From an uncultured Bacteriovoracaceae bacterium (lineage in GTDB: Bacteria > Bdellovibrionota > Bacteriovoracia > Bacteriovoracales > Bacteriovoracaceae): a stretch of DNA of 64,000 nucleotides. The position numbers were made by a program, and so were the translations under genes. Of the stretch, positions 1 to 64,000 are shown one piece after another; the stretch's first letter is position 1, and each line of letters opens with the position of its first letter. The stretch is from the NCBI GenBank assembly GCA_938034385.1, contig CALHLC010000013.1, forward strand, positions 1 to 64,000. The letters run 5' to 3'. The notes beneath the pieces were generated by a model. That model did not search any database and was not told the DNA's origin. It saw only the letters and a program-made list of their open reading frames with translations.

Positions 1-166
1 CAGCACCAACACCTAATCCAACTCCAGCACCAAATCCACCGACACCTAACCCAACTCCGCCAGCACCAACACCTAATCCAACTCCAGCACCAAATCCACC
101 GACACCTAACCCAACTCCGCCAGCACCAACACCTAATCCAACTCCAGCACCAAATCCACCGACACC
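1..166 (+). repeat. 60-bp tandem repeat encoding the Pro-rich stalk
   Basis: Units at 1-60 and 61-120 are identical base for base, and the third unit (121-166) matches for 46 bases before diverging. The unit is a multiple of three, so changes in copy number keep the downstream Cys module in frame. Identity at the DNA level suggests recent expansion or homogenisation. More copies may lie to the left of the window. Confidence 0.95.
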
Positions 167-281
167 CTCACCAACACCAACTTGTTCTCAAAGTGGAGGG
201 TCTTGTAATTCTAGTCCTTCAGTATGTTGTCCAACTTTAACATGCACTGCAATGTCACCTACAACGCTCATATGTTTGTGA
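3..281 (+). CDS. C-terminal part of a Pro/Thr/Asn-rich repeat protein with a knottin-like Cys tail (5' end outside window)
   Basis: The reading frame is open from the window edge to TGA at 279-281. The first 55 or so codons are a 20-residue Pro/Thr/Asn/Ala repeat, which is likely an extended, rigid stalk. After it comes a compact Cys-rich module with spacing C-x6-C-x6-CC-x4-C-x9-C, one residue before the stop. That six-Cys order with an adjacent third and fourth Cys is the inhibitor-cystine-knot (knottin) pattern. The signal peptide and N-terminal domains are not visible. A surface or secreted protein is likely because disulphides need an oxidising compartment. The function is unknown. The frame call is firm; the knottin reading rests on spacing alone. 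Confidence 0.75.
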   Translation, partial: APTPNPTPAPNPPTPNPTPPAPTPNPTPAPNPPTPNPTPPAPTPNPTPAPNPPTPSPTPTCSQSGGSCNSSPSVCCPTLTCTAMSPTTLICL

Positions 282-497
282 GATTAAGATTGTGAAGTAT
301 TCCTATTTCTTCAATGAAAAAAAGTAATATAAACATAGAGTTAACTTCTTTAGAGATTTTATTTTTTTGCAGATTTTAGTAGTATAAACAAGAGAGTGCT
401 GTTTATTTATTGAAGGTTTTCTTGAGAATTAGCACTTTCTTTCTTTTCAAATGAGATGTAGTGAAATTGACTACTTAAGATTTTAGTATAGAGATAA

Positions 498-525
498 TTG
501 TATAGTTATAAAAAAAAATTATAAT
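498..525 (+). promoter_or_regulatory. candidate sigma-70-type promoter for the catalase-like gene
   Basis: TTGTAT at 498-503 and a perfect TATAAT at 520-525 are separated by 16 bases, about 30 bases upstream of the start codon at 558. The rest of 282-557 is A/T-rich and non-coding, with no hairpin I can support. The background is very A/T-rich, so a chance match is possible. Confidence 0.35.
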
Positions 526-557
526 AAAAGAAGTTTGATTTTTAACAAGGAAAGTAT

Positions 558-1730
558 GTGGGTAGCAGGATATATAGTTTGATGATTTTTACTTTTATTT
601 CATGTACTAGTATTGATAATCCCGAAAGAAAGATTAGTTCAAATATTGAAAATGTACTTGATCCAAAATTTGAAAAATACGAAGGTGGATCAGCAAGTCA
701 TGAAAAAAAAATAAATGATCAAGTTATTGATTTTTCTATTCAGATGTTAAAGAAAAATCGTCATAAATATAAAAATATTCCTAGGGATGCTCATGCTAAA
801 TCACATGGTTGTTTAAAAGCTACTTTTGAAATTGATAATAAATCTTTAGCTGAGAAGCATCAGAAAGGAATTTTTTCAACCAACAGAAGATATGATGCAA
901 TAGTCAGATTTTCAAACAATGATCACTTACCTTTTAGAAAGGATAAAGGCTTAGATTTAAGAGGTATGGCCATAAAGGTACTAGATGTTAAGGGAGAGAA
1001 AATTGGAATAGAGCCTGAGCATAGTGAAGTTCAAGATTTTTTAATGTATGGGAGCAAAACATTTTTTATTAAAAATAATGCTGATTATGTAGGGTTTGTT
1101 CGAAGTCTAAGAGATGAGAATTCAGTTTCAACTCTTTTAAAAGAACAACCTAAAGCAGCATTAAGGACAGTCTATGCACAAGCTAAATTAATAACTAAGA
1201 AAAATCCTCTTGCAATTAAATACTTTAGTGCAACCCCCGTTAGGCTAGGTAAGTTAGGAGATAAAGATCGAACAGCAATGAAGTATGGAGTGTATCCATG
1301 TAAAGATAATAAAATCTCTAATGTTTCTAACAAGAAAAAGCATAATTACATGAGGGATAATTTAATTTCTACATTAGAAATAAATAAGAATGTATGTTTC
1401 GAATTTAGAGTTCAAACACAAGATTATCCAGAGGTAATGCCAGTAGAAGATGTAACTAAAAAATGGCCAGAAAAAATCACTTTGCCAATGAGATTGAAAC
1501 AATCTAAAAGATTCTCTCCTTATAAAAAAGTAGCAACTATAAATATAGAGTATTCAGATAATATTGATATAAGTTCTGAACAAAGAAGAGACTTGTGTGA
1601 ACATTTATCTTTTTCTCCTTGGAATACACTTGTAGATCATAAGCCTTTGGGGAGGACAATGAGAATGCGAAGAGATGTTTATAAAGCTATTTCAGACTTC
1701 AGAAGGTCTGAGAATATAAAAAGAGACTAA
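558..1730 (+). CDS. catalase-superfamily lipoprotein (small y4iL-like catalase homologue)
   Basis: Heme catalase-superfamily protein of 390 aa. The catalase-like core begins near residue 74 with PRDAHAKSHG, where His79 is in the place of the distal heme His. It continues through VRFSN (about 117-120), the DLRGMAIK segment and the FFI stretch found in catalases. The C-terminal R-x3-Y pattern in MRMRRDVYK is a candidate proximal Tyr. The GTG start at 558 follows AAGGA, and residues 1-16 form a short lipoprotein signal ending FISC, so a lipid-anchored envelope location is likely. It stands alone. The family includes peroxide-active and other heme enzymes, so catalase activity itself is unproven. 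Confidence 0.75.
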   Translation: MGSRIYSLMIFTFISCTSIDNPERKISSNIENVLDPKFEKYEGGSASHEKKINDQVIDFSIQMLKKNRHKYKNIPRDAHAKSHGCLKATFEIDNKSLAEKHQKGIFSTNRRYDAIVRFSNNDHLPFRKDKGLDLRGMAIKVLDVKGEKIGIEPEHSEVQDFLMYGSKTFFIKNNADYVGFVRSLRDENSVSTLLKEQPKAALRTVYAQAKLITKKNPLAIKYFSATPVRLGKLGDKDRTAMKYGVYPCKDNKISNVSNKKKHNYMRDNLISTLEINKNVCFEFRVQTQDYPEVMPVEDVTKKWPEKITLPMRLKQSKRFSPYKKVATINIEYSDNIDISSEQRRDLCEHLSFSPWNTLVDHKPLGRTMRMRRDVYKAISDFRRSENIKRD

Positions 1731-1745
1731 GCTCTATCGGCAATC

Positions 1746-2582
1746 TTACTCAATACCATCTTCAACTTTATTTTTACAATCTTGATCAGCTAGTTGAAGA
1801 ATGTATGAAATTTTACTTCCTCTAACTTCACTATCATCTATAATAACTGGATTAGATGCTTGTGAGAAAAAAGTAGTTGAAGTAATTTCAGTATTTAGTT
1901 TATTATAAATCCAAATTCTCCAATCTCTTTGTTTAAAAGGTCCGATCACAGAACCATCTCTAGTATCATCGAGGTTACGAGCCTGGGCCCATTGACCATA
2001 ATAGAAAGTTTGATCAGTTTTTTCATTTCTTGATTTTAATAAAAATTCTTTTTCTTCATCTGCAAGAATGATTTCATCTTCTAGGTCATTATCATAAGTG
2101 AAAATTTTCCAAAGAGTTTTATGAGTTCTGGCCTTTGCTTCTTCTACTGTATGAAAGAGAGATAAGCTAAGCCCATCACTTCCTTGATGAAAGAAGACAC
2201 TACTTGTTTTATTATTTACTTCCTTTGGACCTTTTAGTGGAAGGTCGAGATCTATTTGATAGTTCTTTTCAGCATCTTTTTTACTAATAAATGGTTTTAT
2301 AGTTCCTTTTAAAACATCTTTAGCTTCAATTACACCGTTATTATTAGTATCTAGCCAAACCTCTATATCATTCTTACACATCGTCGTTGTTGTTGTTGTT
2401 GTCGTTGTCGTTGTCGTTGTGGTTGTTGTTGGAGAAGAAGTTGTAGTAGATGTACTTGTAATTTTGGGAGCCTTTGGATTTTGAGTCTTCTGTTCAGCAC
2501 TATTTACTTGTCCAATTCCCACTGAAGTACTCTTAGACATACAACCCAAGAAAGTTAAAAGAATAATAATTAAAGTTTTCAT
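1746..2582 (-). CDS. lipoprotein with Thr-rich linker and EF-hand-like loop
   Basis: Unknown function. I start it at the ATG at 2582, which gives a lipoprotein signal MKTLIIILLTFLGC. A longer frame to 2627 would put 15 unlikely residues before the signal. After the lipid Cys there is a low-complexity Ser/Thr/Pro region with about 16 consecutive Thr, then a globular domain. That domain opens with DTNNNGVIEAKD, which matches the Ca-binding loop of EF-hand/dockerin modules (D-x-N-x-N-G-x-I-x3-D). Cys residues near the start and end of the domain could pair. It is convergent with the catalase-like gene, 15 bases apart. A surface-exposed domain on a flexible stalk is the best reading. Confidence 0.7.
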   Translation of the reverse strand: MKTLIIILLTFLGCMSKSTSVGIGQVNSAEQKTQNPKAPKITSTSTTTSSPTTTTTTTTTTTTTTTTMCKNDIEVWLDTNNNGVIEAKDVLKGTIKPFISKKDAEKNYQIDLDLPLKGPKEVNNKTSSVFFHQGSDGLSLSLFHTVEEAKARTHKTLWKIFTYDNDLEDEIILADEEKEFLLKSRNEKTDQTFYYGQWAQARNLDDTRDGSVIGPFKQRDWRIWIYNKLNTEITSTTFFSQASNPVIIDDSEVRGSKISYILQLADQDCKNKVEDGIE

Positions 2583-2732
2583 ATCATAAATTATATAGTT
2601 TCTATTTATGAATATTTTTAAAGGCAAGATATTCTTTATTACTAGATAAAAAAAATTAACTAATTATATGTAATACAGGTCAAGATTCAACTTAAGCAAA
2701 AATATGTCGATACATATAAGTAAGGAGAATTC

Positions 2733-4181
2733 TTGAATTTTAAGTTAAAACAGTCACTAAAGCAGAGTCAACAGTTAACGATGACTCCACAATTGCAGCA
2801 AGCAATTAAGCTTTTAACTCTTACCCATTTAGAAATGACGAATGTCATTTCAGCTGAAATGGTTGAAAACCCAATGTTAGAAGAAATTGGGGGAGAGAGA
2901 GAAAATTCAGAAGTAGAACAAGGTGATAAAGAATTAAAAGATATAGAATCCAAGGCTTCAGACTTTGAAGGGCCGGAGTTAGTTTCTAAAGATGATTTTG
3001 ATTGGGAAAAGTATTTAGCTAATAGTAATGAAAACTCTGGTGCGAAATCTATGGTTGGACCTGCTAGCTCTGAAGATACACCAAATTATGAAAATATGGT
3101 TTCAAAGGATCAAAGTCTTTTAGATCATCTTGAATGGCAAGCACGAATGCATGAATGGCCAGAAGGTGAGCTATTAGTTGCAATTCATATTATTAATAAT
3201 ATCGATGATGATGGTTTCTTGACTCATTCAGTGGAAGAGCTAATTAGAGATAATAATTTAGAAATATCTCAAGAATTAGGATTAGACGTATTAAGTACTG
3301 TTCAAAGATTCGATCCTGTTGGGTGTGGTTCAAAAGATACCAAAGAAGCACTAATTATACAGGCAAGAGAATTATTTGGAGAATCTCCAGTGGTTGAAAA
3401 AATTATAGATAACCACTTAGAAGATTTATATAAAAAGAAATATCAAAAAATTGCGGAGGAAACAAAATCTTCATTAGATGCCGTTAAGCAAGCGGAATTT
3501 TCAATCATGACCTTTCATCCGAGACCTGGACGATTAATCTCAAGTGAGATGACTCATTATATTGTTCCTGATATTTATGTCGTAGAGAACAATGGTAAAT
3601 TCGAAGTAAAGTTAAATGATGAAGGAGTTCCAAGACTTAGAATTTCAAAACTTTATAAAGACTTAATTAAAAATAAAGATGATGCAAATACAAAAGAATA
3701 TGTTGAAGAGAAACTTCGTAATGCTCTTTGGCTTTTAAAGTCTATAAGTAATAGACAGAAAACAATTGTTAAAGTCTCGAAAGCAATTATTAAATATCAG
3801 CCGGATTTTTTTGTTAAAGGGTCGGAGTATTTAAGGCCTATGATATTAAAAGATATCGCAGCTGAAGTAGAGATGCATGAATCTACTATCTCAAGAGTAA
3901 CAACAAACAAATACATGCATACTCCTTTGGGAACATTTGAGTTGAAATATTTTTTCAGCTCTGGAGTGGGTGGAAAAAATGGTGGTCTTGATATAGCCGC
4001 TGAGAGTTTGAAGCTAAAAATAAAAGGACTCATCTCAAAAGAAGATCCAGCTAGGCCTTTATCGGATCAAAAAATTGCCACTTTACTTGGAAATGTTGGA
4101 ATTAAAGTTGCTCGGAGAACTGTAGCTAAGTACCGGGAATCATTAGGGATTTTATCATCTTCTCAAAGAAAAATACGTTAA
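2733..4181 (+). CDS. rpoN: RNA polymerase sigma-54 factor RpoN
   Basis: Sigma-54 directs RNA polymerase to -24/-12 promoters and needs AAA+ activators. The 482-aa protein is full length. It has a Gln/Leu-rich region I with a LKQSQQL...QLQQAIKLL pattern (residues 5-27), an acidic region II (about 50-90), a core-binding region, a helix-turn-helix near 365-405, and a C-terminal RpoN box ARRTVAKYRE at about 460-469. The start is TTG at 2733, preceded by AAGGAG at 2722-2727. hpf follows, as in many proteobacteria, but ptsN and rapZ, usually next, are absent. Confidence 0.97.
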   Translation: MNFKLKQSLKQSQQLTMTPQLQQAIKLLTLTHLEMTNVISAEMVENPMLEEIGGERENSEVEQGDKELKDIESKASDFEGPELVSKDDFDWEKYLANSNENSGAKSMVGPASSEDTPNYENMVSKDQSLLDHLEWQARMHEWPEGELLVAIHIINNIDDDGFLTHSVEELIRDNNLEISQELGLDVLSTVQRFDPVGCGSKDTKEALIIQARELFGESPVVEKIIDNHLEDLYKKKYQKIAEETKSSLDAVKQAEFSIMTFHPRPGRLISSEMTHYIVPDIYVVENNGKFEVKLNDEGVPRLRISKLYKDLIKNKDDANTKEYVEEKLRNALWLLKSISNRQKTIVKVSKAIIKYQPDFFVKGSEYLRPMILKDIAAEVEMHESTISRVTTNKYMHTPLGTFELKYFFSSGVGGKNGGLDIAAESLKLKIKGLISKEDPARPLSDQKIATLLGNVGIKVARRTVAKYRESLGILSSSQRKIR

Positions 4182-4237
4182 TACCTTATACTATCAATGT
4201 CTTGAAAACGCGGATTAAGCACGGAAGGGGAGAGGCA

Positions 4238-4633
4238 ATGAGAGTAAAAACATGTTTTAAAAATTTAAAAACATCGAAGTTTTTAGATTCAAGAGTCAAA
4301 GAAGAAGTCACAAAAATTTCACAAATTTATGGATCAAAATTAGATGTAAATGTAATTTTTTCCAAAAAAAGTTCAGGGAAATTTGAAACAAACATCACCT
4401 TAAAAGACAAAAAAAATCAATATCATGCAACCAACACAAACGAAAATGTGTTAGCAGCATTAAACGAATCTATGGTTAAGGTAAAAAACCAAATACAAAA
4501 AAAACGTACAAAGTATAAAAATAGAATTAATAAAAGAAATTTAACAAATCCAAAAAGAACTGGACTTCTCAGGTTACTCAATGAAGAGCAATACGAAGAG
4601 GTTCCATATCATGAGCTAGATCTAGTATCTTAA
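4238..4633 (+). CDS. hpf: ribosome hibernation-promoting factor / RaiA family
   Basis: Short-form HPF/YfiA-type protein of 131 aa, expected to bind the 30S decoding region and inactivate ribosomes in starvation. Its content fits: a KFLDSRVKEEVTKI helix, a central beta strand region (DVNVIFSKK...FETNITLKDK) and a very basic region near KNQIQKKRTKYKNR. I chose the ATG at 4238 because GGGGAGAG lies just upstream and because family members begin close to this point; an upstream TTG at 4202 has no ribosome-binding site. It follows rpoN by 56 bases, the usual pairing. No long-form C-terminal dimerisation domain is present. Confidence 0.85.
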   Translation: MRVKTCFKNLKTSKFLDSRVKEEVTKISQIYGSKLDVNVIFSKKSSGKFETNITLKDKKNQYHATNTNENVLAALNESMVKVKNQIQKKRTKYKNRINKRNLTNPKRTGLLRLLNEEQYEEVPYHELDLVS

Positions 4634-4634
4634 G

Positions 4635-4650
4635 CTCAAAACGTTTTGAG
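4635..4650. repeat. 16-bp perfect palindrome after hpf
   Basis: CTCAAAACGTTTTGAG is a perfect inverted repeat beginning one base after the hpf stop codon. It has no loop and no T-tract, so it is not a normal terminator. It could be a protein-binding site or chance. Confidence 0.5.
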
Positions 4651-4683
4651 ACCACAGACATTTTTGAGTCACATCAAAAGAAA

Positions 4684-4711
4684 AAAAGAGGGCAAGGATC
4701 GGCCCTCTTTT
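4684..4711. terminator. bidirectional intrinsic terminator between hpf and the small convergent gene
   Basis: A 10-bp perfect stem (AAAAGAGGGC with GCCCTCTTTT) encloses an 8-base loop. A T-rich tract follows on the plus strand and an A-rich tract precedes it, so it should stop transcripts in both directions: rpoN-hpf from the left and the gene at 4717-4971 from the right. Confidence 0.85.
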
Positions 4712-4716
4712 CTTTT

Positions 4717-4971
4717 CTATTTATGACAGCATGAATCATCATGATCATGTATTTCTTGATCTAAACTTTGAATGTATTCTTGTTTTTGTTCATCAGAAAC
4801 GCTTAGTTCACTAAGTAAGGTCTCAGGAAGACCTGGCTTAATAAACTCAAATTCAATTCCCATTTTTTCTAGTTTAGCAGCAAATTCATAGGCTTCTTTA
4901 GCATTAGAATTTGAGCATTGAAATAAAATCGAATTATCAAGTTTACTTAAAATCTTTATTTGCTTACTCAT
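4717..4971 (-). CDS. 84-aa protein with His/Cys-rich C-terminal tail
   Basis: Unrecognised small protein without signal peptide. Residues 1-55 look like a small alpha/beta fold (IKILSKLDNSILFQC, then an amphipathic helix, then GIEFEFIKPGLPE). The last ten residues, HDHDDSCCHK, are rich in His, Asp and Cys and could hold a metal ion. The stop codon lies directly beyond the shared terminator. It is divergent from the gene at 5015 with 43 bases between. A function in metal sensing or delivery is only a suggestion from the tail. Confidence 0.65.
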   Translation of the reverse strand: MSKQIKILSKLDNSILFQCSNSNAKEAYEFAAKLEKMGIEFEFIKPGLPETLLSELSVSDEQKQEYIQSLDQEIHDHDDSCCHK

Positions 4972-4976
4972 TAACC

Positions 4977-5005
4977 TTGATCATAATTCAAAATTTAGAT
5001 ATAAG
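4977..5005 (+). promoter_or_regulatory. candidate promoter giving an almost leaderless mRNA
   Basis: TTGATC (4977-4982) and TATAAG (5000-5005) are 17 bases apart. Transcription would begin near 5012, about three bases before the ATG at 5015, and no Shine-Dalgarno sequence is present there. This fits a leaderless transcript, but the assignment is by eye. Confidence 0.35.
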
Positions 5006-5014
5006 AAAGTCGTA

Positions 5015-5344
5015 ATGAAGCAATTAGAAACACTTTTATACCTCAACTCTAATAAAATCGAGAGTTCCTTATTTAATACCTTCCTAGAGGATAAGTTTAA
5101 AATTTATTCTTATAAAAACATAGAAGAGTTATCAGAATATATTATTACTGATCTAGCTTGTGATCTCATTTTATGTTCTGAAGATTTTTTGAATCATTCT
5201 CAATTTGATGTTCTATTAAAAAGTAGGAAAAACCTTGTCGTGATGAGTAGTGCTACTGATCTTAAATTCCCTACCTTAAAAATACCGATTAAAGGACTGA
5301 ACCTAAAAGAAGAATTAGAGAAAGTTTATAAGAGATTAGAATGA
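5015..5344 (+). CDS. small cytoplasmic protein, possibly a degenerate receiver-like fold
   Basis: Unrecognised 109-aa protein without signal peptide or membrane segment. The alternation of hydrophobic strands and helices is like a response-regulator receiver: TLLYLN, FKIYSY, DLILCSEDF, NLVVMS and a final amphipathic helix. The Asp at the start of DLILC (about residue 50) is near the usual phosphorylation site, but the acidic pair at the end of strand 1 and the conserved Lys are not clear. It may therefore not be phosphorylated. Its 3' end overlaps the convergent gene at 5336 by 9 bases. Confidence 0.6.
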   Translation: MKQLETLLYLNSNKIESSLFNTFLEDKFKIYSYKNIEELSEYIITDLACDLILCSEDFLNHSQFDVLLKSRKNLVVMSSATDLKFPTLKIPIKGLNLKEELEKVYKRLE

Positions 5345-5821
5345 GCGATATAAGTATTGTGAGCCATCCCAATAGGATTGACTTATTACTTTACCACTTG
5401 GTAAATCATTTGGATGGTTTATCACTGAAATGATTCCATTGTTTTCAATATGAGTATCAATAAGCTTGAAATTAAACCATGGAATAGAACTTAAAGTTTC
5501 ACGCTTTAATTCTTTATAGTCTTTACCAAGGTCTTGAGAGTCGTTTAAGTGAATAATTCCAGATTCATTAGAAATTCCTAAATCCTTTGCTGAACATAGC
5601 ATTCCATGAGACTTAACTCCTCTTAATTCACCTACTTCAATTTTTGTCTTACTAGGAAGCGTAGATCCAACTTGAGCTAAAATAGTAATCATACCAACTT
5701 GAACATTACTAGCTCCGCAAACAACTTGAAATTGTTCTGCTCCTGTATCAACTATGCATACTTTTAGCTTCATAGCATCAGGATGCTTATTTACCTCAAT
5801 AATTTTTGCCGTTAAAATCAT
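5336..5821 (-). CDS. stand-alone tRNA-binding-domain protein (YtpR/PheT N-domain type)
   Basis: OB-fold tRNA-binding domain of the EMAPII/Csaa/PheT-B1 type. Residues 8-95 carry the family pattern: HPDAMKLKVCIVD, QVVCGASNV, GSTLPSKTKI, ELRGVKSHGMLCS and AKDLG. The ending LCSAKDLGI is typical of the phenylalanyl-tRNA synthetase beta N-terminal module. The remaining 60 residues are an unrecognised tail. No synthetase catalytic domain is attached, so it may be a tRNA chaperone or a paralogue of unknown role. It lies 30 bases downstream of hflX on the same strand, so the two may be cotranscribed. Confidence 0.8.
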   Translation of the reverse strand: MILTAKIIEVNKHPDAMKLKVCIVDTGAEQFQVVCGASNVQVGMITILAQVGSTLPSKTKIEVGELRGVKSHGMLCSAKDLGISNESGIIHLNDSQDLGKDYKELKRETLSSIPWFNFKLIDTHIENNGIISVINHPNDLPSGKVISQSYWDGSQYLYRSF

Positions 5822-5851
5822 ATGCTCAATTTAGCAAATATGCAGTCGCTG

Positions 5852-7162
5852 TCAAAGGTATTTTTCTTTATCTTCATTAGAGAGAGCAAAATTCTTAATT
5901 CCTATCTTTTGGAACAAATGATCTGGAGTCCTGATCCTATAGTAAATTCCCGTTTCATGGTTTGTTCTCTTTTCAATATTGGTAAATTTTTCGATCTTTG
6001 AATGGATAACTCCCTCACAATAAGGAACAAATAGATCTTGATGAATTTGTTGATCAAGAAAGTATCCAATAATATCTTTTCTTAGTTGTAATACATCTTC
6101 TACTTCATGAGCACTAACAAAATAAGAATGTGGGTATTTTCTAGTTTTAACTTTTACTTTTAAGATATCTTCAATTTTATCTCTTTTATTAAATACATAA
6201 ATGCGTTCTTTTTTAGCGATATTTAACTCCGAAAGAACTTGATTCGTTGTTTCAATATGTTTCTCAAAAAAAGGATCAGAAGCATCAACTACAATCAAGA
6301 GAAGATCGGCCTCATCTATAGATTCTAAAGTGGTTTTAAAACCTTCAATAAGTGTATTTGGAAGGTTGGATAAAAAACCAACAGTATCAATTAAAATAAG
6401 AGGTGGTTTTGTATCAGGAGTTAGAGTTCTAAAAGTAGAATCAACTGTAGCAAAAAGTTTATTTTCAGATAAAACATCAACTTTGCACAAACTATTCATT
6501 AAGGAAGATTTACCGGCATTTGTATACCCAACAAGTGCAGCAGTTAAGGTCTCTACTGACCTTTTTTTCTTCCTTTCTTCCCTTGAGACTTTGAGTCCTT
6601 TTAATTGCTTTTCATAAGTTTGAATTTTTTTACGTACAATTCTTCTATCAAGCTCCAGTTGCTGCTCTCCTTCTCCTTTAAGCCCAATACCACCTTTTTG
6701 CTTACTAAAGTGAGTCCATAAAGATGTTAGGCGAGGGAGAAGATATTTCAATTTAGAAATTTCTATTTGAAGAGTTGCCTCTTTTGACCTTGCATGCATG
6801 GAAAAAATTTGAAGAATAATTTGGCATCGATCAAAAACAGTTAGACCGGTAACTTTATTAATATTTCTCATTTGACTTGCGGTGAGCTCAAAGTCAAAAA
6901 CTAGATAGTCTGCATTCTTAGATTTTGCTTCTAGGGAAATTTCTTCTAACTTTCCACTGCCAAGGATAGTCGCTGCCTCAAGTTTTTTTTTATTTTGTAA
7001 GGCCTCACCAACAACATCTACCTCTAATGTTCTTAGTAGCTCTCTTAACTCTGATAAGGATCTATTACTTGATTCTTTAGTTTCATAACCTTCAAATTTT
7101 CCTGAAACTACAGAGACAATAAATGCTTTTTCATTTTTTTTACAATCGTATGCTATATCCAC
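5852..7162 (-). CDS. hflX: ribosome-associated GTPase HflX
   Basis: HflX binds the 50S subunit and splits or rescues stalled ribosomes under stress. The 436-aa protein has the HflX N-terminal domain with the LGSGKLEEI motif (about 67-75), a coiled linker with GGIGLKGEGEQQLE (about 157-170), then a G domain. In the G domain, G1 is GYTNAGKSS (about residue 212), G3 is DTVGF and G4 is NKRD. A C-terminal extension follows. The length is normal. It is divergent from the aminotransferase gene at 7217 with 54 bases between. Confidence 0.95.
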   Translation of the reverse strand: MDIAYDCKKNEKAFIVSVVSGKFEGYETKESSNRSLSELRELLRTLEVDVVGEALQNKKKLEAATILGSGKLEEISLEAKSKNADYLVFDFELTASQMRNINKVTGLTVFDRCQIILQIFSMHARSKEATLQIEISKLKYLLPRLTSLWTHFSKQKGGIGLKGEGEQQLELDRRIVRKKIQTYEKQLKGLKVSREERKKKRSVETLTAALVGYTNAGKSSLMNSLCKVDVLSENKLFATVDSTFRTLTPDTKPPLILIDTVGFLSNLPNTLIEGFKTTLESIDEADLLLIVVDASDPFFEKHIETTNQVLSELNIAKKERIYVFNKRDKIEDILKVKVKTRKYPHSYFVSAHEVEDVLQLRKDIIGYFLDQQIHQDLFVPYCEGVIHSKIEKFTNIEKRTNHETGIYYRIRTPDHLFQKIGIKNFALSNEDKEKYL

Positions 7163-7216
7163 GGAATTTATTTAATCATAGAGTTTAATTATACTCAATG
7201 ATTATTTAGCCTTAAT

Positions 7217-8005
7217 ATGAAGAAAATGTATATTTTTAATGGAAAATTTAGCAACGAACTACCTCAAATCCCTTTGAATAGATCTACCTATTTTGGAGAA
7301 TCATTTTTTACTTCTTTTTTAGTAAAAAACAGTTTTGTCTTGAACGTAAATGCCCATCTGCTTAGATTACAAAGTAGCTTAGACTTGTTCTATCCCAATT
7401 TGGAAAAAATAGATAAAGACAATGTTTTGAATTTGTTAAAAAGACATATCCCTAAAGAAGGAAGTTTTAAAGTTCGCATTACTTGTTTTACAAATTTTGA
7501 AATGAACGAATTAAATAGTTTGATAGAAATTTCTGCTCTGAATAAAAATAACCCAAGTCCAATAAAAGCAATAACTAAAAAGTTTGGTCATTATGATGAA
7601 CTGGACTGTACTAACATCAAACTTGGCCAATACGCATGGGAGAATTTTTACTTAAGAAGTAATCCTCATTATGATATTTTAAGGCTCTCCGAAGATGATT
7701 CCATCCGAGACTTAACTAAGAGCAATATTATTTTTTTCAACGGCCAAGAATTTGTGTTACCTCTTGCCAATGTTTTACAGGGAAGTAGTTTAAAAATGTT
7801 TAAAGAACTTCAAGGTCAAAAAATTATTGAACGAGTTGTTTATTATGATGAGTTAGCTGAATTTGAAGCTGCTTATAGTATAAATGCTGTAAGACTGATT
7901 CAGTCTATTTCTCAGATAGATGAAATTAAATTCTCTATTAAAGATTCGGATGAATTTATTAAGACTTTTAAAAAATATGTTGATAAGGTTTCAAAAGAGT
8001 TATGA
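7217..8005 (+). CDS. PLP-dependent class IV aminotransferase-like protein (PabC/IlvE fold)
   Basis: Fold-type IV PLP enzyme of 262 aa. The N-terminal part has the YFGESFFTSF...HLLRLQSSL pattern that opens PabC, IlvE and Dat proteins. The middle has KLGQYAWENF, where the Lys fits the PLP-binding residue, and DLTKSNIIFF corresponds to the E-x-T-x-S-N-x-F element with Asp in place of the usual Glu. 4-amino-4-deoxychorismate lyase or branched-chain/D-amino-acid aminotransferase are candidate roles. The sequence is divergent enough that I do not choose. A second ATG lies three codons in. It overlaps the next gene by 4 bases (ATGA). Confidence 0.7.
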   Translation: MKKMYIFNGKFSNELPQIPLNRSTYFGESFFTSFLVKNSFVLNVNAHLLRLQSSLDLFYPNLEKIDKDNVLNLLKRHIPKEGSFKVRITCFTNFEMNELNSLIEISALNKNNPSPIKAITKKFGHYDELDCTNIKLGQYAWENFYLRSNPHYDILRLSEDDSIRDLTKSNIIFFNGQEFVLPLANVLQGSSLKMFKELQGQKIIERVVYYDELAEFEAAYSINAVRLIQSISQIDEIKFSIKDSDEFIKTFKKYVDKVSKEL

Positions 8006-8805
8006 TCAAAAAAGTATTACCCCATATATTAAAAGCTTCTAAGAAAATTATAAAACATCATAAAAAGTTATCTGACGTAGAGATTACTTCAAAAGATGGT
8101 CAAGGAGTTTTAACTCAAGCTGACTTAGAGAGTGAGAAGATTTTACTAGCAGGATTAAAAAAAGAGTTTCCATTAGATGAAGTTCTAAGCGAAGAGCAGT
8201 TTTATTTTAATAAAGAATCGATAAATGAATTTTCTACTAAAAAATTATGGCTTGTAGATCCCATTGATGGAACGAATAACTTCCTTAGCGGGTTTGATCA
8301 TTTTGCTATTAGTATAGGCTATATTGAAAATGGTCATTTAAAATTTGGTGCGGTTTATCAACCTTTAAGATCTAGACTCTATTGGGCAATGGATAGAGAA
8401 GGTGCTTTTTTTCAAGATTTATCAAGTAGCAAGAGAAAAAGAGCATTACGAGGTCCAAACCTTAAGAAGAAGAAAAATGAGCTGAGTCTTATTACATCCA
8501 TGTGTAAGTTGATAAAAAACAAGGATAAACTGGATCATCTTTATCAGTTTAATGAACAAGTTCGTAGTGTTCGACGTCTAGGAAGTGCTGCCTTAGATCT
8601 ATGTTTTGTAGCTGATGGAATCTTTGATGGATTTTATGATAATGGACTAATGCCATGGGACATTGCTGCTGGTGCTATAATCGCTAGAGAAGCTGGTCTA
8701 GAAACACAAAACTATAATAAAGCTAGTTTTGATCTTTTTGGTCACGGAATTATAGCGGCTAGAAAGAAAGATATAAAACTTTTTAAGTCTATTTTAGATA
8801 ATTAA
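8002..8805 (+). CDS. inositol-monophosphatase-family phosphatase (SuhB/CysQ-like)
   Basis: Mg/Li-sensitive phosphatase family of 267 aa. The metal and substrate motifs are all present: TQADLESE (about 38-45), SEEQF, VDPIDGTNNF (about 90-99) and PWDIAAGAIIAREAG (about 218-232). Substrates in the family include inositol phosphates, 3'-phosphoadenosine phosphate, histidinol phosphate and fructose bisphosphate; sequence alone does not decide here. It is translationally coupled to the aminotransferase-like gene by an ATGA overlap. A second, distinct homologue lies in the inositol cluster at 52.1 kb. Confidence 0.85.
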   Translation: MIKKVLPHILKASKKIIKHHKKLSDVEITSKDGQGVLTQADLESEKILLAGLKKEFPLDEVLSEEQFYFNKESINEFSTKKLWLVDPIDGTNNFLSGFDHFAISIGYIENGHLKFGAVYQPLRSRLYWAMDREGAFFQDLSSSKRKRALRGPNLKKKKNELSLITSMCKLIKNKDKLDHLYQFNEQVRSVRRLGSAALDLCFVADGIFDGFYDNGLMPWDIAAGAIIAREAGLETQNYNKASFDLFGHGIIAARKKDIKLFKSILDN

Positions 8806-8830
8806 AAATCCTATAAAAAGTTTCCTCTCA

Positions 8831-8859
8831 TTGTTCCGACTTCAATAAACTCTTATAAT
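8831..8859 (+). promoter_or_regulatory. candidate promoter for the coiled-coil/HEAT gene pair
   Basis: TTGTTC (8831-8836) and TATAAT (8854-8859) are spaced by 17 bases, 40 bases upstream of the gene at 8901. The -35 box matches only three consensus positions; the -10 box is perfect. Confidence 0.4.
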
Positions 8860-8900
8860 TTAGTTTGATTCATCTCTAGGAGGGAGTTATCAGAACTTTA

Positions 8901-9665
8901 ATGCAGTTTATTTATACTAATAACCTCGATTTATTAGTAATTTTTGGAAGTGTCTCAATTATGATGTTGATGACCTATCTTTTAACTAGATCAATCATTG
9001 AAAATAAATCTAATGGTCTTAGAAAGTATAATGAAAAAGTGAATGAATATATTAATTCTATTATTAATCACTCAAGTGAATTTAAAGACTTAGTTAGTAT
9101 TGATATCAATTCTGCAGCGATAGCAGAGAATTCCTTTGAAGATGAAGTCTATTTACTTAGAAAACAAGTGCAAACAAAAGATGAGAAACTAGCATACTTC
9201 GAGAAATCAGTTAGTTGCTATCAAGAAGAAAGTGAAGAACTACAAGAAAAAATAAAAGAATTAGAAATAACAGAAAAAGATTTAATTCGAGTAGAAACTT
9301 TAACAAATGAAAAAGAAAAGATCTCCCAAGAACTTGAGAGTTTAATCTCTTCAAAAAACTCACTTGTAAGAAATTACGAAGGGAAAATATCTACAATATT
9401 AAAAGAAAATCAAGATTTAAAAAGTACAATTGAAAACTTGAAGACGAATACAACTAAAAGTACTGAAGTAGAAAAAACATCTTGGACCCATGAGTCAGAA
9501 AAGCTAGTGAGTATTTTAAATTTAGTAGATTCAAAAAGTAATCAAGAGAAACCCTCGGATATAGAGGACTCAAATGATGCTAAGATTGTAAAATTAGAGA
9601 AAGTAACAGAAAATATGGATAAGGATGAAATTATCGATGTTTTTAAAAAGTTGCTTGCTTCTTAG
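8901..9665 (+). CDS. membrane-anchored coiled-coil protein
   Basis: Unrecognised 254-aa protein with one N-terminal membrane segment (about residues 10-29, LLVIFGSVSIMMLMTYLL). A long charged heptad-rich region (about 75-185) follows that should form a coiled coil. The Lys/Glu-rich C-terminus probably stays in the cytoplasm. A strong AGGAGG lies at 8878-8883, 17 bases before the only ATG. This spacing is long, and a non-canonical start closer in cannot be excluded. Its end overlaps the following secreted-protein gene, which suggests cotranscription. Confidence 0.65.
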   Translation: MQFIYTNNLDLLVIFGSVSIMMLMTYLLTRSIIENKSNGLRKYNEKVNEYINSIINHSSEFKDLVSIDINSAAIAENSFEDEVYLLRKQVQTKDEKLAYFEKSVSCYQEESEELQEKIKELEITEKDLIRVETLTNEKEKISQELESLISSKNSLVRNYEGKISTILKENQDLKSTIENLKTNTTKSTEVEKTSWTHESEKLVSILNLVDSKSNQEKPSDIEDSNDAKIVKLEKVTENMDKDEIIDVFKKLLAS

Positions 9666-10299
9666 TATAATTCTAGGTTCTCAAGCTCATTCTAAAGATT
9701 TTTCTTTTGCAGGTATAAAGAAATTATTAAAAAAAGAAAATCTTGGTCCTGAGCATTCAAAAAAAGTACAAACTCTTTTACTTCAATTAGATAATAAATC
9801 TGTCCCTACAATTATTGAAGTTATGAAGTCCGATACTTACCCTGATAAAAACAGGTGGGTTGCAACCTTAACTCTAGCAAGAATTATGGGAGAGAAGTCA
9901 TTACCTTTTATTAAAAAGTTTTTAAGGCATCCAAATTGGATGATGAGATTAAGTGCTTTAAAAGTGATGAGAATGTTTAAGGATAAAACCTCAGATAGTC
10001 TTGTAGAGAAAATGCTTTTTGATAAATCTTTACTTGTAAGAGTAGAGGCTTTAGAAATGATTAAATCGCTAAAAAAGAAAAACTCTGCAAAATCGGTTTG
10101 GAAGATGATGTATGATAAGAAAAATTATCAAAAATTTAGTAAGTCAAAAGTTGTTCCAACAGAAGTTATTTCTAGAATATTAAAGACCATTGAAACTCTT
10201 GATTATAAAAAAGCAAAACCTGTACTCGTAAAATTAAAAAAAGAGAGAAGGTTTAGCTCTTTGAGTTCAGAAATACAAACCACAATTAACTCTCTATAA
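9637..10299 (+). CDS. secreted HEAT-repeat-like protein
   Basis: Residues 1-18 (MFLKSCLLLSIILGSQAH) form a signal peptide. The mature part is made of paired helices of about 30 residues with the spacing of HEAT-like repeats (for example around VPTIIEVMKS, WVATLTLARIMG, WMMRLSALKVMRMF and LVRVEALEMIKSL). It is probably a periplasmic scaffold or binding protein with no catalytic motif. I chose the ATG at 9637 because AAGGA lies 13 bases upstream; an ATG at 9625 sits directly against it. It overlaps the previous gene by 29 bases and the convergent lipoprotein gene by 6. Confidence 0.7.
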   Translation: MFLKSCLLLSIILGSQAHSKDFSFAGIKKLLKKENLGPEHSKKVQTLLLQLDNKSVPTIIEVMKSDTYPDKNRWVATLTLARIMGEKSLPFIKKFLRHPNWMMRLSALKVMRMFKDKTSDSLVEKMLFDKSLLVRVEALEMIKSLKKKNSAKSVWKMMYDKKNYQKFSKSKVVPTEVISRILKTIETLDYKKAKPVLVKLKKERRFSSLSSEIQTTINSL

Positions 10300-10809
10300 A
10301 GCTTCTTGTAATTCTTTTTCTTCCTTTTCTTTTTGTATCTTTTTTAAATAATCATCAATTTTTATTAATCTTGATATTCTATATAGGAGAACTTTTTCAA
10401 GTCCATGTTCTTGTTTGATCTCTTTCCACCCATGTAGAAAGTCATTTTCTACTAATTGTCTTTTGTAAATTGTAACTTTAGTTAATAAACGATTACCTCT
10501 ATTGGCTTCATTTACATTAATGAAAACCTTAAATCGGGCTGATTTGATTTTATCACTTGAGCCAAATGCATCTGAAAAATTTAGCTCTTTTGTATTATCC
10601 ATCCAACGCGTTTTTATAACACCTGTTTCTTGGTTTTGAAGTTCGATATCATACTTTTTCATGACTCCTACGACAGCTGACCAAGTTTGTTGAAAACTTG
10701 CCTCAAAAAGAGTGTTAGGAATCTCCAGGTCAGCATTTAAATACTTGTATTTGTCATAAGATGAACAAGAAGCTAAAAATACTAATAAGAAGAATAAGAA
10801 AATTCTCAT
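10294..10809 (-). CDS. BamC/NlpB-like lipoprotein
   Basis: Lipoprotein of 171 aa with signal MRIFLFFLLVFLASC. The stretch FEASFQQTWSAVVGVMKKYDIEL followed by QNQETGVIKTRW has the pattern of the helix-grip domains of BamC/NlpB, a component of the outer-membrane beta-barrel assembly machine. The C-terminus is a charged helix. Only one such domain fits the length, whereas E. coli BamC has two. A BAM-associated role is plausible but not proven. It is divergent from the Ara5P isomerase gene with 27 bases between. Confidence 0.6.
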   Translation of the reverse strand: MRIFLFFLLVFLASCSSYDKYKYLNADLEIPNTLFEASFQQTWSAVVGVMKKYDIELQNQETGVIKTRWMDNTKELNFSDAFGSSDKIKSARFKVFINVNEANRGNRLLTKVTIYKRQLVENDFLHGWKEIKQEHGLEKVLLYRISRLIKIDDYLKKIQKEKEEKELQEAL

Positions 10810-10836
10810 AATTTAGAGTAACAAGAAAGTATAAAT

Positions 10837-11841
10837 ATGAACAAGGGCCACATTCTAACTATATTAAATAACGTGCTTATTGAAGAAGCTCAAGCTATTG
10901 AGAAAGCCGCTCTCAAACTCAAGTTATTAGATGAAGATAAAATAAGGGACTTTTTTCTCCACTTAGTAGAAAGGGAGGGAATTCTATTTTTTACTGGAGT
11001 AGGGAAATCGGGAATGATTGCTAGGAAGATGGCATCAACTTTTGCATCTCTTGGATTAAAATCATTTTTCTTAAACCCTGTTGAGGCCTTACATGGGGAT
11101 TTAGGCCCGGTGAGCTCTAAAGATAATATTATCTTAATCAGTAAATCAGGATCAACTGAAGAAATTCGAAGACTTGTTCCTTTTCTTCCTATGCCAAAAG
11201 AGAATCGACTTGGCCTCTTAGGTAATACAGATTCTGTATTGGCCCAACAATGCTCAATCGTAATGGATTGTAGTGTAGACAAGGAAGCATGTATTAATAA
11301 CCTTGCTCCAACAACAAGCACAACTTTAACTTTAGCTTTAGCTGATGCACTTGCTGTAGTGTATGAAGAAATTGTTTCTCTAACGAAAGAAAAATTTGCT
11401 ACCAATCATCCTGCAGGGCTGTTAGGGAAGTCCTTAACTCTTAAGGTAAACTCAATAATGCTTGCTTTAGAGCAAGTAGCATCTGTGAATGAAGATGATT
11501 CACTTAAAAGTGTTTTATTAAAAATGACTGAAAGGCCAACAGGGATCTGCCTTGTTAAGGATATTGGAAATAGTTTAAAAGGTATTATTGTTGAAGGTGA
11601 TATTAGAAGAGCACTAAATTCTAATGATCAAGCATTATCAGAGAAAATCAAAGGATTAATGAATACATCTCCCATTACTTGCCAAGAAAATGAACTTGTT
11701 AGTTCGGCTTTAGAAACAATGGAAACTCAGGAGAAACTAATCTCAATTCTTCCAGTATTAGATGAAAACAAAAAAGTTAAAGGAATACTTCGGATTCAAG
11801 AACTTTTAAGTGCTGGATTTAGTATCCGGTCGAGAAAATAA
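10837..11841 (+). CDS. kdsD: arabinose-5-phosphate isomerase (KdsD/KpsF/GutQ family)
   Basis: This enzyme converts ribulose 5-phosphate to arabinose 5-phosphate, the first step to KDO for lipopolysaccharide. The 334-aa protein has an N-terminal SIS domain with GVGKSGMIARKMASTFASLG (about 48-67), the ISKSGSTEE motif (about 102-110) and NHPAGLLGK (about 189-197). Two CBS domains follow (about 205-330). Length and order are normal. Its last 46 bases are shared with the end of lnt on the opposite strand, and both proteins are in frame and complete there. Confidence 0.92.
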   Translation: MNKGHILTILNNVLIEEAQAIEKAALKLKLLDEDKIRDFFLHLVEREGILFFTGVGKSGMIARKMASTFASLGLKSFFLNPVEALHGDLGPVSSKDNIILISKSGSTEEIRRLVPFLPMPKENRLGLLGNTDSVLAQQCSIVMDCSVDKEACINNLAPTTSTTLTLALADALAVVYEEIVSLTKEKFATNHPAGLLGKSLTLKVNSIMLALEQVASVNEDDSLKSVLLKMTERPTGICLVKDIGNSLKGIIVEGDIRRALNSNDQALSEKIKGLMNTSPITCQENELVSSALETMETQEKLISILPVLDENKKVKGILRIQELLSAGFSIRSRK

Positions 11842-13412
11842 TTTATTAATAATATAAATAGAGCAAACCCTAGAAAGCTAAGTAAACCAATCTTTTGATA
11901 AATGGTTGGAGTTCTCTCAGGTAAATATAAATTCAAATCTAGATATTTTTTTTCTCCTGGTAGGAGCCTTGTTGATTCTTTCCCATCTATATCAATGAGT
12001 GAAGTAATTCCACTGTTAGTTGATCTAATAATAGGCTTTTGAAATTCAACAGCTCTCCATTTAGATAAAAATAGGTGTTGATAAGGTTCAGCAGTCAGTC
12101 CATACCATGAATCATTGGTTAGGTTGAGAATAAAATTTATGTGTCCATGACTAAGACTAGAAGCATTGAGCATTTGTCTTATTAAGTTTGTATTTAAGAT
12201 TTCATAACAAATAGGAGTCACAAAGCTGTGACCTTGTCTTAGTTTAAAAGTTGTATCTCTGGTACCAGTTGAGAAGAATGAAACACCGGGGACATAGTCT
12301 ACAAGGTAAGGAGTGAGAGGACCAAAGGGGAGAGTTTCCCCGAAAGGAATAAGTTGTTTTTTATGATAAACTTCTTTATATCCATCGTTAGGATCAAAAA
12401 GCATAGTTGCATTATAAACTGTTTGAAAAGCATTCCCTGATAGATCTAACTTGCCTTTATCATAAGCTCCAATGAGCATTTGAGATTTTGATTCATTTAA
12501 AACCTTAGAGATTAAGGGAGGAATTGACTTAGGAGAGTTTTCTAAAATATCACTATTAAAAGAATGTGGATAGGCCGTTTCTGGCCAAATTATTAAATCA
12601 CTTCTCTCTCCTGCTAGACTCAAGTTTTGATATCTGTCGAAGACTTCACTTAAAGATGAAAATTTTCCTAGCTCAGAGTCTACTTTCATAAAATTGCCAA
12701 TATTTGCCTGAACTATTTTAACTTTTAGTAAACTATTTTCTTTTTCAGTATTAGTTAAAGACTTTTCTTGAAAGGTAAAGGGTTTTATACAACAGCAGAC
12801 AATGAAAAGTACAAAAGCTTGAAGGAGAGGAAAAAAGCGAAACCTTTTTTCATGACTCCTAAAAAGAAATAACAAACTAAACGCAAAGAAATAATTTAAA
12901 AAGTTATAAATGATGAGACCAAATACTGGTGCTAAACCTAAAGTAAACGACCAACTCATCCATGGATGTCCTGCATGAACTGGGAATTGTGAAGGTGTGA
13001 AGTATTCTAGGAGAGAAATAATAAGCACTAAAGATGTTACTAAGCTCAGAGGAGGAATTTTCTTTATAGGTACATACTTTCTTATTAGAAGCAAAGAAAA
13101 ATAAATTATCCACACTTGAGGTAAGACTAGAAAGGAAAAGAGAAAAGAGAAAAGTAAACTAACTATATAGGGCAGAGAACCGAAGGTTTGCAATGTCTGT
13201 GGGATCCAATAAAAACCGATAACGTTGATAAGAAAGCAAAATAGTAAAATTAGGGATAGATCCTTTTTTATACTTATAAAGCGAATATTTTTTATTAATA
13301 AAAAGATCCCTATAGGAGCAAAAATAGGAATAGGGTATAAAGTTATAAATGTAGGATGCCCAAGGGCATATAAAAGACTCCCGAGAGTGACTTCTAAGAT
13401 AATTCTTAACAT
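11796..13412 (-). CDS. lnt: apolipoprotein N-acyltransferase
   Basis: This membrane enzyme adds the third acyl chain to lipoproteins. The 538-aa protein has about six hydrophobic N-terminal segments (1-215) and a periplasmic nitrilase domain. The catalytic triad is visible: Glu278 in WPETAYP, Lys351 in YHKKQLIPFGE and Cys402 in PICYE. A final membrane segment sits near 510-530. The length is normal. The many lipobox proteins in this window are its likely substrates. It follows the subtilase gene by 19 bases, so the two may be cotranscribed. Its 3' end overlaps the Ara5P isomerase gene. Confidence 0.95.
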   Translation of the reverse strand: MLRIILEVTLGSLLYALGHPTFITLYPIPIFAPIGIFLLIKNIRFISIKKDLSLILLFCFLINVIGFYWIPQTLQTFGSLPYIVSLLFSFLFSFLVLPQVWIIYFSLLLIRKYVPIKKIPPLSLVTSLVLIISLLEYFTPSQFPVHAGHPWMSWSFTLGLAPVFGLIIYNFLNYFFAFSLLFLFRSHEKRFRFFPLLQAFVLFIVCCCIKPFTFQEKSLTNTEKENSLLKVKIVQANIGNFMKVDSELGKFSSLSEVFDRYQNLSLAGERSDLIIWPETAYPHSFNSDILENSPKSIPPLISKVLNESKSQMLIGAYDKGKLDLSGNAFQTVYNATMLFDPNDGYKEVYHKKQLIPFGETLPFGPLTPYLVDYVPGVSFFSTGTRDTTFKLRQGHSFVTPICYEILNTNLIRQMLNASSLSHGHINFILNLTNDSWYGLTAEPYQHLFLSKWRAVEFQKPIIRSTNSGITSLIDIDGKESTRLLPGEKKYLDLNLYLPERTPTIYQKIGLLSFLGFALFILLINYFLDRILNPALKSS

Positions 13413-13431
13413 ATCATAAAAGTTAATTTAG

Positions 13432-14601
13432 CTATCTTGTTCTTGCAACATTTCTTTTTAAAGGCTTAATCGGTAGTTTCTTAAGAGGCTTGATTCTAGG
13501 AGTAAGAATTTGATTTGCTTTTTGTAAGGTCTTATATGCATCTAATTGACCTCCTATGACCTTCCCTTGGAAAAGTTTTAAATTCTTAGAGGTAGAGACA
13601 ATAATGTTCTTTATTTGTTTATAGTTTAATTGTGGATAAGAAGATTTTAATAAAGCTGCTACTCCTGAAACAAATGCAGTTGCTTGGGAGGTTCCCGACA
13701 TTTTCGCACTTGATTTAACTACGGCTGAATTTATCCTATGACCAGGAGCTGCTACATGAACTGTTTTGATCCCGTAGTTTGATGAATTAATTAACTTTAA
13801 ATTAGTATCATATGATCCTACAGCGATAATATTTTGAAGATTGTAACTATCTGGTGAAGAGTAACTTGCTGGAAAGTACATATTTTCTTTAACATCAATA
13901 TTATTTCCATTATTTCCTGCTGCAGCAACGATGATGATTCCTTTTTCTTGTGCTTTTTTTACTATTCTTAGCTCTTTTGCCTTATTGGAAGGGTCAGCTT
14001 CAGGCCCACCACCAGAGTAGTTAATAATATCAACACCTAATTTTACAGCGTGCTCTAGAGCTCTAATCGAATTTTCTAAGTTCTGCTCACCCGAAGCAAA
14101 TTCATTATAATATTTAATTGGAATAATTTTAACGTTTGGATAAATACTTTTAATAATTCCAGATACGTGTGTTCCATGTCCATGAGTATCTTTAGGAGTT
14201 CTAGTTATGAACTTTGTCCCTTTGTGACTATTACTGAAGTCGTATCCATAATTGTCTTTCGTACCAAGTTTTAATTTGTGAATAAATTCTTTTTTCTTAC
14301 TAGAAGCAGACTTTCTTTCAAGGAATCTTCCAATAATATTTTTCTTAAAGTAAACATGGTTAAAATCAATGCCTGTATCAACAACTGCAACTGTCACAAC
14401 TTTTCGTTCTTTAAATATTGATAATGCTTTTTTCAAATTAATAGAAGGATCTAAATTCTTACTATTCTTTTTTTCTTTGATTCCCCAACTACCATAAATA
14501 GAAGTAAGGTGAGAGTGAATTTGATCAGAACTATAAGTTCTAGATTGAACATTAGCGGAGATCGTAATTACAAATAATACTACAAAACAGAGACTTCTCA
14601 T
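13432..14601 (-). CDS. secreted subtilisin-like (S8) serine protease
   Basis: S8 peptidase of 389 aa with signal peptide (residues 1 to about 20, ending VQS). The catalytic triad is intact: Asp75 in VVDTGID, His142 in HGHGTHVSG and Ser305 in SGTSQATA, with the oxyanion Asn230 in AAGNNG. Between signal and catalytic domain there are only about 45 residues, so a large propeptide is absent. The basic Pro/Lys C-terminal tail (about 365-389) is odd and may be an anchor or sorting element. Secreted proteases are common in predatory bacteria, but nothing here fixes the target. Confidence 0.93.
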   Translation of the reverse strand: MRSLCFVVLFVITISANVQSRTYSSDQIHSHLTSIYGSWGIKEKKNSKNLDPSINLKKALSIFKERKVVTVAVVDTGIDFNHVYFKKNIIGRFLERKSASSKKKEFIHKLKLGTKDNYGYDFSNSHKGTKFITRTPKDTHGHGTHVSGIIKSIYPNVKIIPIKYYNEFASGEQNLENSIRALEHAVKLGVDIINYSGGGPEADPSNKAKELRIVKKAQEKGIIIVAAAGNNGNNIDVKENMYFPASYSSPDSYNLQNIIAVGSYDTNLKLINSSNYGIKTVHVAAPGHRINSAVVKSSAKMSGTSQATAFVSGVAALLKSSYPQLNYKQIKNIIVSTSKNLKLFQGKVIGGQLDAYKTLQKANQILTPRIKPLKKLPIKPLKRNVARTR

Positions 14602-14938
14602 TTAACAACCCTTATTGAAAATTAGCCACATGTATGGACCCAAGTTTAATAATCTTGAAAAGGTATAAAGCAAGAACTCTGCCAGTATTGAGATTCTATA
14701 ATTCTAGATACTTAGATTGGTTTTTTGGTTTTGATTTTAAAAAGTGTTGTAAAAATATTCGACACTTATTTCAAAGTGTATACAACTTGTGTGTTGAAGA
14801 ATTAGGCACTATATAAATAGTACCTAAAACTCGTAAGTGCTTGAAATTACGTTTGAAAAAGAGAGGAAATCCTTTCAATTCCTATGGAGATTCATTATTA
14901 TTTTTAGTACAAGGATATTGGAATTTAAGAGGGTTAAT
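14602..14938. other. 337-bp divergent intergenic region
   Basis: The region separates the subtilase (leftward) from the trypsin-like lipoprotein (rightward) and should hold both promoters. I see an inverted repeat ACACTT/AAGTGT with a 6-base loop (14762-14779) and a promoter-like pair at 14787-14815. A 60-codon open frame at 14634-14816 has no ribosome-binding site and no recognisable protein character, so I do not call it. Confidence 0.6.
14787..14815 (+). promoter_or_regulatory. candidate promoter for the trypsin-like lipoprotein gene
   Basis: TTGTGT (14787-14792) and TATATA (14810-14815) are spaced by 17 bases. The short inverted repeat just upstream could be an operator. The match is modest in A/T-rich DNA. 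Confidence 0.3.
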
Positions 14939-16309
14939 TTGATAAATCGTTTGTTTCTTTTATTTATACTTGTAAGCTGTGGCAACAGAGCTGTTTTAAA
15001 TAGTAAAACTACTGTTACACGTCCTCCTTTAGATACAGAATTAGATAGTGACTTTGATAAGTTTAAGTCAAGCTTTAATAAGTTAGTTCCCACATGTTTG
15101 AATGAACAACAATGTCCAAAAAACCTTGTTTTTCTTGGGTTCTATAATCCAAGTACAGCTCTTGGGAATTATTGTAATGGACTAGTTGTTTCAAATGGAC
15201 ACGTTGCAGTTCCTAGTAAATGCATCTCAAGAAATCTACTCTCTTCAACAGGACTTGATTGTTCTAAAGCTGCGATATTGAAAGATCCTAATTCTAAAAA
15301 GAACTATGAATGTAAGAAGGTTGCTTCAATAGATTTGGGGAATCGTAGTGATAATTATGAATCCTCTAGTGTGATTAGTGATAGAGATTATATTGTTTTT
15401 GAGTTTCCAGGAGTTAAGCTACATAAGAAGTATAACTTTAGATTTGACTCAGGATTTCAATTTAATATTGATTACAACCTTTACTATTACGAATTGGGAG
15501 AAAAAGAAAACAGTCTAAAATTAAAAACAACTACTTGTACTGCAATAGCCAATGCTTATATCAATCCTTTATCAAATTCTAGGTTTTCTCCTAACATTTC
15601 AGTGAACTGTCCTAATGAGAACTTAAATAAAAGAGAACTCTTAGGAGCTATTTTAGTTAATGGAGAAAGAATTTTAGGGTTTTATTATCATCCAGTTTCC
15701 AAGTCTTTATTGCGAAGCTTAAGAAGTTCTCAAGAAATCATTTTTGATGATACTTTAATTTCAGCAAATGGTTCATGGATGAATTTCTCGTGTTGGGATT
15801 ACTTAAATCCTAGCCCGCACAATGAATGCTTCGTTGACTATAATTTTGAAAAAGTTAGATCAAAAAGGGCCTACTTCTTAGACTTTAAGATTAGTGATGA
15901 GCAGTTGTATTCAAAAAGAATCTCTGCCGTTCAAGAGAAGTATTATGCTAATGACCAATATGTTAAGTGGAACATAGTTGTTAATAATGTAGGACTTAGC
16001 TATGAAGTTACTCCTAAGGAGCAGTGTTTTCATAGGGTGGATCAATGGCCAGAAGATATGAAAAAGAAATTTTCATATGAAGTAGAGTTAAACAAACATA
16101 TTGTTTTTCCTCAGGTGACCAATAGGTTTATAGTCAATGCTGCTACAATTGAAAGAGAGAAATATATTTACTTTGTTAAATTTAATTCAAAGAAAGTTAA
16201 GAAGTTGGGAGTCTCTGATGTAGAGCTAACACTTAGTCATTATGATATTTATGGGAATAGAAGAATCTTGAAGAAAGAAAAAATAAAAAATTTCCCTGTG
16301 TGCCAATAA
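14939..16309 (+). CDS. lipoprotein with a trypsin-like domain lacking its catalytic residues (putative pseudoprotease)
   Basis: The TTG start at 14939 is preceded by AAGAGG and gives a clean lipoprotein signal LINRLFLLFILVSC; the upstream in-frame ATG would bury this signal. The mature protein has a segment YCNGLVVSNGHVAVPSKCI, which aligns with the chymotrypsin-fold CSGTLVS...LTAAHC motif but has Lys where the catalytic His should be. SDRDYIVFEF resembles the Asp-containing strand. No GDSGG-like Ser motif can be found. The C-terminal 180 residues are an unrecognised beta-rich region with further Cys. It is best read as a binding or scaffold protein derived from a protease. The homology is by motif only. 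Confidence 0.65.
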   Translation: MINRLFLLFILVSCGNRAVLNSKTTVTRPPLDTELDSDFDKFKSSFNKLVPTCLNEQQCPKNLVFLGFYNPSTALGNYCNGLVVSNGHVAVPSKCISRNLLSSTGLDCSKAAILKDPNSKKNYECKKVASIDLGNRSDNYESSSVISDRDYIVFEFPGVKLHKKYNFRFDSGFQFNIDYNLYYYELGEKENSLKLKTTTCTAIANAYINPLSNSRFSPNISVNCPNENLNKRELLGAILVNGERILGFYYHPVSKSLLRSLRSSQEIIFDDTLISANGSWMNFSCWDYLNPSPHNECFVDYNFEKVRSKRAYFLDFKISDEQLYSKRISAVQEKYYANDQYVKWNIVVNNVGLSYEVTPKEQCFHRVDQWPEDMKKKFSYEVELNKHIVFPQVTNRFIVNAATIEREKYIYFVKFNSKKVKKLGVSDVELTLSHYDIYGNRRILKKEKIKNFPVCQ

Positions 16310-16310
16310 T

Positions 16311-17336
16311 TTACTGTTTTAAATCTCTCCAGCTTCTACCTTGTTTGTTTTTCTTCGTTAATTGCCAGGTTCTCACTGCTTGATTGTGCTCTTTTAAAGT
16401 CTTACTAAATTTATGAGTTCCATTATTCTTACTAACAAAATAAAGAAAATCATGGGAGTCGGGATCGAGTACAGCTTTAATAGCATCAATACCTGGATTT
16501 GCAATAGGTCCTATAGGAAGTGCCTTAATAGTATAAGTATTATACTTGCTTGGAGCACGTATATCTTTTCGTCTAATATTCCCATCATACCTCTCCCACA
16601 TACCGTAAATAATAGTTGGATCTGATTGGAGCTTCATCCTTTTTTTTAGTCTATTAAAAAATACTCCTGCAATTATTTTTCTTTCAAATTTAGCTCCAGT
16701 TTCTTTCTCAACGACAGAAGCTAGAGTAATAACTTCTTTGGCACTTAGGAACGTCGAGGTTAAGTCTAAATTTTTAGTTTGAGATTTAAAGTGACTAGTC
16801 ATTTTTCTTAGGAGTGATTGTGGGGTTTCATCTTCTTCAAAATTATAAGTATCTGGAAAAAGGTAACCTTCAAGGTTGATTCCATCTATCCCCAATTCTT
16901 TGGCATATTCTTGGCTTTTTGCCAGCTTTATAAAAGTTTTCTTATCTTTTAGAAATTTTTTATTACTTAAGATGTCTGCAATTTCATAAAGGTTTTTTCC
17001 TTCAGGAATAGTCACGAGATTCTTAATAGAATCACCAGAAACAAACATTGCAAGAAGAGAATCAAGGTTCATTCCATCTTTTATTAAATAATTACCACTT
17101 TTAAATTTACTCAACAATTTTTTATATTTTGTATATTGATGAAAGACTCTTCGATTAGAAATGATACCTTGCTTATAAAGATTTTGGTTAATCTTAGGAA
17201 AACTGTCACCATTGTTAATTTTAAAAGTTATTTCTGGACCTTGATAAGAATAAGATAATTCATTTTGAACCCAAAAATATCCACCAATTAGAGCAAAAAC
17301 ACCCAAGAAGACACATAGAGAAAGAAGTTTTTTCAT
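16311..17336 (-). CDS. mltG: endolytic murein transglycosylase MltG (YceG-like)
   Basis: MltG cleaves nascent peptidoglycan and sets glycan chain length. The 341-aa protein has one N-terminal membrane anchor (residues 4-24), a LysM-like region (about 35-110, with the IPEGKNLYEIA motif) and the YceG catalytic domain. The conserved ASVVEKETG, carrying the active Glu, lies at about 206-214, followed by FFNRL and LQSDPTIIYG. Length is normal. It lies 19 bases after ruvX on the same strand, a pairing known in many bacteria. Confidence 0.94.
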   Translation of the reverse strand: MKKLLSLCVFLGVFALIGGYFWVQNELSYSYQGPEITFKINNGDSFPKINQNLYKQGIISNRRVFHQYTKYKKLLSKFKSGNYLIKDGMNLDSLLAMFVSGDSIKNLVTIPEGKNLYEIADILSNKKFLKDKKTFIKLAKSQEYAKELGIDGINLEGYLFPDTYNFEEDETPQSLLRKMTSHFKSQTKNLDLTSTFLSAKEVITLASVVEKETGAKFERKIIAGVFFNRLKKRMKLQSDPTIIYGMWERYDGNIRRKDIRAPSKYNTYTIKALPIGPIANPGIDAIKAVLDPDSHDFLYFVSKNNGTHKFSKTLKEHNQAVRTWQLTKKNKQGRSWRDLKQ

Positions 17337-17355
17337 ATAACAAGGCTAATTAAAT

Positions 17356-17790
17356 TTAGCTTTTTTGGCCAAGAAAATCTTCTAAGATGATTTTAGCAGA
17401 AACAGAATCTATTTTTTTCATATCAACTCGAAAATTATACTGTGGAGAGTTTTTCATAACTTCTTGAGCTTGAAAGGTACTGAGAGTTTCATCTTGTTGA
17501 TGGATCTCAAGGGTCATGTTTTCTAATTGAAAAAACTGAATTAATTGATTCGCGAAGTCGATCATTTTTTTTGAAGTAGAAGTTGCTCCACCATCTAATA
17601 AATAGGGAACTCCAACAATAATATCTGTTATACCCTCTATTTCTACAATTGATTTAAGCTGATAAAAAACACTCTCTCTGCCATGATTTTGGATTCTTTC
17701 CATACATAGAACAAAAGGGTCACTCCCAGCACGAAATTGGGCCAAGCCGATGAATTTTTCACCATAGTCAATAGCTAAATAGTGCTTCAT
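17356..17790 (-). CDS. ruvX: Holliday-junction resolvase-like protein RuvX (YqgF)
   Basis: RNase H-fold nuclease of the YqgF/RuvX family, linked to pre-16S rRNA 5' processing and junction resolution. The 144-aa protein shows AIDYGEKFIGLA with the first catalytic Asp (Asp8), VGVPYLLDGG (about 59-68), DETLSTFQAQEVM with the acidic active-site residue (about 104-116) and a late Asp in KIDSVSAKIILEDFL. Length is typical. It is first in a two-gene unit with mltG and divergent from rho, 226 bases away. Confidence 0.92.
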   Translation of the reverse strand: MKHYLAIDYGEKFIGLAQFRAGSDPFVLCMERIQNHGRESVFYQLKSIVEIEGITDIIVGVPYLLDGGATSTSKKMIDFANQLIQFFQLENMTLEIHQQDETLSTFQAQEVMKNSPQYNFRVDMKKIDSVSAKIILEDFLGQKS

Positions 17791-17833
17791 AAGGATATTT
17801 CTACCCGAATATCACTCTATTTATCAACTCTTC

Positions 17834-17863
17834 TTGACATTATCATAGCGAAAATGGAATTAT
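17834..17863 (+). promoter_or_regulatory. weak candidate promoter for rho
   Basis: A perfect TTGACA (17834-17839) precedes AATTAT (17858-17863) with an 18-base spacer. About 150 bases of leader would separate it from the rho start. rho leaders are often regulatory in other bacteria, but I see no clear hairpin here. Confidence 0.25.
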
Positions 17864-18016
17864 GATCTTGATCTAAATATTAACAGGAACGAGCTATCAG
17901 AGTTCCAAAATTTAATAACTATTTACACTTTGGAGAATAAAAGTATAGATCCCATCTCGAAAATAACAAAAATAATCAAAATATTACATTCAGGTTAAAA
18001 CTCAGGAGAAAAAAGA

Positions 18017-19264
18017 ATGCATTTAACTGACCTTAGAAAAATGGACATGAAAAAATTAAGCACAATGGCAGCAAAAGCCGGAGTGGATAACCATGCTAGT
18101 ATGAAAAAGCATGAAGTTATTTTTGCTCTTTTAAAAGCTGAAGCAAAAAAGAAACAAGAAATTTTTGGAGCAGGAGTTTTAGAAATTCTTCCAGATGGTT
18201 TTGGTTTTTTGAGATCTCCTGGTTATAACTACCTTCCAGGTGCTGATGATATTTATGTAAGTCCAAGTCAAATTAGAAAGTTTGGTTTGAGAAAAGGTGA
18301 TTCACTTGCTGGATCAATTAGACCTCCCAAAGATGCTGAGAGATACTTCGCTCTTTTAAAGTTAAATACAATTAACGATAATACTCCGGAAGATCATAAG
18401 AAATTGGTGCTTTTTGATAATTTAATTCCTCTATATCCTGAAGAAAAAATTAGTTTAGAAGCACTGCCAACGAGTTATTCAACTCGAATTATTGATCTTT
18501 TTGTCCCGCAAGGTTTTGGTCAAAGATGCTTAATCGTTGCACCACCCAAAGCTGGTAAGACTGTTTTATTACAAGATATCGCTAACTCTATTTCTCATAA
18601 TCATCCAGATGCGAAGTTAATTGTTCTTCTTATTGATGAGAGACCAGAAGAAGTTACAGATATGAGACGAAACGTTAAAGCAGAGGTTGTTTCCTCTACA
18701 TTTGATGAGCCTGCCAGTAGACACGTTCAAGTCGCTGAGATGATTTTAGCAAAAGCAAAAAGACAAGTAGAAGCAGGTAATGATGTTGTTGTTCTTTTAG
18801 ATTCCATTACTAGACTGGCAAGAGCTTATAATACAGTTGTTCCACCTTCTGGAAAGATTTTATCTGGTGGTGTTGATTCAAATGCTCTTCATAAACCAAA
18901 AAGATTTTTTGGAGCTGCAAGAAATATTGAAGGTGGTGGATCATTAACTATTATTGCAACTTCACTTATTGATACAGGTTCAAGAATGGATGAAGTCATC
19001 TTTGAGGAATTCAAAGGAACTGGTAACTCAGAAATACAATTAGATAGAAAGCTAATGGAGAAGAGAATTTTTCCATGTCTTGATATTAATAAATCATCTA
19101 CAAGAAAAGAAGATCTGTTAATTGAAGATAGTGCACTTCAAAGACTTGTTGTTTTAAGAAGAGTTCTACATCCAATGAATACAATTGATTCGATGGAATT
19201 CATTAAGAGTCGAATCGAGAAAACGAAAACAAATGGTGAGTTCCTAGACTCAATGTCTTCATAA
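18017..19264 (+). CDS. rho: transcription termination factor Rho
   Basis: Hexameric RNA-dependent ATPase that terminates transcription. The 415-aa protein is full length without insertion. It has an N-terminal Rho_N helical region (1-45) and a cold-shock-like RNA-binding domain with [11 protein letters not shown] (about 58-68). The ATPase core has Walker A APPKAGKT at 175-182, [12 protein letters not shown] and the Q-loop/R-loop region containing [24 protein letters not shown] sits ahead of the ATG. prfA follows after 10 bases, a common order. With few intrinsic terminators visible in this window, Rho may do much of the work. Confidence 0.97.
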
Positions 19265-19274
19265 GGAATTTAAG

Positions 19275-20345
19275 ATGTTCGATAAACTCGAAGCAGTCGT
19301 CATTCGTCATCAAGAGTTAACTCAAAAGTTAGCCGATCCAACTATTTATGATAGACAAGCTGAGTTTAAAAAAATTTCAAGTGAAAGGTCAGCACTTGAG
19401 CCTATAGTTAATACTTTTAAAGAATATAAAGATACAAAGCAAAATGTCGTTGATGCTAAAGATATGCTGGTAAATGAATCTGATCCCGAGTTAAAAGAGA
19501 TGGCTCGAGAAGAGTTAAATCTTGGAGAAGCAAAACTTACAGAGCTTGAAGAGCATTTAAAAGTCTTATTGCTTCCTAAGGACCCACTTGATGATAAAGA
19601 TGTCATGATCGAAATTAGGGCCGGTGCTGGTGGAAATGAGGCATCGATCTTTGTGGCTGATGTCCTGAGAATGTATCAAAACTATTTTAAGGAAGTTGGT
19701 TTTAAGTTTGAAATGATCTCTGTGAGTGAAAGTGATGAAGGTATAAAAGAAGTTATTATTACTGTAAAAGGTGAGCAGGTTTATTCGCGAATGAAATATG
19801 AATCGGGTGTTCATAGAGTTCAACGAGTTCCAAAAACTGAATCACAGGGTAGAGTGCATACTTCCACAATCACTGTTGCTGTCTTGCCAGAGGCTGATGA
19901 TGTTGAGTTTGAACTAAATATGAATGATGTAAGAGTAGATGTTTATAGGGCCGGAGGAAATGGAGGGCAATCAGTAAATACAACTGATTCAGCTGTTCGG
20001 GTAACTCATCTCCCTACTAATACCGTTGTTGCTATTCAAGATGAAAAATCACAAATTAAAAATAAGGCCAAGGCATTAAAGATTCTAAGTGCTAGAATCT
20101 ATGATAAAATGGTTCGAGAAGCTCAAGAAAAAGAAGCTGCAGAGAGAAAAGGAATGGTTGGTACTGGAGATAGAAGTGAGAGGATTAGAACTTATAATTT
20201 TCCTCAAGGAAGACTCACTGACCATAGAATAGGATTAACACTCTATAGTTTAGATAAAATTATTGAAGGTGATATGGGAGCAGTTGTAGAGGCCCTCATT
20301 ACTCATAACCAAGCTATGCTTCTTCAAGGTGAATCAGAAGCTTAA
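19275..20345 (+). CDS. prfA: peptide chain release factor 1
   Basis: Class I release factor reading UAA and UAG. The 356-aa protein has the RF1 signature HRVQRVPKTESQGRVHTS, which carries the stop-codon-reading PxT tripeptide as PKT at 186-188 (E. coli has PAT). It also has the catalytic GGQ at 230-232 in RAGGNGGQSVN. The PxT tripeptide excludes RF2. The first helix domain and the C-terminal region are normal. It overlaps the start of prmC, its own methyltransferase, by 17 bases. Confidence 0.97.
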   Translation: MFDKLEAVVIRHQELTQKLADPTIYDRQAEFKKISSERSALEPIVNTFKEYKDTKQNVVDAKDMLVNESDPELKEMAREELNLGEAKLTELEEHLKVLLLPKDPLDDKDVMIEIRAGAGGNEASIFVADVLRMYQNYFKEVGFKFEMISVSESDEGIKEVIITVKGEQVYSRMKYESGVHRVQRVPKTESQGRVHTSTITVAVLPEADDVEFELNMNDVRVDVYRAGGNGGQSVNTTDSAVRVTHLPTNTVVAIQDEKSQIKNKAKALKILSARIYDKMVREAQEKEAAERKGMVGTGDRSERIRTYNFPQGRLTDHRIGLTLYSLDKIIEGDMGAVVEALITHNQAMLLQGESEA

Positions 20346-21084
20346 AGATCTTCTCCCTACGCTTGGAGAAGATTATCCTGGAATTAATTTAAAAAGACTA
20401 ACACAAGAATTTGAAAAGTTTAATGGAAGCTTCATTGAGTTTGAAACAGAATTAAAGAGTGCTCGTCCTCTTGAGTATATTAATAAGAGTGCTTATTTTT
20501 TTAATACAGATGTTTATGTAGACGAGAGGGTCTTGATTCCAAGATTTGAAACTGAAATTTTAGTAGAACAAGCTCTCAATATTCAAGCTCATGATGTTTT
20601 AGAAGTAGGGTGTGGCAGTGGAGCAATTAGTAAGGCCTATTTAATCGAAAGTAAATCTCCTAAAAACTTAGTCTTGAGCGATATATCTCAAGATGCAATA
20701 GATGTTGCAAAGATTAATTTAAAAGAATTTCCAGTTAAGTTCATATTAAGTGATAAATTTGAAAAAATTGATCAAAGCTTTGATTTGATCATTTCCAATC
20801 CTCCTTATATTAAAAATTCTCAGAAAAATTCTGTTCATCCTAGTGTGATCAAGTATGAACCTGATATAGCTCTCTTTTTAGAAGATTCTGAATATGACTC
20901 TTGGTTTAAAGAGTTTTTTTTAGGAGCTAAAAGGTCTTTAAATAAAAATGGATGGCTATTAATGGAAGGGCATGAATTTAATTTAGATAACTTAGCTGAG
21001 CTTGCTAGAAAATTGGGTTTTAATACTATTGAGTGTATAAAAGATTTAACTGGTCGAGATCGACTTTTAAGGATGAGCATTTAA
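20329..21084 (+). CDS. prmC: release factor glutamine methyltransferase PrmC (HemK)
   Basis: This SAM-dependent enzyme methylates the Gln of the GGQ loop in RF1 and RF2. The 251-aa protein has a helical N-domain, VLIPRFETEIL (about 68-78), the SAM-binding LEVGCGSG (91-98) and the catalytic NPPYI (157-161). At about 250 aa it is slightly shorter than the E. coli protein. The GTG start at 20329 lies inside the prfA end. The gene ends in TAATG, which is shared with fxsA. Position after prfA is conserved in many bacteria. Confidence 0.95.
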   Translation: MNQKLKDLLPTLGEDYPGINLKRLTQEFEKFNGSFIEFETELKSARPLEYINKSAYFFNTDVYVDERVLIPRFETEILVEQALNIQAHDVLEVGCGSGAISKAYLIESKSPKNLVLSDISQDAIDVAKINLKEFPVKFILSDKFEKIDQSFDLIISNPPYIKNSQKNSVHPSVIKYEPDIALFLEDSEYDSWFKEFFLGAKRSLNKNGWLLMEGHEFNLDNLAELARKLGFNTIECIKDLTGRDRLLRMSI

Positions 21085-21557
21085 TGTTTTTAGTATTGCT
21101 TTTTTTATTTACAGTAGTTCCAGCTCTTGAGCTCTATTTACTTATTTCAGTTGGATCACAAATTGGAACTTTGAATACAATTTTTATTATCCTTGCAACG
21201 GGTGTTGTTGGAGCAATTTTAGCAAAAAGTCAGGGTCGATCTATTATGTCTAGCGTCCAAGGAAAAATTGCAAGCGGAAAAATGCCAACAAATGAATTAA
21301 TTCATGGAGTTTTTATCTTTGCTGGGGGTCTTTTATTAGTAACTCCAGGTTTCTTTACAGATGTACTTGGGTTTAGTTTTGTTTTTCCAATTACTCGTTT
21401 TGGGTTAGTTCAACTAGCTCAAATTTATTTTGCTAAAGCGATCAAAAACGGAACCATTAAAGTCATGAAAACAAGAGGATTCTCCACTAGTGGAAACCAA
21501 TCATCTAATTATAGAGATGAAAATATTGTTGAAGCTGAATTTGAAAGAAAAGAATAA
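21084..21557 (+). CDS. fxsA: FxsA-family inner-membrane protein
   Basis: Small membrane protein of the FxsA family, named for suppression of phage T7 exclusion in E. coli; its normal role is unclear. The 157-aa protein has hydrophobic segments near residues 1-20, 27-45 and 65-95, and the family pattern PALELYLLISVGSQIG plus GGLLLVTPGFFTDVLGF. I use the ATG at 21084, overlapping the prmC stop by one base. An upstream start would run inside prmC and add a charged segment before the first membrane helix. It is last in the rho operon and ends one base from a convergent gene. Confidence 0.9.
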   Translation: MFLVLLFLFTVVPALELYLLISVGSQIGTLNTIFIILATGVVGAILAKSQGRSIMSSVQGKIASGKMPTNELIHGVFIFAGGLLLVTPGFFTDVLGFSFVFPITRFGLVQLAQIYFAKAIKNGTIKVMKTRGFSTSGNQSSNYRDENIVEAEFERKE

Positions 21558-21558
21558 C

Positions 21559-22149
21559 TTACTTTTTTTCTAACATTTTTGCTCTTTGAATTTCCATTTC
21601 AAGTAATTTGTCAGACTCAGCCTTAATCATTTGATTAATTTCATCTTTTGTAAATTTTGAAGCATTTAATTGTTTAAGAGCGAGTTTTTCTTGCTTGCCT
21701 AGCATTTCTATTTCTTCTTTTAGTTTTTGATCATGTCTTTTAATATAATCATCTCTTGTTAATTGTGCATTTTTGATAATATTATCTCTTCTCTCAACTG
21801 CATTAATAAGAAATTTAACATCTCTTTTTTTAAGAGCATATTCTTTATCCTTCTCATAAGTCAGTTGAGCATTTGCTTGTTTGTCTTTAAAGGTTTGTTC
21901 TTCTCTTAGTTTTTTGGATTCTATGCTTTTATATATTTGTTCTTTTTTTGTTTTTGTTTTTGTTTCTATATCTTTAATGAATTGTTCTTGTTTAATTAAG
22001 AGGGCCTTTCTTTTTTCTGCACTTTCTTTATCAGCTTGGGCCTGAAGTTTTTGATATTCAGCATATTTAAGCTTTCTATTTAAATCTCTTCCATCCTTGG
22101 CAAATATTGTGAAAGAAAGTGATAAAACTATTAAAGTCATTAATTTCAT
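21559..22149 (-). CDS. secreted coiled-coil protein
   Basis: Unrecognised 196-aa protein. Residues 1-17 (MKLMTLIVLSLSFTIFA) are a signal peptide. Nearly all the rest is Lys/Glu/Gln-rich helix with heptad character and no Cys, so a long periplasmic coiled coil is expected, somewhat like OmpH/Skp-type or tether proteins but without a sequence match I trust. It stands alone, convergent with fxsA. Confidence 0.7.
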   Translation of the reverse strand: MKLMTLIVLSLSFTIFAKDGRDLNRKLKYAEYQKLQAQADKESAEKRKALLIKQEQFIKDIETKTKTKKEQIYKSIESKKLREEQTFKDKQANAQLTYEKDKEYALKKRDVKFLINAVERRDNIIKNAQLTRDDYIKRHDQKLKEEIEMLGKQEKLALKQLNASKFTKDEINQMIKAESDKLLEMEIQRAKMLEKK

Positions 22150-22285
22150 GAATACTCCTTATTTATATGATTTAAGTTTATCTTTTCTTTTTTAGCGAGT
22201 CTATTTAGGTGTGCTGCATCATGATTTCTAAATAAAATTTTGCTATAAACGTTCATCAAGCTAATTCTTACCACCAGAGGTCACA

Positions 22286-23692
22286 ATGATTAAAAAGTTT
22301 TCCCTATTATCATTATTTGTTATCAACATTACTACTCACGCGGCTTGTTTTGTGGAGGTGATTCCAAAGGTTTGGGAGTGCAACTATCAAGTTAGAAATA
22401 CCATTGATACTTTGGTTGCTAATAGAATTAAAGAGATTAAAAGAGAATATTTTTTAGATGCAATTTCCAATGGAACGATTAATACAAGCAGAGGCAATAA
22501 TGTTGTCAATATAATTGTTAGATCTAAGGATGTTGCCGATGAAATTGAAGTTTTATTAAAACGTTATGATGTTCAAAATGAACTTAATCGTCTTGATAAT
22601 TTTAGAGTGAAATTTGATTTCGTTATTATGGGAGAGAAGGAGCAAAGAGATTTCTCTCTAGGTTTAGAGTCAATAAGTAGAAATTTACAACCTGTCGATT
22701 CTGATGGGAAAAAAATTACTGACTATGTAGGGAATGGATACTCTTTATTAAATACAGTGACAGGAATTGCAAGTAGTTCATTGGGTCTTAGTTTTTTTAA
22801 TTCTCTCAGTAGATTTTCAGGAATGATAGGTGCAGCCAGGGGGAAGAGTCTTATAAGAAAAGAAGATTCCCTTAAGACAATCGTTGCTGAACATGAACGC
22901 TTTACTACTGATTATACTTTTACAAGATATATTGTTCCACCTGGGGTGTCAGCATTAGAAGCAATTGAGAAAAATGTTGGATTTACACTTTCTGGAAAAG
23001 TTGAGACCTTGGCAGGACAAGATAATAAGGTGATGGTTCCTCATATGTCTCTTGAATGGACGATGGAAGATCCTAATGATCCATTTAAACTGCCTAGTAT
23101 TACAAGACGACCTGAAAGAATGGTTTTAGAACTAGGTACTCCTAAAGAATTAATTAGTGTGACCTTACATGATAATGAATTGATGAAAAGTAGTGGGCTT
23201 CTATATAAAAACAAGAAAATCACTCAAGGGAAATTAAAGTTAACAGTATTAATGACTGTAACTAAAGAAGATGAAAGTAAATTAGTTTTCTCAGATCAGT
23301 TTATAGATATATCAAAAAGCGACTATAGCTTATTACCAGAAGAAATATCTTGTGATGAAGTATTTCAAAATATTAAATTTTTTACAGTTAAAGATCTATT
23401 TGGAAAATCTGACTTATTGGTACAATTTGATAAAAAATCATTGTCGAAAAAAAATTATAAAAATTTTTTAGAAATTGAATTTTTTGATCAAAAAAGAACT
23501 CCTCAACTACAGCATATAGTAAGTAGCCCTATGAAAATTGCGACAATAGTACCTGAGTTACATATGAATGGGAAAAGTATGATTGAAAAAAAGCTAAAGC
23601 TGAAACTCAGGGGACAAAAAACGTGTAAGAAGAAGATTAAGATGATTTATAATGTGAATACTTCCTTAGATGAAAGCTTTAGAAGAAAATGA
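22286..23692 (+). CDS. secreted secretin-like protein, first gene of a three-gene operon
   Basis: 468 aa with signal peptide (1 to about 19, ending THA). Residues about 73-100 (VVNIIVRSKDVADEIEVLLKRYDV) have the pattern of the short secretin N-domain, in which a strand and a helix end in LLKxxD. The following strand (VKFDFVIMGEKEQRDFSLGLESIS) resembles the start of the secretin beta domain, where an E-V element leads to LG. A Gly/Ser-rich stretch (150-185) could be the gate region. The protein is too short and divergent for a standard type II or IV secretin, so this is tentative. RBS AGAGG precedes it. It is coupled to the next gene by ATGA. Confidence 0.55.
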   Translation: MIKKFSLLSLFVINITTHAACFVEVIPKVWECNYQVRNTIDTLVANRIKEIKREYFLDAISNGTINTSRGNNVVNIIVRSKDVADEIEVLLKRYDVQNELNRLDNFRVKFDFVIMGEKEQRDFSLGLESISRNLQPVDSDGKKITDYVGNGYSLLNTVTGIASSSLGLSFFNSLSRFSGMIGAARGKSLIRKEDSLKTIVAEHERFTTDYTFTRYIVPPGVSALEAIEKNVGFTLSGKVETLAGQDNKVMVPHMSLEWTMEDPNDPFKLPSITRRPERMVLELGTPKELISVTLHDNELMKSSGLLYKNKKITQGKLKLTVLMTVTKEDESKLVFSDQFIDISKSDYSLLPEEISCDEVFQNIKFFTVKDLFGKSDLLVQFDKKSLSKKNYKNFLEIEFFDQKRTPQLQHIVSSPMKIATIVPELHMNGKSMIEKKLKLKLRGQKTCKKKIKMIYNVNTSLDESFRRK

Positions 23693-24603
23693 AGTTTATA
23701 ATCGTTTTTACTCTTTGCTTAAATGTTTTTGCTCAAGGCCAGAATATTCCCAAGATTAATGAGTTTATAGGAGACGTTCGCTCAATTATTACTCAAAAAA
23801 ATAATGACTTGTTTACAAATTTTATACTTCAAAATTCACCTGGGAGTTTTGATTTTATATCTTCTAAAAGAGTAAGATGTCATAGATCTCAAGTTGCAAG
23901 AAATGTAAAAGTTGCTTCTATTAATTATGTAAAAAATGAATCTACCTTTTTAATAGAGTATCTAGGGTGTAATAATATTGCGATGTATAGTGAAGAGGTT
24001 ACTTTAGCTCCAGATAAAGTAGCCACAAATGATATCAAAGCAATATTGACAGGAAATCTTGATTATATAAATGAACCAATTACTTCTTATACATTAACTC
24101 TTCAAGGAAATTCACAGATTCTAAGATATAAAAAAAATGCTGGGAAAGAAATTGTCTCTATTAATGGAGAAGTTTTTCTTCTATCTTTAAGAAAGACTGA
24201 TCTCTTTACATATCAATTCTCTCCTTTTTCTACTTCCTTTGAGGGCTACAATTATCGATTTGGTTTTAAGGCCTTTGATTTAAGTGTTAAGGGAGAAAGA
24301 TATTTTAAAGGTGCAGAAGAAATACCTCTTTTAGAATTTAATAAAAGTTATGGTTCCTTAATAAGTGAAACAAATAAGTCTATTTATTCAAGAGTTTTAA
24401 AAGATTTCCAACGTCGCTTTCCTCAAACAGAAATTGCCAAACCTGTTGGGAACAATAAGTTCCTAGAGGACTTACAATTAATTCGCAGAAGACTAGAGCA
24501 GGGAACTCCTGATCAAATTCAATTATTAAGAGTTCAAGTGTTACAGCTTATTCAAGATTATCAGAATGGAAAACTTCAGATTATAGATAATCGATCAGAA
24601 TAA
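23689..24603 (+). CDS. secreted protein of unknown function
   Basis: 304 aa with a signal peptide MKFIIVFTLCLNVFA. The mature part is mixed beta/alpha with two Cys (about 61 and 85) in reach of each other. The C-terminal 60 residues form amphipathic helices rich in Gln and Arg (for example LQLIRRRLEQ). It overlaps both neighbours (ATGA before, TAATG after), so it is made in step with the secretin-like protein and may work with it. No family recognised. Confidence 0.65.
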   Translation: MKFIIVFTLCLNVFAQGQNIPKINEFIGDVRSIITQKNNDLFTNFILQNSPGSFDFISSKRVRCHRSQVARNVKVASINYVKNESTFLIEYLGCNNIAMYSEEVTLAPDKVATNDIKAILTGNLDYINEPITSYTLTLQGNSQILRYKKNAGKEIVSINGEVFLLSLRKTDLFTYQFSPFSTSFEGYNYRFGFKAFDLSVKGERYFKGAEEIPLLEFNKSYGSLISETNKSIYSRVLKDFQRRFPQTEIAKPVGNNKFLEDLQLIRRRLEQGTPDQIQLLRVQVLQLIQDYQNGKLQIIDNRSE

Positions 24604-25403
24604 TGAAATATATTTTATTAATAGTATCCTTCAATATTTACGGACAATGGTCTGGCCAGACTTATGATTATAGAACGCCAATACTTAGGTTTTTAAATGA
24701 TATAAGGAACGCATATCAAGAAAAGTCTAATAAATATATTATTAGGAAAGAAGAAAATACTATTTTATTTTTTGAAGAAGATAGTGAGAATGGACTTAGA
24801 TTAGATTCAACACTTTCTATTACCCATACTCGCAGCGGGAAATGGGATAGTTATATTTTTTATACTAGTAAGTATCTAAATTTCAATGGTGAAGACTTTG
24901 CTAGTAATAGTTATGTTGTTTTAAAAACTCAACTAAATGAACCATTATTAATTAAAAATTTATTAGAGTTTAAATTTCCAAAACCCCAAAATGGAGAAAA
25001 GGTTTGGATATATTATGATAGAGAAAAGTTTAATGTCTATTGGAGTAAAGAGAGTAATCGTGAGTATTTAGGTTTTGAGTTTTATGGAAATCAAATTGCA
25101 ATTGAAGAAATTTCGAAGAAGAATTATTCTAGAATTTTTAATAGGTATTCATGTGGCTTTGATACTTGTTCTTATAATGACTTGATAAGTGAATCAAGGA
25201 AGATTCTTGGATTTTGGTTGGAGAGCTTTACTAGTACTTCAAGAACACAAAATTTTCAGGAAAGTAAAGAAATAAGCCAGATAGAGGCCAATGCTATCTT
25301 ACAAGGTCCTTATGAGTTCATATTGAATCAAGAATTTAAAAAATTACAGGAGCAATTGCAACCCTTTTCAGTTGATGGTCCAATAACTTTTTTTATAGAT
25401 TAA
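24603..25403 (+). CDS. secreted protein of unknown function
   Basis: 266 aa with a weak signal peptide (MKYILLIVSFNIYG, cleavage near residue 14). The overall layout is like its upstream neighbour: beta-rich first two thirds, then a helical, Gln-rich C-terminus (LNQEFKKLQEQLQPF). Two Cys around residue 200 are five residues apart. The two may be distant paralogues. It ends in TTAA shared with the htpX stop on the other strand. No family recognised. Confidence 0.6.
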   Translation: MKYILLIVSFNIYGQWSGQTYDYRTPILRFLNDIRNAYQEKSNKYIIRKEENTILFFEEDSENGLRLDSTLSITHTRSGKWDSYIFYTSKYLNFNGEDFASNSYVVLKTQLNEPLLIKNLLEFKFPKPQNGEKVWIYYDREKFNVYWSKESNREYLGFEFYGNQIAIEEISKKNYSRIFNRYSCGFDTCSYNDLISESRKILGFWLESFTSTSRTQNFQESKEISQIEANAILQGPYEFILNQEFKKLQEQLQPFSVDGPITFFID

Positions 25404-26317
25404 TATCCTTGTAATGCTTGAATTCTCTTCTCTAATGGTGGATGAGTACTCATCATTGCCATTATCCCGTTCTTAGAACTAATCTTCATCGTTTGAAATT
25501 TATCATTTGATTCTGGTTTAATCATATCAAATTGTCTTTGAAGAGCTTTGAGAGCAGCGACCATTTTATGACTTCCAGCTAATTTCGCAGCTCCAGCATC
25601 AGCACTAAATTCTCGTCTCCTTGAAAAATATGAAATAACAAACATGGCAAAAAATCCTAAGGCCGATTGAACTGCCATATAAATCATATAGCCAAACATG
25701 CCGCCTCCACCAAGTCCTCCTCTTGATCTATTGTTATTATTATCACCTCTCATTGCACTCATAATAATTTGAGTGATAATTTGAGCAATAAACATTACAA
25801 AGGCATTCATAACACCTTGAATAAGAGTCATTGTAACCATGTCACCATTAGCAATATGAGCAACCTCATGAGCAAGGACTCCATCAACTTCATCTTGATT
25901 CATATTGGCCATTAAGCCCGTTGATACAGCAACCAAGGAATTATTTTTACTTGGACCTGTGGCAAATGCATTCATTTGTTTACTTTCATAAACACCGACC
26001 TCAGGCATTTTTTCTAATCCAGCACTTTTAGCGAAGCTATGAACTCTCATTACTAAATTGTCATGACTAGAATCATGCTCTTCTAAAATTTTAATTTTAT
26101 AAGCTCGCTTGGCAGATCCTTTACTCATCCACAAACTCATGAAAGAAAAAATCATCCCGTAAACGAGACACATCCCAAACATGCCGATATATCCACCACC
26201 AAAAAATTGTGCCAAAACTACATCAAGGCCTGTGAGTTTTAAAAATATAGAAAGTGTAATCATGATCGCAAAATTTGTGATCAAGAAAAAAGAAATTCTT
26301 TTAGTCCATGTAAACAT
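25400..26317 (-). CDS. htpX: membrane zinc metalloprotease HtpX
   Basis: M48B protease for quality control of inner-membrane proteins. The 305-aa protein has two N-terminal membrane segments (about 8-28 and 42-63), the zinc motif HEVAH at 150-154 within LAHEVAHIANGD, and further hydrophobic segments with the third zinc ligand in RRREFSADAGAA. A Gly/Asn-rich loop (around NNNNRSRGGLGGGG) lies between segments 3 and 4, as in many HtpX proteins. The length is normal. Confidence 0.95.
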   Translation of the reverse strand: MFTWTKRISFFLITNFAIMITLSIFLKLTGLDVVLAQFFGGGYIGMFGMCLVYGMIFSFMSLWMSKGSAKRAYKIKILEEHDSSHDNLVMRVHSFAKSAGLEKMPEVGVYESKQMNAFATGPSKNNSLVAVSTGLMANMNQDEVDGVLAHEVAHIANGDMVTMTLIQGVMNAFVMFIAQIITQIIMSAMRGDNNNNRSRGGLGGGGMFGYMIYMAVQSALGFFAMFVISYFSRRREFSADAGAAKLAGSHKMVAALKALQRQFDMIKPESNDKFQTMKISSKNGIMAMMSTHPPLEKRIQALQGY

Positions 26318-26554
26318 TGCTTACTCCTTAAATTGTGAAAGCATTTTCATTAATAAGATAATATCGATTTTCTAAGAATCAAGTCCATTAAATAAATAAA
26401 ATTTTCTAATGTGCTTCAATTAGAGCTAAGTGTGGAAATTAGTTAAGTTGTCACTCATGTCAACCATTAGTAAAAACTAGAAAGAGCCAATAAGAAGGTT
26501 ATAATTGATTAAGAGAGTACGATTTAAAAATATTTTTAACTCTGGAGGATTGTG

Positions 26555-26920
26555 ATGAAATTTATAATATTGATCAGTTTTTTTTCATTTAGTAGTTATT
26601 CATTTGAATGTAAAGGCCTAACTAATAGAGTTTGTGAAAGTGATGATAGATGTTATTGGGTTAGTGCATATACAAGAAAAGATGGTGCTTCAGTAAAAGG
26701 ACATTGTAGAAAAAATCCAAATGGTAAAAAAAGTACTGGGCTATTTGGAGAGAAGAAATCAAAAGCAAAAAAAGATAAGAAGTCCAAAAAAGATAAGAAG
26801 TCCAAAAAAGATAAAAAGTCCAAAAAAGATAAGAAGTCCAAAAAAGATAAAAAGTCCAAAAAAGATAAAAAGTCCAAAAAAGATAAAAAGTCTAAGAAAG
26901 ATAAAAAGTCTAAGAAATAG
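26555..26920 (+). CDS. small secreted four-Cys protein with a Lys-rich repeat tail
   Basis: 121 aa from the ATG at 26555, with GGAGG at 26544-26548; a GTG three bases upstream is too close. The signal peptide ends around SYS (residue 16). Next comes a short module with four Cys: CKGLTNRVC, then DRCYWVSAYTRKDG, then KGHCRK. This C-x-W-V...C-R pattern is one I associate with small secreted modules in marine bacteria and phages (from memory). The last third is eight exact KKDKKS units plus KK. It is strongly basic and could bind nucleic acid, polyphosphate or LPS. The function is unknown. Confidence 0.65.
   Translation: MKFIILISFFSFSSYSFECKGLTNRVCESDDRCYWVSAYTRKDGASVKGHCRKNPNGKKSTGLFGEKKSKAKKDKKSKKDKKSKKDKKSKKDKKSKKDKKSKKDKKSKKDKKSKKDKKSKK
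26768..26911 (+). repeat. eight 18-bp tandem repeats (KKDKKS)
   Basis: Eight in-frame 18-base units encode KKDKKS. They differ only at synonymous positions (AAG/AAA and TCC/TCT). Both +1 and antisense frames stay open through the array because of the repeat, which is why spurious frames appear there. Confidence 0.95.
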
Positions 26921-27060
26921 CCTTGTTTTTTATTTAAAGATTTTTTCTGACCACTTTTCTTGTAATAATTGCTTTAAACTAAAAAATTGACCAAAAAAGA
27001 GTTGAATTATTAAAGAAAAGCTCCAATGTACTATAATTAAGTCCTTGGAGGATTTAAGGA

Positions 27061-29247
27061 ATGAATAAAAATAATTTTTTATTTTGGAAGGGATGTAAAC
27101 TAATTATACTTCTTGGTTTCTCAAGTTGCATTGCTAAAAAAACTTCTTTGTTATTAAATACAGATACTGGTACTCTAAATTTTTACAATAAAGATCTTAA
27201 TCAAAACTCAACTTGTCCGATTGATTACTCAAATAGAACTTTTGATATGTCTGAATTTGGTGGATCCATTGAGCATCGATTTTCTAATAATTCGGAGTTA
27301 GAAATGTATGTTGAGAATGTTACCGAGAAAGATTGGGTATTTGATGAATCTGATTGTACTCTTACTGCACTTCACCGTATCGATCAAGAAGTTAAAATTG
27401 GTTTACCAATGTGTCAAAGTTGTAACTTAGATTTTGAAGAATCTGAACGAACTTTAAAGTTTAATAATATGACATCTAATCCTACTCATAATGGTGATTT
27501 TATTTCTAGTATTTATAATTCTGAGAATGAATTGGTAGCCCAATATGCTAAGGGGAGATTTTATCAAGTAAGTGAGCATTATTCACTTGGACAGACTATC
27601 CCACTTTTACCTGGTACTTATAATGTTAAAAGTATGAATGAAAATTGTCGTTGTGAAAATGAAATGGTCATTGAGTCATTTGATATTTGTACGAACTTTT
27701 TAAATCAATCATATAATGGAGAATCAAGTGGGCCAGGAGCAAATCCAAGTTATAAAATTCCTGTCAGTTCAGCAATGAGTAATATTGATTTATATTGGGC
27801 AACTCAATTTAGTAAGGATAAAATTTTAATTAGTTATAATGGGGAAAATATTTTTGACTCTGGTTTTGTTGCAACCGGCACAAGTGCTGTACAACATTCA
27901 ATTCCATTTAATTATGTCACTGGTGTTGAAGAGCTTAGTGTTGAGGTTATACCCGAAAGTACACCTTCTAATCATACAATCTGGACTTTTGGCTTAGGCT
28001 GTTGTCCGACTAGAACATGCGGGTCTACAATTCCTAAAAGAGACTTAGCTATAGATAGGATTGTAGACGAAGGTAATAATCGAGTAACGTTTCATACGAC
28101 TTCCCCATACACTTCAAGGAGAGTTGATTACGATCGAAATAATGGGGTGTTTCAAATTCTTAATACGTCTTTCAAAGAAAACGCTTATACACAAGACATT
28201 GGAGATAAAGTAAATCTTGGCTGTGTTTCTCCAGATATAAACTTTGGACATACTGGACCTGCGGAATGGGTATATCAATATTCTCATAAAACTTTCTACT
28301 ATAGGCCTGGAGCATGTACTTCTTTTGCTCAAGCAACAGAAGTATCATGTATAGATTTAGCAAGCCCTAATAGTCCAATAACAGCACAGGAGTCTTCACC
28401 TGGAAGTAAGATCGTTCAATGGGATTTTACTTCACTCTCATTTTATAACTCTATGAAATCACGCATGCAAACCCTTACGGCTAGTTTTTTGAGCACTGAT
28501 AATGTTAGACTTTATTTTAATTTTCAAGAGGGAGCATGTGGAAGTGACGAGCCTTCAATTAGAGCTGTAAAGTTTGATTTTATAAAGTCTTATTTAAGTT
28601 TTGATGATGTTAACAAGAGAATGATACTTGACTTTAGTTCCTATGTTCCTCCGACAGATCCTTTAGGGACATGCCCTCTCTTTATCGGAGCAGGAGGTTT
28701 AGTGTCAAGATTTATTAACTTAGGTAATAGAATTGAATCTTTGAGTGAGATAACAGCTTATGATTTGAAGAGAAGAGGATTTTTGAGACAAAATATGACT
28801 ATAAATTTAAAGAGTTCATGTGGAGGAGACTTTGATCAAGAATACTATTTACATATAAATGATCCGAATGATCCAATTAATTCATGGGAATTATATAAGG
28901 GTGTTGATCATTTGAGTGGAATTAAAGTTCAGGATCATCTGACTTATAATAACGAATTAACCTTTAGTGGCAGTTCAAGATCAATTGCAGGAAACTCACT
29001 TCCAATTCAAAATATTCATGGGTATAACTTGGGATGTGAAGATATTGACTTTACTAAAGAATTTGATTTAACGCCTATTCATCCACTTGCAACTCAGAAA
29101 AACTTTACAGATGGAAATGATCTTGTAAATCATCTCACTTCAAAAACTGGTGAACAATGGAAGTGGCATATTGAACTATGTACTCCTTATAATATCTCTA
29201 ATGGTAATCAATTTAATTCTAACTCCAAGCATGGAATTCAAAAATAA
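27061..29247 (+). CDS. large Cys-rich lipoprotein of unknown function
   Basis: 728 aa. GGAGG at 27047-27051 precedes the ATG by nine bases, and the signal ends LGFSSC (Cys23). The mature protein is mostly beta strand, with about twenty Cys in local pairs (for example MCQSCN, NCRCEN, GCCPTRTC). This suggests several disulphide-bonded modules in the periplasm or on the cell surface. Segments such as GTCPLF and LGCED recur, so internal domain repeats are possible. No catalytic motif or known family is visible. It stands alone, with no same-strand gene closer than 140 bases on either side. Confidence 0.65.
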   Translation: MNKNNFLFWKGCKLIILLGFSSCIAKKTSLLLNTDTGTLNFYNKDLNQNSTCPIDYSNRTFDMSEFGGSIEHRFSNNSELEMYVENVTEKDWVFDESDCTLTALHRIDQEVKIGLPMCQSCNLDFEESERTLKFNNMTSNPTHNGDFISSIYNSENELVAQYAKGRFYQVSEHYSLGQTIPLLPGTYNVKSMNENCRCENEMVIESFDICTNFLNQSYNGESSGPGANPSYKIPVSSAMSNIDLYWATQFSKDKILISYNGENIFDSGFVATGTSAVQHSIPFNYVTGVEELSVEVIPESTPSNHTIWTFGLGCCPTRTCGSTIPKRDLAIDRIVDEGNNRVTFHTTSPYTSRRVDYDRNNGVFQILNTSFKENAYTQDIGDKVNLGCVSPDINFGHTGPAEWVYQYSHKTFYYRPGACTSFAQATEVSCIDLASPNSPITAQESSPGSKIVQWDFTSLSFYNSMKSRMQTLTASFLSTDNVRLYFNFQEGACGSDEPSIRAVKFDFIKSYLSFDDVNKRMILDFSSYVPPTDPLGTCPLFIGAGGLVSRFINLGNRIESLSEITAYDLKRRGFLRQNMTINLKSSCGGDFDQEYYLHINDPNDPINSWELYKGVDHLSGIKVQDHLTYNNELTFSGSSRSIAGNSLPIQNIHGYNLGCEDIDFTKEFDLTPIHPLATQKNFTDGNDLVNHLTSKTGEQWKWHIELCTPYNISNGNQFNSNSKHGIQK

Positions 29248-29426
29248 CTGATAAGAAAATTAAGAAGTGACTAATGTGACGTCTTGTTTCTATGGAAAGA
29301 CTTATTTTCTTTCTTTAGAATGAAGATTCCTGACAGAAAGATGTTTACTTTTTGACATACGCGCTTAGGTCTTTGCGTTTTGTATTTTTACTTTCTAGCA
29401 TTAAAGAAAACACAAAGGAGTGTCTA

Positions 29427-29711
29427 ATGGAAATTTTACAAATGATTTTACCTTACTTAACTGGAGGAGGCGGTGGTCTTCTTGCTGGTAAGATGTCACC
29501 TAAGCTTAGTCTTGGAACTGTTGGAAATATCATCGCTGGTTTACTAGGTGGTGGTATTGGTAGTCAAGTTTTAGGATTATTAGGAATGGGAGTTGGACCT
29601 GAAACAGGAATGGATCTTACTTCAATCTTAGGAAATGTAGCTGCTGGTGGAGTTGGTGGCGGTGGTTTAATGGCCGTTATTGGAATGGTTAAAAGCATGC
29701 TAAATAAGTAA
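29427..29711 (+). CDS. small Gly-rich membrane protein
   Basis: 94 aa from the ATG at 29427, which has AAAGGAG seven bases upstream; a longer frame from 29352 has no ribosome-binding site and adds a charged leader. The sequence is hydrophobic with Gly runs (TGGGGGLLAG, AGLLGGGIGSQVLGLLG, AAGGVGGGG). Spaced small residues suggest glycine-zipper helices, with two or three membrane segments. A strong terminator follows. The function is unknown. Confidence 0.75.
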   Translation: MEILQMILPYLTGGGGGLLAGKMSPKLSLGTVGNIIAGLLGGGIGSQVLGLLGMGVGPETGMDLTSILGNVAAGGVGGGGLMAVIGMVKSMLNK

Positions 29712-29739
29712 TAGTTTACATAATTCTTATTAAAAATAG

Positions 29740-29765
29740 GCCTCTTGTTATCAAGAGGCTTTTTT
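29740..29765. terminator. intrinsic terminator, likely bidirectional
   Basis: An 8-bp perfect stem GCCTCTTG/CAAGAGGC with loop TTAT is followed by six T. On the other strand the stem is followed by TATTTTTA, so it can also end the rluE transcript, whose stop codon overlaps the T-tract. Confidence 0.88.
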
Positions 29766-30321
29766 AAATAATTTCAGATTTTTTGATAGCAATCCATTTA
29801 CCAGGATCGATTTTAATTTTTGATAAACTTATTTTTCCAACACGACATCGAACCAGTCTTAATGTTGGAAATCCTATTGCTGCTGTCATTTTTCGAACCT
29901 GCCTATTCTTTCCTTCTTTTAAAGTTATTTCTAACCATGAAGTAGGGATAGATTTTCTCTGTCTTATGGGAGGATCTCTCGTCCATAATTGGGGTTCATT
30001 TATTAATTGGACTTGACATGGTTTAGTCATTCCAGTTTTGATCATGACTCCTTTTCTTAATTTATCAAGATCTGATTCAGTAGGTATATTATCAACCTGA
30101 ACCCAATAAGATCTTTCATGATGAAGGAGAAAGTCCTCTATGAACTTTCCATCATTAGATAATAATAAGAGACCTTCTGAGTCTTTATCTAGTCTTCCTA
30201 CTGGATAGACTTTGGGAGGCAAGTTAAATGAATTGAGAGTTTTATGAGTATCAGAGCTAAATTGCGAGATAACCCCAAATGGCTTATTAAAAATTATATA
30301 CTCAAAAATATTTTCTTTCAT
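29764..30321 (-). CDS. rluE: 23S rRNA pseudouridine synthase, RluE-type
   Basis: RsuA/RluE-family pseudouridine synthase; RluE makes pseudouridine 2457 in 23S rRNA. The 185-aa protein has IFNKPFGVISQF near the start, the catalytic-Asp motif YPVGRLDKDSEGLLLLSNDG, and a C-terminal block RDPPIRQRKSIPTSWLEITL and NRQVRKMTAAIGFPTLRL that fits RluE closely. There is no S4 domain, as in RluE. I start it at the ATG at 30321; the frame stays open to 30381 but those residues precede the family start. Confidence 0.9.
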   Translation of the reverse strand: MKENIFEYIIFNKPFGVISQFSSDTHKTLNSFNLPPKVYPVGRLDKDSEGLLLLSNDGKFIEDFLLHHERSYWVQVDNIPTESDLDKLRKGVMIKTGMTKPCQVQLINEPQLWTRDPPIRQRKSIPTSWLEITLKEGKNRQVRKMTAAIGFPTLRLVRCRVGKISLSKIKIDPGKWIAIKKSEII

Positions 30322-30351
30322 AGTAATGATGCTTTTGCTATACCCCAAATA

Positions 30352-31476
30352 GTGAAGAAAAGTATAGTAGAAGTTATCCATCCAACAAGTTTAAAAAACT
30401 GTCGAGCAGGCCATCCTTGGATCACTCTTGATGAGCATTCAGCTGAGTTTAGTAAAAATGCTGATCTTTTAGAAATCGTGCCATTAAATGATATTTTTAT
30501 TAATGATCCTACTCACCCTAAGATTAAAGCAAGATATTGGGGAAAATCAGATATTCCTTTTGACATGGATATAGAGTTTCGATTATCAGAAGCAATCCTT
30601 AAGCGAAGTGAGATTGTTGATAGAGAAAATGTATTCTTGTGTTTTGGTGAAGTGGACTCTTTGCCAGGAATGTATGTCTTGAAACTAGGGGATGTTATCT
30701 TAATTCAATATCAGGCCTATTTTTGGAATAAGCATATAGGTATTATTGTTGATTTTATTAAAAGGCGATTCAAAGAGATTAAGTCCATTTATAAACAAAG
30801 CCGCTTATACGGATCGGTTAAGGTTACTCCTAAGAAAGTGTGGGGTGAAACTAATAGTAATCTCATTATTGATGAGTTTGGGATTAAGTATAATGTTTTT
30901 TTAGAAGATTATCATGATGTAGGGATCTATACAGATATGAGCTCGATTAGAAAAAAACTATTTCCCTATTATAGTAAATCTAAAAATGTTTTAAATCTTT
31001 TTTCTTATACAGGAGCCTTTTCTTTATTAGGCTTAAAAAACGCTCTTGAGGTAACTTCAGTTGATATCTCTTCAAAGTTTATGTCTATTCTTGAAAGCAA
31101 TATCCAACTCAATAGCTTTGATGAAGATAAACACACAAGTGTTGTAAAGCCAGTTGATAAGTTTTTAAAAAATAATGATCAATTATTTGATCTTATTATT
31201 TGTGACCCTCCAAGCTTTTCGAGTAATAAGAAAAAGTCTCAATCAGCTATTAGCTTTTATAAAGAAAACCTTAATACTCTTATGAATATGTTGAGCCCTC
31301 AAGGAAGATTAATTATGTTTTTAAATACTCATAAAATATCTAGATCAAAGTTTAAAAGATCTTTACCTAGGGGATTAAAAATTGAAAAAGAATTATTTAC
31401 TGGAAGGGATTGTCCTTTACTGAAAGGATTTCCTGAAGGAGACTATCTTAAAGGGTATATAGTTTTTAATGGATAA
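30352..31476 (+). CDS. RlmI/RlmK-like class I SAM-dependent rRNA methyltransferase
   Basis: The N-terminal part (LKNCRAGHPWI) fits the PUA-like domain of RlmI-type 23S rRNA cytosine-C5 methyltransferases. A central domain leads to a Rossmann methyltransferase with NLFSYTGAFSLLGLK (SAM site), DPPSFS (catalytic-loop DPP) and SFYKENLNTLM. The open frame reaches back to 30244, inside rluE. The GTG at 30352 places the start just ahead of the domain and leaves 30 bases between divergent genes, but it has no clear ribosome-binding site. The exact target base is unknown. It overlaps the DCC gene by 8 bases. Confidence 0.8.
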   Translation: MKKSIVEVIHPTSLKNCRAGHPWITLDEHSAEFSKNADLLEIVPLNDIFINDPTHPKIKARYWGKSDIPFDMDIEFRLSEAILKRSEIVDRENVFLCFGEVDSLPGMYVLKLGDVILIQYQAYFWNKHIGIIVDFIKRRFKEIKSIYKQSRLYGSVKVTPKKVWGETNSNLIIDEFGIKYNVFLEDYHDVGIYTDMSSIRKKLFPYYSKSKNVLNLFSYTGAFSLLGLKNALEVTSVDISSKFMSILESNIQLNSFDEDKHTSVVKPVDKFLKNNDQLFDLIICDPPSFSSNKKKSQSAISFYKENLNTLMNMLSPQGRLIMFLNTHKISRSKFKRSLPRGLKIEKELFTGRDCPLLKGFPEGDYLKGYIVFNG

Positions 31477-31861
31477 AATTGTTTTTTTTGATGGTGTTTG
31501 TTCACTTTGTAATTTCAGTGTGGATTCATTAATAAAGCTAGATCGTAAAAAGATTTTAAAGTATTCATCTCTTCAAGGTGAAAGTGCTAAGAAACTCTTA
31601 AATGCTAAAGACGTTAAAGAGTTAAAATCTATTATTTTTTATAATGAAGGATCTATTTATAAAGAATCAGAAGCTGTTGCTCAAATTTTAATTAGCCTGG
31701 GTGGAATTCATAAAATCTCAGGGAACATTATTCATTATACTCCCAATGTCATTTCAAACTCATTTTATAGGCTAATCTCAAAGTATCGCTACAAACTTTT
31801 TGGAAAAAGAGAGACTTGTAGGCTTCCTAGCGTTGATGAGAGATCTTTGTTTTTAGATTAA
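31469..31861 (+). CDS. DCC-family thiol-disulphide oxidoreductase-like protein (DUF393)
   Basis: 130 aa. The N-terminus IVFFDGVCSLCNFSVDSLIKLD has the DGxCxxC motif that defines the DCC family, thought to have a thioredoxin-like fold. No signal peptide, so it is cytoplasmic. The C-terminal SNSFYRLISKYRYKLFGK matches the family end (Y-x-x-x-A/S-K-x-R-Y). It is coupled to genes on both sides by overlaps of 8 and 1 bases. Confidence 0.88.
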   Translation: MDKIVFFDGVCSLCNFSVDSLIKLDRKKILKYSSLQGESAKKLLNAKDVKELKSIIFYNEGSIYKESEAVAQILISLGGIHKISGNIIHYTPNVISNSFYRLISKYRYKLFGKRETCRLPSVDERSLFLD

Positions 31862-33039
31862 TGAAGAATATACCCAAACTGATTGCTTTAAGATCCTTGC
31901 GCTCAATGTTTTTTATGATGGCCGTTTCAGTCCCGTTTTTCCAATCTAAAGGTTTAAGCTTTGGAGATATTTTTATTTTACAAGCTGTATTTGGTGGAAC
32001 CATTGCTATCTTAGAAATGCCTTCTGGATATATTGCTGATTTATTTGGAAGGAAAAATACTTTAATTCTTGGAACTTTATTTGATGGTGTTGGCCTCACG
32101 TTTTTATATTTTGCACAGGGCTTTTGGGATCTAGTTTTATTTGAAATTTTTTTAGGGATAGCAATGAGTATGATTTCTGGAATTGACCTAGCTATACTTT
32201 ATGATTCTATTAAAACTAAAAATAATCCGGAAATCAAAAAAAAGAAGGCTTTAAGCCAAATGAGGTTTATGATTCAAATAAGTGCAGCGATTGGATCTAT
32301 AGTAGGAGGGTATCTTGCAGCCATTTCTTTTCAAACGATGATAGCAGCTCAAATAATTCTTGGATGGCTACCCTTTATAGTGAGTTTAACTTTACAAGAA
32401 CCAGAGATTGAGAGAATGGATAAACAAGGTCATTTAAAAAACTTTAAAGAAATTTATCAACAAGTTTTTAAAAAAGATCATCTCTTGAAATTAACAGTGA
32501 TTAATTGGATTGTATGGTGTCATGCTACTTACTTTGCAGCCTGGATGTTTCAAAAATATTGGGAACAACTTGGAGTTGCTATTGTGTATTTTGGAATCTT
32601 ATGGGCCATTTATCAATTTACAGCTGCGGCCTTTACTAAGTTAGCAATTAACATTGAAGAAAATCTTGGTTCAACAATTTGTTTGTACATAATCTCCTTT
32701 GGTCCTGTTCTTGGATATTTATGCATGTATTTTTTTAATGATCAATGGGCAATTGTCTTTGCACTTATGTTTGCTATTTCGAGAGGTTTAACTCAAGTTA
32801 TCTTTATTGATGCTATTAATTCAAGAGTACCAGATAAGATGCGAGCTTCTGTAAATTCTTTAAATAGTTTTTTGTTAAGAATTGCTTATATTTGTGTTGG
32901 ACCAATAGTGGGATTATTATTTGATCGTTATGGACTTAGTAATGTGAGTCTTGGGCTAGGAATAGTTTTTTGTTTATTCACAATTTTATTAGTTCCTAAG
33001 ATTTCTAAAACTATCGAGAAACAAAGAGTATTTCTGTAA
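31861..33039 (+). CDS. major facilitator superfamily transporter
   Basis: 392-aa integral membrane protein with about 12 hydrophobic segments. The conserved MFS loop between helices 2 and 3 is seen in EMPSGYIADLFGRKNTLILG (about 56-75). A shorter counterpart near RAYICVGP...DRYGLS marks the second half. The basic central loop (around 180-200) is typical. The substrate cannot be read from the sequence; many such proteins are drug or metabolite exporters. It starts at the last base of the DCC gene stop (TAATG). Confidence 0.88.
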   Translation: MKNIPKLIALRSLRSMFFMMAVSVPFFQSKGLSFGDIFILQAVFGGTIAILEMPSGYIADLFGRKNTLILGTLFDGVGLTFLYFAQGFWDLVLFEIFLGIAMSMISGIDLAILYDSIKTKNNPEIKKKKALSQMRFMIQISAAIGSIVGGYLAAISFQTMIAAQIILGWLPFIVSLTLQEPEIERMDKQGHLKNFKEIYQQVFKKDHLLKLTVINWIVWCHATYFAAWMFQKYWEQLGVAIVYFGILWAIYQFTAAAFTKLAINIEENLGSTICLYIISFGPVLGYLCMYFFNDQWAIVFALMFAISRGLTQVIFIDAINSRVPDKMRASVNSLNSFLLRIAYICVGPIVGLLFDRYGLSNVSLGLGIVFCLFTILLVPKISKTIEKQRVFL

Positions 33040-33102
33040 TGACGCACTCAGTCTAAAGTCGTAGGAATTTACCTAATCAAATATAAAGACTAAATTTCTT
33101 AT

Positions 33103-33495
33103 ATGGATGAATTTAAGCCAATGAGTGCTCAAGCATTACTGGATAGAAAAAGGTGTTGTAAAAGCGCTTGTTTGCACTGTCCTTATGGACACACGATCAA
33201 GACTCTCGGGTTAGAGATTAGAGATTTCCAACAAGAGAGCGTAGGACTCATTAATAATGCTTTGGTTGATAATGGCATAAATACCAATAGCGACTTTACG
33301 GCTAATCTTTTGGCCCAAAACTTAGGTGAGAAATTAAAAACCTTTGACCTTTCTCAAGAGAATCTAAAGTCTTGTCGTCTAATTTATTTAAAAGATCATT
33401 ATGTAGGATTTATCTACAAAGAAGATCAATTATATTTACTTGATAGTTTCAAATTTCAAAAAATAACAATAGATCTTGTAAAAGAATATCTTTAG
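33103..33495 (+). CDS. small Cys-rich protein with a CCxxxCxHCPYG motif (DUF5522-like)
   Basis: 130 aa, no signal peptide. The N-terminal RKRCCKSACLHCPYG is the core of DUF5522-type proteins, a short Cys cluster probably holding a metal or Fe-S centre. The remaining 90 residues are an unrecognised alpha/beta domain. It precedes typA by 31 bases, so they may share a transcript. Confidence 0.75.
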   Translation: MDEFKPMSAQALLDRKRCCKSACLHCPYGHTIKTLGLEIRDFQQESVGLINNALVDNGINTNSDFTANLLAQNLGEKLKTFDLSQENLKSCRLIYLKDHYVGFIYKEDQLYLLDSFKFQKITIDLVKEYL

Positions 33496-33526
33496 TCTTT
33501 CTAATTCCTCCTGTAGAGTAAATCTC

Positions 33527-35338
33527 ATGAAACCTATTAAAAATATTGCAATCGTGGCCCACGTTGACCATGGAAAAACTACTCTTATCGATGAAATCTT
33601 CAAGCAGTCTGGAATTTATAGAGAAGGAGCTGAAACTACTGAACGAGTGATGGATTCTGGAGATCTTGAAAAAGAAAGAGGGATTACTATTACTGCTAAG
33701 AACTGCTCAATTGAATGGAATGATACAAAATTAAATATCGTCGATACTCCAGGGCACGCCGACTTTGGTGGAGAGGTTGAGCGATCTTTAATGATGGTTG
33801 ATGGAATATTATTACTTGTTGATGCAGCTGAAGGACCGCTTCCTCAGACAAGATACGTTTTACAAAAAGCATTAGAGCGTAGATTAAAAATTGCCGTTAT
33901 GATTAATAAAATTGATAGACATGATGAGCGGCATGCTGAAGTAAAAGATGAAGTTGAAGATTTAATTTTAGATCTTATCGATCAAAGTGGAATGGATGAT
34001 TATGATATTGATATTCCATTTTTATATGGATCAGGACGTGATGGTTATGCCAGTAAAGACCCAGCTGCTAGGGAAGGATCTTTAAATACTCTTTTAGATC
34101 TCTTTACAGGTGATTATTATCCTTTGCCAAAGGTGGATACAGAAGGTGATTTTAAATTTTTAGTTACGAATTTATCTTATTCGTCATATTTAGGAACTTT
34201 GATGATAGGTCGGATTGAAGAAGGAAAAGTCACTAAGAATCAACCTGTTAAGATCATGACTAAAGATAAAGAGAAAAATTTCAGAGTTGCTAATATCCAA
34301 ATTTATAAAGGCCTTGAGCAGGTTATGGTTGAGGAAGCTTATGCTGGAGAGATTATTAGTATCTCTGGAATAGACATTGCTCAAATTGGAGATACTGTCT
34401 GTGTTCCTACTTTAGAAACGCCACTTCCTAGAATTGAAATTGAACCACCAACAGTTTCTATTAGTTGTTCGGTTAATACTTCACCTCTTGCTGGTCAAGA
34501 AGGAGAGTATTTAACAAGTAGAAAGCTTGAAGAGTTTTTACAAGAAGCTTGTAGACATAATGTAGCACTTAAATATGAAGAAACAGAAGACCCTAAAGTT
34601 TTTATTTTAAAAGGAAGAGGCGAGCTTCAACTTGCTATTGTTTTTGAAGAAATTCGAAGAAAAGGTTTTGAGTTAATGGTTTCTAGACCAAGTGTCATTA
34701 CTAAAGAAATTGATGGTGTACTTAGTGAACCATTTGAAAATGTAGTTGTTGATATTCCGGAAGATTGTACTGGAGCAGTCACTGAAAAGATGGCCACTAG
34801 AAAAGGAACTATGTCTGCCATGACGCCTTATGGAGAAGGACGAGCTAAAGTTGAATTTATTATTCCATCGAGAGGATTAATCGGATTGCGATCTCAGTTT
34901 CTTACTCTTACAAGAGGTGAGGGTTTGATGAGCTCATACTTTCTTGAGTACCGACCTCATATGGGAAAAATGCTAGCAAGGGCCAATGGTGCTCTTATAT
35001 CAGATAGAAAAGGGAAAACGACTCCCTATGCACTTTTTAATCTTCTAAGCTCTGGGAAACAATTTTTAAAGCCAGGGGAAGCTGTCTATGAAGGGATGGT
35101 CATTGGTGAGCATACACGACAGAACGATTTAAATGTAAATTGCTGTAGAGAGAAGCATCTTAGTAGTATGAGAACTGCTGGAAAAGATGTGAATATTATT
35201 CTTCCTCCTATTAAGAATAGGACTCTTGATTGGGCCATAGATTGGATTGATGATGATGAGTGGGTAGAAATAACGCCTGAGAATATTAGAATTAGAAAAA
35301 AAGAACTCGCTGCCAATATGCGTCATGTGAAGAGATAG
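33527..35338 (+). CDS. typA: ribosome-associated translational GTPase TypA/BipA
   Basis: EF-G-like GTPase that helps 50S assembly and stress adaptation. The 603-aa protein has the G domain with AHVDHGKTT (10-18), the switch I region with RGITI and DTPGHADFGGEVERS (about 71-85). NKIDR follows, then domain II and two EF-G-like C-terminal domains, with the BipA-specific end region around VNIILPPIKNRTLDWAIDWI. Length is standard. The ATG follows TCCTCC-poor DNA; the upstream CCTGTAGAGTAAATC gives no good Shine-Dalgarno, so coupling to the preceding gene is possible. Confidence 0.96.
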   Translation: MKPIKNIAIVAHVDHGKTTLIDEIFKQSGIYREGAETTERVMDSGDLEKERGITITAKNCSIEWNDTKLNIVDTPGHADFGGEVERSLMMVDGILLLVDAAEGPLPQTRYVLQKALERRLKIAVMINKIDRHDERHAEVKDEVEDLILDLIDQSGMDDYDIDIPFLYGSGRDGYASKDPAAREGSLNTLLDLFTGDYYPLPKVDTEGDFKFLVTNLSYSSYLGTLMIGRIEEGKVTKNQPVKIMTKDKEKNFRVANIQIYKGLEQVMVEEAYAGEIISISGIDIAQIGDTVCVPTLETPLPRIEIEPPTVSISCSVNTSPLAGQEGEYLTSRKLEEFLQEACRHNVALKYEETEDPKVFILKGRGELQLAIVFEEIRRKGFELMVSRPSVITKEIDGVLSEPFENVVVDIPEDCTGAVTEKMATRKGTMSAMTPYGEGRAKVEFIIPSRGLIGLRSQFLTLTRGEGLMSSYFLEYRPHMGKMLARANGALISDRKGKTTPYALFNLLSSGKQFLKPGEAVYEGMVIGEHTRQNDLNVNCCREKHLSSMRTAGKDVNIILPPIKNRTLDWAIDWIDDDEWVEITPENIRIRKKELAANMRHVKR

Positions 35339-35411
35339 ACACACCTTCATATTCAAACTTGTTTAATCCTACCTAAAGTTGTACTAAATAAATAATACTA
35401 TAAAGGATTAA

Positions 35412-35996
35412 ATGATGAGAATTGCATTACTATCTATGTTTTTAATGTCTTCAAGCTTTGCTACTTCTGAGCAGTACTTATTTGAGAATATCGTAGAGTT
35501 TATCAAAAGAGACTATGACATGCTTTGTACACAAAAAAAGTCAAAGAAGTATTATTGCTCTTCTAAATCGTCCACTCTTTTAGGGTTTGAAATTTCAGTT
35601 TCTAAACCATTTTTTCTTTTTAGATTTTTAAGCAAAGGGAAATATTTTATTAATTTTAAGTATAATGAAAATTCTGAATCTGAGCTGTTTAGATTGGATC
35701 CAGCCAATGATAAGAGTGCCCAACATAATCAACCCTCACTAATTAAAAGTTTCTTTGGTCGTCAACTTAGTCTAGATACTCTTCAGTTATTATCTGATAA
35801 GAAAACTGCCGATTGCACTGAGTTTGTAAGAAAACTTAATAACTACTCTGGACCAGGTGATGAGGAGTATACTGTAGATACTATGTCTGACATGCATTAC
35901 CAGGGATCTAATTGTCTTGAAAGCAATGGAAACGAAATTAAATTCAGAGTAATGTATGATCAAAATGTTATTAAGAAAATTCAAATTAAAGAGTAA
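35412..35996 (+). CDS. secreted protein of unknown function
   Basis: 194 aa with signal peptide MMRIALLSMFLMSSSFA. AAAGGA lies five bases before the ATG. The mature part has four Cys (about 37, 48, 138 and 166), which could form two disulphides, and mixed alpha/beta content. A DUF4442-like gene follows after 11 bases. No family recognised. Confidence 0.7.
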   Translation: MMRIALLSMFLMSSSFATSEQYLFENIVEFIKRDYDMLCTQKKSKKYYCSSKSSTLLGFEISVSKPFFLFRFLSKGKYFINFKYNENSESELFRLDPANDKSAQHNQPSLIKSFFGRQLSLDTLQLLSDKKTADCTEFVRKLNNYSGPGDEEYTVDTMSDMHYQGSNCLESNGNEIKFRVMYDQNVIKKIQIKE

Positions 35997-36007
35997 AACG
36001 ATACTTT

Positions 36008-36466
36008 GTGAATAATCTCATATTAAAGTCTTTTGGACTCTTTAAAGTCCCCTTGATTTTCTTTGTTTCTCCTAAAATTATTAAATTAGATGATAATACG
36101 ACAGAAATTAAGATTCCTCTTAATTGGCGTACTAGGAATCATTTAAAAAGCATGTATTTCGGAGCGATGTGTATTGGAGCCGATCTTGCTGGTGGGATAG
36201 TAGCAATGAAATATATTAAAGAATCCGGTAAGGATGTTCATCTTTCCTTTAAAGACTTAAAAGCAAATTTTTCCAAACGAGCTATGAGTGCGACACATTT
36301 TTATTGTGATCAAAATCAAGAGATAAAGAAATTTGTTAAAGAAGTTATTGAAAATCCAAATGTTCGGTCGAATAAGAGTTTGAAAATTAGTGCAAGATGT
36401 CCAGAGATAAGCCAAGAGGAAGTCGCTCAATTTGAGCTCTCCCTCTCGTTAAAATATAAAAATTAA
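36008..36466 (+). CDS. DUF4442-like hotdog-fold protein
   Basis: 152 aa with a GTG start. The segment LNWRTRNHLKSMYFGAMCIGADLAGGI has the pattern of DUF4442, a hotdog-fold family related to PaaI thioesterases, where the Asn/His and the long central helix line the active site. The rest (KDLKANFSKRAMSATHFYC) fits the strands of the fold. A thioesterase acting on an acyl-CoA is possible but untested for this family. The gene ends in TTAA, which also supplies the stop of the convergent gene. Confidence 0.75.
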   Translation: MNNLILKSFGLFKVPLIFFVSPKIIKLDDNTTEIKIPLNWRTRNHLKSMYFGAMCIGADLAGGIVAMKYIKESGKDVHLSFKDLKANFSKRAMSATHFYCDQNQEIKKFVKEVIENPNVRSNKSLKISARCPEISQEEVAQFELSLSLKYKN

Positions 36467-36885
36467 TCAACTAATTGTAGATTAGTACAAATTTTTGATT
36501 TTGATGTTTTACTCTTCCAATTATGTTGGATGTAAGAAAAAGCAGTAGGCCCATGAGAAACATATCCATCAATAAGCTCAACACTTAAAGCAAGTGCTCC
36601 ATCGTAAGTTCCTTTGAAATCTTTAAGAAAACTTTTCTCTACTGTAATGGCTCCAGTAAAACTATCTAGTGAAGGCATATGAGTTAAAACAAAAAGTTCT
36701 CTATGTCCTGGGATAGAAGCATAGATTTCTTCGTTGATCGGATTTTTAATTCCATTTGTGTAACTAGTAATATGAAAAGTAATTTCACAATCACTTCCAG
36801 ACTTATCTACACCTGTGTATTTACCCATTTTAAACCCTGCAAAACTTGTAGTGACACTTAGTAATAAAATTAAAAATAACTTCAT
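36463..36885 (-). CDS. small secreted protein of unknown function
   Basis: 140 aa with signal peptide MKLFLILLLSVTTSFA. The mature part is beta-rich with Cys at about 33 and 134, which could clasp N- and C-termini. It looks like a small beta-barrel or lipocalin-like periplasmic protein, but no motif supports that firmly. GGAG lies ahead of the ATG (reading leftward). It is convergent with the DUF4442-like gene. Confidence 0.65.
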   Translation of the reverse strand: MKLFLILLLSVTTSFAGFKMGKYTGVDKSGSDCEITFHITSYTNGIKNPINEEIYASIPGHRELFVLTHMPSLDSFTGAITVEKSFLKDFKGTYDGALALSVELIDGYVSHGPTAFSYIQHNWKSKTSKSKICTNLQLVD

Positions 36886-36966
36886 AATTTCTCCTTTGAA
36901 TTTATTTAAAGCTTATTAAAAATCACCCAATTCTATAAATTCGTCAAATGTAAGATCCTAAGATGG

Positions 36967-36991
36967 ATTGTCATAGATTTACGATGACAAT
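36967..36991. promoter_or_regulatory. dyad upstream of the pantothenate/CoA operon
   Basis: ATTGTCAT and ATGACAAT form perfect 8-base arms around a 9-base centre, about 120 bases before the first gene of the operon. The size and spacing suit a dimeric repressor or activator site; there is no T-tract, so it is not an intrinsic terminator. The rest of 36886-37110 shows nothing else clear. Confidence 0.45.
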
Positions 36992-37110
36992 TCGTGCAGG
37001 TGTAAGTTTATTTTGAGTTGAGTTAAATAAAAAATAAAGACTTCTATCATTTGATTCTTCTATCTAGTAAACTGGAGACAGACTTGATCAATATGACAGG
37101 TACTAGGTTT

Positions 37111-37812
37111 ATGAAATATTTAATTGTTGGCAACGGGGCACTGGCCCAAAACATTTCCTTTTATTTTTCTTCATTAAAAATTGATGTTCTGTCTTGGTTT
37201 AAAAATTGTGGTAATGAATTATCTGAAGTTACTAAGAAAGCTGATGTTGTACTTTTGGCTATCTCTACATCTTCATTAAAAAATATCTTTGAACAATACC
37301 CTTGTCTTAAGTCAAAAAAATGTTTTCACTTTTCTGGAAGTTATTACTCTGAAGAAATTTTTGGTATGCATCCTTTGATGAGTTTTCCTAAAGATGAAAT
37401 ATTAGACTTGAAGACTTTGCAGTCGATGAGCTTTGGAATTGATTTTAAGAAGAATGAATTTCATAAAAACTTTCCAGGTCTTAAAAATCCATTAATAGAA
37501 ATTTCGCCAGAAGATAAGATTTATTATCATTTTCTTTGCGTGATGAGCGGGAACTTTTCTAAATATTTATGGGAGTTTGTGAAAGGGCAGTTCCAAGAAA
37601 AGTTTGGAGACTCAGATCACCTTAGAGAATATTTAAAAAGAACTACTACAGAGATCTTAGATTCTAAGAGTAACTTTACAGGTCCTTTAGAAAGGATGGA
37701 GAGTGAATTAGTGCAGGATTATGAAATCATTTTAAAAAATAACAAAAATTTACAAAACATACTTAAAGCTTTTAAAGACTTTAGAAGAGAGGAGTTTGAT
37801 GAAATACGTTAA
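37111..37812 (+). CDS. Rossmann-fold/DUF2520 oxidoreductase-like protein, candidate ketopantoate reductase
   Basis: 233 aa. The N-terminus MKYLIVGNGALAQ is a dinucleotide-binding motif, followed by ADVVLLAIST. FHFSG...FGMHPLMSF and TGPLERMESELVQDYEIIL are hallmarks of DUF2520 proteins, relatives of ketopantoate and pyrroline-5-carboxylate reductases. The gene opens an operon that otherwise holds the pantothenate and CoA genes panB, panC, coaC, coaB, coaX and panD but no panE. It is therefore a reasonable candidate for the missing reductase. I use the ATG at 37111 at the Rossmann strand; TTG 37051 and ATG 37093 are alternatives. It overlaps panB by 14 bases. Confidence 0.7.
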   Translation: MKYLIVGNGALAQNISFYFSSLKIDVLSWFKNCGNELSEVTKKADVVLLAISTSSLKNIFEQYPCLKSKKCFHFSGSYYSEEIFGMHPLMSFPKDEILDLKTLQSMSFGIDFKKNEFHKNFPGLKNPLIEISPEDKIYYHFLCVMSGNFSKYLWEFVKGQFQEKFGDSDHLREYLKRTTTEILDSKSNFTGPLERMESELVQDYEIILKNNKNLQNILKAFKDFRREEFDEIR

Positions 37813-38578
37813 GAATTTTAAAAAAGGTGAGAAGAAACTGTCGATGGTGACCTGCTATGATTACACTTTTGCTAAGCTTATTAGTCAAACTGAGATTGAT
37901 TGTATTTTAGTTGGAGATAGTCTTGGGATGGTCGTCTATGGTCATGAAAATACTTTAAGTGTAACTACACAGATGATGAAACTTCATACTGAAGCTGTTA
38001 AGAAAGGGTGCCCTGATAAAATTATTATTTCTGATATGCCCTTCTTATCAACTAGAAAAGGTATCTCTTATGCTATGGATGTTGCACATGAATTAATGAG
38101 TGCAGGATGTTCAGGTATAAAAGTTGAAGGAGTGATAGGACAAGAGAAAGTAATTTCTTCTTTAGTTCAATCCGGTATCCCTGTGATGGGACACTTAGGA
38201 TTGACTCCTCAGTACTATCAATCACTTGGCGGATTTAAAGTTCAAGGAAGAGATAAGGAGAGCTTTGAAGAGATTGTTCACCAAGCATTACTATTAGAAG
38301 ATCTTGGCGTATTTTCTATTGTTCTTGAATGTGTTCCAAACTCTTTAGCAAAACAAATCCAAGAGAAAGTAAGTATACCTATTATTGGCATTGGAGCTGG
38401 AGTAGATGTTGATGGACAAGTTTTAGTCTTGCATGATCTGCTAGGTTTGAGTGGAGAGAAATTTAAGTTTGTAAGAGATTTCTCTAGTCTAAACACAAAT
38501 GTTATTGAGGGAATTAATTCTTATGTTTTGGAAGTCAATGAAGAGAAATTTCCGAGTCTTGATGAGAGCTTTAAATGA
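37799..38578 (+). CDS. panB: 3-methyl-2-oxobutanoate hydroxymethyltransferase
   Basis: PanB transfers a one-carbon unit from methylene-THF to ketoisovalerate to give ketopantoate. The 259-aa TIM-barrel protein has MVTCYDYTFAKL, VGDSLGMVVYGHENTL (metal and substrate site), the GIKVEG strand, GHLGLTPQYYQSLGGFKVQGR and IIGIGAG. GAGGAG lies five bases before the ATG at 37799, within the end of the DUF2520 gene. Length is normal. It overlaps panC by 4 bases. Confidence 0.96.
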   Translation: MKYVKNFKKGEKKLSMVTCYDYTFAKLISQTEIDCILVGDSLGMVVYGHENTLSVTTQMMKLHTEAVKKGCPDKIIISDMPFLSTRKGISYAMDVAHELMSAGCSGIKVEGVIGQEKVISSLVQSGIPVMGHLGLTPQYYQSLGGFKVQGRDKESFEEIVHQALLLEDLGVFSIVLECVPNSLAKQIQEKVSIPIIGIGAGVDVDGQVLVLHDLLGLSGEKFKFVRDFSSLNTNVIEGINSYVLEVNEEKFPSLDESFK

Positions 38579-39330
38579 AAATCATTAAGTCCGTAGAAGA
38601 GTTTAAAAGTTTAAGAGAGGCAATCAGTCCTAGAACAATTGGATTTGTTCCGACCCTTGGTGGACTCCATGAAGGACACTTAAGTTTAATAAAAGAGAGT
38701 ATTAAAAATAATGAAATGAGTGTAGTTTCAATTTTTTTAAATCCAACTCAATTTAATAATGAATCTGATTTAGCTACTTATCCAGGATCATTAAGTGATG
38801 ATCTTAAGACCTTAGATAGTCTTGATGTAGATATAGTCTTTACTCCTAGTAATGAAGCGATTTATCCAAATGGCTATAATTATAAGATTTGCGAAGAAAG
38901 AACATCATCGATCCTAGAAGGTGAGTTTAGACCTGGCCATTATGAAGGTGTCTTAACAGTAGTGATGAAATTATTAAATATAGTAAACCCGAAAAATGCT
39001 TACTTTGGAGAAAAAGACTTCCAGCAATATATTCTTATTAAAAATATGGTAGAAGATTTTTTTCTAGATATAAATATTATTGCTCTCAAAACGATTAGAG
39101 AAAAATCTGGATTAGCAATGAGCTCTAGAAATAATAGACTGAGTGATGAAGCGAGGCAGAGGGCCTCTCTAATTTATAAAAGTTTATTAGAATCACCAAG
39201 TGATGAGCATGCTCGAGCAACTTTAGAAGAGCAGGGTTTTAATGTAGAGTATATTAAATCTTGGATGGGCCGAAGGTTTGGTGCTGTTGAGATAGAAAAA
39301 GTGAGGTTAATTGATAATGTCAGCTTATAA
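38575..39330 (+). CDS. panC: pantothenate synthetase
   Basis: PanC joins pantoate and beta-alanine with ATP. The 251-aa protein has the nucleotide-binding PTLGGLHEGHLSLI (HxGH type, about 26-39), FLNPTQFN, RPGHYEGVLTVVMKLLNIVNP, YFGEKDFQQ and the AMSSRNNRLS loop, all conserved in the family. It is about 30 residues shorter than the E. coli enzyme, mainly at the C-terminal dimer/helical region. The ATGA overlap with panB shows translational coupling; it overlaps coaC by 14 bases. Confidence 0.95.
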   Translation: MKIIKSVEEFKSLREAISPRTIGFVPTLGGLHEGHLSLIKESIKNNEMSVVSIFLNPTQFNNESDLATYPGSLSDDLKTLDSLDVDIVFTPSNEAIYPNGYNYKICEERTSSILEGEFRPGHYEGVLTVVMKLLNIVNPKNAYFGEKDFQQYILIKNMVEDFFLDINIIALKTIREKSGLAMSSRNNRLSDEARQRASLIYKSLLESPSDEHARATLEEQGFNVEYIKSWMGRRFGAVEIEKVRLIDNVSL

Positions 39331-39880
39331 AAGAGTCTTATTAATAATGACTGGATCAGTTTCAGTATATAAAGCAATTGATTTACTTTCTACTTTCAAG
39401 AAAAAATCAATTTACTGTGATGTAGTAATGACGAAAAATTCAAAAAAATTTATAGGTGAAGCATTGGTTGAAGCAATGACTGATAGAGCACCTCTTAGTA
39501 AATTATTTGATAGATCAAAAATGATGGACCATATCTATCTAACAAGAAATTATGACTTGTTTTTAGTTTATCCAGCTAGTGCAGACTTTATTGCTAGAGT
39601 CGCAAATGGAAGAGCGGATTGTTTAGCCAGTGCAACTTTATTGGCACTAAATTATAAGAAGCCTCTATGGATTGCTCCATCAATGAACCCTTCAATGTAT
39701 GCAAACCCGGCAACTCAGGAAAATATTTCGAAATTACAGTCTTGGGGAGCAGAATTTTTAGGACCTAATGAAGGAGTTGTTGCTTGTGGAGATCAAGGCA
39801 AAGGAAGATTGATTGAACCTTTTGAAATAATGGAGAAAATGATTAATGAAAAAAATATTAATCGTCTCGGGACCAACTAG
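39317..39880 (+). CDS. coaC: phosphopantothenoylcysteine decarboxylase (separate CoaC)
   Basis: Flavoprotein of the HFCD family that decarboxylates phosphopantothenoylcysteine. The 187-aa protein has TGSVSVYKAIDLL (FMN site), YPASADFIARVANGRAD, APSMNPSMYANPATQENI and ACGDQGKGRLIEP with the active Cys. These are the features of the N-terminal half of the bifunctional CoaBC. Here the frame ends before the ligase domain, which is encoded by the next gene in another frame. The start is the ATG at 39317 inside panC; a TTG lies six bases upstream. Confidence 0.9.
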   Translation: MSAYKRVLLIMTGSVSVYKAIDLLSTFKKKSIYCDVVMTKNSKKFIGEALVEAMTDRAPLSKLFDRSKMMDHIYLTRNYDLFLVYPASADFIARVANGRADCLASATLLALNYKKPLWIAPSMNPSMYANPATQENISKLQSWGAEFLGPNEGVVACGDQGKGRLIEPFEIMEKMINEKNINRLGTN

Positions 39881-40508
39881 AGAGTCAATAGATAATATTA
39901 GGTTTGTCTCTAATATTAGCAGTGGGAAAACTGGTCGGTTTTTAGCAGAATTTTTTAGTGAGCAAGGATATGTTGTATCGCAACTTTATGGAATAAACTC
40001 ACTTTTTTTAGAAAATAGTAGAAGTGAGAGTTTTTCAAATTTTAAAGACCTTCAAGAGAAAATTCAAAAAACGTTAGGAGAATCAAACTTTGACTTAGTC
40101 ATTATGTGTGCAGCTATTAGTGATTATACTCCTAGTGAAGTTGTGGTGAATGGAAAAGAGTATAAGGTTAAAGAGTTTGACAAGATCCCATCTGGGAATG
40201 AATTTGAATTGAAATTCAGAAAAAATCCGAAATTGATTCAATTATTAAAAGAATATTCAAGAAATAAAGAAATTAAAGTTGTTGGCTTTAAACTAACAAG
40301 CAATGCAAATGAGATAGAAGCTCAACATGCAATACAAAAACTATTTCGAGGTGAATTTGTAGACTATGTGATCCATAATGATTTATCTGGGATCACTGAC
40401 AAGACGCATATGGGAAGAATATTTGATGCTCAAAAGATGTTGTGCATTTTTGAGAGTAAAGTAGCTATGGCAAAAAATTTATTAAAAATATGGGAGAAGC
40501 AGCGATGA
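39846..40508 (+). CDS. coaB: phosphopantothenate-cysteine ligase (separate CoaB)
   Basis: CoaB forms phosphopantothenoylcysteine. The 220-aa protein has VSGPTRESIDNIRFVSNISSGKTG, the nucleotide-binding start of the family, CAAISDYTP, and VVGFKLTSNA, with a late DYVIHND. It overlaps coaC by 35 bases in a different frame, so the usual CoaBC fusion is split. A frameshift in a former fusion would look similar, but both parts have proper starts and ends, so two genes is more likely. Confidence 0.9.
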   Translation: MKKILIVSGPTRESIDNIRFVSNISSGKTGRFLAEFFSEQGYVVSQLYGINSLFLENSRSESFSNFKDLQEKIQKTLGESNFDLVIMCAAISDYTPSEVVVNGKEYKVKEFDKIPSGNEFELKFRKNPKLIQLLKEYSRNKEIKVVGFKLTSNANEIEAQHAIQKLFRGEFVDYVIHNDLSGITDKTHMGRIFDAQKMLCIFESKVAMAKNLLKIWEKQR

Positions 40509-41272
40509 TTCTTTGTTTAGATGTTGGAAATACTCAAATGTTTGGCGGAGCTTATGATGGAGATAAGTTTCTTTTTTCTTTTCGTAAAAAAGGAGTTGAG
40601 GGATTATCAAGTGATGAGTTGGCCCTTTTTCTTGGGAACATCTTGAGAGAACAGAAATTAGATCCCAAAAGCATTACCGCTGTAGGGTTTTGTTCAGTTG
40701 TTCCATCAGTTATACATTCTTTAAAAAATGCAGTGAGGAAATATTTAGATATTGAGCCTATAACTTTGGGACCTGGAATGAAAACAGGGCTTAAAATTAA
40801 ATATAAAAATCCGCTTGAAGTTGGTGCTGATAGAATCGCCAATGCAATGGGAGCTAATGTTTTATTTCCCAATAAAAATAAAATTTTAGTTGATCTTGGA
40901 ACCGCGACTACTTTTTGTCTTGTAAATGACAAGAATGAATACCTTGGTGGAGCGATAGCTCCAGGGCCTAGAATTTCTATGGAAGTATTAGAAGAAAAAA
41001 CTGCGATGTTACCATCAGTGGAAATTATTAAACCTGAAAATTGCTTGGGACAAACGACTATTGAATCTATTCAATCAGGAATTTATTTTTCTCAACTTGG
41101 TTTGATTAAAGAATTAGCTAATAAATATAAAGAGGAAGTTTTTAAAGGTGAAGCGATTATTATAGGAACAGGTGGTTTTTCTTCAATGTTTAAAGGAGAA
41201 AAAGTTTTTGATGAGATTGTTTCTGATTTGGTATTAAAGGGATTATTAAGTTTTATATCTAAAAATGTTTAA
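40505..41272 (+). CDS. coaX: type III pantothenate kinase
   Basis: CoaX phosphorylates pantothenate, is not feedback-inhibited by CoA and needs a monovalent cation. The 255-aa protein has the ASKHA phosphate-1 motif DVGNTQMFGG (5-14), VGADRIANAMGA, DLGTATTFCLV and GGAIAPGPRIS. The ATG at 40505 follows GGGAGAAG and overlaps the coaB stop by ATGA; an upstream ATG at 40490 has no site. The choice of CoaX, rather than CoaA, is typical of many non-enteric bacteria. Confidence 0.95.
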   Translation: MILCLDVGNTQMFGGAYDGDKFLFSFRKKGVEGLSSDELALFLGNILREQKLDPKSITAVGFCSVVPSVIHSLKNAVRKYLDIEPITLGPGMKTGLKIKYKNPLEVGADRIANAMGANVLFPNKNKILVDLGTATTFCLVNDKNEYLGGAIAPGPRISMEVLEEKTAMLPSVEIIKPENCLGQTTIESIQSGIYFSQLGLIKELANKYKEEVFKGEAIIIGTGGFSSMFKGEKVFDEIVSDLVLKGLLSFISKNV

Positions 41273-41281
41273 AGGAAAAAA

Positions 41282-41629
41282 ATGGCAAGCTTAGAAATGT
41301 TAAGAGGAAAGATTCATAGAGCAACTGTGACTGATGCAAATTTAAATTATGAAGGTTCGGTATCAATTGACCCGAAACTTTATAAAGCTGCAGGACTGAG
41401 GTTAAACCAGAAGGTCGATATTGTTAACGTCAATAATGGTGAAAGACTATCTACTTATATCATTAAAGGAAAAGATGGCGAGATTTGTCTTAATGGAGCA
41501 GCTGCAAGAAAAGCTGAGATTGGAGATAAAGTAATTATTATTGGATATCATTCTATAGACGAGGACCAAGCTGATTCTTATACACCTTTGCTTGTTATGG
41601 TTGATGAGAAAAATAAGCAAGTAGACTAA
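41282..41629 (+). CDS. panD: aspartate 1-decarboxylase
   Basis: PanD makes beta-alanine from aspartate and uses a pyruvoyl group formed by self-cleavage. The 115-aa proenzyme has the cleavage site YEGSVSID, so the break is Gly25-Ser26. [14 protein letters not shown] before it and [12 protein letters not shown] and ICLNGAAAR after it are family features. AAAGG precedes the ATG. It closes the operon and ends 12 bases from a convergent gene. Confidence 0.97.
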
Positions 41630-41641
41630 TTAAAAAGATTC

Positions 41642-42448
41642 CTATTTAGCTACATTCCACCAGAGTGCATTTTGATCTGATTGTAATTTTATGTGCTCCC
41701 AAACTTTAGCATCATAATAATCATTTGCCGGAATTGGTGGTGGTTTTTTTGAAACTTCATGAAATGCTAATTCTGATTTATGGTAAGTCACTCTTTTATC
41801 ATTTTTGATCTCTACTACTTTGGGATCATAAGAATCAAGAATATTTAAATCAATAACATGTACCTTAATAAACTCTGGTATAACTTTTTTGAAAGCTTTG
41901 ACTAATGCTCCTGATCCGAATGGAAGCCAAACCTCACTTACGAGAAATTTACTCTGAATAAAGTCCCATTGTTCATGTATCTTCTCAGCTAGTAAGTTTA
42001 TAAAAATTTCATCATTAAATCCTATAGGGATTAAATGGTTTCTTAGGTTTGTATCCATAAACTCTTTTGCTTCGTATTCTGCTTGATCAAGTGAAGCACA
42101 AACTTGAATATTAGCTCCATATTCTTGAGCAATCTTAGAATTTGAATGAAGTTTTTGATTTAAGTCATTAGTTGTAAAAATAGTACATTTTAATCCCAGT
42201 ACTTTACATCCGTGGGCAAGAGAGATCTGAGCAAAGCCACAAAAGTGACTAAGGTAAATAAAGTGATTAAATCCTTTTTTATGAAGTGCTTGGAGATAAG
42301 GAATAATGGCCCTTTGTTTTGTTCCTCCTGGTAGGACATCATCTCTGACGACAAATAGCTTTTGATTTTCTTTAAATTCAATAGTTGAAATATTCACTCT
42401 TGGCGAATAAGGCAAACTGGTAGAAAAAGAACTCTCTGAAATATTCAT
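41642..42448 (-). CDS. PLP-dependent fold-type II enzyme (ACC deaminase/cysteine desulfhydrase-like)
   Basis: 268 aa. VVRDDVLPGGTKQRA resembles the PLP-Lys region of ACC deaminases and D-cysteine desulfhydrases, so Lys44 is the likely Schiff-base residue. The rest keeps the fold pattern, with GFAQISLAHGCKVLGLKCTIF for the small domain and LPFGSGALVKAF for the phosphate-binding Gly loop. The family position of YLSHFCGFAQ, where desulfhydrases have SNH, differs, so the reaction is open. GGAG lies ahead of the ATG. It follows a GNAT gene by 61 bases on the same strand. Confidence 0.75.
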   Translation of the reverse strand: MNISESSFSTSLPYSPRVNISTIEFKENQKLFVVRDDVLPGGTKQRAIIPYLQALHKKGFNHFIYLSHFCGFAQISLAHGCKVLGLKCTIFTTNDLNQKLHSNSKIAQEYGANIQVCASLDQAEYEAKEFMDTNLRNHLIPIGFNDEIFINLLAEKIHEQWDFIQSKFLVSEVWLPFGSGALVKAFKKVIPEFIKVHVIDLNILDSYDPKVVEIKNDKRVTYHKSELAFHEVSKKPPPIPANDYYDAKVWEHIKLQSDQNALWWNVAK

Positions 42449-42509
42449 AATTATCTCCTGGGATAGTTCTAGAGAAGATATGAATTTTTATCCTTAACAA
42501 ATGTTAAAT

Positions 42510-42959
42510 TTAGAGTAGTTTCTTCATAACAAAGTGAGGACCTATTCTGGGGATATCAAATTGCTCTCCAATGGTCTCAAACCCTAATTTCTTATAAAAG
42601 CTTATGGCCAGGACTCTGGCATTGCACCATAGGATATTAACTTCTTTTTCTTTCAGAATATTGAAGGCTTCATGGAGTAAAGAGCTTCCTAGGCCTCGCT
42701 TTCTGTGATCTTTGGCAGTGGCCATTCCTCTCAATCTATATTGATGCTCTTCAGCAAAAAGGGGAGATGATTCTTTGATAAAAGTTGCAATAGAGCATAG
42801 CTGATTATCAGAGGCCTTGAAGGCTAAATGTATGGTACTTTGGTGCGTATCTTCCGAATAATAGGAACTTTTAATAGGTAGGCCAGGCCTTAAGACTTCT
42901 GCTCTCAAGCTATGTAGATTTTTCAAATTTTTTGAGTCTAATTGTAGTACTTTACGCAT
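42510..42959 (-). CDS. GNAT-family N-acetyltransferase
   Basis: 149 aa. RLRGMATAKDHRKRGLGSSLLHEAF is the acetyl-CoA-binding motif A (Q/R-x-x-G-x-G/A) of the GNAT fold, followed by NILWCNARVLAISFYKKLGFETIG, the usual B region with the YxKxGF end. The substrate is unknown. It is divergent from murA with 56 bases between. Confidence 0.88.
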   Translation of the reverse strand: MRKVLQLDSKNLKNLHSLRAEVLRPGLPIKSSYYSEDTHQSTIHLAFKASDNQLCSIATFIKESSPLFAEEHQYRLRGMATAKDHRKRGLGSSLLHEAFNILKEKEVNILWCNARVLAISFYKKLGFETIGEQFDIPRIGPHFVMKKLL

Positions 42960-43015
42960 TTTTAGGGTTTATCAGAACTTAGGGGCTTCTTAAAGTTTAA
43001 AAATTTTCATATAGT

Positions 43016-44299
43016 ATGATTATGGATAGTTTTAAAATTCAAGGTCCTGCTAGGTTAGAAGGATCAGTAAATGTATCGAAAGCAAAGAATTCAAGTTTGC
43101 CAATAATAGCAGCAACACTTCTTTGTAAAAATCCTATTGCGATTACGAACTTACCAAACTTAAGAGATGTAAAGACTATCAAAGAACTCTTAATGAGTTT
43201 TGGGGTAAAGGTTGATGGAGATTATATTGATACCTCTGGTATTAATAATACTTATGCTGCTTATGACTTAGTTCGAAAAATGAGGGCCTCTATTTTAGTT
43301 CTTGGACCTCTATTAACTCGCTTTGGCGAAGCTAAAGTTTCTCTTCCTGGAGGATGTGCTATTGGAACAAGGCCAGTTGATCTACATATTCTAGGCCTTG
43401 AAAAAATGGGTGCTGAGATAATAGTTGAGTCTGGATATATTCATGCAAAAGCAACTCGTTTAAAAGGTACTGAAATAAACTTATCTTTTCCATCAGTAGG
43501 AGCAACTGAAAATTTATTAATGGCCGCTGTTTTTGCTGAAGGTGAAACAATTATTCATAATGCTGCTAGGGAACCTGAGATCGAAGACTTAGGAAATTTT
43601 CTATTAGCTGCTTTTAAAAATTTAAAAATAGAAGGTTTAGGAACTGAGAGAATATCTATTCAAGGAATTGATCAAGATAGTGCTAATGAAGAGATTAGCT
43701 ATACACCTATTGCGGATAGAATTGAAGCCTCTACATTAATTATTGCTGGGGTGATGACGAATTCAAATATCGTTATTAAGGATTTAGTAACAGGTCATAT
43801 TCGATCAGTTTTAAACGCCTTAAAAATGAGTCATGCAAATCTAAAGGTTTATGAAAATGCCGTTGAAGTATTGCCTCGAAATAAAGAATTATCAGGTTTT
43901 AATTTAAGAACTATGCCTTATCCTTATTTTCCGACTGATGTTCAGGCCCAATTTATGGCATTAGCAACTATGATCTCTGACACTTCGATTATATCTGAAG
44001 AAATTTTTGAAAATAGATTTATGCATGTTGCAGAGTTGAATAGAATGGGCGCAGATATTAGATTAAATGATCAGACTGCAGTTATCATTGGAGGCAAAAA
44101 GCTAAAAGCAGCTCCAGTGATGTGTACAGACTTAAGAGCAAGTGCTGCTTTAGTATTAGCTTCTATGGTTGCTGAAGGTGAAACTCAGATTAGAAGAGTT
44201 TATCATTTAGATAGAGGATATGATTGTTTTGAAGATAAACTTTCCCAGCTTGGGTGTTCTATACAAAGAGTACGCTCAAGTAGTGAGGCAAGATTGTGA
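43016..44299 (+). CDS. murA: UDP-N-acetylglucosamine 1-carboxyvinyltransferase
   Basis: First committed step of peptidoglycan synthesis: adds enolpyruvate to UDP-GlcNAc. The 427-aa protein has the Lys-Asn pair SKAKNSSLPI (about 21-30), the active loop LPGGCAIGTRPVDLH with Cys114 (the fosfomycin target), and YPYFPTDVQAQFMALAT. The start could be the ATG at 43016 or two codons later; neither has a strong site. It overlaps the HIT gene by 4 bases (GTGA). Confidence 0.96.
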   Translation: MIMDSFKIQGPARLEGSVNVSKAKNSSLPIIAATLLCKNPIAITNLPNLRDVKTIKELLMSFGVKVDGDYIDTSGINNTYAAYDLVRKMRASILVLGPLLTRFGEAKVSLPGGCAIGTRPVDLHILGLEKMGAEIIVESGYIHAKATRLKGTEINLSFPSVGATENLLMAAVFAEGETIIHNAAREPEIEDLGNFLLAAFKNLKIEGLGTERISIQGIDQDSANEEISYTPIADRIEASTLIIAGVMTNSNIVIKDLVTGHIRSVLNALKMSHANLKVYENAVEVLPRNKELSGFNLRTMPYPYFPTDVQAQFMALATMISDTSIISEEIFENRFMHVAELNRMGADIRLNDQTAVIIGGKKLKAAPVMCTDLRASAALVLASMVAEGETQIRRVYHLDRGYDCFEDKLSQLGCSIQRVRSSSEARL

Positions 44300-44649
44300 G
44301 TGACGAAGTTACAATCTTCGAAAAAATTTTAAACAAAGAAATTTCAGCTGATATAGTATTTGAAAATGAAAAGGTTTTGGCATTTAACGATATTTCTCCT
44401 CAAGCAAAAACTCACATTCTGTTTATTCATAAATTAAAAAAGACAAAGAACCTTTCAGAAATGGTGATGGATGAACCTGAACAAGTTTTAGAAACCTTTC
44501 AAGCGATTGCTAATTATGCTCAAGAAAAAGGTCTAGATAAGTCAGGTTATAGGATAGTAACAAACCAAGGAGTAAGTGGAGGACAAAGTGTCTTTTATAC
44601 TCATTTTCATTTGCTTGCAGATCAAGCATTAGGTGGTTTTGGAAATTGA
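44296..44649 (+). CDS. HIT-family (HinT-like) nucleotide-binding protein with altered His triad
   Basis: 117 aa, GTG start overlapping the murA stop. IFEKILNKEISADIVFENEKVLAFNDISPQAKTHILFI is the standard HinT N-terminal half, and GYRIVTNQGVSGGQSVFYTHFHLLAD the C-terminal half. In HinT the triad reads H-x-H-x-H-x-x; here the first His is Tyr, while the second (nucleophile) and third remain. Activity as a nucleoside phosphoramidase is therefore still possible. It sits between murA and guaA with 4-base overlaps at both ends. Confidence 0.88.
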   Translation: MSDEVTIFEKILNKEISADIVFENEKVLAFNDISPQAKTHILFIHKLKKTKNLSEMVMDEPEQVLETFQAIANYAQEKGLDKSGYRIVTNQGVSGGQSVFYTHFHLLADQALGGFGN

Positions 44650-46181
44650 ATGCACAAATTTGGATAGTTGATTTTGGTTCTCAATATACACAATTAATAG
44701 CGAGAATTTATAGAGAGCTAGGCTTTAAATCAGAGATTTTAACTATAGACCAATCCTTTGAACTTTTAAAAAAGACTAAGCCTGAATTATTAATTTTATC
44801 AGGTAGCCCTCAGTCAGTGTTTGAAGATTCCACTGATTACTCATTATACTTTTCTAGCGATATTCCTGTTCTTGGACTTTGTTATGGTATGCAATTAATG
44901 GCTCAACATTTTGGAGGAGTTGTTAATAAAGGCATTATTGGAGAGTATGGAAAAAGTAAGATTCGTGATTTGAATAATACTTTTAATATTGGAGAAAAAT
45001 TTATTGCATGGATGAGCCATAGTGATCATGTCGCAGTTTGTCCGGATAATTTTGAAGTGTTTTTAAAAAGTGAAAACAATCTCATCGCTGGAATTAAACA
45101 TCAAAATCAAAATTTTTGGGGATTACAATTTCATCCTGAAGTCATTCATACTGTTAAAGGAAAAGAGATTCTACTTCACTTTGTGGAAGAAATTGGACTT
45201 GAGGAGAATTGGAAAAATGAAGAGATCTATGAGACTTGTATAAGAGAAGTAGAAAATATTGGTGATGAATTTGTTTTATGTGCATTCTCAGGAGGAGTTG
45301 ATTCACTGGTCGCAGCAAGTATTGCTCATAAAAAACTTGGTGATAAACTTTATTGCTTCTTTGTAGATCATGGTCTTTTACGTCCTCAAGATTACAAACA
45401 TATAGAACTTTTAAAAAGAGAGTCTTATTTAAATATTGAAACAATTGATGCAAAAGAGACTTTTTTAAATAAGTTGGCTGGTATTAGTGACCCAGAAAAG
45501 AAAAGAAAGATAATAGGTACGACTTTCATCGAAGTTTTTGACCAAAAAGTGAAAGAGTTTGAACGAACTAAGAACATCAAATTCACCTATTTATTACAAG
45601 GAACACTTTATCCAGATATTATAGAATCTCATAGCCCTCATAAAAAAGGTGGTAAGTCAGTAACCATTAAGTCTCATCATAATGTTGGTGGACTGCCAGA
45701 GAAGATGAATCTTAAATTATTGGAACCATTAAAGAGCTTATTTAAAGATGAAGTAAGAAGAATTGGGACTTTTTTAGATTTAGATAAGTCTTGGCTGTAT
45801 AGGCATCCTTTTCCAGGTCCAGGACTAGGAATTAGAATTCTTGGTGCCATAGATGCCATTAAAATCGAGCAGGTTCAAAAAAGTGATCAAATATTGCTAG
45901 AAGAATTAGTTAGGAGTGAATATTACAATAAATGTTGGCAGTCGCTAACTGTTCATATTCCACAAAAGACTGTAGGAGTTAAAGGAGACGCTAGAGCGTA
46001 CGAAGAGGTAATATGTGTTAGAATAGTAGGTAGTAGGGATGGGATGACAGCGACTTGGTCGCATGTACCCTATGAAGTTCTAGATAAGATATCTTCTAGA
46101 ATAACTAATGAAGTTTCTGGGATTACAAGGGTTGTGTACGACATAACATCTAAACCTCCAGGAACAATAGAGTGGGAGTAA
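44646..46181 (+). CDS. guaA: GMP synthase (glutamine-hydrolysing)
   Basis: Converts XMP to GMP. The 511-aa protein has the class I glutamine amidotransferase domain with Cys79 in GLCYGMQLMAQ and FHPEV, and then the ATP-pyrophosphatase domain with the P-loop SGGVDS (about 216-221). The dimerisation domain ends KPPGTIEWE, the family terminus. TTG start inside the HIT stop (TTGA). Length is normal. Confidence 0.97.
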   Translation: MNAQIWIVDFGSQYTQLIARIYRELGFKSEILTIDQSFELLKKTKPELLILSGSPQSVFEDSTDYSLYFSSDIPVLGLCYGMQLMAQHFGGVVNKGIIGEYGKSKIRDLNNTFNIGEKFIAWMSHSDHVAVCPDNFEVFLKSENNLIAGIKHQNQNFWGLQFHPEVIHTVKGKEILLHFVEEIGLEENWKNEEIYETCIREVENIGDEFVLCAFSGGVDSLVAASIAHKKLGDKLYCFFVDHGLLRPQDYKHIELLKRESYLNIETIDAKETFLNKLAGISDPEKKRKIIGTTFIEVFDQKVKEFERTKNIKFTYLLQGTLYPDIIESHSPHKKGGKSVTIKSHHNVGGLPEKMNLKLLEPLKSLFKDEVRRIGTFLDLDKSWLYRHPFPGPGLGIRILGAIDAIKIEQVQKSDQILLEELVRSEYYNKCWQSLTVHIPQKTVGVKGDARAYEEVICVRIVGSRDGMTATWSHVPYEVLDKISSRITNEVSGITRVVYDITSKPPGTIEWE

Positions 46182-46186
46182 GGTAA

Positions 46187-46729
46187 ATGAAAAAATTAAT
46201 TTTAGGGTTATGTTTTTTAAGTTCTATAGCAATGGCTACAGATGTTAAAGTCCACATTGGATTGAGTCCAGCAGGATCTTTTGAAGCAAAAGCAAAAATT
46301 CATAATGGAATAGTAAAAACAATGGGATCTAAGTTCTTTGCTAAAAATATGTATGTAAAGGCCAAAGAATTAAAAACTGGAATTGGTTTAAGAGATTCTC
46401 ATTTATATAAAAGATTAAATATTAAATCTCACCCTAAGATTGTCATTCATAAAGCAATGGGAGCTAAAGGTAAGGGAGTTGCTATAGTAGAAATACGTGG
46501 AGTTAAGAAAAAAATCCCTTTTAAGTTTAAAAAGAAAGGAAGCAAAGTTTCTTTTGATATGGATGTTGTTCTTAAAGATTTCCGTTTTGATAAGAAAAAA
46601 GATGGTTTGAGCTATATGGGAGTTGGAGTTAAGGATAAGATTACTATTTCTGGACTTCTTCCAACAACAAAATACGTGGCTAAGAAAGGCTCTAAAAAAG
46701 CACGAGGCATCGCTAGCTCAGCCAAGTAA
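46187..46729 (+). CDS. YceI-like periplasmic protein
   Basis: 180 aa with signal peptide MKKLILGLCFLSSIAMA. The mature part has strands and the LKTGIGLRDSHLYKRLNIKSHPKI segment that in YceI proteins reads as a TG...RD.HL pattern. YceI proteins are lipocalin-like and bind isoprenoids or other lipids. This one is unusually basic with a Lys/Arg-rich tail (about 160-180). AAGG is just before the ATG. It follows guaA by 5 bases. Confidence 0.8.
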   Translation: MKKLILGLCFLSSIAMATDVKVHIGLSPAGSFEAKAKIHNGIVKTMGSKFFAKNMYVKAKELKTGIGLRDSHLYKRLNIKSHPKIVIHKAMGAKGKGVAIVEIRGVKKKIPFKFKKKGSKVSFDMDVVLKDFRFDKKKDGLSYMGVGVKDKITISGLLPTTKYVAKKGSKKARGIASSAK

Positions 46730-46847
46730 ATAAAAAACAATTAGAACTGTCTAAATAAAATCTCTCTGTCAAAAGATTCAAGTATTTTTTCCTATACTGA
46801 ATAATATTACTCATCCATTATGATATCTCTATCGGAGATTATAATTT

Positions 46848-49800
46848 TTGAGTTATTTAAATAGCCATTCAGACAGCTTTGTTCATCTTCATTTGCATAC
46901 TCAATATTCACTGCTTGATGGTGCTCTTAGATTAAAAGATCTCTTTAAACAGGCCCAAGAGTTTGGAATGCCAGCAGTTGCTAGTACTGATCACGGGAAT
47001 ATGTTTGGGGCCATTGATTTTTATACCCAAGCAAAGGCCAGTGGAATAAAACCTCTCATTGGGAGTGAGATTTATTTTACACCAGGTTCTCGCTTTGATC
47101 GTAAGGTAGCTAGAAGATCAGTAGTTTTAGATTCTCAAGATGCTGAAGAGAGTAAATTTCAAATTCATCACCTTGTATTGATTGCTAAAAATCTAACTGG
47201 ATATAGAAATTTATGTAAGCTTTTATCTAGGGCCTACCTTGAAGGCTTCTATTATAAACCAAGGGCTGATCTGGAATTATTAAAAGAATTCTCTGAAGGA
47301 TTAGTAGCAACAACGGCTTGTTTAAAAGGCGAAGTTGCTTATAACTTATTTACTGGAAATGATGAGAGAGCTCATGATGCAATCTTAAAATATAGAGAAA
47401 TATTTAAGGATGATTTTTACCTTGAGATACAAGAAAATGGAATAGAAGAACAAGTAGAGGTTAATAAGAAACTCATTAGTTATGCTAGTGATTTATCTCT
47501 TCCTCTGGTTGCAACCAACGATGTTCATTATTTAACTAGAGACGACGCTGCTGCTCAAGAAGTTTTATTATGCATTCAAACAGGTAAAACATTCTTAGAT
47601 GAGAAAAGAATGAAGTTAACAACTAATGAATTCTTTTTTAAATCAGCAGAACATATGAGGAAGGCTTTTGATTATCATGCAGAGGCCTGTGATAATACTT
47701 TAAGAATAGCGGATAAATGTAATCTTGAACTTAAGTGGAAAGATGAAAAAGGTAGACAGATTTATCATCTTCCTGATTTCGAAATCAAAACTCAAGAAAC
47801 TCCTGAAGAATACTTTGCTAGGGAAGCTCGAGAAGGGTTAGAGCTTAGATTTAAAGGACCTCATTTTATAAAGCTAAAGCAAGCACCTAATTGGGAATCT
47901 GAAATAAAGCCGAAATATATAGAAAGGTTGGAAGAAGAGATCACAATGATTCAAAGTACTGGATTTTCTGGTTACTTTTTAATTGTATCTGATTTTATTA
48001 GGTGGTCTAAGAAAGAAAATATTCCTGTCGGGCCTGGTCGAGGATCTGGAGCAGGATCATTAGTTGCATATTCATTAGATATTACGAATATCAATCCACT
48101 TCCTTTTAATCTTCTTTTTGAGAGATTTATTAATCCAGAAAGAATTTCTATGCCAGACTTTGATATAGATTTTTGTCAGGAAAGAAGAGCTGAAGTTATT
48201 GAATACGTAACAAAAAAATATGGGCAAGAAAGAGTTGGGCAAATTATTACCTTTGGTAAACTTCAAGCTAAAGCTTGTATTCGAGATGTTGCGCGAGTGT
48301 TTGGATTGCCATATTCAGAATCAGATACTCTTGCAAAATTAATTCCTGATGAGTTGGGCATTACTCTAGATCGAGCTCTTGAAATAGAACCAAAGTTTCA
48401 AGAAGCTTATGATACAGATAAAAAAATAAAAAGAATTATTGATATCTCCAGAAGGCTCGAAGGACTCCTAAGACATGCTTCTATTCATGCTGCAGGGGTT
48501 ATTATTACTAATGAGCCTTTAGTGAATTATTGTCCTTTGTACAAAGGAAGAGAAGGTGAACAAGTTGTTCAGTTTGATAAAGACTTTTCTGAAAAAATTG
48601 GGTTAGTAAAATTTGATTTCCTTGGGCTGAAAACTCTAACAGTTATTCAAAATGCTGTAAATTTAATCAGAAGAGATTATGATGAAAACTTTGATATTGA
48701 AGCAATTGATATTGAAGATAAAAATATTTATGAATATATATCTACGGGGCAGACCTCTGGGGTTTTCCAACTAGAGTCTTCGGGAATGAAGGATCTTTGT
48801 AAGAGAATTAAGCCAGATAATATTGAAGATATCACTGCTATCAACGCTCTTTTTAGACCGGGACCTCTGGGCTCTGGAATGGTTGATGACTTTATTGAAA
48901 TTAAGCACGGAAGAAAGGAGATGACTTTTCCTTTTAAAGAGCTTGAGGATATTTTAAAAGAAACTTACGGGATTGTTGTTTACCAAGAGCAGGTAATGAA
49001 TATCTCAAGAATCATTGCGAACTATACTCTTGGACAAGCCGATATGCTTAGACGAGCAATGGGTAAGAAAAAAATCAAGGAAATGGATAGGCATAAAGAG
49101 ATTTTTAAAGAAGGTGCTCTTAAAAATAACTTTGATGTAAAAAAAGCCGAAGAGCTTTTTGATTTGATGGCGAAGTTTGCTGAGTATGGGTTTAATAAAT
49201 CTCACGCTGTTGCTTATGCTGTTATTGCTTATCAAACAGCATTTTTAAAATATTATTATAAAGCTCCATTTTTTGCGGCCCTTTTAGGTACTGAGATAAA
49301 TAATAAAGACAAGATCACTAATTATATTAATGATGCTAAAGAGCATGGAATTGAAATCTTGCCTCCAGATATTAATGAATCCTTGTGGTTATTTAATACT
49401 ATAGGTAGTGAAAAAATTAGATTTGGTATGGGAGCTGTTAAAAATGTTGGTAAGGGAGCTGTCGAAGCAATCGTAAAAGAGCGAGTTGAGAATGGCCCGT
49501 TTGAGAGTCTAATTGATCTTTGCTCACGAGTTAGTTCAAAAAACTTAAATAAGCGTGTATTAGAATCATTGATTAAAGTTGGAGCTTTCGACCGGTGTGA
49601 TAAATCTAATCGTGCAACTTTATTAGAAAATCTAGAAACGATTTTAAGTTTCTCATCTAGAAAACAACAAGATATTGAAAATGGACAATCCAATCTCTTC
49701 GATTCATTTGAAGGGATGAAATCAGACGTTGAAAATATTGATCTGAAATATGTTGACGATTTTGATGATAAAGAAAAGTTAAACTATGAAGCAAGTCTCA

Positions 49801-50405
49801 TGGGAATTTATGTATCAGGTCATCCACTTGATTCAGTTAAATCTATAATTAAAGATCTTGTTTCTATAGAGATTGGTAAAATTAATGAAATAGAAGGCAA
49901 TGATAAACGAGAATATACTCTTGCTGGAATGATGAATATCGAAAAAGCATTAATCACAAAAAAAGGTGATAGGATGTGCTTTGCTAAACTTGAAGATTTA
50001 ACTGGAAAGATTGAATGCGTTGTTTTTCCTAAGACATTTGCAGAATTTGAACCTTTAATTGGGACAGATGATCCTGTGATTGTTAAAGGCTTTGTAAATC
50101 TTGCGGAAGATCCAAGAAAATTTTTCCCTACTCAAGTTTTTAAGTTGGGACAACGTACCCAGGAGAAAGTAAAAAAAGTGTCAATTTCTATTAAAGCTGA
50201 AGAGAAAAACTCAAAGTCTATGATGGAATTAAAAAAGATCCTTCAAACATTTAGAGGCACTACGCCTATAGAATTGGTCTTTGATGATGGAGAGTGCAAA
50301 GCGAAAATGAGCCTTAGTGAAGACTATTATGTAAGTCCTAATCCTAAGCTTGTTAGTCAGGTAAACGAGCTTCTAAAAGGAAATTGTGTTAACTTTAGTA
50401 TATGA
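46848..50405 (+). CDS. dnaE: DNA polymerase III alpha subunit
   Basis: Replicative polymerase of 1185 aa. The N-terminal PHP domain starts VHLHLHTQYSLLDG (about 12-25). The palm holds GPGRGSGAGSLVAYSLDITNINPL and the catalytic PDFDIDFCQERR (near 430). The finger region has GVFQLESSGM and FRPGPLGSGMVDDF, and YGFNKSHAVAYAVIAYQTAFLK follows. A helix-hairpin-helix region and a C-terminal OB fold (around YTLAGMMNIEKALITKKGDRMCFAKLED) complete it. The TTG start at 46848 has GGAG ten bases upstream. The length fits DnaE1, and no proofreading exonuclease is fused. It overlaps the next gene by 4 bases. Confidence 0.97.
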   Translation: MSYLNSHSDSFVHLHLHTQYSLLDGALRLKDLFKQAQEFGMPAVASTDHGNMFGAIDFYTQAKASGIKPLIGSEIYFTPGSRFDRKVARRSVVLDSQDAEESKFQIHHLVLIAKNLTGYRNLCKLLSRAYLEGFYYKPRADLELLKEFSEGLVATTACLKGEVAYNLFTGNDERAHDAILKYREIFKDDFYLEIQENGIEEQVEVNKKLISYASDLSLPLVATNDVHYLTRDDAAAQEVLLCIQTGKTFLDEKRMKLTTNEFFFKSAEHMRKAFDYHAEACDNTLRIADKCNLELKWKDEKGRQIYHLPDFEIKTQETPEEYFAREAREGLELRFKGPHFIKLKQAPNWESEIKPKYIERLEEEITMIQSTGFSGYFLIVSDFIRWSKKENIPVGPGRGSGAGSLVAYSLDITNINPLPFNLLFERFINPERISMPDFDIDFCQERRAEVIEYVTKKYGQERVGQIITFGKLQAKACIRDVARVFGLPYSESDTLAKLIPDELGITLDRALEIEPKFQEAYDTDKKIKRIIDISRRLEGLLRHASIHAAGVIITNEPLVNYCPLYKGREGEQVVQFDKDFSEKIGLVKFDFLGLKTLTVIQNAVNLIRRDYDENFDIEAIDIEDKNIYEYISTGQTSGVFQLESSGMKDLCKRIKPDNIEDITAINALFRPGPLGSGMVDDFIEIKHGRKEMTFPFKELEDILKETYGIVVYQEQVMNISRIIANYTLGQADMLRRAMGKKKIKEMDRHKEIFKEGALKNNFDVKKAEELFDLMAKFAEYGFNKSHAVAYAVIAYQTAFLKYYYKAPFFAALLGTEINNKDKITNYINDAKEHGIEILPPDINESLWLFNTIGSEKIRFGMGAVKNVGKGAVEAIVKERVENGPFESLIDLCSRVSSKNLNKRVLESLIKVGAFDRCDKSNRATLLENLETILSFSSRKQQDIENGQSNLFDSFEGMKSDVENIDLKYVDDFDDKEKLNYEASLMGIYVSGHPLDSVKSIIKDLVSIEIGKINEIEGNDKREYTLAGMMNIEKALITKKGDRMCFAKLEDLTGKIECVVFPKTFAEFEPLIGTDDPVIVKGFVNLAEDPRKFFPTQVFKLGQRTQEKVKKVSISIKAEEKNSKSMMELKKILQTFRGTTPIELVFDDGECKAKMSLSEDYYVSPNPKLVSQVNELLKGNCVNFSI

Positions 50406-51151
50406 GATTTATTTTATATATAGCAATACTTTTTAGTTTTTCAACATATTCTAATACTCAAATCGATAGCTCGAGTAAGAGAATTTTTATAGATTTTAAT
50501 TATGCTCTAAGTGGTCTTAGTTGGACTGAATTTGAATCTATAGAAAGAGATTTTTCTGAACGGCTTGTCTTTTCTTGGAAGAAGAAAATTTCAGAACAAA
50601 ATAACTTTGAAGTTTTTGATATGAGGAAAGATTCTGATCAATTAAGTGAAACGGATGTTAAGTTAAATATCTATTTAAAACTTAAAAAACTTAGTTATGA
50701 AAATGAAGTTTTAGAATTTAGTTACAAGATTGATTATACTTTTCTAAATAAGGCCAATAGGGTTATAGAGCTTGGAAATAATTTAGAAGGCAACCATTCG
50801 ATTACTTCAAAGAAAAAAGAAGTACCAAGTAGGCTTGCTCAGATTGTATTTTCACTTACGTCAGCCCCATTTTCTAACTTGACAGCAGTTTTATCAAGAA
50901 ATGTGAACCTTGATGAGAAAAATCGTATAAGCTTAAAGTATTCAAATTTTAATGAAGTGGCTGATTTTCTAAGTAGAATGAAGCAAGATCACTCTGGTGC
51001 TGTTTTTAGAATTACTAATCTTACTTCAGATAAGGCCATCATCGAGGTCCAAGGACGTAGGAGTAATGTTGAATTAGCAGTTGATAGTGCTCAAAAAAAT
51101 GGACGCAATATTCAGTTTGAAAACAGTAGAGCTCCTGCTTCTATCGAGTAA
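50402..51151 (+). CDS. secreted protein of unknown function coupled to dnaE
   Basis: 249 aa with signal peptide MRFILYIAILFSFSTYS. The mature part is alpha/beta without Cys. The C-terminal third (around YSNFNEVADFLSRMKQDHSGAVFRITNL and VELAVDSAQKNG) looks like a small beta-alpha-beta domain. The ATGA overlap means it is translated in step with dnaE, although a periplasmic protein has no obvious link with replication. No family recognised. Confidence 0.7.
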   Translation: MRFILYIAILFSFSTYSNTQIDSSSKRIFIDFNYALSGLSWTEFESIERDFSERLVFSWKKKISEQNNFEVFDMRKDSDQLSETDVKLNIYLKLKKLSYENEVLEFSYKIDYTFLNKANRVIELGNNLEGNHSITSKKKEVPSRLAQIVFSLTSAPFSNLTAVLSRNVNLDEKNRISLKYSNFNEVADFLSRMKQDHSGAVFRITNLTSDKAIIEVQGRRSNVELAVDSAQKNGRNIQFENSRAPASIE

Positions 51152-51237
51152 ATTCATAATCTAGCCAATATTACTCATCTAACTAAATAATACATATTCA
51201 CTTTTGTGAGTGTCTTTCCAAGGTGAAGATATCTTGA

Positions 51238-51266
51238 TTGATCATCCCAAGAGAGTTCAATACAAT
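51238..51266 (+). promoter_or_regulatory. candidate promoter for the inositol-type cluster
   Basis: TTGATC (51238-51243) and TACAAT (51261-51266) lie 17 bases apart, about 50 bases before the first gene at 51318. From there to the window end the genes run on one strand with gaps of at most 12 bases, so this could drive the whole unit. No repressor gene (IolR-like) is in the window. Confidence 0.4.
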
Positions 51267-51317
51267 AAATACATTCAAGAATCGTCAATTTAATGGATTA
51301 AATTAGGAGTAAAAAAA

Positions 51318-52094
51318 TTGGATTTTTCAATTTGTGTCGAACCGTTATATCAAAATAAAGACTTTAAAAATAAATGTCAGGAGCTTCAAAGCTTAGGATT
51401 TTCTCATATTGAGTTTTGGAGCGCTGAGGATAAAGATTGGGAGTGGATGAGGGATGGCTTACCCGTAAAGGTTGCTCTTTTTTCTGGCCAGAGAGAAGGA
51501 ACCACTTACCTTAGTAATGATCGAGTAAGCTATCTTCAAGAGATTGAAAGAAATATTTTAAGAGCAAAATCAGTAGGTGTTGATACATTAATGCTTTTGA
51601 TGGATCCTTTGAATAATACTGGTGGAGTGGATAATCCGCATAATGAAATTTCATGGGATGAAAAAAGACAAGAGACGATTACAACCTTAAGAGAGGTTGC
51701 TAAACTAGGTGATCAACATAACTTTAATTTTGTTTTTGAACCACTAAATACGAAGCTTGATCACCCGGGATATTCTTTAGCTTCAACCTCTAGAGGAATA
51801 GAGATTATAAAAGGTGTAGACTCACCAAGAGTAAAGCTTTTATTTGATGCTTATCATATGGGAATGATGGGGGAGAATGTTTATGAACAAGTCGCTCAGA
51901 ATATGATGTATATAGGCCATATTCATTTGGCCAATTGGCCAGGTAGAACTGGGCCAGACTCAAGGGGTGAGTTTGATTTCAAAAAATTCATTTCAATTTT
52001 AAAAGATAATAACTACCAGGGTTTTGTTGGTTTTGAATACTTTCCAGAATCAGATTCTACAGATTCATTGAAAGCTATCAAGGAATTAATGTGA
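51318..52094 (+). CDS. hydroxypyruvate-isomerase-like TIM-barrel protein
   Basis: 258-aa xylose-isomerase-like TIM barrel. FVFEPLNTKLDHPGY, LLFDAYHMGMMGENVYE, GHIHLANWPGRTGPDSRGEFDF and GFVGFEYFPESD follow the hydroxypyruvate isomerase pattern, with Glu, Asp, His and Glu as metal ligands. The TTG start at 51318 has AGGAG eight bases upstream. It heads the inositol-type cluster, so it may instead act as an inosose isomerase or epimerase like IolI/IolH, which share the fold. It overlaps the next gene by 4 bases. Confidence 0.78.
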   Translation: MDFSICVEPLYQNKDFKNKCQELQSLGFSHIEFWSAEDKDWEWMRDGLPVKVALFSGQREGTTYLSNDRVSYLQEIERNILRAKSVGVDTLMLLMDPLNNTGGVDNPHNEISWDEKRQETITTLREVAKLGDQHNFNFVFEPLNTKLDHPGYSLASTSRGIEIIKGVDSPRVKLLFDAYHMGMMGENVYEQVAQNMMYIGHIHLANWPGRTGPDSRGEFDFKKFISILKDNNYQGFVGFEYFPESDSTDSLKAIKELM

Positions 52095-52912
52095 CAACTA
52101 ATACAACGAGAAAAAATATGACAGCACAATTTGTAGCTAAGACTCAAGTGAATATCAATGAATGTATTGACTGGGTTAAGCAAGCCGGAATGATGGCGTT
52201 AGAGCATTATAAAAAACCAGAGATGAGTTTGAAAGGAACTCAAGATTATTTATCTCAAGCTGATAAACAGATAGAAAACTTTCTTAAAGATAAATTATCT
52301 CATTCCTATCCAGGACATTCTATCTTAGCTGAGGAATCAGGCGGGAGCCTTGGTGAGAGTGGATTTATTATTGATCCTTTAGATGGAACGGAGAATTTTC
52401 TCAGAAAAATTCCTATGTGGGGAATATGTTTGAGTTTCGTCGAACATAAAAAAGTTACTTGGGGAATAATTTTCAATCCCGTCACTGATGAATTATTTGT
52501 TGGACAGCGAGGTAAAGGTGCAACTTTAAATGGTGAGAGGTTAGAAGTTTCTTCGGTTGAGAGTTTAAGTGAGTGTTGTGTTTGTCTTGGTCATTCTTAT
52601 AGAACTGATAATACTCACTTACATAGAATTAAAGGAGAGCTTATAAAAAATAAGGTGAGTCTGCGATTAGGTGGAAGTGGTGCTATAGGACTAGCTTATG
52701 TAGCTGCGGGTAGGTATGACGCTTTCATTGAAGAGCATCTTCAAATTTGGGACTTTATCCATGCAAGTATAATGATCGAAGAAGCTGGTGGATTTTTCTA
52801 TCCATTTGATATTGATAAATCTGTTACTGGTGGAGGAGTTGGAGTTGGAATCAATAAGCAACTTAAAAGTCAGATATTAGAAATTTATGAAACAACTAAG
52901 GAAGTAGTATGA
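52091..52912 (+). CDS. inositol-monophosphatase-family phosphatase of the inositol cluster
   Basis: 273 aa. SQADKQIENFL, AEESGG, IIDPLDGTENFLRKIP and the late QIWDFIHASIMIEEAGG carry the metal-binding and catalytic residues of the family, complete. GTG at 52091 overlaps the previous stop; an ATG at 52118 is a possible alternative. Inside an inositol-catabolic cluster with a sugar-phosphate-type importer, a natural role is to free inositol from an imported inositol phosphate. A histidinol-phosphatase-like role cannot be excluded by sequence. It overlaps iolG by 4 bases. Confidence 0.85.
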   Translation: MTTNTTRKNMTAQFVAKTQVNINECIDWVKQAGMMALEHYKKPEMSLKGTQDYLSQADKQIENFLKDKLSHSYPGHSILAEESGGSLGESGFIIDPLDGTENFLRKIPMWGICLSFVEHKKVTWGIIFNPVTDELFVGQRGKGATLNGERLEVSSVESLSECCVCLGHSYRTDNTHLHRIKGELIKNKVSLRLGGSGAIGLAYVAAGRYDAFIEEHLQIWDFIHASIMIEEAGGFFYPFDIDKSVTGGGVGVGINKQLKSQILEIYETTKEVV

Positions 52913-53910
52913 AGATAGGTTTATTAGGGGCCGGGAGAATAGGGAGCTTACACGCTGATAATTTAGTTAAATTTATTGATGGAGCTGAGCTTGTTCATAT
53001 TTGTGATCCCTTTAAAGAAAACGCAGCTAAACTTGGACAATCTCTTGGAGTTTCAAAAGTATCATCTGAAGCTACGGAAGTTTTTAATGATTCAGATGTT
53101 CAAGCGATTATGATTTGTTCATCTACTGATACTCATAGCAATTTTATTAGAAAAGCTGCTCTTGCTGGTAAACATATCTTTTGTGAAAAACCAATAGACT
53201 TTGATCAAGAAAATATTAAAAAAACTTTAGAGATAGTCAGAGCTTCTGGAAAGACTTTGCAAATTGGATTTAACAGAAGGTTTGATAGAAACTTTGCTGG
53301 CTTGAGAGAAGAAATAGTCGCTGGGAAAATTGGTGCGACTCATAGTTTAAAAATTACAAGTCGTGATCCATCACCACCACCTGTTAGTTATATAAAAGTC
53401 TCCGGTGGTCTATTTAATGATATGACTATCCATGACTTTGATATGGCCAGATTTATTATGGGAGAAGATGTTGTTGAAGTTTTTGCAAAAGGTGCTCACC
53501 TTGTCAGTGATGAAATCAAACAAGCTGGTGACATAGATTCAGCAATGATTACTTTAAAATTTAAAAGTGGTGCTTTAGGTATCATCGATAATTCTAGACA
53601 AGCTCTTTATGGATATGATCAAAGAATAGAGGCATTTGGAGAAAAAGGATGTTTATTTGCCAGAAATGAAAAGCAAAACACTGTTGATTATTGGGGGGCA
53701 CAGTCACTTAATAGAAAGCCATTACCTTTTTTCTTTCTTGAAAGGTATAGAGAATCTTATATTAATGAGATGAATGAATTTTTAAGTTCACTTAGAGAAC
53801 AAAGAAGTCCAAGTGTTACAGGAGAGGATGGCTTAGAGGCGTGTCGATTAGCTATTGCTTGTAATTTATCAATGAAAGAAAATAGAGCTGTTTCAATGGA
53901 GCAGATTTGA
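52909..53910 (+). CDS. iolG: myo-inositol 2-dehydrogenase (Gfo/Idh/MocA family)
   Basis: NAD-dependent oxidation of myo-inositol to scyllo-inosose. The 333-aa protein has the Rossmann GLLGAGRIGSLHADN (3-17), FCEKPIDFD with the active Lys, GFNRRFDRNFAGLR, and NDMTIHDFDMARFIMGEDVVEV with the Asp/His catalytic pair. These match IolG closely, including the DPSPPPVSYIKVSGG segment. Length normal. ATGA overlap with the phosphatase and TTGA with iolB. Confidence 0.9.
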   Translation: MKIGLLGAGRIGSLHADNLVKFIDGAELVHICDPFKENAAKLGQSLGVSKVSSEATEVFNDSDVQAIMICSSTDTHSNFIRKAALAGKHIFCEKPIDFDQENIKKTLEIVRASGKTLQIGFNRRFDRNFAGLREEIVAGKIGATHSLKITSRDPSPPPVSYIKVSGGLFNDMTIHDFDMARFIMGEDVVEVFAKGAHLVSDEIKQAGDIDSAMITLKFKSGALGIIDNSRQALYGYDQRIEAFGEKGCLFARNEKQNTVDYWGAQSLNRKPLPFFFLERYRESYINEMNEFLSSLREQRSPSVTGEDGLEACRLAIACNLSMKENRAVSMEQI

Positions 53911-54719
53911 ATCCTTTAATTAAAAAAGATAGAGAAGGTTTTAAAAATGGCTATAACTCTATTACTAAAGAAGGTGATAGTGATTTAGATACGATGATTG
54001 ACTTTGGGATCTTTAAACAAAGCTCTGGAGATGATCATTATGAAACTCATCCTAAAGAGAGTGTTTGGCTTTTAATGAGTGGAAGTGCAGATATCGAATT
54101 TGGTGGGATGAAAAAAACAATTAAGCGAGATTCAATCTTTGATGAAGCTCCAATTGCATTTCATGTTTGTGGAGATACTTCTGTTAAACTTATTGCAAAA
54201 TCTGACTGTGAATGGGCCGTATCAAGAACAACGAATTCAAAGCAATTTGGACCGATGTTTTTTAATGAAGATAATTGTTCTCCTGAATTTCGTGGTAAAG
54301 GACTTGTTCAAGATACTTGTCTTAGAAACGTAAGATTAATTTTTGATAAAACAAATCGACCAGAATCAAATTTAGTTATAGGTGAAGTTATTAATTTAGC
54401 AGGTAGATGGTCATCTTATCCTCCTCATCATCATGAGCAACCTGAAATATATCATTATAGATTTACTGAACCTCAAGGTTATGGGCATGGTGAGCTTGGT
54501 GAAGATGTTTATAAAGTAAAGCATTTCGATACAATTAAAATTACTGGAAATGTAGATCACTCTCAATGTAGTGCACCTGGATATGGAATGTATTATTTGT
54601 GGGTTGTTAGACATATAGATGGAAATCCATATACAGGTTTTGAATTCACTGAGGATCATAAATGGACTTTGGATGAGAAAAATCAAGGATGGATCCCAAA
54701 AGACTTTGAAGGAATTTAA
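53907..54719 (+). CDS. iolB: 5-deoxy-glucuronate isomerase
   Basis: IolB turns 5-deoxy-glucuronate into 2-deoxy-5-keto-gluconate. The 270-aa bicupin protein has the metal site SSYPPHHHEQPEIYHYRF and a conserved second part with DTIKITGNVDHSQCSAPGYGMYYLWVVRH and GFEFTEDHKW, close to known IolB. The TTG start overlaps the iolG stop. The next gene starts on the last base of its stop. Confidence 0.93.
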   Translation: MNPLIKKDREGFKNGYNSITKEGDSDLDTMIDFGIFKQSSGDDHYETHPKESVWLLMSGSADIEFGGMKKTIKRDSIFDEAPIAFHVCGDTSVKLIAKSDCEWAVSRTTNSKQFGPMFFNEDNCSPEFRGKGLVQDTCLRNVRLIFDKTNRPESNLVIGEVINLAGRWSSYPPHHHEQPEIYHYRFTEPQGYGHGELGEDVYKVKHFDTIKITGNVDHSQCSAPGYGMYYLWVVRHIDGNPYTGFEFTEDHKWTLDEKNQGWIPKDFEGI

Positions 54720-56587
54720 TGCAAACAATTGAGCTGACTTGCGCCAGTGCTATTATTAAGTTTTTAAAAAATCAATATATAGAAATTGATGGAGTGCAGT
54801 CTCAGTTTGTCACAGGATTAATGGGGATTTTTGGTCACGGTAATGTTGCTGGTCTTGGCCAGGCAATAGCAGAAAACCCTGAAGGAGATTTTCCATTTTT
54901 CCAAGCCAAAAATGAACAGGCCATGGTCCATAGTGCTATTGCTTATTCAAAGAGTTTAAATCGATCAAAAATTTATGCTTGTACTACTTCAGTTGGTCCT
55001 GGTGCTACAAATATGATTACTGGAGCAGCTACAGCAACGACTAATAGAATACCTGTTTTATTATTACCTAGTGATATTTTTGCTAATAGAATCCCTAATC
55101 CTGTTTTACAACAATTAGAACATCCATTAAGTCATGATATTAGTGTGAATGATTGTTTTAAGGCCGTTTCTAAATTTTGGGACAGAATAAATCGACCAGA
55201 GCAAATTTTAACAAGTCTCCCAGAAGCAATGAGAGTTTTAATGAATGCTTCTGAAACGGGAGCTGTGACAATTTGTCTACCTGAAGATGTACAGGCGCAA
55301 AAGTACCAATACCCAATAAGCTTTTTTGAAAAAAGAGTATATATTCAAAGAAGAATGCCACCGACAAGTTTTGAAATACAAAACTTAAAAAAAATATTAA
55401 GTGAAGCACAATCTCCCTTGATTGTTGCTGGTGGGGGAGTTCATTACTCTAATGCAAGTAGTGAGCTTAAAGAGTTTTGTGAGAAATATAAAATTGGCTG
55501 TAGTTTCACTCAAGCAGGCACAGGTTGCCTTGAATCAAATCATGAATATGCATTAGGTTCTATCGGAACAACTGGAAACTTAGCAGCAAACTCTATTGCG
55601 GAAAATGCTGATTTAGTTCTAGGGTTTGGATGTAGATATTCTGACTTTACAACTGCTTCTAAAACTCAATTTAAAAACTTAGATGTTAAATTTGTAAATA
55701 TTAATATTAATGAGATGGATGCTAAAAAGCATGGTGGTTTTTCTATTCCTGCTGATCTAAAAGCAACACTTGCTATTATGAATTCTGATCAGAGTCGTCA
55801 TGAAACAAGTAGTGAGTATCAAGGGAAGATAAAATCTCTAAAAGAAGCGTGGTTAAACGAATATCAAGAGTTAACTCATCCACAAAAAAAAGCTGATGAT
55901 AAATGGCATCAAAGTGAATTGATTAGAGTGTTAAATGACTTCACAGATGAGAGCTCTACTATTGTCCATGCTGCTGGAGGCCTACCAGGTGATCTTCATA
56001 AATTATGGAGATCAAAAGATGCCAAAGATTATCATAGTGAGTACGCATATTCCTGTATGGGCTATGAAATAGCTGGCGCCTTAGGAGTTAAGTTAGCTAA
56101 CCCTGATAGGGAGGTTTACGCCGTTTTAGGTGACGGGTCTTATCTTATGCTTAATCATGAAATCGTTACAAGCATTCAAGAAAATAAAAAGATTACCATT
56201 ATTTTAGTGAATAACTTTGGTTATCAATGCATTCATAATCTTCAACGAGGTTGTGGAGGAAGAAGCTTTGGAAATGAATTTAGATATAGAAAAGTTGATA
56301 AAGAATTAGATGGTGAGAGATTAAGCGTAGACTTTGCTCAGAATGCACAAAGTTTAGGAGCAAAAGTTTTTAATGCTTTTAATGAGGGCGAGTTTTTGGA
56401 TGCTTTAAAAGCAGCAAAAAATGAAAAAGGAACTAGCCTTATTTATACAGAAGTTGAACCCTCAACACCTCTTAAAGGATATTCTTGGTGGGACGTTCCT
56501 ATTAGTGAGATCTCAAATGATCAAAAGGTTCAGAAAACGTATAAAGAATATATTGAACAGAAAAAAGAACAAAGGTTTTATTATTAA
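54719..56587 (+). CDS. iolD: 3D-(3,5/4)-trihydroxycyclohexane-1,2-dione hydrolase
   Basis: Thiamine-diphosphate enzyme that opens the ring of the inositol-derived dione. The 622-aa protein has the pyrimidine-binding domain (FQAKNEQAMVHSAIAYSKS with the activating Glu), CTTSVGPGATNMITGAATAT, a central domain with LIVAGGGVHYS, and the cofactor motif GDGSYLMLNHEIVTSIQENKKITIILVNN. RGCGGRSFGNEFR near the end matches IolD. The first 40 residues also fit IolD. Length normal. Confidence 0.95.
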   Translation: MQTIELTCASAIIKFLKNQYIEIDGVQSQFVTGLMGIFGHGNVAGLGQAIAENPEGDFPFFQAKNEQAMVHSAIAYSKSLNRSKIYACTTSVGPGATNMITGAATATTNRIPVLLLPSDIFANRIPNPVLQQLEHPLSHDISVNDCFKAVSKFWDRINRPEQILTSLPEAMRVLMNASETGAVTICLPEDVQAQKYQYPISFFEKRVYIQRRMPPTSFEIQNLKKILSEAQSPLIVAGGGVHYSNASSELKEFCEKYKIGCSFTQAGTGCLESNHEYALGSIGTTGNLAANSIAENADLVLGFGCRYSDFTTASKTQFKNLDVKFVNININEMDAKKHGGFSIPADLKATLAIMNSDQSRHETSSEYQGKIKSLKEAWLNEYQELTHPQKKADDKWHQSELIRVLNDFTDESSTIVHAAGGLPGDLHKLWRSKDAKDYHSEYAYSCMGYEIAGALGVKLANPDREVYAVLGDGSYLMLNHEIVTSIQENKKITIILVNNFGYQCIHNLQRGCGGRSFGNEFRYRKVDKELDGERLSVDFAQNAQSLGAKVFNAFNEGEFLDALKAAKNEKGTSLIYTEVEPSTPLKGYSWWDVPISEISNDQKVQKTYKEYIEQKKEQRFYY

Positions 56588-57462
56588 TGATTAAATTAGG
56601 AATACACCCGATTAATTGGTCTAACGATGATTTTCATGAACTTGGTGGGAATATCAGTCTTGAAACTTGTCTATCACAAATGCAAAAGGCAGGCTTTGAA
56701 GGAACAGAGTTAGGAAATAAATTTCCAAAAGATTCTAAAACTCTAAATTCAACTTTAAAAAATTACCAATTAGAATTAATTTCTGGTTGGCATAGTACAT
56801 TTGTCGTTTCTCAAAGTATTGAATCTCAAATTGAGTCTTTAGATAAACATATTAAATTTTTAAAACAGGCCGGCTCAAGTGTTGTGATCTTAGCTGAATG
56901 TACTCGTGCTATTCATGGAATACCTAGAGCTTCATTAGAATTTGGTGAATTTGATTGGTTGACAGTAACTGAATGGGAAAAACTTTATAGAGGTCTTGAT
57001 AGGTTAGCACGTTTTTCTCTAGATCAAGGAATGAAACCTGTTTATCACCATCATATGGGGACAGTGGTTCAAACAAAAACTCATGTTAGATCTTTAATGA
57101 ATAATACCAAACATCTTCAATTACTTTTAGATACAGGGCATTTCATGGTTGCAGGTTGTGATCCTCTTGAGATTTATGATGAATTTAAAGATAGAATTAC
57201 TCATATCCATACAAAAAATATAAGACCATCTGTTAGAGAGGTTGCGCTGAAGAATCACTGGGATTTTAAAACTTCAGTGAGTAGAGGGATTTTTACCGTT
57301 CCGGGTGATGGAGGAATGGATTATCTTCCTTTGTTTGAAAGATTAAGAAGAGATCAATACAAGGGCTGGTTAGTAGTTGAAGCGGAACAAGACCCAAAGA
57401 TAGCCAACCCATTAGAATATGCAAAAATTGCCAGAGAATATTTTTTTAGAAATCTACAATAA
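56587..57462 (+). CDS. iolE: inosose dehydratase
   Basis: IolE dehydrates scyllo-inosose to the dione used by IolD. The 291-aa TIM-barrel protein opens GIHPINWSNDDFHELGGNIS, a hallmark of IolE, and has GFEGTELGNKFP, VYHHHMGTVVQT, LLLDTGHFMVAG and THIHTKNIRPSV with the metal ligands, ending GWLVVEAEQDP. One-base overlap with iolD. Confidence 0.94.
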   Translation: MIKLGIHPINWSNDDFHELGGNISLETCLSQMQKAGFEGTELGNKFPKDSKTLNSTLKNYQLELISGWHSTFVVSQSIESQIESLDKHIKFLKQAGSSVVILAECTRAIHGIPRASLEFGEFDWLTVTEWEKLYRGLDRLARFSLDQGMKPVYHHHMGTVVQTKTHVRSLMNNTKHLQLLLDTGHFMVAGCDPLEIYDEFKDRITHIHTKNIRPSVREVALKNHWDFKTSVSRGIFTVPGDGGMDYLPLFERLRRDQYKGWLVVEAEQDPKIANPLEYAKIAREYFFRNLQ

Positions 57463-57465
57463 AGG

Positions 57466-58530
57466 ATGAGAATGAATTCGAAAATGATTGAAACAAATGA
57501 TGTTGGGACTCAGTGGTGGAATGATTCCTGTAATATCACGGAATTGGAAGAAGCCGTTTTAAAAGGGGCCAGTGGAGCAACATCAAATCCAGTAATTGTT
57601 TTTAATGCTGTTAAAAATGATGAAGCTAGATGGAAGAGTGTTTTACAAAAAATCATAGGTGATCATCCTCATCACACTGAAGATGAGATTGCTTGGAAGT
57701 TAGTTGAAACAGTTTGTACTCAAGCTTCAAAAGTATTACTTCCAGTTTTTGAAAAAACATCTGGTATGAAAGGTAGATTATCAGTTCAAGTTCATCCTAA
57801 ATATTATAAAAACTCAGCTCTGATGACTGAGCATGGAGTAAAGCTATCAAAGCTAGCTCCTAATATTGCAATTAAAGCTCCATCTACAGTAGATGGGATT
57901 CAAACTTTTGAAGACCTAACAGCACAAGGTGTTTGTGTGAATGCAACAGTTAGTTTTTCTCTCTCTCAAGTGATTGCTTCAGCTGAAGCGATTGAGCGAG
58001 GATTAGTTCGAGCAAAAGCTAGTGGAATAGATACTTCAAAATTAACTCCTTATATCACTATTATGGTTGGTCGTATTGATGATCAATTAAGAAAAGAGAT
58101 GGATGAGAAAAATATGGCACTTGATCCAAGCGTTACTCATTGGGGGGGGGTGAGTGTTTTCAAAAAAGCTTATAAGATTTTTAAAGAACGTGGTTATAAG
58201 GCAAGGCTTTTAAGTGCTGCTTATAGAAATCCTATGCAGTGGAGTGAGCTAAATGGAGAAGACGTATTAATGACTATCCCTTATAAATGGTGGAACCGTT
58301 TTGATAAGAGTGATTTTAAAGTAGAAAATAAAATCAACGAACCAGTTGATCCATCTATTTTAAATACTTTGAGTGAAAACTTTGAAGACTTTAGAAAAGT
58401 TTATGACGAAACTGGAATTAATGTGAGTGACATAGAAAGCTATGGTGCTTGTAAATATACGATTAATCAATTCTTGGGTGGATACGATCAACTTATACAA
58501 TATGTTAGAAAACATATGATTTATAATTAG
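57466..58530 (+). CDS. transaldolase-family protein of the inositol cluster
   Basis: 354-aa class I aldolase barrel. WWNDSCNITELEEAV holds the conserved Asp (20), followed by GASGATSNP (34-42), GRLSVQVHP (103-111), the Schiff-base Lys137 in IAIKAPST, VNATVSFS with Thr161, and VGRID with Arg203. In ordinary transaldolases the GRLSVQVHP position has Glu (E-V-D); here it is Gln108, the residue type used by fructose-6-phosphate aldolases (from memory). The position of TalB Phe178 is Met200. It sits between iolE and the importer, where IolC and IolJ are missing. Inference: it releases malonate semialdehyde from 2-deoxy-5-keto-gluconate. GGATGAG precedes the start; a later ATG at 57472 is possible. 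Confidence 0.85.
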   Translation: MRMNSKMIETNDVGTQWWNDSCNITELEEAVLKGASGATSNPVIVFNAVKNDEARWKSVLQKIIGDHPHHTEDEIAWKLVETVCTQASKVLLPVFEKTSGMKGRLSVQVHPKYYKNSALMTEHGVKLSKLAPNIAIKAPSTVDGIQTFEDLTAQGVCVNATVSFSLSQVIASAEAIERGLVRAKASGIDTSKLTPYITIMVGRIDDQLRKEMDEKNMALDPSVTHWGGVSVFKKAYKIFKERGYKARLLSAAYRNPMQWSELNGEDVLMTIPYKWWNRFDKSDFKVENKINEPVDPSILNTLSENFEDFRKVYDETGINVSDIESYGACKYTINQFLGGYDQLIQYVRKHMIYN

Positions 58531-58537
58531 GAGCAAT

Positions 58538-59515
58538 ATGAAATATCTATTAATTTTACTTTTCTTATTTTCGTGTTCGAAATCAAACGAAAACACTGTC
58601 AACATTTATAGTAGTGTTGATGCTAAAGAAACTGCTCACTATGTGAAGAAGTTTGAAAAAGATACTGGTATCAAAGTTAATTGGGTTAGAATGTCTACCG
58701 GAGAAACTCTTGCAAGACTATTAGCAGAGAAAAATTCTCCTCAAGTATCAGTTTGGTTTGGTGGGACTAGTCCAGAATTTATTACAGCTACTAAAAGAGG
58801 ACTTTTAGAAGCTTATAAACCAGCTGTTAGTTATGAGCTTGATTCAAATCAAAGAGACAAAGATTATCATTGGACTGGAATTTATTTTGGGGCGATTGGT
58901 TTTGCTACAAATGATAAATTAATTAAAGATTTAGGAGTAAGTGCTCCAAGGTCTTGGGATGATTTATTAAAACCAGAATTTAAAGGAAAAGTCTCTATGG
59001 CCTATCCATATACTTCTGGAACTGCTTACACTGTAGTGTCTTCAATTTTACAAATGATGGGGGAGCAGAAAGGTTGGGCCTTCATTAAAAATCTGAATTC
59101 TCAAATTCATCATTATAATAAGTCAGGTTCAGCAGCTGTTACTCAAGCTGGAATTGGTGAGATTGCAGTTGGGATTTCTTTTTCTCATGACATTTTAAAG
59201 AAAGGAAAAGGAGCAGGTTATCCTGTGACTTTAAGTTTTCCAAATGAAGGAACTGGTTTTGAAGTTGGAGCCATGGCCCTAGTGAAAAATGGACCTAATA
59301 ATGCTTTAGGGAAAAAATTCATAGATTATTTTGCTTCAACAAAAGGGCAATCTGAGTTTAATAATTACTATAGAGTAGCATTAAATCCCGGAATTATTCC
59401 AAGTGAAGGAATGATTAAAAGATCTGAAGTGAATTTAATTGATTTTGATGCATCAAAGGCGGCCAATGAGCAAGCAAGAGTTATTGAGCAATGGAAGACA
59501 ACAGTTACTAACTAA
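58538..59515 (+). CDS. ABC-importer substrate-binding lipoprotein, AfuA-like
   Basis: 325 aa with lipoprotein signal MKYLLILLFLFSC. The mature protein is a type II periplasmic binding protein of the family with FbpA and AfuA: VNIYSSVDAKE, YPYTSGTAYTVVSSILQMMG, KSGSAAVTQAGIGEIAVGISFSHD and FPNEGTGFEVGAMALVKNG. The Tyr-Tyr pair that binds iron in FbpA is replaced by the SFSHD stretch. HD and the Glu of NEGTG are where AfuA, as I recall, contacts sugar phosphates. So a phosphorylated sugar or polyol is a better guess than iron. GGAG lies before the ATG. It overlaps the permease gene. Confidence 0.85.
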   Translation: MKYLLILLFLFSCSKSNENTVNIYSSVDAKETAHYVKKFEKDTGIKVNWVRMSTGETLARLLAEKNSPQVSVWFGGTSPEFITATKRGLLEAYKPAVSYELDSNQRDKDYHWTGIYFGAIGFATNDKLIKDLGVSAPRSWDDLLKPEFKGKVSMAYPYTSGTAYTVVSSILQMMGEQKGWAFIKNLNSQIHHYNKSGSAAVTQAGIGEIAVGISFSHDILKKGKGAGYPVTLSFPNEGTGFEVGAMALVKNGPNNALGKKFIDYFASTKGQSEFNNYYRVALNPGIIPSEGMIKRSEVNLIDFDASKAANEQARVIEQWKTTVTN

Positions 59516-61175
59516 GTCTTTTAGCTCGAAAAAAATTATAGATGATAGAAGACCGCTCTACTTATTGGTGGGAGCGATCTTTATTTTATTATTCTTATTC
59601 ATTGTTTATCCTTTATTTAAAGTTTTTTGGATGAGTGTTTATGATGATGGATTTACTCTGAAAAACTATCTCAAGTTCTTTTCAAGCTCATTTAACTTAA
59701 AGCCTTTATGGAATACTCTCATGCTCGCATCATCAGTTGCGATGCTTGGGACTTTTATTGGGTATGTATTTGCTTATGTTGTAACTAGATCAAGGTTTGT
59801 TGGGAAAAGATTTATAAAAATGTTCGGAACATTTCCTATGATTTCTCCTCCTTTTGTAATTTCTCTAGCTGCAATTATTTTATTAGGTCAAAATGGAACT
59901 TTGACTAGAAATATAATTACTCCTATTTTTGGAGAAGGTTTTAGTATTTATGGATTCAAAGGATTACTTCTTGTTGAGACAATGAGCTATTTCCCGACGG
60001 CCTTCTTGATTTTTGTTGGAGTCTTCTCCGCAATTGATCCTGTTCTAGAAGATGCCGCTCATAATATGGGAGCAAGTCCTTCTAAAACTTTTAGAGAAGT
60101 TATTTTTCCCTTAACAAAGCCTGGGATTTATTCTTCTTTATTGCTTTTATTCATAGAATCAATTGCTGACTTTGGAAACCCACTTGTTTTATCAGGTGGA
60201 TTTAAAGTGTTATCGGTAGAAGCATATTTGAAAATTACAGGTGAGTTTGATCTTCCAATGGGAGCAACCATTTCTATGGTTTTATTGGTGCCAGCGATGA
60301 TCGCCTTTTTTGTTCAAAAGTATTATGTAGATAAAAAATCATTTGTAACTTTGACTGGGAAAAGCTCAACAACTAGTTTTTTCAAATCACACTCACTAAT
60401 AACTAATATTTTCTTAGGAAGTGTGATCTTTGTAACTATGTCTATGATTATTCTTTTTTATGGGGCAGTTGTTTGGGGATCTTTTGTAAAGGTTTGGGGA
60501 GCTGATCACACTTTTACTTTATCAAATTATTTTACAGGAGTAGAAGATTCTTGGAATTATATTAAAGATACATTCATTTTATCTGCTGTGGCTACACCTC
60601 TAACAGGTTTGATGGCCTTAGTGATATCCTATTTAATTGTTAGAAAAAAGTTTGTTGGTAAAAATATAATGGAGGTCACTTCCATGCTAAGCTTTGCTGT
60701 ACCAGGTACAGTAGTCGGTATTGGATATATTCTTGCTTTTAATGATTCACCTTTTTTACTAACTGGAACTAGTGCTATCATTATCATTTTATTTATTTTT
60801 AGAAATATGCCTGTTGGAATTCGATCAAGTATCGCTAGTCTAAAACAACTTGATCCTGCAATAGAGGAGGCTGCTATGAATTTAGGGGCCAATACTGTTA
60901 CTACATTAAAAGATATTACTGCACCTTTATTAGCACCAGCATTTTTTTCAGGTGTAGCCTATAGCTTTGTTCGTTGCTTAACTGCAATTTCAGCAATCAT
61001 TTTTGTCGTTTCAGGTTCTTGGAATTTATTAACCGTTTCATTATTAGGACAAGTTGAAAATGGTCATTTATCTGTAGCTTGTGCCATATGTGTTTTATTA
61101 ATTTTAACAGCAGGTAGTATTTTAGGAATTATGCAGTTTTTTATATATCGAAAAGGTATAAAACAAAGAGATTAG
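59466..61175 (+). CDS. ABC-importer fused permease (FbpB/AfuB type)
   Basis: 569 aa with about 12 membrane segments in two halves. Each half has its ATPase-contact motif: DPVLEDAAHNMGASPSKTF and DPAIEEAAMNLGANTVTTL (EAA loops), so this is the fused two-domain permease of this importer family. I start it at the ATG at 59466, with AAGG six bases upstream, inside the end of the binding-protein gene; an ATG at 59439 and a TTG at 59484 are alternatives. Works with the flanking binding protein and ATPase. Confidence 0.9.
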   Translation: MSKQELLSNGRQQLLTKSFSSKKIIDDRRPLYLLVGAIFILLFLFIVYPLFKVFWMSVYDDGFTLKNYLKFFSSSFNLKPLWNTLMLASSVAMLGTFIGYVFAYVVTRSRFVGKRFIKMFGTFPMISPPFVISLAAIILLGQNGTLTRNIITPIFGEGFSIYGFKGLLLVETMSYFPTAFLIFVGVFSAIDPVLEDAAHNMGASPSKTFREVIFPLTKPGIYSSLLLLFIESIADFGNPLVLSGGFKVLSVEAYLKITGEFDLPMGATISMVLLVPAMIAFFVQKYYVDKKSFVTLTGKSSTTSFFKSHSLITNIFLGSVIFVTMSMIILFYGAVVWGSFVKVWGADHTFTLSNYFTGVEDSWNYIKDTFILSAVATPLTGLMALVISYLIVRKKFVGKNIMEVTSMLSFAVPGTVVGIGYILAFNDSPFLLTGTSAIIIILFIFRNMPVGIRSSIASLKQLDPAIEEAAMNLGANTVTTLKDITAPLLAPAFFSGVAYSFVRCLTAISAIIFVVSGSWNLLTVSLLGQVENGHLSVACAICVLLILTAGSILGIMQFFIYRKGIKQRD

Positions 61176-61187
61176 AAAAGGAATTAT

Positions 61188-62213
61188 ATGAGTTTATTAA
61201 TTAGAGATCTTCATAAGAGGTTTAAGACTGATGATGGAAAAAATTTTAGTGCTCTGAAAAATATTAACCTAGAAATTACAGATGGTGAGTTTTTTACACT
61301 TCTTGGCCCAAGTGGATGTGGAAAAACAACACTTTTGAGAATCATCGCTGGTTTTGAAAGGCCAAGTGAAGGAAATTTATATTTTAATGGAAACGATATT
61401 TCTCATAAGGCTGTCTTTGAGAGAAATTTTCCTATGGTTTTTCAATCTTATGCTTTATTTCCACATATGAGTGTGACTGAAAATATCGGTTATGGATTAA
61501 AACAAAAAGGTGTTGATAAAGCTACCATTGCTAAAAAAGTAAATAGAATCATTGAAATGACTGGGCTTACGCCTAATAAAGATAAATATCCTCATCAAAT
61601 GTCAGGAGGACAACAACAAAGAGTTGCCCTTGCTAGAGCAATAGTGATGGAACCAGAAGTGATGCTCTTTGATGAACCACTTTCAAATCTAGATGCCAAT
61701 CTTAGAATTTCTATGAGGCAAGAAATTAGAAGAATTCAAAAAGATTTTGGAATTACAGTAGTGTATGTAACTCATGATCAAGAAGAAGCGATGGCCGTTA
61801 GTGATAAAATCGTTGTCATGAATCATGGGATCATTGAACAAGTTGGCTCTCCAATTGAAATTTATTCAAAGCCACAAAGTGAATTTGTAGCTAATTTTGT
61901 TGGGCAAGCTAATATTATCCCAGCTAAAATAGTTGGAGAGAGAGTTAATATCTTAGGCGTAGATTATAATAATAAAATTTCTATTGATTTAAACAAAGTG
62001 ATCTCACGACCTGAGTTTGTAAAAATTCATGATAGCGGAAATCATACCGGTGTCATTACAAATTCTACTTACCTTGGAGCAAATTGGAATCTTAAGGTGA
62101 AAGTATTGGATGAAGAAATCTCGATACTTGCTCCTATCTTTGGAAACCAAAACTTCGATGTGAATCAAAAGATAAGTTTTTCTTTTGATAGCTCAACTCT
62201 ACATTTTATTTAA
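61188..62213 (+). CDS. ABC-importer ATPase (FbpC/AfuC type)
   Basis: 341 aa. Walker A GPSGCGKTT at 40-48, Q-loop in MVFQSYALFPHMSVTENI, signature MSGGQQQRVALARA, Walker B VMLFDEPLSNLD, and the H-loop YVTHDQEEAMAVSD. The C-terminal 100 residues form the TOBE-type regulatory domain of this group. Shares the operon with the importer subunits, 12 bases after the permease. AAAAGGA precedes the ATG. Confidence 0.93.
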   Translation: MSLLIRDLHKRFKTDDGKNFSALKNINLEITDGEFFTLLGPSGCGKTTLLRIIAGFERPSEGNLYFNGNDISHKAVFERNFPMVFQSYALFPHMSVTENIGYGLKQKGVDKATIAKKVNRIIEMTGLTPNKDKYPHQMSGGQQQRVALARAIVMEPEVMLFDEPLSNLDANLRISMRQEIRRIQKDFGITVVYVTHDQEEAMAVSDKIVVMNHGIIEQVGSPIEIYSKPQSEFVANFVGQANIIPAKIVGERVNILGVDYNNKISIDLNKVISRPEFVKIHDSGNHTGVITNSTYLGANWNLKVKVLDEEISILAPIFGNQNFDVNQKISFSFDSSTLHFI

Positions 62214-62222
62214 GGAGACTAT

Positions 62223-63695
62223 ATGAATAACTTAGAATTTTCCAAGCAACCTCAACCTGCACTTAATTTTTTAGATAATAATTGGGTGAAAGGATCTGGT
62301 GATAAATTTGAGATTCGTTCACCTTATACAGGGGAATCTATTGGTCATAGCTATGAATCTACAAGTGAAGATTTAGATCAAATAGTTTATAGTGCAAAAA
62401 TTGCTTTTAAGGCTTGGTCACAAACTCCTCTTAAAGAGCGAACAAGAATAATGTTTAATTTAAGAACAATTTTATTAAGAGATATAGATAAAATTTCAAA
62501 TCTAATTTGTATAGAAAATGGAAAGATCTTCTCTGAGGCAAAGGCTGAAGTGATGAAAGGTATAGAGGTTCTAGAGTTTGCTACCAGCCTACAAAATAGT
62601 GACTCAATGACAAAGATGGAAGTTTCTCGAGGTGTGAGTTGTGAATATAGAAGAGAAGCGATGGGAGTTGTTGCTAGTATTACTCCTTTTAACTTCCCGG
62701 CCATGGTTCCAATGTGGACTATGCCTATAGCCATTACTTTAGGAAATACTTATATTTGGAAGCCTTCAGAAAAAACTCCTTTAACTGCCATTAGCATTGC
62801 TAATGCTTTTAAAGAAGCAGGTTTACCATCTGGAGTTTTATCAGTTTATCAAGGATCTAAATCTTCGGTAGAAGCAATTATTAATCATCCAGATATTAAT
62901 ACCATAAGCTTTGTTGGATCCACTAAGGTTGCAAAAATTGTTTATGATCAGGCCTCAAGAAAATATAAAAGAGTTCTAGCTCTAGGTGGAGCTAAGAATC
63001 ATATTATTCTTTTACCAGATGCTGATCCTAATATTAGTGGGCGAGGAATTAGTGATTCATTTACAGGTTGTGCTGGTCAAAGATGTATGGCCGCAAGTGT
63101 TTTATTAGCTGTAGGTAAGGTTGATCACTTATTAGATAAAATTGTTGAGCGTGCTGATTCACATCACTTAGGTGTTGGAATGGGAGCGGTCATTTCTAAA
63201 GAGCAAGTGAGCTTTTTAAACACAGCAATTGATAAGGCCCTGAGTGAAGGGGCTAATCTTTTATATGATGGTAGAGGAAAATCTAGTCCAACCAATGGAG
63301 GGTATTGGTTTGGTCCTGTTATATTAGATAATGTTAAGCCTGATTCATATGTAGCTACTACGGAATTGTTTGGTCCTATTTTATCAATTATTAGATGTGA
63401 CTCAATTAGTAGTGCAATGATCATTGAGAATTCAAATGAATATGGAAATGCTTGTTCAGTATTTACATCAACAGGCTCACTTGCTGAAAAAGTAATTTCG
63501 AGTGCTAAAGCAGGGATGGTTGGAGTTAATATAGGTGTGCCGGTACCGAGAGAACCTTTTTCTTTTGGTGGGATTGCGGCCTCAAAGTTTGGTCATGGAG
63601 ATATTACTGGGATGCCTAGTTTAAATTTTTGGTCTCAGTTAAAGAAAGTGACTATCAAATGGGAATCTCAAAGTGATGAGAATTGGATGAGCTAA
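62223..63695 (+). CDS. iolA: malonate/methylmalonate-semialdehyde dehydrogenase (CoA-acylating)
   Basis: IolA/MmsA oxidises malonate semialdehyde to acetyl-CoA with release of CO2. The 490-aa ALDH-fold protein has ITPFNFPAMVPMWTMPIAI, FVGSTKVAK, LGGAKNHIILLPDAD, the active Cys in SFTGCAGQRCMAASV, and the MmsA ending GMVGVNIGVPVPREPFSFGG and KFGHGDITG. The usual ALDH general-base Glu in the LGG region is absent (AKN), which is normal for CoA-dependent MmsA. AAGGAG precedes the ATG. It is the last catabolic enzyme in the cluster. Confidence 0.93.
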   Translation: MNNLEFSKQPQPALNFLDNNWVKGSGDKFEIRSPYTGESIGHSYESTSEDLDQIVYSAKIAFKAWSQTPLKERTRIMFNLRTILLRDIDKISNLICIENGKIFSEAKAEVMKGIEVLEFATSLQNSDSMTKMEVSRGVSCEYRREAMGVVASITPFNFPAMVPMWTMPIAITLGNTYIWKPSEKTPLTAISIANAFKEAGLPSGVLSVYQGSKSSVEAIINHPDINTISFVGSTKVAKIVYDQASRKYKRVLALGGAKNHIILLPDADPNISGRGISDSFTGCAGQRCMAASVLLAVGKVDHLLDKIVERADSHHLGVGMGAVISKEQVSFLNTAIDKALSEGANLLYDGRGKSSPTNGGYWFGPVILDNVKPDSYVATTELFGPILSIIRCDSISSAMIIENSNEYGNACSVFTSTGSLAEKVISSAKAGMVGVNIGVPVPREPFSFGGIAASKFGHGDITGMPSLNFWSQLKKVTIKWESQSDENWMS

Positions 63696-63696
63696 T

Positions 63697-64000
63697 TTGA
63701 AATATGAGTTTAAGACCAAGAGATTAGATGTTCGACTTTATAAGGCATCTGATTTTAACGTATGGAAAGAAACATATTTAAACCTTGGTCCTCCGAAGAA
63801 TAGGTGGGATCAAAAAGTTAGAAAAAAAACTGATTTGAGTAAATCGAATTTTAAAAAAATCCTTGAAACTCAAAAGAAAAATATTAAAAATGACTCATTT
63901 ATTGATTTAATTGCTTTTGATAAAAAGAACAAAAAAATCATTGGATTCACCTCTTTAATGGATATCTCGCGAGGTGTATTTCAAAATGCTTATCTTGGTT
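63697..64000 (+). CDS. GNAT acetyltransferase-like protein, 5' part (runs off window)
   Basis: Open frame from TTG at 63697, one base after the iolA stop, to the window end (about 100 codons). TKRLDVRLYKASDFNVWKE is the usual opening of RimJ/RimL-type GNAT proteins, and KKIIGFTSLMDISRG fits the next beta hairpin. The acetyl-CoA motif would lie beyond the window. No clear ribosome-binding site, so the start may depend on coupling to iolA. Whether it belongs to the pathway is unclear. Confidence 0.7.
   Translation, partial: MKYEFKTKRLDVRLYKASDFNVWKETYLNLGPPKNRWDQKVRKKTDLSKSNFKKILETQKKNIKNDSFIDLIAFDKKNKKIIGFTSLMDISRGVFQNAYLG

Follow-up and report, generated by a model that had tools for sequence, protein, structure and literature searches.

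The description of PanG is reportedly that of Miller et al. 2013 (J Bacteriol 195:965). In PMC4207893, PMC5449765, and PMC4494066, PanG of Francisella and Enterococcus is credited to that study as a ketopantoate reductase distinct from PanE, and PMC4572677 describes homology of a DUF2520 protein to EF1861 (E. faecalis) and FTT1388 (Francisella), for which ketopantoate reductase function was shown. PanG replaces PanE and, going by PMC4572677, shares the DUF2520 family with the protein described here. A ketopantoate reductase role was published for the DUF2520 protein PanG in 2013, so the function itself is not new, and an earlier note on this DNA was out of date in expecting the locus to provide DUF2520 with its function. 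The 'PanG' of B. subtilis (YkpB) is a name clash: PMC11487621 describes it as belonging to the PanE family, and it is not the DUF2520 PanG.

Two other enzymes are relevant to the same step. PanE (ApbA) has the same expected reaction as the protein described here and belongs to the same 6PGDH-like superfamily; the latter protein, however, has no match to PF02558 or PF08546. IlvC is an alternative supplier of the step that belongs to a different family and is absent from the source genome; it acts on ketopantoate in Corynebacterium glutamicum, according to PMC4353338, and in Buchnera (PMC4306246).

The window, i.e., the whole stretch of 64,000 nucleotides analyzed from an uncultured Bacteriovoracaceae bacterium, carries the gene order DUF2520-panB-panC-coaC-coaB-coaX-panD, with DUF2520 first and the genes from panB onward assigned by Pfam/NCBIfam models:

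37111..37812, + strand: DUF2520 / PanG-type ketopantoate reductase (proposed panG), 233 aa, DUF2520 match
37799..38578, + strand: panB, 3-methyl-2-oxobutanoate hydroxymethyltransferase
38575..39330, + strand: panC, pantoate--beta-alanine ligase
39317..39880, + strand: coaC, phosphopantothenoylcysteine decarboxylase half of CoaBC, separate ORF
39846..40508, + strand: coaB, phosphopantothenate--cysteine ligase half of CoaBC, separate ORF
40505..41272, + strand: coaX, type III pantothenate kinase
41282..41629, + strand: panD, aspartate 1-decarboxylase

The junctions from DUF2520 to panD measure, in order, -14, -4, -14, -35, -4, and +9 nt, so the genes form one tight operon. The AGGAG ribosome site of panB lies inside the DUF2520 gene, whose end overlaps the panB start by 14 nt. 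The DUF2520 gene starts with ATG; an alternative TTG upstream at 37051 would lengthen the ORF, but in an alignment the closest relatives of the protein begin at the MKYLIVGNG position. Compared with a congener, the gene has a dN of 0.18 and a dS of 2.4 (saturated); since dN/dS is about 0.08, purifying selection acts on the ORF, which is therefore a real gene. A search with Rfam found no element in the operon or in the region before it, and predicted promoters and terminators were no more numerous than in shuffled sequences.

The step that the DUF2520 protein would fill has no other evident occupant in the genome (2.67 Mb, 99% complete). At E<=0.001, there is no match genome-wide to the PanE models PF02558 (ApbA) and PF08546 (ApbA_C) or to the IlvC model PF01450 (KARI_C); in 14 control genomes, ApbA matches 14/14, ApbA_C 8/14, and KARI_C 14/14. 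The search for panE and ilvC, named in the earlier note as a check, thus found neither, and no canonical panE was detected elsewhere. With PanE and IlvC lacking, the DUF2520 protein is the sole candidate ketopantoate reductase in a genome that keeps panB, panC, panD, and coaX. IlvD is also absent. A branched-chain aminotransferase, IlvE, is encoded at locus L147 and exceeds the curated thresholds of two NCBIfam models. The earlier note had the operon holding every step from ketoisovalerate and aspartate onward except PanE. This is correct from ketopantoate formation to 4'-phosphopantetheine and needs amending at the entry point, because with IlvC and IlvD absent, ketoisovalerate must come from valine via IlvE.

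The lack of valine synthesis suggests a nutrient-rich lifestyle, and it could be taken to mean that the pathway is broken at the reductase step, with pantoate or pantothenate taken up, perhaps from prey, and with only a remnant operon persisting. This reading is very unlikely given that the operon genes are all intact and overlapping, that strong purifying selection acts on panB, panC, and coaX as well as on DUF2520, that gene set and linkage are kept across the phylum, and that the presence of IlvE provides ketoisovalerate from valine.

That the first gene encodes a Rossmann/DUF2520 protein, as first noted from the sequence, is confirmed by both profile and model. PF10728 (DUF2520) scores 26.5 bits, near its threshold of 25, and is the sole Pfam family over its cut-off in the 233-aa protein; Zn_ribbon_DnaG and other weak Pfam matches fall below theirs. 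The same model gives 23.7-73 bits for congeners and family members, and DUF2520 was found in 10/10 family members tested with Pfam. The AlphaFold model (pLDDT 90.8, pTM 0.81) confidently places an N-terminal GxG in a Rossmann strand/loop, with the Rossmann domain spanning approximately residues 1-110 and the helical DUF2520 domain approximately residues 111-233. Conserved features include H73-x-SG, H87-P, Y139-H140, N148, and TGPxxR (190-195). Among them, S75, G76, H87, P88, Y139, H140, N148, G191, and R195 are invariant both in the class alignment and in the source protein together with 58 distant sequences.

The best fold matches of the model in the PDB are the DUF2520 structures 3d1l (BF3122) and 2i76 (TM1727), followed by KARI (IlvC), pyrroline-5-carboxylate reductase, and imine reductases, which places the protein in the 6PGDH-like superfamily. 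The family alignment profile retrieves the same two DUF2520 structures (2i76, E=1e-14; 3d1l, E=5e-14), whose entries carry no function; the relative of BF3122 type in Bacteroides has no pan linkage in the record examined. A phmmer search of the PDB with the single protein returned only DksA and DnaG, which are chance matches, and an alignment profile was needed.

These comparisons bear on whether 37111-37812 could be a true PanE (ApbA) that has diverged beyond the reach of the models. Superfamily and expected reaction are indeed the same, but the Pfam match is DUF2520 and not ApbA/ApbA_C, PanE is not among the 50 fold matches listed for the model, and profile searches of the PDB with the DUF2520 family do not return it. 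Fold and profile results largely refute a divergent PanE, which we consider scarcely credible. The protein is accordingly a relative of PanE-type reductases, as had been claimed, only in the sense that both belong to the 6PGDH superfamily; its sequence gave no PanE-family match.

Gene context links DUF2520 to pantothenate synthesis well beyond the source genome. In the class sample (129 genomes, 118 with panB), DUF2520 occurs in 10 genomes, each time directly 5' of panB on the same strand, 23-92 nt before the panB match. In the phylum sample, it occurs in 155/369 genomes, and it adjoins panB and panC in all 29 further phylum loci examined; the ApbA_C domain of PanE is absent from 148 of the 155. 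Outside the phylum, pan genes lie beside or near DUF2520 in 73/80 loci, mostly from Bacillota; a few of the 80 are from other phyla, among them Chloroflexota, Fusobacteriota, and Elusimicrobiota, and in Thermomicrobium roseum, pan genes likewise neighbor DUF2520. A minority of DUF2520 proteins, from Bacteroides, a Legionella plasmid, Novosphingobium, and Monoglobus, have no pan linkage in the records examined. The Bacteroides copy (BF3122 type; L064:2806-3600) adjoins HAD-hydrolase and Maf-like genes instead of pan genes, for which reason DUF2520 as a whole may have more than one function.

The slot 5' of panB also shows a pattern of mutual exclusion. Across the 118 panB-bearing genomes of the class, it holds an IlvC-like gene in 102, DUF2520 in 10, both in none, and neither in 6 (Fisher p=8e-11, kinship between genomes being ignored).

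The pan-linked DUF2520 protein of Enterococcus is homologous to the source protein over its full length. A profile of the source family aligns end to end with the DUF2520 protein of E. faecium DO plasmid 3 (hhalign, 208 columns, E=6.9e-18), although identity to Enterococcus and Clostridium relatives is only about 20-25% and the source protein is shorter than that of E. faecium (233 vs 286 aa). In a tree, one branch (support 98) divides the DUF2520 proteins of the phylum from a Bacillota-dominated group. Linkage of DUF2520 to panB, panC, and panD is shared with E. faecium and Clostridia, E. faecium DO plasmid 3 having the order DUF2520-panB-panC-panD. Unlike this PanG-type cluster, the source operon, with its predicted reductase, also holds coaC, coaB, and coaX. 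A profile search of genome contigs found Enterococcus and Clostridium and did not find E. faecalis or Francisella.

Many E. faecium plasmids carry DUF2520-panB-panC-panD (e.g., L060, NZ_CP017793.1; L066, NC_017963.1), and the enterococcal copies are automatically annotated as 'Rossmann-like and DUF2520 domain-containing protein'. In some E. faecium strains, the first gene of the cluster is readable only as an unannotated ORF of reduced length, close to insertion sequences; the copy of NZ_CP017793 is such an unannotated ORF of 166 aa, and the intact copy of another strain was used for comparison. The contig profile search also revealed DUF2520 copies in E. raffinosus and E. avium that are near-identical and thus suggest recent transfer.

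Given the absence of PanE and IlvC, the linkage to panB across phyla, the exclusion with the IlvC-like gene, and the homology to the PanG kind, we consider it highly probable that 37111-37812 encodes a PanG-type ketopantoate reductase that is non-orthologous to PanE, an assignment made from sequence, fold, and gene context. The replacement that the earlier note put forward as a possibility is thereby strongly supported. The N-terminal Rossmann domain is expected to bind NAD(P)H and the helical DUF2520 domain to close over it, the conserved Tyr-His...Asn and TGPxxR residues of the latter putatively lining the substrate pocket. PanB would make 2-dehydropantoate from valine-derived ketoisovalerate, the DUF2520 protein would reduce it to pantoate, and PanC would join pantoate to beta-alanine supplied by PanD, after which CoaX, CoaB, and CoaC would carry the product on to 4'-phosphopantetheine. 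With this assignment, the pantothenate pathway has no gap in a lineage for which a missing step would be reported by standard annotation, and there is a case for renaming pan-linked DUF2520 proteins PanG.

A different 6PGDH-superfamily reductase might instead perform the step, leaving the DUF2520 protein to serve the pan operon in some other way, perhaps as an accessory. Reductases of this superfamily are promiscuous (PMC4353338), as the Buchnera IlvC illustrates (PMC4306246); a PanE-like protein co-occurs with DUF2520 in 7 of the 155 phylum genomes; and some DUF2520 proteins, such as those of Bacteroides and the Legionella plasmid, are not pan-linked. We nevertheless regard this explanation as improbable, since the source genome has no ApbA/PanE or IlvC match and the slot before panB is filled by either DUF2520 or an IlvC-like gene, never by both and rarely by neither. 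One of the seven genomes, G127, has a pan-linked DUF2520 (L030) and a PanE-like protein elsewhere (C9:9505-9930).

The IlvC-like gene that takes the place of the PanG-type gene in relatives precedes the panB match by 9-143 nt (e.g., L019:286-1275, L020:365-1315, L021:5726-6697, L022:455-1405, and others; G104, G003, G043, G001). Its products score weakly on KARI_C, at about 68-107 bits, as opposed to 188-215 bits for true IlvC (G062, G120, G121), and two examples fall under the curated ilvC cut-off of TIGR00465 (185 and 176 vs 226 bits). Within the class, IlvD is found only in G062 and three genomes of genus g45 (G120-G122), so the slot protein cannot serve valine synthesis in nearly all genomes that carry it. 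The group keeps Asp191, Glu195, Glu227, Glu231, and Ser252, aligned with positions that we take to be the metal/substrate ligands of KARI. The slot protein is likely a descendant of IlvC that is dedicated to ketopantoate reduction. It is probable that the bacterial family of the source genome fills the slot before panB in two ways: (i) with PanG (DUF2520) in the phylum-wide operon and (ii) in about 100 genomes, with a divergent IlvC-like protein that no longer takes part in valine biosynthesis and now acts as a dedicated ketopantoate reductase, with the KARI metal ligands kept. A literature search found no paper on a dedicated IlvC-type ketopantoate reductase in a pan operon. This slot occupant offers a natural test of the change from reductoisomerase to dedicated reductase.

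The operons with an IlvC-like gene have the order IlvC-like, panB, coaX-like, coaBC, panC, and their PanB proteins form a separate clade in a tree (support 100); with both gene order and PanB clade distinct, it is the whole operon that differs and not one gene. CoaBC is split into the overlapping coaC (39317-39880) and coaB (39846-40508) in the source genus and several relatives; L014 (G028) and the IlvC-type operons have it in fused form.

Follow-up and report, generated by a model that had tools for sequence, protein, structure and literature searches.

The window, a 64,000-nucleotide stretch of DNA from an uncultured Bacteriovoracaceae bacterium (a marine member of a predator group), carries 11 tightly packed genes, all on the + strand, between positions 51318 and 63695. 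The gaps between neighboring genes range only from −77 to +12 nt, which makes the run operon-like. A preliminary description of this DNA had placed IolG, IolE, IolD, IolB and IolA homologues here in one same-strand run with an importer and a transaldolase-family gene, and our analysis found all of them, with unchanged coordinates.

An inositol operon with a transaldolase-family gene and no kinase

Three enzymes of inositol catabolism occur together in the operon, each above its NCBIfam equivalog cut-off: the inositol 2-dehydrogenase IolG (52909..53910; TIGR04380, 448 bits, cut-off 355), the trihydroxycyclohexanedione hydrolase IolD (54719..56587; TIGR04377, 857 bits, cut-off 715) and the inosose dehydratase IolE (56587..57462; TIGR04379, 354 bits, cut-off 290). 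Between IolG and IolD lies a KduI/IolB cupin of a divergent IolB-like subfamily (53907..54719; PF04962, 178 bits), which scores 89 bits on TIGR04378 (cut-off 205) and is expected to be the 5-deoxyglucuronate isomerase yielding 2-deoxy-5-keto-D-gluconate (DKG). The last gene encodes an IolA-like, CoA-acylating (methyl)malonate semialdehyde dehydrogenase (62223..63695) that falls just below the MMSDH cut-off (TIGR01722, 438 versus 448.5 bits). The first encodes a hydroxypyruvate-isomerase-like (Hyi-like) TIM barrel of the AP_endonuc_2 family (51318..52094; PF01261, 108 bits); its top NCBIfam match, OH-pyruv-isom, reaches 114 bits, far under the cut-off of 353, and the product is possibly an inosose or keto-acid isomerase. 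It is followed by an inositol-monophosphatase-family phosphatase (IMPase; 52091..52912; PF00459, 162 bits) that passes no NCBIfam equivalog cut-off. A 354-aa transaldolase/FSA-family enzyme, here called TAL, is encoded at 57466..58530 (PF00923 [TAL_FSA], 150 bits). Pfam and NCBIfam profiles detected no kinase among the 11 genes.

The importer genes encode an AfuA-like periplasmic binding protein (58538..59515; best PDB match 4r72, AfuA, 178 bits), a fused ABC permease assigned from its open reading frame and position (59439..61175), and a PhnT2/FbpC-like ABC transporter ATPase (61188..62213; ABC_tran; TIGR03265, 382 bits, cut-off 458). A permease homologue adjoins the binding-protein gene in three other loci as well (L011, L030 and L082). 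His205, Asp206 and Glu229 are essential in AfuA (PMC4546632), and alignment to 4r72 places their equivalents in the window protein at H217 and D218 (FSHD) and E237 (NEGTG). The system thus resembles the AfuABC hexose-phosphate importer in its nearest binding protein and in retaining both the His/Asp/Glu sugar motif and the SGTA phosphate motif; it differs in its predicted cargo, for which we propose inositol phosphate because the IMPase and iol genes are adjacent.

A second species retains the whole operon, with dN/dS values of 0.04 to 0.13 across the nine genes measured; the value for TAL, 0.058, denotes strong purifying selection. This retention, together with a gene association that recurs across phyla, excludes a chance arrangement.

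The genome lacks IolC and a dedicated DKG-phosphate aldolase

The myo-inositol pathway of Bacillus and Salmonella runs through IolG, IolE, IolD, IolB, IolC, IolJ or DUF2090, and IolA. The operon shares with it IolG, IolE, IolD, an IolB-like isomerase and an IolA-like dehydrogenase, but neither IolC nor a dedicated IolJ or DUF2090 protein occurs genome-wide, and a transaldolase-family enzyme is inserted instead. The absence of IolC and IolJ, first noted for the gene cluster, held when we checked the gene content of the 99.3%-complete window genome (G000) family by family: a profile search for DUF2090 gave zero matches, IolC (TIGR04382) gave none at E ≤ 1e−50, and no dedicated IolJ was found. 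The sole class II aldolase is a generic fructose-bisphosphate aldolase (FBA) on a different contig from the operon. Two PfkB kinases on other contigs reach 91 and 46 bits with the TIGR04382 profile (cut-off 300); one is HldE-like and the other ribokinase/nucleoside-kinase-like, and we rule both out as IolC.

The genome also encodes a second, canonical transaldolase (L003/L180), so TAL is dispensable for the pentose phosphate pathway. Dihydroxyacetone (DHA) kinase was found neither in the window genome nor in any of the 17 tested genomes of its subclade. Across the wider set it is present in 19 of the 51 TAL-positive genomes tested versus 7 of 15 that have IolD and lack TAL; it is not enriched with TAL, and we dropped it as a partner gene.

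TAL represents a widespread family associated with inositol genes

The clade that holds TAL has no name; it numbers 89 sequences, is well supported (98/96) and spans more than 15 phyla. At least two of iolB, iolD and iolE lie within 10 kb of TAL in 42 of 88 family loci, and IolC lies within that distance in only 3. IolD is encoded in 64 of 79 TAL-positive genomes, IolC being missing from 49 of the 64, so that the survey of iol clusters called for at the outset does find the family in many phyla, mostly without this kinase. The other 15 of the 64 have IolC alongside TAL, adjacent in loci L048 and L053. Among 393 Spirochaetota chosen without bias, 8 of 11 TAL genomes have IolD (Fisher p = 6e−9 for co-occurrence). 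Exclusivity between TAL and IolC among the IolD-positive Spirochaetota is not significant (p = 0.37), and we abandoned a strict rule by which the presence of TAL means the absence of IolC. Some iol clusters have neither IolC nor TAL, and the Spirochaetota hold two further IolC-less variants, one with PGK-like/GAPDH-II genes and one with a split transketolase.

Five loci pair TAL with IolA and have no iolB, iolD or iolE nearby, which ties TAL to malonate semialdehyde; in one of them (L064) the pair follows a mannonate/gluconate-type SDR gene. Since 15 of 79 TAL-positive genomes lack IolD, the family's substrates may differ from DKG or extend beyond it. The divergent IolB-like subfamily occurs both in IolC-less clusters and beside IolC (L159), which rules it out as the cause of the enzyme swap, and TAL is also found with canonical IolB (L079, 351 bits; L008, 237 bits). 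No TAL relatives were found on viral contigs. The only close family member on plasmids is that of Clavibacter pCI3 (two records, 39.6% identity), whose iol cluster also has iolC. Shinella TALs (28%) fall outside the clade, beside an acetoin-dehydrogenase-like complex, and were left out.

TAL combines a transaldolase fold with a distinctive active site

An AlphaFold2 model of TAL (pLDDT 95.5) has the transaldolase fold. It is closest in fold (TM ~0.8) and length to the transaldolases of Corynebacterium glutamicum and Neisseria gonorrhoeae (3r5e and 3clm), from which it differs in sharing only ~20% identity and in the replacement of the catalytic Glu and phosphate-site Ser throughout its family. 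The TalB E96Q/F178Y variants are also among its structural matches. We mapped nine active-site residues: K137 (the Schiff-base lysine), D20, N41, Q108, T161, M200, R203, A252 and R254. The lysine, the donor-site Asp and Asn (D20 and N41) and both anion-site arginines are present in 89 of 89 family members. Equally invariant are Gln at the TalB Glu96 position (Q108, equivalent to Gln59 of FSA), Ala in place of the phosphate-site Ser226, and Met at the FSA Tyr131 position; relative to TalB, the fixed changes fall at Glu96, Phe178 and Ser226.

Judged as a transaldolase (EC 2.2.1.2), therefore, TAL has the fold, the Schiff-base lysine and both arginines (Arg181/Arg228), with Glu96 and Ser226 replaced. 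As a fructose-6-phosphate aldolase, it shares with FsaA the lysine, the donor-site Asp and Asn, the Thr and the Gln59 feature; it differs in length (~350 versus 220 aa), in having R254 where FsaA has Lys, and in lacking the Tyr131 proton shuttle. With Met at that position, TAL departs in part from the proton relays of both aldolases and transaldolases. The loss of Ser with both arginines kept is consistent with a substrate tail that is a carboxylate rather than a phosphate. The D20 and N41 positions should not accommodate a C6-phosphorylated substrate, since in TalB and FSA they hold the donor by its free CH2OH end.

A proposed kinase-free route for inositol breakdown

We infer from these genes, at a probability of about 0.7, that the operon degrades inositol by TAL cleavage of unphosphorylated DKG, so that TAL takes the place of the DKG kinase IolC as well as that of the DKG-phosphate aldolase. 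Inositol phosphate would probably be imported and then dephosphorylated by the inositol-monophosphatase-family enzyme, and IolG, IolE, IolD and IolB would convert inositol to DKG. K137 would form a Schiff base with the ketone of DKG, and breakage of the C3-C4 bond would release malonate semialdehyde, which IolA would convert to acetyl-CoA. The lysine-bound dihydroxyacetone unit would then be either hydrolyzed off as DHA or given to glyceraldehyde 3-phosphate to form fructose 6-phosphate. The stereochemical argument first offered for this route agrees with established Fischer projections: read from C6, the C3/C4 configuration of DKG is that of fructose. The originally proposed kinase-free transaldolase route thus draws support from the stereochemistry, the absence of IolC and IolJ and the family survey, and is weakened by the 15 of 64 genomes that retain IolC and by IolC-less clusters without TAL. 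Its fructose 6-phosphate product is tentative: Gln in place of Glu96 points to an aldolase, the missing DHA kinase to transfer.

The first of these outcomes, in which TAL is an FSA-like DKG aldolase and the free DHA is phosphorylated by DhaK or GlpK, is a serious if tentative candidate. It fits the invariant Gln, the TalB E96Q/F178Y matches and the DHA kinase of the 19 TAL-positive genomes, and according to PMC13259622, which cites Stellmacher, exchanging the water-organizing residues can turn an aldolase into a transaldolase and the reverse. The Met in place of Tyr131 speaks against it, as does the pattern of DHA kinase, whose absence from the window genome and its subclade makes free DHA less likely, barring a substitute kinase such as GlpK. 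That same absence, and the invariant acceptor-site arginines R203 and R254, favor the transferase outcome, in which glyceraldehyde 3-phosphate takes up the DHA unit of DKG and the products are fructose 6-phosphate and malonate semialdehyde; this is possible but somewhat doubtful, as the Gln and Ala found in every member both depart from transaldolases. Its direct precedent is the sulfo-TAL pathway, in which SftT converts SF and G3P to SLA and F6P (PMC11968277). Both systems pair a transaldolase-family enzyme with an unphosphorylated 6-substituted ketose bearing an anionic tail and a kinase-free cluster, as predicted here from the genes; SftT, however, is small and FSA-sized and acts on 6-deoxy-6-sulfofructose, whereas TAL belongs to a separate family in which three key positions are occupied by Gln, Met and Ala.

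It is unlikely that TAL is an ordinary transaldolase for pentose phosphate flux, with DKG phosphorylated by an unrecognized kinase and cut by the housekeeping class II aldolase. A generic FBA and a ribokinase-like PfkB do exist elsewhere in the genome, and some genomes hold both IolC and TAL; but the canonical transaldolase is separate, TAL carries fixed changes at Glu96, Phe178 and Ser226, the PfkB kinases score far from the IolC cut-off on other contigs, and the operon has no kinase. Improbable, too, is a role for TAL in the iol pathway on another ketose (for example an isomer derived from scyllo- or chiro-inositol, or a different deoxy-hexulosonate), DKG then being broken down by other means: the sub-cut-off IolB-like protein, the TAL-IolA loci such as L064 and the TAL genomes missing IolD would suit it, but TAL also accompanies canonical IolB and the same IolB-like subfamily sits beside IolC.

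Implications for inositol use across phyla

Few polyols are as abundant in soil, sediment and the gut as inositol and inositol phosphates, and surveys use iolC as a core marker of the inositol pathway. A large survey attributed clusters without one core gene to incomplete or broken genomes (PMC9430895). Our data suggest that part of the clusters with a missing core gene use a different enzyme. Searches of open-licence papers turned up no account of a transaldolase taking part in inositol catabolism. On the balance of the sequence evidence we lean toward the view that the long TAL-family enzymes, across more than 15 phyla, mark out a kinase-free inositol branch, acting either as DKG aldolases or as DKG:G3P dihydroxyacetone transferases. 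If so, many metagenome-assembled genomes of Marinimicrobia, Spirochaetota, Acidobacteriota and other groups would have been mis-scored for inositol use, and a large unannotated family would gain a function. Inositol breakdown would become the second pathway after sulfoglycolysis with transaldolase chemistry in place of phosphorylation, and the IolC-less variants with TAL and with transketolase would have their counterparts in the TAL and TK branches of sulfoglycolysis. An enzyme swap recurring in so many phyla suggests a hitherto undescribed final stage of inositol breakdown.

The operon and its genome

The iol operon that lacks IolC and IolJ and includes a transaldolase-family protein (TAL; TAL_FSA, 57466-58530, + strand) is real, far beyond chance. 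Its eleven + strand genes (51318-63695) are separated by gaps of −77 to +12 nt. IolG, IolD and IolE pass their equivalog cutoffs, IolA scores slightly under the MMSDH cutoff, and the other members are a divergent, IolB-like protein (53907-54719), a Hyi-like TIM barrel, an IMPase-family phosphatase, an AfuABC-type importer and the TAL_FSA protein. Gene order is fully kept in a second species of the genus, the closest relative of this Bacteriovoracaceae-like genome (locus L011, genome G068, a MAG assigned to Bacteriovoracaceae); dN/dS between the two is 0.04 to 0.13 for the nine operon genes measured, and TAL (0.058; 91.5% identity) is among the better conserved. The IolB-like protein belongs to a coherent subfamily, found also in loci L012, L017, L030, L034, L042, L059, L159 and L161, that scores 82 to 108 bits on TIGR04378 (cutoff, 205); automatic annotation will overlook such proteins.

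The absence of the usual kinase and aldolase, noted in the preliminary description for the operon, extends to the genome (99.3% complete), where neither IolC nor any match to DUF2090 was found. Its two PfkB kinases reach 91 and 46 bits, where the IolC cutoff is 300; one is HldE-like, and the other, ribokinase/nucleoside-kinase-like, adjoins the asparaginyl-tRNA synthetase gene. For class II aldolases, the genome has only a generic FBA, encoded on a different contig. Elsewhere it encodes a second TAL_FSA protein, a short canonical transaldolase that retains the catalytic Glu and most resembles the Bacillus subtilis and Thermotoga enzymes; the pentose phosphate pathway therefore does not depend on the operon TAL.

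Distribution of the TAL family

A genome scan with a three-sequence alignment as query found 451 relatives, of which the analysis covered 80. Our maximum-likelihood tree places 89 sequences, including the window TAL, in a single clade (support, 98/96) of more than 15 phyla, separate from TalB, the Shinella proteins and a Spirochaete sister group. At 88 nonduplicate TAL loci, where short contigs make all counts lower bounds, at least two of iolB, iolD and iolE lie within 10 kb in 42 and all three in 35, with IolA in 25 and IolC in only 3. The pairing of this family with iol genes, first noticed in one operon, recurs across phyla, typically as iolG-iolB-iolD-iolE-TAL-iolA in Treponema and iolD-iolE-TAL-iolB in Marinimicrobia. 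A distant TAL-family gene on a Shinella plasmid (L009:11771-20311) has an unusual setting for such a protein, an acetoin-dehydrogenase-like E1/E2/E3 cluster that also holds a triose-phosphate-isomerase-like gene.

IolD is present in 64 of 79 TAL-positive genomes reached via loci (61/76, plus three from the Spirochaetota set), 15 with IolC above the cutoff and 49 without. MAG incompleteness inflates IolC absence in individual genomes but cannot plausibly cause all 49. By comparison, a published survey (PMC9430895) reported 214 (1,024 − 810) of 7,384 iol-positive species whose genomes lacked the fourth core gene, a figure from unmatched taxa and methods, and blamed assembly or frameshift problems. 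In a TAL-unbiased sample, 393 Spirochaetota spread evenly over the phylum, IolD occurs in 23 and TAL (≥470 bits; next scores only 280, a clear gap) in 11, with both in 8 (Fisher p = 6e-9). IolC is present in 1 of these 8 versus 5 of 15 IolD-positive genomes without TAL, an exclusivity that is not significant among the 23 (p = 0.37) because ten carry neither. The proposed kinase-free route withstood every computational test run except strict exclusivity; a one-for-one swap rule fails, and a picture of several alternative pathway endings takes its place.

Five of these ten Spirochaetota have clusters with a phosphoglycerate-kinase-like gene (L161:12380-14707, L146:4349-6780, L153, L160 and L156), accompanied in three by type II (archaeal-type) GAPDH; these possibly convert malonate semialdehyde to malonyl phosphate and then ATP, or serve another DKG (2-deoxy-5-keto-gluconate) route. 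Two others' clusters carry transketolase genes split into N and C halves near iolB-D-E-G (L150:4146-5974 and L151), conceivably a transketolase counterpart resembling the sulfo-TK branch.

Active site and predicted substrate

The AlphaFold2 model of TAL (pLDDT, 95.5) matches transaldolases at a TM score of about 0.8. All 89 members keep the Schiff-base lysine K137, donor-site D20 and N41, T161, and arginines R203 and R254, and all have Gln at the TalB Glu96 position, as in FSA, Met at TalB Phe178/FSA Tyr131, and Ala at TalB Ser226. The sister clade (loci L174 to L178) shares the Gln and Met but has Gly/Ala at Ser226; split transketolase genes adjoin its members in L174 and L175.

In TalB and FSA, an Asp/Asn pair holds the ketose's free hydroxymethyl end. 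Read from C6, DKG has the 3,4-threo configuration of fructose, so the Fischer reasoning of the preliminary description was correct. Given this grip, C6-phosphorylated DKG should not fit, whereas free DKG should; a site that has lost the phosphate-binding Ser but retains both Arg would suit a carboxylate tail.

Two fates of the C3 unit are about equally probable. Hydrolysis to free dihydroxyacetone (DHA) is favored by the Gln at the Glu96 position, and exchange of water-organizing residues interconverts aldolase and transaldolase activity, according to a passage of PMC13259622 citing Stellmacher. DHA kinase, however, is absent from the window genome and from 17/17 tested genomes of its subclade, and does not track TAL (19/51 versus 7/15 in IolD-positive, TAL-negative genomes). 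Transfer to glyceraldehyde 3-phosphate, as in SftT, would remove the need for that kinase.

Import and metabolic role

The operon binding protein is nearest to AfuA (4r72, 178 bits). It retains the His/Asp/Glu sugar motif by which sugar-phosphate binders are defined and which the related pyridoxal-phosphate binder lacks. Together with the neighboring IMPase-family gene (52091-52912), the AfuABC-like importer (58538-62213) forms a candidate inositol-phosphate uptake system, whose cargo may reasonably be taken to be inositol phosphate or glycerophosphoinositol. TAL clusters of L030 and L082 have related importers; the motif strings were not seen in the L030 binding protein.

We found no description of a transaldolase in inositol catabolism in the open-licence literature. 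DKG remains the predicted TAL substrate. TAL stands with IolA at five loci that lack iolB/D/E; in L064 (1106-4581), with none of the three near TAL, genes for a mannonate/gluconate-dehydrogenase-type SDR, TAL and IolA are consecutive beside an ABC sugar importer, and another deoxy-aldonate is possibly degraded via the same cleavage. These loci suggest that the product that stays constant is malonate semialdehyde, and that DKG may also arise from other sources.
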